This document shows, in pieces, positions 1 through 11,033 of a stretch of 11,033 nt of DNA. This DNA comes from Elusimicrobiota bacterium. Lineage in GTDB: Bacteria > CG03 > SLGR01 > PWQF01. How positions within the stretch are numbered: the stretch's first letter is position 1; each line of letters begins with the position of its first letter. A model generated the notes under the pieces. That model ran no database searches. It was not told the DNA's origin and saw only the letters and a program-made list of their open reading frames with translations. Location: the NCBI GenBank assembly GCA_003557485.1, contig PWOI01000116.1, positions 1 to 11,033 on the forward strand. Reading direction: 5' to 3'. Made by a program: the position numbers and the translations under genes.

Positions 1-678
1 CCTCTCGATGAAATAAAAATTGTTTCCAGTCTCCGGGATATCATAGGTGCTGCCGGCAAAGAGAAGTTAAAAATAACTGCTATCCAGCAGAAGATCCTGC
101 CCGGCTGTGGCGGTGATACAGCAGAAGAACTTGCTTCATCCCGATGGTTCGCCGACAGAATGCCCCCTACGGTAAAACAGAACCTTGTTAATGTTGAGAA
201 AAGGCTCCTTAAAGAAAACAAAATTCCGGCTGGGGTTGTATATCACGGTTTAAAATACCGGGAAATTTTAATAAAAGAAAATAAGGAATACGGCCGTCGC
301 GGCTTCCTGACAGTTTTCATAACTCCCCGGATTCTGGCTACATCTGAGGCCCCCTGGGGAAGTCCCCACATCAGAACTGTTCTTTTAGGGGCTCCCGCCG
401 TAATTTCCAGCAGGGGGATTACAATGGGCCCGGCCCGGGCCCGGGACTCAATCCATAAGGAAGAAAACGGTATAAGCAAAGATACCATTGAAAAAATAGC
501 CGGATCCCTTCTTTTGCAGGCCATTTTTTACCGTTTTCTTGGGGAAGGGCTCTGTCCTCTCTCGGACTGCTGCATTTATAATCCTCACTGGCGCGATGAG
601 ATGATTAAAGCCCTGGGACCTGGGGCAGCGCTCTGTAAAGAACATTTAAGAAGGTTGGAGGAATGGCTTAATACTTGA
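1..678 (+). CDS. 3' part of an uncharacterised protein, DUF6775-like (putative metallopeptidase family)
   Basis: The frame is open from the first base of the window to TGA at 676-678, so the gene starts upstream and 225 C-terminal residues are visible. The Met at base 160 is internal; coding continues before it with no break. Two blocks look conserved: a strand-rich block around visible residues 102-148 (FITPRILATS, then IRTVLLGAPAVISSRGI and a GPARARDS segment), and a C-terminal block around 181-202 reading GLCPLSDCCIYNPHWRDEM. From memory this pattern resembles the DUF6775 proteins, mostly archaeal and labelled putative metallopeptidases. No HExxH zinc site appears in the visible part, so any peptidase role is unproven. 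Three clustered cysteines (about 185, 190, 191) with His and Trp nearby could bind metal. The stop overlaps the -35 box of the next gene, so it is probably transcribed separately from cysK. Confidence 0.6.
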   Translation, partial: PLDEIKIVSSLRDIIGAAGKEKLKITAIQQKILPGCGGDTAEELASSRWFADRMPPTVKQNLVNVEKRLLKENKIPAGVVYHGLKYREILIKENKEYGRRGFLTVFITPRILATSEAPWGSPHIRTVLLGAPAVISSRGITMGPARARDSIHKEENGISKDTIEKIAGSLLLQAIFYRFLGEGLCPLSDCCIYNPHWRDEMIKALGPGAALCKEHLRRLEEWLNT

Positions 679-703
679 CAAGTATAAATTTATTTTATAT
701 ATA
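675..703 (+). promoter_or_regulatory. Likely sigma-70-type promoter of cysK and the following genes
   Basis: A perfect -35 TTGACA lies at 675-680. Seventeen bases later TATATA (698-703) can serve as -10, or TATATT at 700-705 with a 19-base spacer. The -35 overlaps the stop codon of the upstream gene. The very AT-rich leader of about 70 bases carries an 11-base direct repeat (723-733 and 756-766) before the ribosome binding site AGGAGG at 766-771. Confidence 0.6.
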
Positions 704-778
704 TTAAATATAAGTTAAATAATAATATTTAAAACTTTTATATGGTGTAGGAATTTAATATTTAAAGGAGGAATAAAA

Positions 779-1699
779 ATGAGTATAAGTAAAAGTATTA
801 CAGAAACCGTAGGGAGTACTCCAATAGTAGAACTTGGAAAAATATCAAAGGGAGTTGGCGCCAGGATAGTTGCAAAGGTAGAATCCTTCAATCCATTAGG
901 AAGTGTAAAGGACAGGATTGCAGCGGCAATGATAGAAGCAGCTGAGAAGTCCGGAAAGATCCAACCGGAAACAACTATTATAGAGCCTACTTCGGGAAAT
1001 ACCGGCATAGCCCTGGGGTTTGTCTGCGCAGCCCGCGGGTACCGGCTTATATTGACAATGCCCGAAACCATGAGTATAGAACGCAGGAGGCTTTTAAAGG
1101 CTTTGGGAGCAGAACTCATACTTACCCCTGGAGAAGGGGGGATGAAAGGTGCCGTTATAAGGGCGGAAGAGGAAAGCCTGGCTATAAAAAATTCCTTTGT
1201 GCCTCAGCAATTTAAGAACCCGGCAAATCCGGAAATTCATCGCAGGACCACTGCGCAGGAAATACTTAAAGCCACGGGTGGAGATGTAGATATACTTGTT
1301 TCCGGCGTGGGTACAGGTGGAACCATAACAGGGGTTTCAGAAATACTTAAACAAAAAAACAAAAATTTTCATACTGTGGCTGTAGAGCCTGCAGAGTCAC
1401 CCGTTCTTTCCGGAGGACAGCCGGGTCCTCATAAAATACAGGGGATAGGGGCGGGTTTTGTGCCCGATGTCCTGAATGTGGAAATAATAGATGAAATCCG
1501 CCAAGTTGGTTCTGAAGAAGCCATGGAATACGCCAGAAGGCTTGCAAAAGAAGAGGGCATATTTGCGGGAATATCATCCGGGGCTGCTGTTGCTGCCGCT
1601 GTAAAAACAGCAAAAAAAGAAGAAAACAGAGGTAAAAATATTCTTGCAATACTCCCGGACCTGGGGGACAGGTACCTGTCCACTAATATTTTTGATTAG
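779..1699 (+). CDS. cysK: Cysteine synthase (O-acetylserine sulfhydrylase)
   Basis: This PLP enzyme makes L-cysteine from O-acetylserine and sulfide in the cytoplasm. The 306-residue length is normal for CysK. The PLP lysine is K44 in NPLGSVKDR, the substrate loop TSGNTG is at 71-76, the phosphate-binding loop GTGGT at 178-182, the conserved GIGAGFVP at 222-229, and the SSG that contacts the PLP ring at 266-268. All expected catalytic parts are present. The start is supported by AGGAGG at 766-771, seven bases before ATG. It is the first gene after a clear promoter and is followed in the same direction by a cysteine-rich secreted protein, a thioredoxin, a permease and an Fe-S protein, so the operon may link cysteine supply to thiol or metal chemistry. 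CysM or a cystathionine beta-synthase-like role is possible, but the sequence fits CysK best. Confidence 0.93.
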
Positions 1700-1748
1700 G
1701 AAGGCACTCTATTAAAAGAGAGGATATTTGTGTAAATAGGAGGAAAAA

Positions 1749-2066
1749 ATGAGGAAAATACTGTTTATTACATCGGTCATGTTTTTTGGTCTGGCCGCCA
1801 TTATTATGGGCGCAGGTCGCAGGGCGCCGGAGGAAGGGTTACACTGCCGTGCTCATGGGACAATTGGAAAAGACGCTGGCTGTTACCATCATGAACATTT
1901 CTTGAAAGAGGATGGCTGCACTATTCGCGGATCGAAAGAGGAAGAAATAGGAATGCAGGCTGTCTGCGCTAAGATGGATAGGGAGTTTACGGTTGATGAA
2001 AACACCAAAATAGTTGAATGTAAGGACGGTTCGGTAAAATACCTGTGCTGTCCGGCCTGTAAATAA
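1749..2066 (+). CDS. Small secreted cysteine-rich protein, probable metal or thiol binder
   Basis: I do not recognise a named family. The 105-residue protein starts with a signal-peptide-like segment (basic MRK, hydrophobic about 4-20) followed by GAGRRAPEE. The mature part is about 80 residues with eight cysteines (33, 45, 57, 73, 91, 100, 101, 104) and a His cluster (32, 36, 47, 48, 50). It ends in YLCCPACK, which recalls the FCCxxC ends of YHS-type and other metal-binding domains. Export to the periplasm or membrane surface is inferred. The ribosome site AGGAGG (1738-1743) lies five bases before ATG. It sits 49 bases after cysK and 60 before a thioredoxin-like gene whose product shares the GAGR-x-x-PE motif at the same place, so the two probably act together. 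It could bind soft metals or be a redox substrate of its neighbour. Confidence 0.8.
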   Translation: MRKILFITSVMFFGLAAIIMGAGRRAPEEGLHCRAHGTIGKDAGCYHHEHFLKEDGCTIRGSKEEEIGMQAVCAKMDREFTVDENTKIVECKDGSVKYLCCPACK

Positions 2067-2126
2067 AACCAGGCATATTCTGTTTTTCCCGGATTCGTAT
2101 TATAATAGAGAAAAAGGAGAAAGACT

Positions 2127-2585
2127 ATGTTTTTAAAAATTGTATCAGTAATAGTGATGTCAGCTTTGTTGACCGGAGCGGGCCGTATGGGTCCGGAATC
2201 CGATGAGATTGAGCAGTATTCTCCATCGGTAGATGAAGAATACAAAATGCAGATTAACTGGATTTATAATCTGCAGGAAGGACTGGATGCGGCCGCTGAG
2301 AAAGAGAAGCCGCTTATGGTATATTTCGGCGCAGACTGGTGTGTTTGGTGCAGAAGAATGGAAAATGAAACCTATGCCGATCCGAAAGTAATTGAACTCT
2401 CTGAGTATTTTGTAAGTGTTAAGATAGATACGGATGACAACCCGGAAGTTGCGCGCGAGTACGGAGTCCGGGGGCTGCCTATAGTTATATTTATGGACTC
2501 AGATGGTGAGATTATTGAGAGAGTGTCGGGCTATCGGGATGGCGCTGCTTTTGCCTCGGTAATGATGTCATTTGTAGACCGTTAA
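2127..2585 (+). CDS. Secreted thioredoxin-like protein (WCVWC active site)
   Basis: This 152-residue protein has an N-terminal hydrophobic export signal (about 2-16), a short linker, and one thioredoxin fold from about residue 46 to the end. The redox motif CVWC is at 72-75 in FGADWCVWC, and the cis-proline follows at P118 in VRGLPIVIF. The layout resembles the thioredoxin_7/DUF255 and DsbD C-terminal type rather than cytoplasmic TrxA, whose motif is WCGPC. It probably reduces or rearranges thiols in the periplasm; likely partners are the cysteine-rich protein before it and the permease after it. AAGGAG (2114-2119) gives the start with seven-base spacing. TATAAT at 2101-2106 might be an internal promoter, but no good -35 is present. 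Residues 17-24 (GAGRMGPE) match the preceding protein's post-signal motif. Confidence 0.88.
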   Translation: MFLKIVSVIVMSALLTGAGRMGPESDEIEQYSPSVDEEYKMQINWIYNLQEGLDAAAEKEKPLMVYFGADWCVWCRRMENETYADPKVIELSEYFVSVKIDTDDNPEVAREYGVRGLPIVIFMDSDGEIIERVSGYRDGAAFASVMMSFVDR

Positions 2586-2603
2586 ACGAAAGAATATGCA
2601 GAT

Positions 2604-3494
2604 ATGATAAGAGAGTTTTTTGAAGTATTTTTAGCATACCTTAGCGGTATAATTCTGCCCCTGGCAGCCGGTTTTACGGTCAGCGGAGCCATTCAGGAGT
2701 TTGTTCCTCAAAGATGGATTGAAGAAAGACTGGGAGGAAAAGGTTTTCTTCCCATACTCTATTCTTCAATGATAGGAGCGGTAATACCTGTCTGCTGCTG
2801 GGGTTCTCTTCCCATTGCAGTTACTTTTCACAGGAAAGGCGCTTCGCTGGGCCCGGTATTTGCCTTTCTTATAGCCACCCCGGCCACTTCCCTGAGCGCT
2901 CTTTTTGTATCCTGGAGGTTTTTGGGGCTCTTTTTCACTGCCTATGTTTTTGCAGCAGTCATACTGATCGCCCTGATTGCAGGAATTACAGGGAGATGGA
3001 TAAAACATAAAAGAAAAGACTCCATTGCAGATGGAACAGAAATAAAAAAGGACGGCTGCTGCGCTATGAAGGTAAACAGGAGTATTAAAACACGCATCAC
3101 TGCAGTCTTTAAGTACGCTTTTATAAAAATGCCCAGAGATATAGGGCTTGAACTTCTTATTGGTATGGGCCTTGCGGCTTTTGTAGTTACCTTTGTTCCG
3201 GTTGGTAGACTTATAGAAGTATTTCTCTCCGGAGGGTCTGCATATATATTTTCGGTTGTTTTCGGGCTGCTTGTTTATATGTGCTCAACGGCAAGCGTTC
3301 CTCTTGTCCACGCCTTTATAGGGCAGGGTATGGCAGCCGGGGCAGCAATGGCCCTTCTTATTATAGGACCCGTAGAAAGCTACGGGACCATACTGGTTTT
3401 GAAAAAAGAATTCGGGTTCCGGGTACTGCTCTTTTACCTGGTTCTTGTATCGGCTGGTGCTGTAGCGGCAGGCTTTATCTTTTCGCTGATATAA
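2604..3494 (+). CDS. Membrane permease of the ArsP/DUF318 (PF03773) type
   Basis: This 296-residue inner-membrane protein has about eight hydrophobic segments in two halves, separated by a charged cytoplasmic-type loop (about 131-167). The first half carries IPVCCWGSLPIAVTFHRKG (62-79), then GPVFAFLIATPATSLSAL. The second half carries VYMCSTASVPLVHAFIGQGMAAGAAMALLIIGPVESYGT. This two-fold plan with cysteines in a helix and the ATPATS and GP motifs is typical of DUF318 permeases. Characterised relatives include ArsP, which exports trivalent organoarsenicals, and SO_0444-type proteins annotated as Cu/Zn efflux. The substrate here is unknown. The vicinal pairs C64-C65 and C152-C153 could bind a soft metal or metalloid. 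The ribosome site is weak and the gene starts 18 bases after the thioredoxin stop, so it may depend on translation of that gene. Confidence 0.82.
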   Translation: MIREFFEVFLAYLSGIILPLAAGFTVSGAIQEFVPQRWIEERLGGKGFLPILYSSMIGAVIPVCCWGSLPIAVTFHRKGASLGPVFAFLIATPATSLSALFVSWRFLGLFFTAYVFAAVILIALIAGITGRWIKHKRKDSIADGTEIKKDGCCAMKVNRSIKTRITAVFKYAFIKMPRDIGLELLIGMGLAAFVVTFVPVGRLIEVFLSGGSAYIFSVVFGLLVYMCSTASVPLVHAFIGQGMAAGAAMALLIIGPVESYGTILVLKKEFGFRVLLFYLVLVSAGAVAAGFIFSLI

Positions 3495-3541
3495 TAATGC
3501 ATTATAAGCTGCAGGGTATAAAAAACAGCTAAGGAGGAAAG

Positions 3542-4414
3542 ATGAGCGAAAAAGTTATGAGAGAAGTTATTAAGATTGATGAGGATCTATGCAACGGATG
3601 CGGAGAATGCGTTCCGGCCTGTCCCGAGGGCGCTATACAGATTATAGACGGCAAGGCAAGGCTGATAAGCGATCTTTTATGCGACGGGCTTGGGGCTTGT
3701 CTGGGTGAATGTCCCCTTGATGCAATAACCATTGAAAAAAGGCCCGCCGAACCATATGACGAAAAAGCAACAATGGAAAATGTTATAAAACACGGAGAAA
3801 ACACCGTAAAGGCCCACCTTAAGCACTTAAAGGATCACGGTGAAGATGAATACCTGAAGGAGGCTCTCGATTTTCTTGAGGAGCGGGGCATTGAGAATCC
3901 GCTCAAGGAAGAAAGTAGTGGGGGTGTAGAGAAAAAACATGGTCCGGGCATGCCGTCCGGCTGTCCCGGGGCAAGAGTAATGGATTTCAGCAGCAGGCAG
4001 GAATCTCCTTCATCAGGCGGAGAGAATATACCGTCACAGCTGCGTCAGTGGCCGGTACAGCTTCACCTTGTTCCGCCGACTGCTCCATATTTCAAAAATG
4101 CGGATGTCCTGCTTTCGGCTGACTGCGTGGCTTATGCCCTTGGAAATTTTCACTCTAAATATTTGAAGGGAAAATCCGTTGCCATTGCCTGTCCGAAACT
4201 TGATGAAGGCCAGGATGTGTATGAAAATAAACTGACGGCTATGATAGACGAAGGGGGAATAGATACCCTTACTGTTATGATAATGGAAGTTCCCTGCTGC
4301 CGCGGGTTGCTCGCTCTTTCCCAGAGGGCTTTAGAAAAGGCTCAAAGAAAAATTCCCCTGAAAGTAATTATTGTGGGAATCAACGGAGAAATAAAAACAG
4401 AGGACTGGATTTAA
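3542..4414 (+). CDS. Ferredoxin-type 4Fe-4S protein with an extra C-terminal domain
   Basis: This is a 290-residue cytoplasmic protein. Residues 10-66 form a ferredoxin-like domain. The first cluster site is canonical (C17, C20, C23, C27 in CNGCGECVPACP). The second reads CDGLGACLGECP, with C47, C53 and C57 but Leu at 50 where a cysteine would be. A charged, low-complexity linker (about 68-165) leads to a C-terminal domain starting near QLRQWPVQLHLVPP (167-179), with further cysteines at 195, 217, 252 and 253 (VPCCRG). Proteins of this layout occur in anaerobes and are usually annotated only as 4Fe-4S ferredoxins; an electron-transfer role is likely but the partner is unknown. AAGGAGG at 3531-3537 supports the start, although the spacing is short at four bases. 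It is the last gene of the plus-strand group and converges on nfo. Confidence 0.85.
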   Translation: MSEKVMREVIKIDEDLCNGCGECVPACPEGAIQIIDGKARLISDLLCDGLGACLGECPLDAITIEKRPAEPYDEKATMENVIKHGENTVKAHLKHLKDHGEDEYLKEALDFLEERGIENPLKEESSGGVEKKHGPGMPSGCPGARVMDFSSRQESPSSGGENIPSQLRQWPVQLHLVPPTAPYFKNADVLLSADCVAYALGNFHSKYLKGKSVAIACPKLDEGQDVYENKLTAMIDEGGIDTLTVMIMEVPCCRGLLALSQRALEKAQRKIPLKVIIVGINGEIKTEDWI

Positions 4415-4430
4415 AACCGGAAAATATTTG

Positions 4431-4463
4431 AAAAATTCTCTTAGGGTTAATCTTCCCTTAGAG
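4431..4463 (-). terminator. Intrinsic terminator after nfo
   Basis: Read on the minus strand, CTCTAAGGG (4463-4455) pairs with CCCTAAGAG (4446-4438) across an eight-base loop, 8 of 9 pairs matching, and AATTTTT follows (4437-4431). The hairpin overlaps the last codons and stop of nfo. On the plus strand the stem is followed by ATTTAAG, so it would be a weak terminator for the converging Fe-S gene. Confidence 0.65.
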
Positions 4464-5235
4464 ATTTAAGAAGGTTTATGTTTTTGAGGTCTGCTTCTTT
4501 TCCTCCCGGGGTTTCGATTATAAAAGCTTTCTCCTTCCATAACGGGCTGTTTATTACTGAAGCAAACCGGCTTATACCGATACTTCCTTCCCCTATGCCG
4601 GCATGCATATCCGAATGAGACCCGAAGCCGGTCTTTGAATCATTTACATGAATAAGCCTGGTATAAGGAGCAAGGTCTTCCATATCCTCCATAGAAAACC
4701 CTGCCTGGAAGGCATGGGCCGTATCTATACAGAATCCGGCTTGGAGGCCGAGCCGGTCCCTTAACTGCAGAAGTTCTTCAGGTGAATTTCCCATCTGGTT
4801 TCCGCTGCCTGCAGTATTTTCAATCAGCAGTTTTGTTTTTGGAGCCCTTTCTGCAGTAACGGTTTTGAATGCGGAAACAATCTGTTTTATGCCGTCCTTC
4901 TTATTTATTGAACTTCCCGGATGAAGCACAAGATAATCGGCATTCAGCATATCCGCCCTTTGAAATTCGGTCTTAAGGGCGATGACAGATTTGTCGTAAA
5001 TCTCTCCCTGGCCGGCTATGTTTATAAGGTACGGCGCGTGTATAAATAGAGGCCCAATACCGTGTTTTTCTCTAAGTGCTGTAAACTCTGCAGCTTTCTT
5101 TTTATTTATGGGTTTGCGGGCCCATCCGCGGGGATTTCCAGAGAATATCTGGAGAGTATTACCTCCCGTGTAAAGAAGGTATTCAACGGTTTTGGCGTAA
5201 CCCCCCGAAACCGGACAGTGAGGGCCTATTCTCAT
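4447..5235 (-). CDS. nfo: Endonuclease IV (AP endonuclease, zinc-dependent)
   Basis: This enzyme cuts DNA 5' of abasic sites in base-excision repair using three zinc ions in a TIM barrel. All nine metal ligands known from E. coli Nfo have counterparts: H66 (FIHAPY), H105 (LVLHPGS), E139 (IENTAG), D171 and H174 (CIDTAHAFQAG), H196 (HVNDSK), D209 and H211 (SDMHAGIGEG) and E241 (IIETPG). At 262 residues it is slightly shorter than E. coli Nfo (285). The frame is open farther upstream to 5424, but that stretch lies within znuB and is not Nfo-like. The ATG at 5235 overlaps the znuB TGA in an ATGA junction and has AGGAA just before it, so it is the better start. Being the last gene of the zinc operon is unusual and suggests nfo expression follows zinc status. 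Confidence 0.94.
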   Translation of the reverse strand: MRIGPHCPVSGGYAKTVEYLLYTGGNTLQIFSGNPRGWARKPINKKKAAEFTALREKHGIGPLFIHAPYLINIAGQGEIYDKSVIALKTEFQRADMLNADYLVLHPGSSINKKDGIKQIVSAFKTVTAERAPKTKLLIENTAGSGNQMGNSPEELLQLRDRLGLQAGFCIDTAHAFQAGFSMEDMEDLAPYTRLIHVNDSKTGFGSHSDMHAGIGEGSIGISRFASVINSPLWKEKAFIIETPGGKEADLKNINLLKSLRED

Positions 5236-6029
5236 TTCCTGCGGACCAACTTTACTAAAGGCCGCACCATAGCAAATAAAGCCAGCACTATCATAAGAAG
5301 CGGCCCGAAAGGCTGGTCGCCCAGAACCGCCGCGGCAAAAGAGACCAGGTATGCCGCAACTGCGATTAAAACGCTGACAGCAAGAGACTTTTTCCAGCCG
5401 TCCACAATTACAAATCCAATCCAAGGCGGAACAAAAAACATTGCAAATGCCGGGAAAGCTCCTATTGAAACTGTTCCCAGGACCGCAGAGAAAACTACCA
5501 GTCCGGCAAATATAATACGGTGAGGAAAGGCCGCGATATTATTAGCTGAGTAGTAATCAGGGAAAAACCTTTCCGTAAGAAGCCTTTTTGAGAGCCATTT
5601 CAATACCGCAAGAAGAAAGACCAGAAGTATCAGAGCTCCGGCAAGGTGGCCGCCGTGAGTGAAATAAAGCTGTCCTCTTAGGAATGTTTCCCCGGCAACT
5701 TCACCGTGATACGTATTTGCGGCAAGGAGCAGCGATGCCGCCCACCCTAATATTATCATCATTGCGTAATGGCTGTTGCCGCTTTTGGGGTTAAGGTCTT
5801 TAATTAGAGCTGCCCCTGCAGCAGCAGCAACGGCGGTAAAGATAACCGGCACCCCTAGGGCCACTCCGGCAACTGCTCCTGCCGCTGATATCTGGGAAAT
5901 TCCCAGGGCCGAAAGCCATTCCTCCCTCATTTTAAGAAAACCTCCTATAAGGCTCAGGGCAGCTGCCAGGCAGAGTCCTGTCAGAAGGGGAACCCTGAAA
6001 AGGGGATCAAAAAGTATAAAATCGTTCAT
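5232..6029 (-). CDS. znuB: Zinc/manganese ABC transporter membrane subunit, ZnuB-like
   Basis: This 265-residue inner-membrane permease of the ABC-3 family has about eight hydrophobic segments across its whole length. Family features include the N-terminal PLFRVPLLTGLCLAAALSLIGGFLKMREEWLSALGISQISAAG, the central GNSHYAMMIILGWAASLLLAAN and the late SIGAFPAFAMFFVPPWIGF. It would form the channel through which ZnuC drives metal received from ZnuA. Its ATG overlaps the TGA of the ATPase gene (ATGA at 6026-6029) and its own TGA overlaps the nfo ATG, so translation of the three genes is probably coupled. Zinc is preferred as substrate because of the Fur-family gene, the His-rich outer-membrane protein and the zinc enzyme Nfo nearby, but manganese transporters share this fold and cannot be excluded from sequence. 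Confidence 0.9.
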   Translation of the reverse strand: MNDFILFDPLFRVPLLTGLCLAAALSLIGGFLKMREEWLSALGISQISAAGAVAGVALGVPVIFTAVAAAAGAALIKDLNPKSGNSHYAMMIILGWAASLLLAANTYHGEVAGETFLRGQLYFTHGGHLAGALILLVFLLAVLKWLSKRLLTERFFPDYYSANNIAAFPHRIIFAGLVVFSAVLGTVSIGAFPAFAMFFVPPWIGFVIVDGWKKSLAVSVLIAVAAYLVSFAAAVLGDQPFGPLLMIVLALFAMVRPLVKLVRRK

Positions 6030-6592
6030 GACAGTTCAATAATCCTTTCGCAGTGTTTTTCTAGAAATGGCTTCTCGTGGCTTACAAGAATAACAGACCG
6101 GTGCGGGTCGTGGTTCTCAAGAAGCACGGATAGTTCGTCTATAGCATCCCCGTCAAGGTTGTTTGTCGGTTCGTCCAGCAGCACAAGGTTTGCAGGACCG
6201 GCAAGGCATGCCGCGGTCTGGAGGAACTGGAACTGCCCACCGCTCATCCTGCTGAGAGGGACATCAAGCAGGCAATGTATCCTGTCGGATGATTTGTCGG
6301 GGTCTGCTCCCAGAAGGGAGAAGAGTTCCCTGCCCAGAAGGGCAAGCTCCGGGGGGAGTTCCGGTCTCTGCCAGTGGTGGGTTATCTGGGTATGTGGAGC
6401 TTTTTTTATTCTTCCCGAGAATATCCGGGCCGCTCCCGTAATAGCTCTCAGGAGCGTCGATTTGCCCGAGCCGTTAGGCCCTCCCAGCCCAATTATATGC
6501 CCCTCCTCAATAGCAAAGGATACGGGACCCGTAACGGGCCCCGTATACCCTGCACGCAGGTTCTCTACCTTAAGCAGTTCTACTGATTTCAT
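6026..6592 (-). CDS. znuC: Zinc/manganese ABC transporter ATPase, ZnuC-like, short
   Basis: This cytoplasmic ATPase powers ZnuB. All ATP-site parts are present: aromatic Y16, Walker A GPNGSGKST (38-46), Q-loop Q75, signature MSGGQ (116-120, Met replacing the usual Leu), Walker B NLVLLDEPT (135-143) and switch H172. At 188 residues it is clearly shorter than typical ZnuC (about 250): the chain ends soon after the H-loop and lacks the usual C-terminal extension. The start chosen is the ATG at 6592, one base after the znuA stop and preceded by GGGAA; an in-frame ATG at 6628 would reach into znuA and adds residues unlike the family. The stop overlaps the znuB start. Confidence 0.9.
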   Translation of the reverse strand: MKSVELLKVENLRAGYTGPVTGPVSFAIEEGHIIGLGGPNGSGKSTLLRAITGAARIFSGRIKKAPHTQITHHWQRPELPPELALLGRELFSLLGADPDKSSDRIHCLLDVPLSRMSGGQFQFLQTAACLAGPANLVLLDEPTNNLDGDAIDELSVLLENHDPHRSVILVSHEKPFLEKHCERIIELS

Positions 6593-6593
6593 A

Positions 6594-7475
6594 TTAATTT
6601 CCCGACAGTGCCTCCACCCACCTGTCAATCATTTGAAAGTAGTCTTCTGCGTCTGCATCGACAGGTACCTGTGTCGGAAGCCGGTATGCAGGCCAACCCA
6701 GCTGAGATGACATAAACTCCGGTCCCCGGGAGGGCTGAAATAGAATATAGGTTATGACCCCGTCTTTATCCCTGAGACTGCGCACCAGGTCCCGCAGGTG
6801 AGATGCGGTCGGAGGTATGCCGGGAAGCAACTCTATATGGTTATGTATTGGAATATTCAGGCGCCTGAAGAGATAGTTGGCATCCCCGTGATAGGGAAGA
6901 ACCCCTTCCACCGCAGCTTTTTCTTTCCAGCGGTTCATTCTTTCTTTAACCTTGTTTTCAAACTCCAGGGCGTTTTGCCTGTAATATTCGGCATTATCGC
7001 TGTCAATTGACTCTAGCCTCCGGGCAAGGGCATGGCCCACTTTGGCCAACTTAACCGGGTCCAGGTCAAAGTGGGGGTTTCCGGCGGGGTGAACATCTCC
7101 CCGGGAACGGTCAGCTATTTCTTTTTCTATAAGTTCAATGTGAGCCGCACCCTCAAAATACCCGGTCCTTCCGGTCTGTATGGTGGGGTTGTTGGCTCCC
7201 CGTATCGCTGCCGGCAGCCATCCTATCTCCAGTTCGGCTCCCACGGCTACCACCAGGTCGGCCCTTCTCAAGGCCGCCATCATCGAGGGCCTTGCATCCA
7301 GGTAATGTGCATCCCTGTCGGGCGGAGTCATTACCGTAACATTGACCTTCTCTCCTCCTATCTCCCTGGCAAGCATACCCATATTGGGAACCGTTGCCGC
7401 CACGTTTACCCTGCCGGCTGCCCATGAAGGGGCAACTGTAAGGCAGAATAAGATTGATATAAACAGTTTAACCAT
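6594..7475 (-). CDS. znuA: Periplasmic zinc/manganese-binding protein, ZnuA-like
   Basis: This 293-residue solute-binding protein of the ZnuA/TroA (cluster A-I) family has a signal peptide ending near SWA-AG (residue 19/20). Expected metal ligands are H57 (DRDAHYLDARPS), H135 (GNPHFDLDP), H196 (LPYHGDANYLFRRLNI) and an acidic residue near 273-275 (PVDADA). The connecting helix is present around 155-186. The His-rich loop seen in many zinc-specific ZnuA proteins is short here (only H129 and H135), and the His-rich role may be taken by the outer-membrane barrel encoded just upstream. AAGGAG (7485-7490) with nine-base spacing supports the start. It lies 44 bases after the barrel gene and one base before znuC. 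Zinc is inferred from context. Confidence 0.9.
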   Translation of the reverse strand: MVKLFISILFCLTVAPSWAAGRVNVAATVPNMGMLAREIGGEKVNVTVMTPPDRDAHYLDARPSMMAALRRADLVVAVGAELEIGWLPAAIRGANNPTIQTGRTGYFEGAAHIELIEKEIADRSRGDVHPAGNPHFDLDPVKLAKVGHALARRLESIDSDNAEYYRQNALEFENKVKERMNRWKEKAAVEGVLPYHGDANYLFRRLNIPIHNHIELLPGIPPTASHLRDLVRSLRDKDGVITYILFQPSRGPEFMSSQLGWPAYRLPTQVPVDADAEDYFQMIDRWVEALSGN

Positions 7476-7519
7476 TTTTATTTTCTCCTTATTTTAACTT
7501 CTATCACAATAAATTAATC

Positions 7520-8893
7520 TCAGAACGTATGGGCGCCGTGAACGCCCAAACTTACGTTATACTGAAGCGCGAATTTCCATCCGCCGTTTCCGTGGCTGTG
7601 TCCGTTTCCATTTTCTTCGGCAGGATCATAATAACTTGCCTGGAGGCGGAACCTGGAAAACTCCGTGGGCGCATAGCTTACCTGTCCGGTATATCTCATT
7701 GAAGGGTCGTTCTTCATCCGATCAGCCTCTTCGTAGGATCTGTTGGTAAGGCCAAGCATGTCGAAGCGCAGCCCCGCATTCCACCTGGGCGCAAAACCGT
7801 ATACTCCCTGCAGGTAGAGGCCATCCTGTTGCCAGAGCTGGTCTTTCTCATCTAAAATTTCAAGAGTTGAAAAATCACTGAAATTGCGATTTTTATACTT
7901 CAGATCCAGCTGGCGGTACATATATTCTCCCTGGAGAACCAGGTTACCGTGGCCCATGGTTCCCTGCCCGTTATATTTATAAACGATATCAACTCCGCCG
8001 AAGGAGCTCTCCCCGTCCCAGGTTTCAAGCCGGCCGCTTGAATGGGCGTCTTCGGCCTGAAATGCCCGGCCGTATCCTCCCCAGAGGCCAAGCTGGACGG
8101 CATGGTCAAACCCTATGTCCGGCCCCCATTTGAGAAAGCCTGTGTAGAGGCGGGGTGATTTTATATCGTCAAACCCCATATCGGCACGCCAGCGGTTCCT
8201 GACAGGTTTGTTATTTCCGTCTGGAGTTACAGTGACTATTTGATGATTTTTTTCTCCCACATAATTTGCCACTCCTTCGGATTTCCCTTCAAGAATCTCT
8301 ATACCCAAACGGGTATATGAGGCCGTGGGGGGCATCCAGGAGAGCTGAAGGCCCAGTTCGGTAAGCCCGTGGTCTCCGAGAAGATATTCATTCATCCAGG
8401 GCCGGTCAATAAAAAGCCAGTCGTGGGGATGCTGTTTGTTTATATATCCTGTATCACTCATAAACTTGCCGGCTTTCATTCCAAGTCCTGCCGGGAGCAA
8501 GCGGGAGGTTATATAGCCTTCCTCAATCTCTGCGCCGTGCTCTGACAGGGCCAGCATCAGCATCATATCAAAGTAGGGGTCCAGCGCGCCGGCAAATGTT
8601 AACTCTGCTTCCCGCAGCGCAAACCCTTCCGATATCCCGTGATCATGGTCGTGACCGTGACCGTGGCAATGGGCCAGCTCGTATCCTTCCGGCTCGCCTA
8701 TCCCGTCTTCAAAATATCCGTATGTGAAATCCAGAATGACAGATATCTCGGGGTTGAAGAGGGTGCCGGCTCCTACGGGAACGTCGCCTCCCGATCGGAG
8801 CGTTCCAACTCTGGTCTCCTGCGCCATGGCAGGACCAGTCGCGGCGCCGGTTAAAAAGAGGGCGCAGCTTATAAATTTAAATGTTTTATTCAT
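7520..8893 (-). CDS. Outer-membrane beta-barrel protein with His-rich segment, probable zinc porin
   Basis: The 457-residue protein has a signal peptide (MNKTFKFISCALFLTGAATGPAMA, cleavage near 24/25), no TonB-box plus plug domain that I can see, and alternating aromatic and polar strands typical of a porin-like barrel. The last residue is Phe, the usual C-terminal signal for barrel assembly. Near the N-terminus, residues 75-86 read HCHGHGHDHDHG, and a second small cluster GHSHG is at 431-435. Both could be metal-catching loops. Directly upstream of znuA, it most likely brings zinc across the outer membrane, similar in place though not in fold to the TonB-dependent ZnuD. It could instead be a structural OprO/OprP-like porin. 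The best ribosome site, AAAGGA (8908-8913), is rather far from ATG at 14 bases. Confidence 0.8.
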   Translation of the reverse strand: MNKTFKFISCALFLTGAATGPAMAQETRVGTLRSGGDVPVGAGTLFNPEISVILDFTYGYFEDGIGEPEGYELAHCHGHGHDHDHGISEGFALREAELTFAGALDPYFDMMLMLALSEHGAEIEEGYITSRLLPAGLGMKAGKFMSDTGYINKQHPHDWLFIDRPWMNEYLLGDHGLTELGLQLSWMPPTASYTRLGIEILEGKSEGVANYVGEKNHQIVTVTPDGNNKPVRNRWRADMGFDDIKSPRLYTGFLKWGPDIGFDHAVQLGLWGGYGRAFQAEDAHSSGRLETWDGESSFGGVDIVYKYNGQGTMGHGNLVLQGEYMYRQLDLKYKNRNFSDFSTLEILDEKDQLWQQDGLYLQGVYGFAPRWNAGLRFDMLGLTNRSYEEADRMKNDPSMRYTGQVSYAPTEFSRFRLQASYYDPAEENGNGHSHGNGGWKFALQYNVSLGVHGAHTF

Positions 8894-8933
8894 AGTATCT
8901 ATAATTTTCCTTTATTATATTCGTTATCTAAAG

Positions 8934-8957
8934 GCATGCCTGATTATACAGGCATGC
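8934..8957. promoter_or_regulatory. Perfect 9-base dyad around TATAAT: barrel/znu promoter-operator or hairpin
   Basis: GCATGCCTG (8934-8942) and CAGGCATGC (8949-8957) are perfect inverted repeats around ATTATA, which reads TATAAT on the minus strand. One reading is a minus-strand -10 box with an operator on both sides; transcription from about 8936 would give a leader that includes AAAGGA at 8908-8913. No good -35 is seen. The other reading is a terminator for plus-strand RNA, because T6 follows at 8958-8963. It also lies between the small membrane gene and the barrel gene and could attenuate read-through. Confidence 0.5.
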
Positions 8958-8991
8958 TTTTTTGAACCTGATTATTTTGTTTGGGGAAATG

Positions 8992-9288
8992 TTAAACTAG
9001 TGCCGGGGGTGCGCGGGAAAAGGGGGTGTTTATTTCCCTGAAAATTCTTGCGGTCTTAAGAACAGTTTCTTTAAAGTGGCCGGAAGCCGCGGCTTCAAGA
9101 GATGCTATCGCAAATGCGGCTGATACGGCGCATATATCCAGAAACGCCCTCAGGGGGCAGTTTGAGGCGTGGTCATGCTCGTCTCCTATTTCGGTGAGAT
9201 GGTGGCCGGCTGCGATAAACGAAGCGTTTATTGAAACGGTTGCAAAGAATGCAAATAAAACGGCGGCTGTTTTAAGATTCCGGTTCAT
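8992..9288 (-). CDS. Small His/Cys-containing membrane protein coupled to fur
   Basis: No family is recognised. The 98-residue product starts MNRNLKTAAVLFAFFATVSI, a hydrophobic stretch (about 7-28) that may be a signal or a transmembrane helix. A short metal-ligand-like stretch follows: HH at 31-32, HDH at 41-43 and cysteines near 48 and 57 in ASNCPLRAFLDIC. A second hydrophobic stretch (about 57-73) precedes a basic tail. The frame reaches back to ATG codons at 9300 and 9309, but ATG at 9288 overlaps the fur TGA as ATGA, the junction style seen elsewhere in this block, so I prefer it. Location beside a zinc-type regulator and transporter suggests metal sensing, storage or delivery at the membrane; this is inference from ligands and context. 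Confidence 0.6.
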   Translation of the reverse strand: MNRNLKTAAVLFAFFATVSINASFIAAGHHLTEIGDEHDHASNCPLRAFLDICAVSAAFAIASLEAAASGHFKETVLKTARIFREINTPFSRAPPALV

Positions 9289-9716
9289 TTTGCCCGGCAT
9301 TGACTGCATATTCCATAAACCGTCATATCATGATACTCAGGTTTAAATCCCTTGCTTTTTGCCATGGAGTCTATGAGGGAGTCTATTTTTCTGTCTATAA
9401 CCTCAAAGGCTCTGGCACAGTAATTGCAGACCATGTGGTCATGGTGCTTATGAAGGAAACGGTGCTCGTAGCGGGTTATCCCGTCTGCAAAGTTTACCTC
9501 CTGGGCCAGTCCGCAGTCACACAGAATCTTCATTGTGCGGTAAACTGTAGCTCTGCCGGTTCCGGGGCTTTCTTTTTTTACTATATCGTAGAGCTCTTCG
9601 GCAGTCAGGTGTTTTTCAGTCTTAAGAAAACTGAATAACACATCCTTTCTCCGGGAACTCTGTTTCAGGCCGTTTTTTTTAATATAGTTATTTAATAGGG
9701 TTTCTTCTTTTCTCAT
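9285..9716 (-). CDS. fur: Fur-family metal-responsive repressor, probably Zur-like
   Basis: This 143-residue regulator has an N-terminal winged helix (about 10-85), with recognition helix GRATVYRTMKIL at 54-65, and a C-terminal dimerisation domain. The structural zinc site is two CxxC pairs (C97/C100 and C137/C140). The sensory region is unusually His-dense: H85, H89, H91, H92, H94 and H129 (YEHRFLHKHHDHMVC and EYHDM). Glu at 105 replaces the Asp that marks peroxide-sensing PerR, so PerR is unlikely. Zinc sensing is suggested by the downstream zinc operon, but Fur and Zur cannot be separated safely by eye. AAAAGGA gives a good start. Its own promoter carries a perfect 7-1-7 box, so autoregulation is likely. 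The same transcript may run through the whole zinc block. Confidence 0.9.
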   Translation of the reverse strand: MRKEETLLNNYIKKNGLKQSSRRKDVLFSFLKTEKHLTAEELYDIVKKESPGTGRATVYRTMKILCDCGLAQEVNFADGITRYEHRFLHKHHDHMVCNYCARAFEVIDRKIDSLIDSMAKSKGFKPEYHDMTVYGICSQCRAK

Positions 9717-9734
9717 TTCTAATCCTTTTGATTT

Positions 9735-9749
9735 TGATACTCAGTATCA
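9735..9749. promoter_or_regulatory. 7-1-7 Fur-family operator
   Basis: TGATACT-C-AGTATCA is a perfect 15-base palindrome that differs from the common Fur-family pattern TGATAAT-N-ATTATCA at one symmetric pair. It lies 19-33 bases before the fur start codon and covers the end of the -10 box and the expected transcription start, where a bound repressor would block fur transcription. Confidence 0.75.
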
Positions 9750-9774
9750 TAATTCATTTGAAAAGATTTGTCAA
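9746..9774 (-). promoter_or_regulatory. Promoter of fur and the zinc block
   Basis: On the minus strand, TTGACA (9774-9769) and TATGAT (9751-9746) are separated by exactly 17 bases, close to the sigma-70 consensus. The -10 box overlaps four bases of the Fur-type palindrome. Confidence 0.75.
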
Positions 9775-9791
9775 GGGAGTTCGAAATCCCT
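9774..9791. repeat. 18-base imperfect palindrome resembling a tRNA T-arm and 3' end
   Basis: AGGGAG-TTCGAA-ATCCCT is palindromic except for one pair, and CCGGTACTCCA follows closely (9792-9802). The whole recalls a tRNA T-arm, acceptor strand and CCA end, but no tRNA body exists upstream, where the fur promoter lies. It may be a relic or simply a regulator site between two divergent promoters. Confidence 0.3.
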
Positions 9792-9810
9792 CCGGTACTC
9801 CAAATGGGGG

Positions 9811-9839
9811 TTGAAAAAAACCAATAAATATATTATAAA
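9811..9839 (+). promoter_or_regulatory. Promoter of the abiE pair
   Basis: TTGAAA (9811-9816) and TATAAA (9834-9839) are separated by 17 bases, each one mismatch from the sigma-70 consensus. Transcription would start near 9846, inside the dyad that follows. Confidence 0.6.
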
Positions 9840-9879
9840 TATTTCGTGATTATACTAAAAAGCGTATAAATACGAAATA
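9840..9879. promoter_or_regulatory. 40-base dyad, likely AbiEi autorepression operator
   Basis: Two nested inverted repeats share one centre: TATTTCGT (9840-9847) with ACGAAATA (9872-9879), and TATAC (9851-9855) with GTATA (9864-9868), with three-base gaps on both sides. The right half also holds its own small palindrome, CGTAT-AA-ATACG (9863-9874). It spans the likely transcription start and ends one base before the abiEi ATG. AbiEi antitoxins are known to bind inverted repeats in their own promoters. Confidence 0.6.
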
Positions 9880-9880
9880 A

Positions 9881-10498
9881 ATGAAGTATTTAGAACTTAA
9901 ACAAAAATTATCGGAGCATATAATATTCTCCCTTGCCGACATCGCTAAGCTGGATCCAAATTTTTATAACTCGAGGTTATACGAGTGGAAGAAGAAGGGT
10001 TATATTAAAAAAATAGCGAAAGGGCTCTATATCTTTTCAGATACCGGTATTGATGAGAACACTCTCTTTTATATAGCAAACAAGTTGTATCATCCGTCTT
10101 ATGTATCTCTTGAAATGGCCCTGTCATACTATGATCTGCTGCCAGAAACTGTTTTCAGCATAACATCTGTATCAACCAGAAGGACATACAGTTTTAATAC
10201 ATTTGCCGGCAACTTCAATTACAGGAGTATTAAACCGGAGTTGTTTTTCGGATACCGGATAGTCAGGGTAAAGAGTAACGTAGTTTATAAGCTGGCGGAG
10301 CCGGAAAAGGCGCTTCTGGATTTTCTTTATTTTAACCCTCATTACTACAGGCTGAGAGATTATGAAGAGCTTAGAATCAACAGCGAAATGTTCCGTGAGA
10401 ACATAGAAGAAGAAAAACTCCTGTATTATCTTGACAGGTTTTCGCAGAAGAAACTGACTGAAAGAGTAAATAAATTATTGAGGTATCTAAATGATTAA
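9881..10498 (+). CDS. abiEi: Type IV antitoxin and autorepressor, AbiEi family
   Basis: This 205-residue protein has an N-terminal winged helix-turn-helix (about 1-55, ending in the wing YIKKIAKGLYIFSD) that would bind the dyad just upstream. The C-terminal antitoxin domain shows the family pattern HPSYVSLEMALSYYDLLPE (71-89), SVSTRRTYSFNTFAGNFNYRSIKPELFFGY (about 96-125) and KALLDFLYF (143-151). In this family the antitoxin opposes the toxin without a stable complex and represses the operon. The toxin gene follows with an eight-base overlap, the usual order. No good ribosome site precedes ATG 9881; the promoter predicts a leader of only about 35 bases. Base composition is visibly more AT-rich than the zinc block, which fits mobile defence cargo. 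Confidence 0.88.
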   Translation: MKYLELKQKLSEHIIFSLADIAKLDPNFYNSRLYEWKKKGYIKKIAKGLYIFSDTGIDENTLFYIANKLYHPSYVSLEMALSYYDLLPETVFSITSVSTRRTYSFNTFAGNFNYRSIKPELFFGYRIVRVKSNVVYKLAEPEKALLDFLYFNPHYYRLRDYEELRINSEMFRENIEEEKLLYYLDRFSQKKLTERVNKLLRYLND

Positions 10499-11033
10499 TA
10501 TAGAACACCTTATAAGTTTTTATCCGGATAATTTAAAACCCTTCAGGAAAAATATACTTCGCGAGTATCTGCAATATAAGGTTCTGGATATAATATATAA
10601 CTCTAAATATAATCGTAATCTTATATTTATGGGAGGTACTTCCATAAGGATTATTCATAAAAACACAAGATTCTCCGAAGACCTGGATTTTGATAACAAA
10701 GGCATTTCAGCACAGGAGTTTACGGAACTGGCGGAAGATATAAAAAAAAGCCTGGAACTTGAAGGATATAAACCTGAAATAAAAGTAACAAAGAAAGGAG
10801 CTTATAAATGTAGTCTCAAATTTCCGGGAATTCTGTTCCAGACAGGTATTTCCGGTCACCGCGAAGCAAAACTTGTCATCCAGATTGATACGGAACCGCA
10901 AAATTATGAATATGAGCCTCAGAGTGAGTTAATAAACAAGTTTGAAGTATTTACCAGTATATTTACAGTGCCTGTAAATTTGCTTCTTTCTCAGAAAATA
11001 TACGCGGTATTTACAAGAAAGAGGCCTATGGGA
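10491..11033 (+). CDS. abiEii: Type IV toxin AbiEii, nucleotidyltransferase (5' part)
   Basis: The ATG at 10491 overlaps the abiEi stop by eight bases and the frame stays open to the window end, giving 181 residues; the C-terminus is missing. Motif I is GGTS (48-51) followed by RFSEDLDFD (60-68), which supplies the catalytic acidic residues of the DNA polymerase beta-type nucleotidyltransferase fold. Further family marks are the third acidic site in VIQID (129-133) and QKIYAVFTRKRP near 168-179. AbiEii toxins use nucleotides and stop growth; the related MenT toxins act on tRNA 3' ends. With AbiEi it forms a system linked to phage abortive infection and to stabilising mobile elements. All motifs visible here are intact, so the toxin looks functional as far as it can be read. 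Confidence 0.88.
   Translation, partial: MINIEHLISFYPDNLKPFRKNILREYLQYKVLDIIYNSKYNRNLIFMGGTSIRIIHKNTRFSEDLDFDNKGISAQEFTELAEDIKKSLELEGYKPEIKVTKKGAYKCSLKFPGILFQTGISGHREAKLVIQIDTEPQNYEYEPQSELINKFEVFTSIFTVPVNLLLSQKIYAVFTRKRPMG

Follow-up and report, generated by a model that had tools for sequence, protein, structure and literature searches.

ArsP of the Campylobacter jejuni type belongs to the PF03773 permease family, and a C(S/T)C motif in a transmembrane helix was reported for all surveyed ArsP proteins (PMC4435449). The PF03773 fold is also found in SO_0444, a Cu/Zn efflux transporter that represents the tested family nearest to the permease considered here. Shewanella mutants revealed that the SO_0444 gene is required under Zn or Cu stress (PMC3219624), and an SO_0444-family member in Nitratiruptor is induced by Cd and Cu (PMC10092412). 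Another homologous permease is SaoE of the Sec-assisted organometallic (SAO) system, which also contains SaoT, a thioredoxin-like protein, and SaoC, a small Cys-Cys protein. A literature search found no exporter genetically tied to cysteine and Fe-S biogenesis. The permease described in this work belongs to a clade that is distinct, by its position on the sequence tree, from both the ArsP and the SO_0444 types. There is about an even chance that it exports soft metals of the Zn/Cu class and forms the core of a cluster protecting thiols and Fe-S proteins.

The window is the whole analysed stretch of 11,033 nucleotides from an Elusimicrobiota bacterium. The features relevant to this study are as follows:

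1–678, + strand: DUF6775/DUF7001 protein, probable metallopeptidase (PF20565 93.2 bits, PF22529 76.3 bits)
779–1699, + strand: cysK, cysteine synthase A (TIGR01139 449 bits, cut-off 351)
1749–2066, + strand: small protein of 105 aa with eight Cys and a hydrophobic N-terminus; C-terminal half a shortened YHS/TRASH-like metal-binding domain
2127–2585, + strand: thioredoxin-fold protein with a hydrophobic N-terminus and a CVWC active site (PF03190 63.6 bits, PF13098 60.4 bits)
2604–3494, + strand: PF03773 permease of the CC-type clade (143.5 bits, cut-off 32.3)
2793–2798, + strand: codons of permease C64-C65 (VCCWG), invariant in 71/71 alignable sequences
2991–3083, + strand: permease central loop, aa 130–160, with DGCCAM
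3282–3284, + strand: codon of permease C227 (MCSTAS), invariant in 72/72 sequences
3542–4414, + strand: two-[4Fe-4S] ferredoxin with a conserved C-terminal domain carrying CPKLD and PCCRG (PF00037 44.5 bits)

The five adjacent same-strand genes claimed by an earlier note, from cysK to the ferredoxin, are borne out together with their coordinates by the Pfam and NCBIfam matches, the shared + strand and the gaps of 49, 60, 18 and 47 bp; the start given for the run, position 675, overlaps the end of the DUF6775/DUF7001 gene. The 5′ end of the latter lies beyond the contig edge. The run may be co-transcribed. A promoter scan of positions 600–4500 gave no signal above shuffled sequences, and the cluster has no metal regulator next to it in the window. 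The Fur-type palindrome TTGATACTCAGTATCA occurs only upstream of a fur-like gene (9734–9750) and not upstream of the cluster; Fur/Zur control common to the cluster and the znu genes was rejected accordingly.

The PF03773 match spans residues 2–294 of the 296 residues of the permease and passes the Pfam gathering score. Within the family, the permease falls into a single, well-supported clade (72 rows, 100/100), in which the motif P-x-C-C-x-G stands in place of the C-(S/T)-C of the ArsP and SO_0444 types. No clade member carries C(S/T)C, whereas CC-x-G is present at 64–65 in 71/71; the ArsP cysteines occupy the equivalent transmembrane place. In the predicted structure, C64-C65 and C227 lie where two helices are interrupted. 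NF033936, the NCBIfam model of the SO_0444 type, is the best NCBIfam match of all 60 clade members scanned (best E 7.8e-73). The window permease reaches 191.8 bits, below the equivalog cut-off of 300, whereas the annotated SO_0444 protein L193, which carries CSC and a C-terminal CopZ-like domain, scores 357.6 bits (E 7e-107). Among solved folds, the AlphaFold model is closest to the arsenite pump ArsB (Z 14.3 over 271 residues), followed by other elevator-type transporters, NaCT (13.0) and INDY (12.4), although a Z of 14 is reachable by helical models by chance and a similar fold does not reveal the substrate. Foldseek alone gave no match to the model at E ≤ 0.001, sequence searches of the PDB found no relative, and a plasmid search returned distant permeases only. 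Assignment to the selenocysteine-dependent SAO system was rejected, as the permease reaches 111.6 bits with the SaoE model, far below the cut-off of 325, the other SAO proteins are absent from the window, and the partners encoded there belong to other families.

Genes for cysteine/homocysteine synthesis (cysK, cysE, HcyBio/DUF39) or for Fe-S assembly and sulfur relay (nifS, nifU, nadA, mnmA, larE) lie within four same-strand genes of the permease in 40 of 71 loci, where some 3–4 would be expected by chance, as estimated from only 352 background genes. Counted by clusters at 70% identity, the linkage is present in 21 of 38, and the loci fetched after the choice of markers give 25 of 42. Among the control loci, defined by scores below 200 bits (L164–L172, L077 and L078), one of 11 has such neighbours; since L164 (175 bits) and L078 (a fragment) are real members, any bias that they bring to the controls is a conservative one. 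Neighbours that are adjacent or overlapping, with gaps of up to 60 bp, include MnmA (8), HcyBio (8), NadA (7), NifU (6), LarE (5) and NifS (4). Such linkage was seen in Omnitrophota, Elusimicrobiota-like bacteria, WOR-1/Margulisbacteria, Desulfobacterota, Myxococcota, Chloroflexota and ANME-1. No fewer than 11 changes (gains or losses) on the tree are needed to explain the sulfur-only label, so the linkage does not stem from one inheritance. The core of the gene set is not a chance grouping, and the recurrence in unrelated genomes that the earlier note named as a check is found for this core, with YHS domains beside or fused to the permease. The DUF39 (HcyBio)/NIL-ferredoxin genes of homocysteine synthesis (PMC5764234), which are common neighbours of the clade in Omnitrophota, are absent from the window and do not constitute a transport system. 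In 14 loci there are YHS proteins or genes for metal efflux, including CusA, CopA and ArsR-ACR3; both kinds of neighbours, sulfur and metal, are present in seven of the 71 loci and neither in 24. Most of the sulfur-linked loci have no metal-resistance gene.

Most members of the clade have a Cys/His-rich central loop (CPHC...HxHxH), the topology of which is suggested in the window permease by its nine Lys/Arg residues. Relatives from Myxococcota, Chloroflexota and ANME-1 have an entire YHS metal-binding domain fused within this loop. The Endomicrobial members (L074–L076, L158) have a loop with no Cys and nearly no His, so metal binding by the loop is not essential. The small protein of the window carries a related module, as its C-terminal half (AVCAKM...YLCCPACK) is a shortened YHS/TRASH-like domain. 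It combines a CPxM-type knuckle with a Y-x-F-C-C-x-x-C half, and an iterated profile gave a hit at 2.5e-21. In its alignment with 12 such proteins (A3), C73, C100 and C104 are invariant and C101 nearly so; the profile of this alignment matches phenol hydroxylase in its YHS region and gives weak matches to the eL24 and MYM fingers. The pattern C-P-x-M...Y-x-F-C-C-x-x-C of the YHS/TRASH domains (PF04945 and relatives) is thus common to the small protein and the loop-fused permeases, but the small protein ends soon after its last Cys and misses the Pfam model: alone it has no Pfam match above cut-off, YHS included, whereas its relatives in L054 and L078 do match YHS. The structure model is confident over the last ~55 residues only, and a Foldseek search of the PDB with it returned nothing. 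Both the small protein and the thioredoxin-fold protein are predicted to be secreted on the basis of their hydrophobic N-termini. The latter is closest to DsbD C-terminal and DUF255 domains, with a score of 64.9 bits to PRK00293 (DsbD), below cut-off. A DsbD_TM gene is present elsewhere in the same genome (entry C210).

The permease probably expels thiol-loving metals, since its relatives adjoin cysteine and Fe-S cluster genes. Copper and other soft metals are generally thought to hit Fe-S assembly in the same manner as zinc. The main zinc targets in Escherichia coli are IscU, IscA and ferredoxin (PMC6495748), which fits with the Fe-S neighbours of the permease. In the proposed mechanism, for which we infer the substrate, the direction of transport and the roles of the small protein and the thioredoxin, a thiophilic metal ion such as Zn(II) or Cu(I) would enter the inward-facing transporter via the Cys/His loop or, in those relatives that have one, via the fused YHS domain. 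The invariant cysteines C64-C65 and C227 would hold the metal where the two helices are broken, and an elevator-type movement would release it outside. There, the secreted YHS-like protein may bind the metal, while the secreted thioredoxin would keep the vicinal cysteines of this protein reduced. CysK and the Fe-S ferredoxin, with nifS, nifU, nadA, mnmA and HcyBio elsewhere, would rebuild the thiol and Fe-S pools attacked by metals. The trapping, reduction and export of a metal or metalloid put forward earlier survives as soft-metal export, into which the YHS domains beside or within the permease fit, but not for arsenic.

Several other explanations can be set against soft-metal export. An ArsP-type exporter of organoarsenicals or As(III), the emphasis of the earlier comparison with ArsP, draws on the PF03773 membership, on ArsB as the closest fold and on ArsR-ACR3 next to two of the 71 relatives (L067, L071). 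It is highly improbable, because the same genome has a separate ArsR-ArsP-ArsE cassette whose ArsP carries CSC, a motif type missing from all members of the clade; the Pfam/NCBIfam scan found no ars genes in the window, and the neighbours are cysteine and Fe-S genes instead of an ars operon. An arsenic operon was rejected on these grounds. It is rather unlikely that the substrate is a small sulfur compound, be it sulfide, persulfide, thiosulfate or cysteine, and that the permease feeds or vents the pool used by CysK, HcyBio, NifS and MnmA, with the secreted thioredoxin, or TlpA/CcdA in Omnitrophota, reducing external disulfides or persulfides to the free compound. This explanation accounts for the strongest neighbours, which are the sulfur users HcyBio, CysK, NifS, MnmA and LarE under Rrf2 regulators, for the loops that have no Cys or His, and for the presence of CcdA and TlpA after the permease in a dozen loci of Omnitrophota. 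It also agrees with L050, among the nearest relatives of the window permease, which comes after a YedE-type sulfur transporter and a rhodanese-fused reductase. However, it has no obvious place for the fused YHS domains, the CPHC/His loops and the CusA, CopA, ArsR-ACR3, Fur and Feo neighbours, and the tested relatives transport metals or arsenicals. The ~75-aa protein between the permease and CcdA in Omnitrophota was considered as a thioredoxin and rejected; it is a short anchored protein that belongs to no family.

Iron export or import, supplying or balancing Fe(II) for cluster assembly, is very unlikely. The permease comes right after Fur in L064, L128 and L133, with FeoB near in the latter two, ferritin and a Fur-family gene lie downstream in L144, and NifU, NadA and the ferredoxins are iron users; yet such evidence comes from about four loci only, vicinal thiolates seldom serve as ligands in Fe(II) transport, and the copper, arsenite and YHS contexts are left unexplained. 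It is also unlikely that the window holds a loose housekeeping chain of a cysK operon, a permease cassette and a ferredoxin, brought together by chance and sharing no joint function. What did give way is the idea of a fixed five-gene system, as the complete set was found in no second locus among those compared. In genome G014, the DUF6775 gene lies directly upstream of cysK as here (L043, 12371–14059), and the DUF6775-cysK...Fe-S order is kept with no permease; the one same-genus genome compared lacks a CC-type permease. The Fe-S protein is elsewhere usually grouped with Rrf2 and the hybrid-cluster protein (Hcp), as seen in the neighbourhoods of its relatives (L042, L043, L044, L045, L046, L078, L123 and L153); it is 45–74% identical to members of such separate groups, although the window has neither Rrf2 nor Hcp. 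Against chance adjacency, cysK, YHS, thioredoxin-fold and FeS genes each recur near CC-type permeases in other phyla. An example of such an arrangement is L153, with the order Rrf2-CysK-FeS-permease-MnmA-LarE and, further on, CusB-CusA.

If the permease exports soft metals, the clade would be a third type in PF03773 beside ArsP and SO_0444 and a built-in Fe-S shield for anaerobic candidate phyla, and many proteins labelled only as permeases would gain a testable role. If it moves sulfur compounds instead, it would be a missing sulfur transporter beside sulfide-using enzymes. A tentative proposal, falling a little short of an even chance, is that the P-x-C-C-x-G clade is previously undescribed and is dedicated to guarding cysteine and Fe-S cluster biogenesis, or to supplying it with sulfur, in candidate-phylum bacteria and ANME-1 archaea. 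It would be controlled by Rrf2 or Fur, and its metal-binding modules would be interchangeable, whether a loop with Cys and His, a YHS domain fused to the permease or a YHS protein secreted on its own.

The Cys-Cys motifs that first drew attention to the locus, LCCPAC in the small protein, VCCWG and GCCAM in the permease, PCCRG in the Fe-S protein and SDCCIY in the upstream protein, are all present in the products. The broader notion of a shared cysteine chemistry is loose for CysK, with one Cys, and the thioredoxin, with two. Since composition alone often yields CC, its count in the small protein and the Fe-S protein is unremarkable, with at least one CC in 44% and 37% of shuffles, respectively; the corresponding values are 6.7% for the permease and 8.8% for the DUF6775/DUF7001 protein, and 17 of 311 background proteins of related genomes contain CC. 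What exceeds chance is the family-wide conservation of the pair in the permease and in the Fe-S protein, where C252/C253 is kept in 8/8 sequences (alignment A4).

The genome of the window is a 2.07-Mb draft, 87% complete, in which the window is the complete contig C60 (11,033 bp). Genes were called mechanically, and the genomes compared are mostly metagenome-assembled.

Features of the window and a cassette elsewhere in its genome
1-678, +, DUF6775/DUF7001 gene, running off the contig end
779-1699, +, cysK
1749-2066, +, Cys-rich protein of 105 aa
2127-2585, +, thioredoxin-fold protein
2604-3494, +, PF03773 permease
3542-4414, +, ferredoxin-type (Fe-S) protein
4447-9716, -, endonuclease-IV-like TIM barrel, Znu-type zinc importer and Fur-family gene, downstream of the thiol genes
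7520-8893, -, His-rich protein of 457 aa with GHGHDHDHG and a signal-like N-terminus, without Pfam match
8992-9309, -, small protein
9285-9716, -, Fur-family regulator
Contig C193, locus L047, 1621-3349, cassette of ArsR, CSC-type ArsP permease and ArsE/MTH895-like thioredoxin

Against the SO_0444 Cu/Zn efflux model (NF033936; cut-off 300), the permease scores 191.8 bits, and all 60 of the relatives scanned match this model (best E 7.8e-73); its score against SaoE is 111.6 (cut-off 325). In a tree of 81 rows, it falls within one clade of 72 rows (support 100/100), whereas the annotated SO_0444 protein and other PF03773 proteins branch outside. Residues C64-C65 (71/71) and C227 (72/72) are invariant in the clade alignment. 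An AlphaFold model (60 sequences, mean pLDDT 89) has two repeats with one broken helix apiece, and these cysteines lie at the two breaks. Structurally, the model comes closest to ArsB, the arsenite pump (Z 14.3, 271 residues, 4.7 angstroms), followed by SLC13-type carriers; this likeness is a lead, because helical models can reach such Z values.

The loop between the two halves carries CPHC...HxHxH or a similar pattern in most members. In permeases of Myxococcota (L057, 64 bits), Chloroflexota (L060, 49) and ANME-1 (L070, 53), it is a complete YHS domain (cut-off 30.3), and in L071 its pattern is like YHS. In the window permease, this loop holds DGCCAM, which is similar to the opening half of the YHS motif, DPVCGM, and may descend from it; in four endomicrobial members, the loop is without Cys and almost without His. 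The nine Lys/Arg of the window permease's loop suggest a cytoplasmic location. A further permease, L164, also has a YHS-type domain inserted between the halves, and isolates carrying such insertions (L057, L060, L070, L071, L164) could yield clues to the substrate. The homologue at L127 5560-6768 bears a C-terminal cupredoxin-like extension (profile match, residues 310-402, ICSIYCGSGH), a putative second metal-module fusion; in L078 and L048, a domain of this type comes after the YHS domain.

Neighbourhoods were collected from a public genome scan (30 loci) and from searches of four genome sets, centred on Omnitrophota (334 genomes), Elusimicrobiota (247), 'Deltaproteobacteria' (395) and WOR-1/Margulisbacteria (74), the names being those in the titles of the central records. 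Among 71 distinct clade loci, with neighbours defined as within four same-strand genes, cysteine/homocysteine or Fe-S/sulfur-relay genes are neighbours of the permease in 40, or in 21 of the 38 clusters formed at 70% identity; a small sample of 352 background genes leads one to expect about 3-4 loci by chance, and among 11 control loci a single one has such a neighbour. The markers were picked from the first loci, and 25 of the 42 fetched afterwards possess them (binomial P ~2e-23, at the upper background rate and ignoring relatedness). Since markers were assigned by blastp against one or two references per family, the counts are probably minimum figures where true orthologues are concerned, but may include paralogues. 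The sulfur-only label changes at least 11 times on the permease tree, so shared descent alone is insufficient to explain the linkage. Recurrent orders are Rrf2-cysK-HcyBio-permease-small protein-CcdA-TlpA in Omnitrophota, nadA-nifU-permease-mnmA in the window's own phylum, Rrf2-nifS-nifU-permease-mnmA in WOR-1/Margulisbacteria, and larE-permease-nifS; many of these genes overlap or are separated by 60 bp or less. Among open-licence papers, no account of the clade or its gene linkage was found.

The simplest account would be metal export guarding thiol and Fe-S chemistry, beside NifU, NadA, MnmA, ferredoxins and CysK. The permease would export a soft metal via thiolate ligands, protecting this chemistry. 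Mutating SO_0444 makes cells sensitive to Zn and Cu (PMC3219624), Cd and Cu induce a member of that family in Nitratiruptor (PMC10092412), and in E. coli zinc mainly targets IscU, IscA and ferredoxin (PMC6495748). A second, metal-related kind of neighbour comprises CusB/CusA, CopA, YHS proteins and ArsR-ACR3 (14 loci). Transport of a sulfur compound is the main rival to metal export, because most neighbours are sulfur users and metal genes adjoin the permease in a minority of loci.

Iron is the third choice of cargo; a rarer, third kind of neighbourhood has Fur-permease near FeoB, or has ferritin (L064, L128, L133, L144). Arsenic species, which the earlier note names beside other soft metals, are the least likely, because ArsP proteins carry C(S/T)C (PMC4435449) in place of the vicinal C64-C65 of this clade, and the genome has its separate ArsR-ArsP-ArsE cassette. 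The Cys-Cys motifs listed in that note are all in the window. Their mere number says little for the small and Fe-S proteins, where composition predicts it (matched by 44% and 37% of shuffles), and rather more for the permease (6.7%).

On its own, the small protein matches no NCBIfam model, nor any Pfam family above cut-off. Judging from its alignments, it is a shortened YHS/TRASH-like, putatively metal-binding protein, because its C-terminal half aligns to secreted YHS-type proteins of the window's phylum and Omnitrophota (AVCAKM to CPVM/CPVT, YLCCPACK to YxFCCPxC), its relatives L054 and L078 match Pfam YHS, and the family profile finds the phenol hydroxylase YHS region (1e-6) as well as, with weak scores, eL24 and MYM fingers. 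Each of these is a treble-clef metal site, and their folds are related.

The window set is a combination of pieces that recur separately elsewhere, and partly together in L153, since the Fe-S protein gene lies between Rrf2 and hybrid-cluster protein genes in L044, L045 and L046, such genes adjoin the permease in L123, L153 and L078, and another genome (G014) has the order DUF6775-cysK ... Fe-S without a permease. Throughout the Fe-S protein family, the PCC pair is invariant, as are further cysteines towards the C-terminus. A DsbD_TM protein, encoded on a separate contig of the window's genome, could be the electron source for the putatively secreted thioredoxin. The DUF6775/DUF7001 'probable metallopeptidase' stands directly 5' of cysK in two genera (window 1-678; L043 12371-13138), with a conserved DCC(I/L)YNPHWR motif.

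On the minus strand, 4447-9716 encodes the endonuclease-IV-like protein and ZnuB-, ZnuC- and ZnuA-like importer genes, and looks like a zinc-uptake cluster adjoining the thiol genes; its His-rich protein is likely outer-membrane. A near-perfect palindrome, ATTTTGATACTCAGTATCATAAT (9731-9753), occurs once in the window, directly upstream of the Fur-family gene, and is a putative Fur/Zur-type operator. At 9881-11033, an AbiEi-like antitoxin gene (NF047376, 42.6 bits, below the cut-off of 150) precedes a nucleotidyltransferase-like AbiEii toxin gene, recognized by eye and cut by the contig end, the two forming a probable type IV toxin-antitoxin pair.
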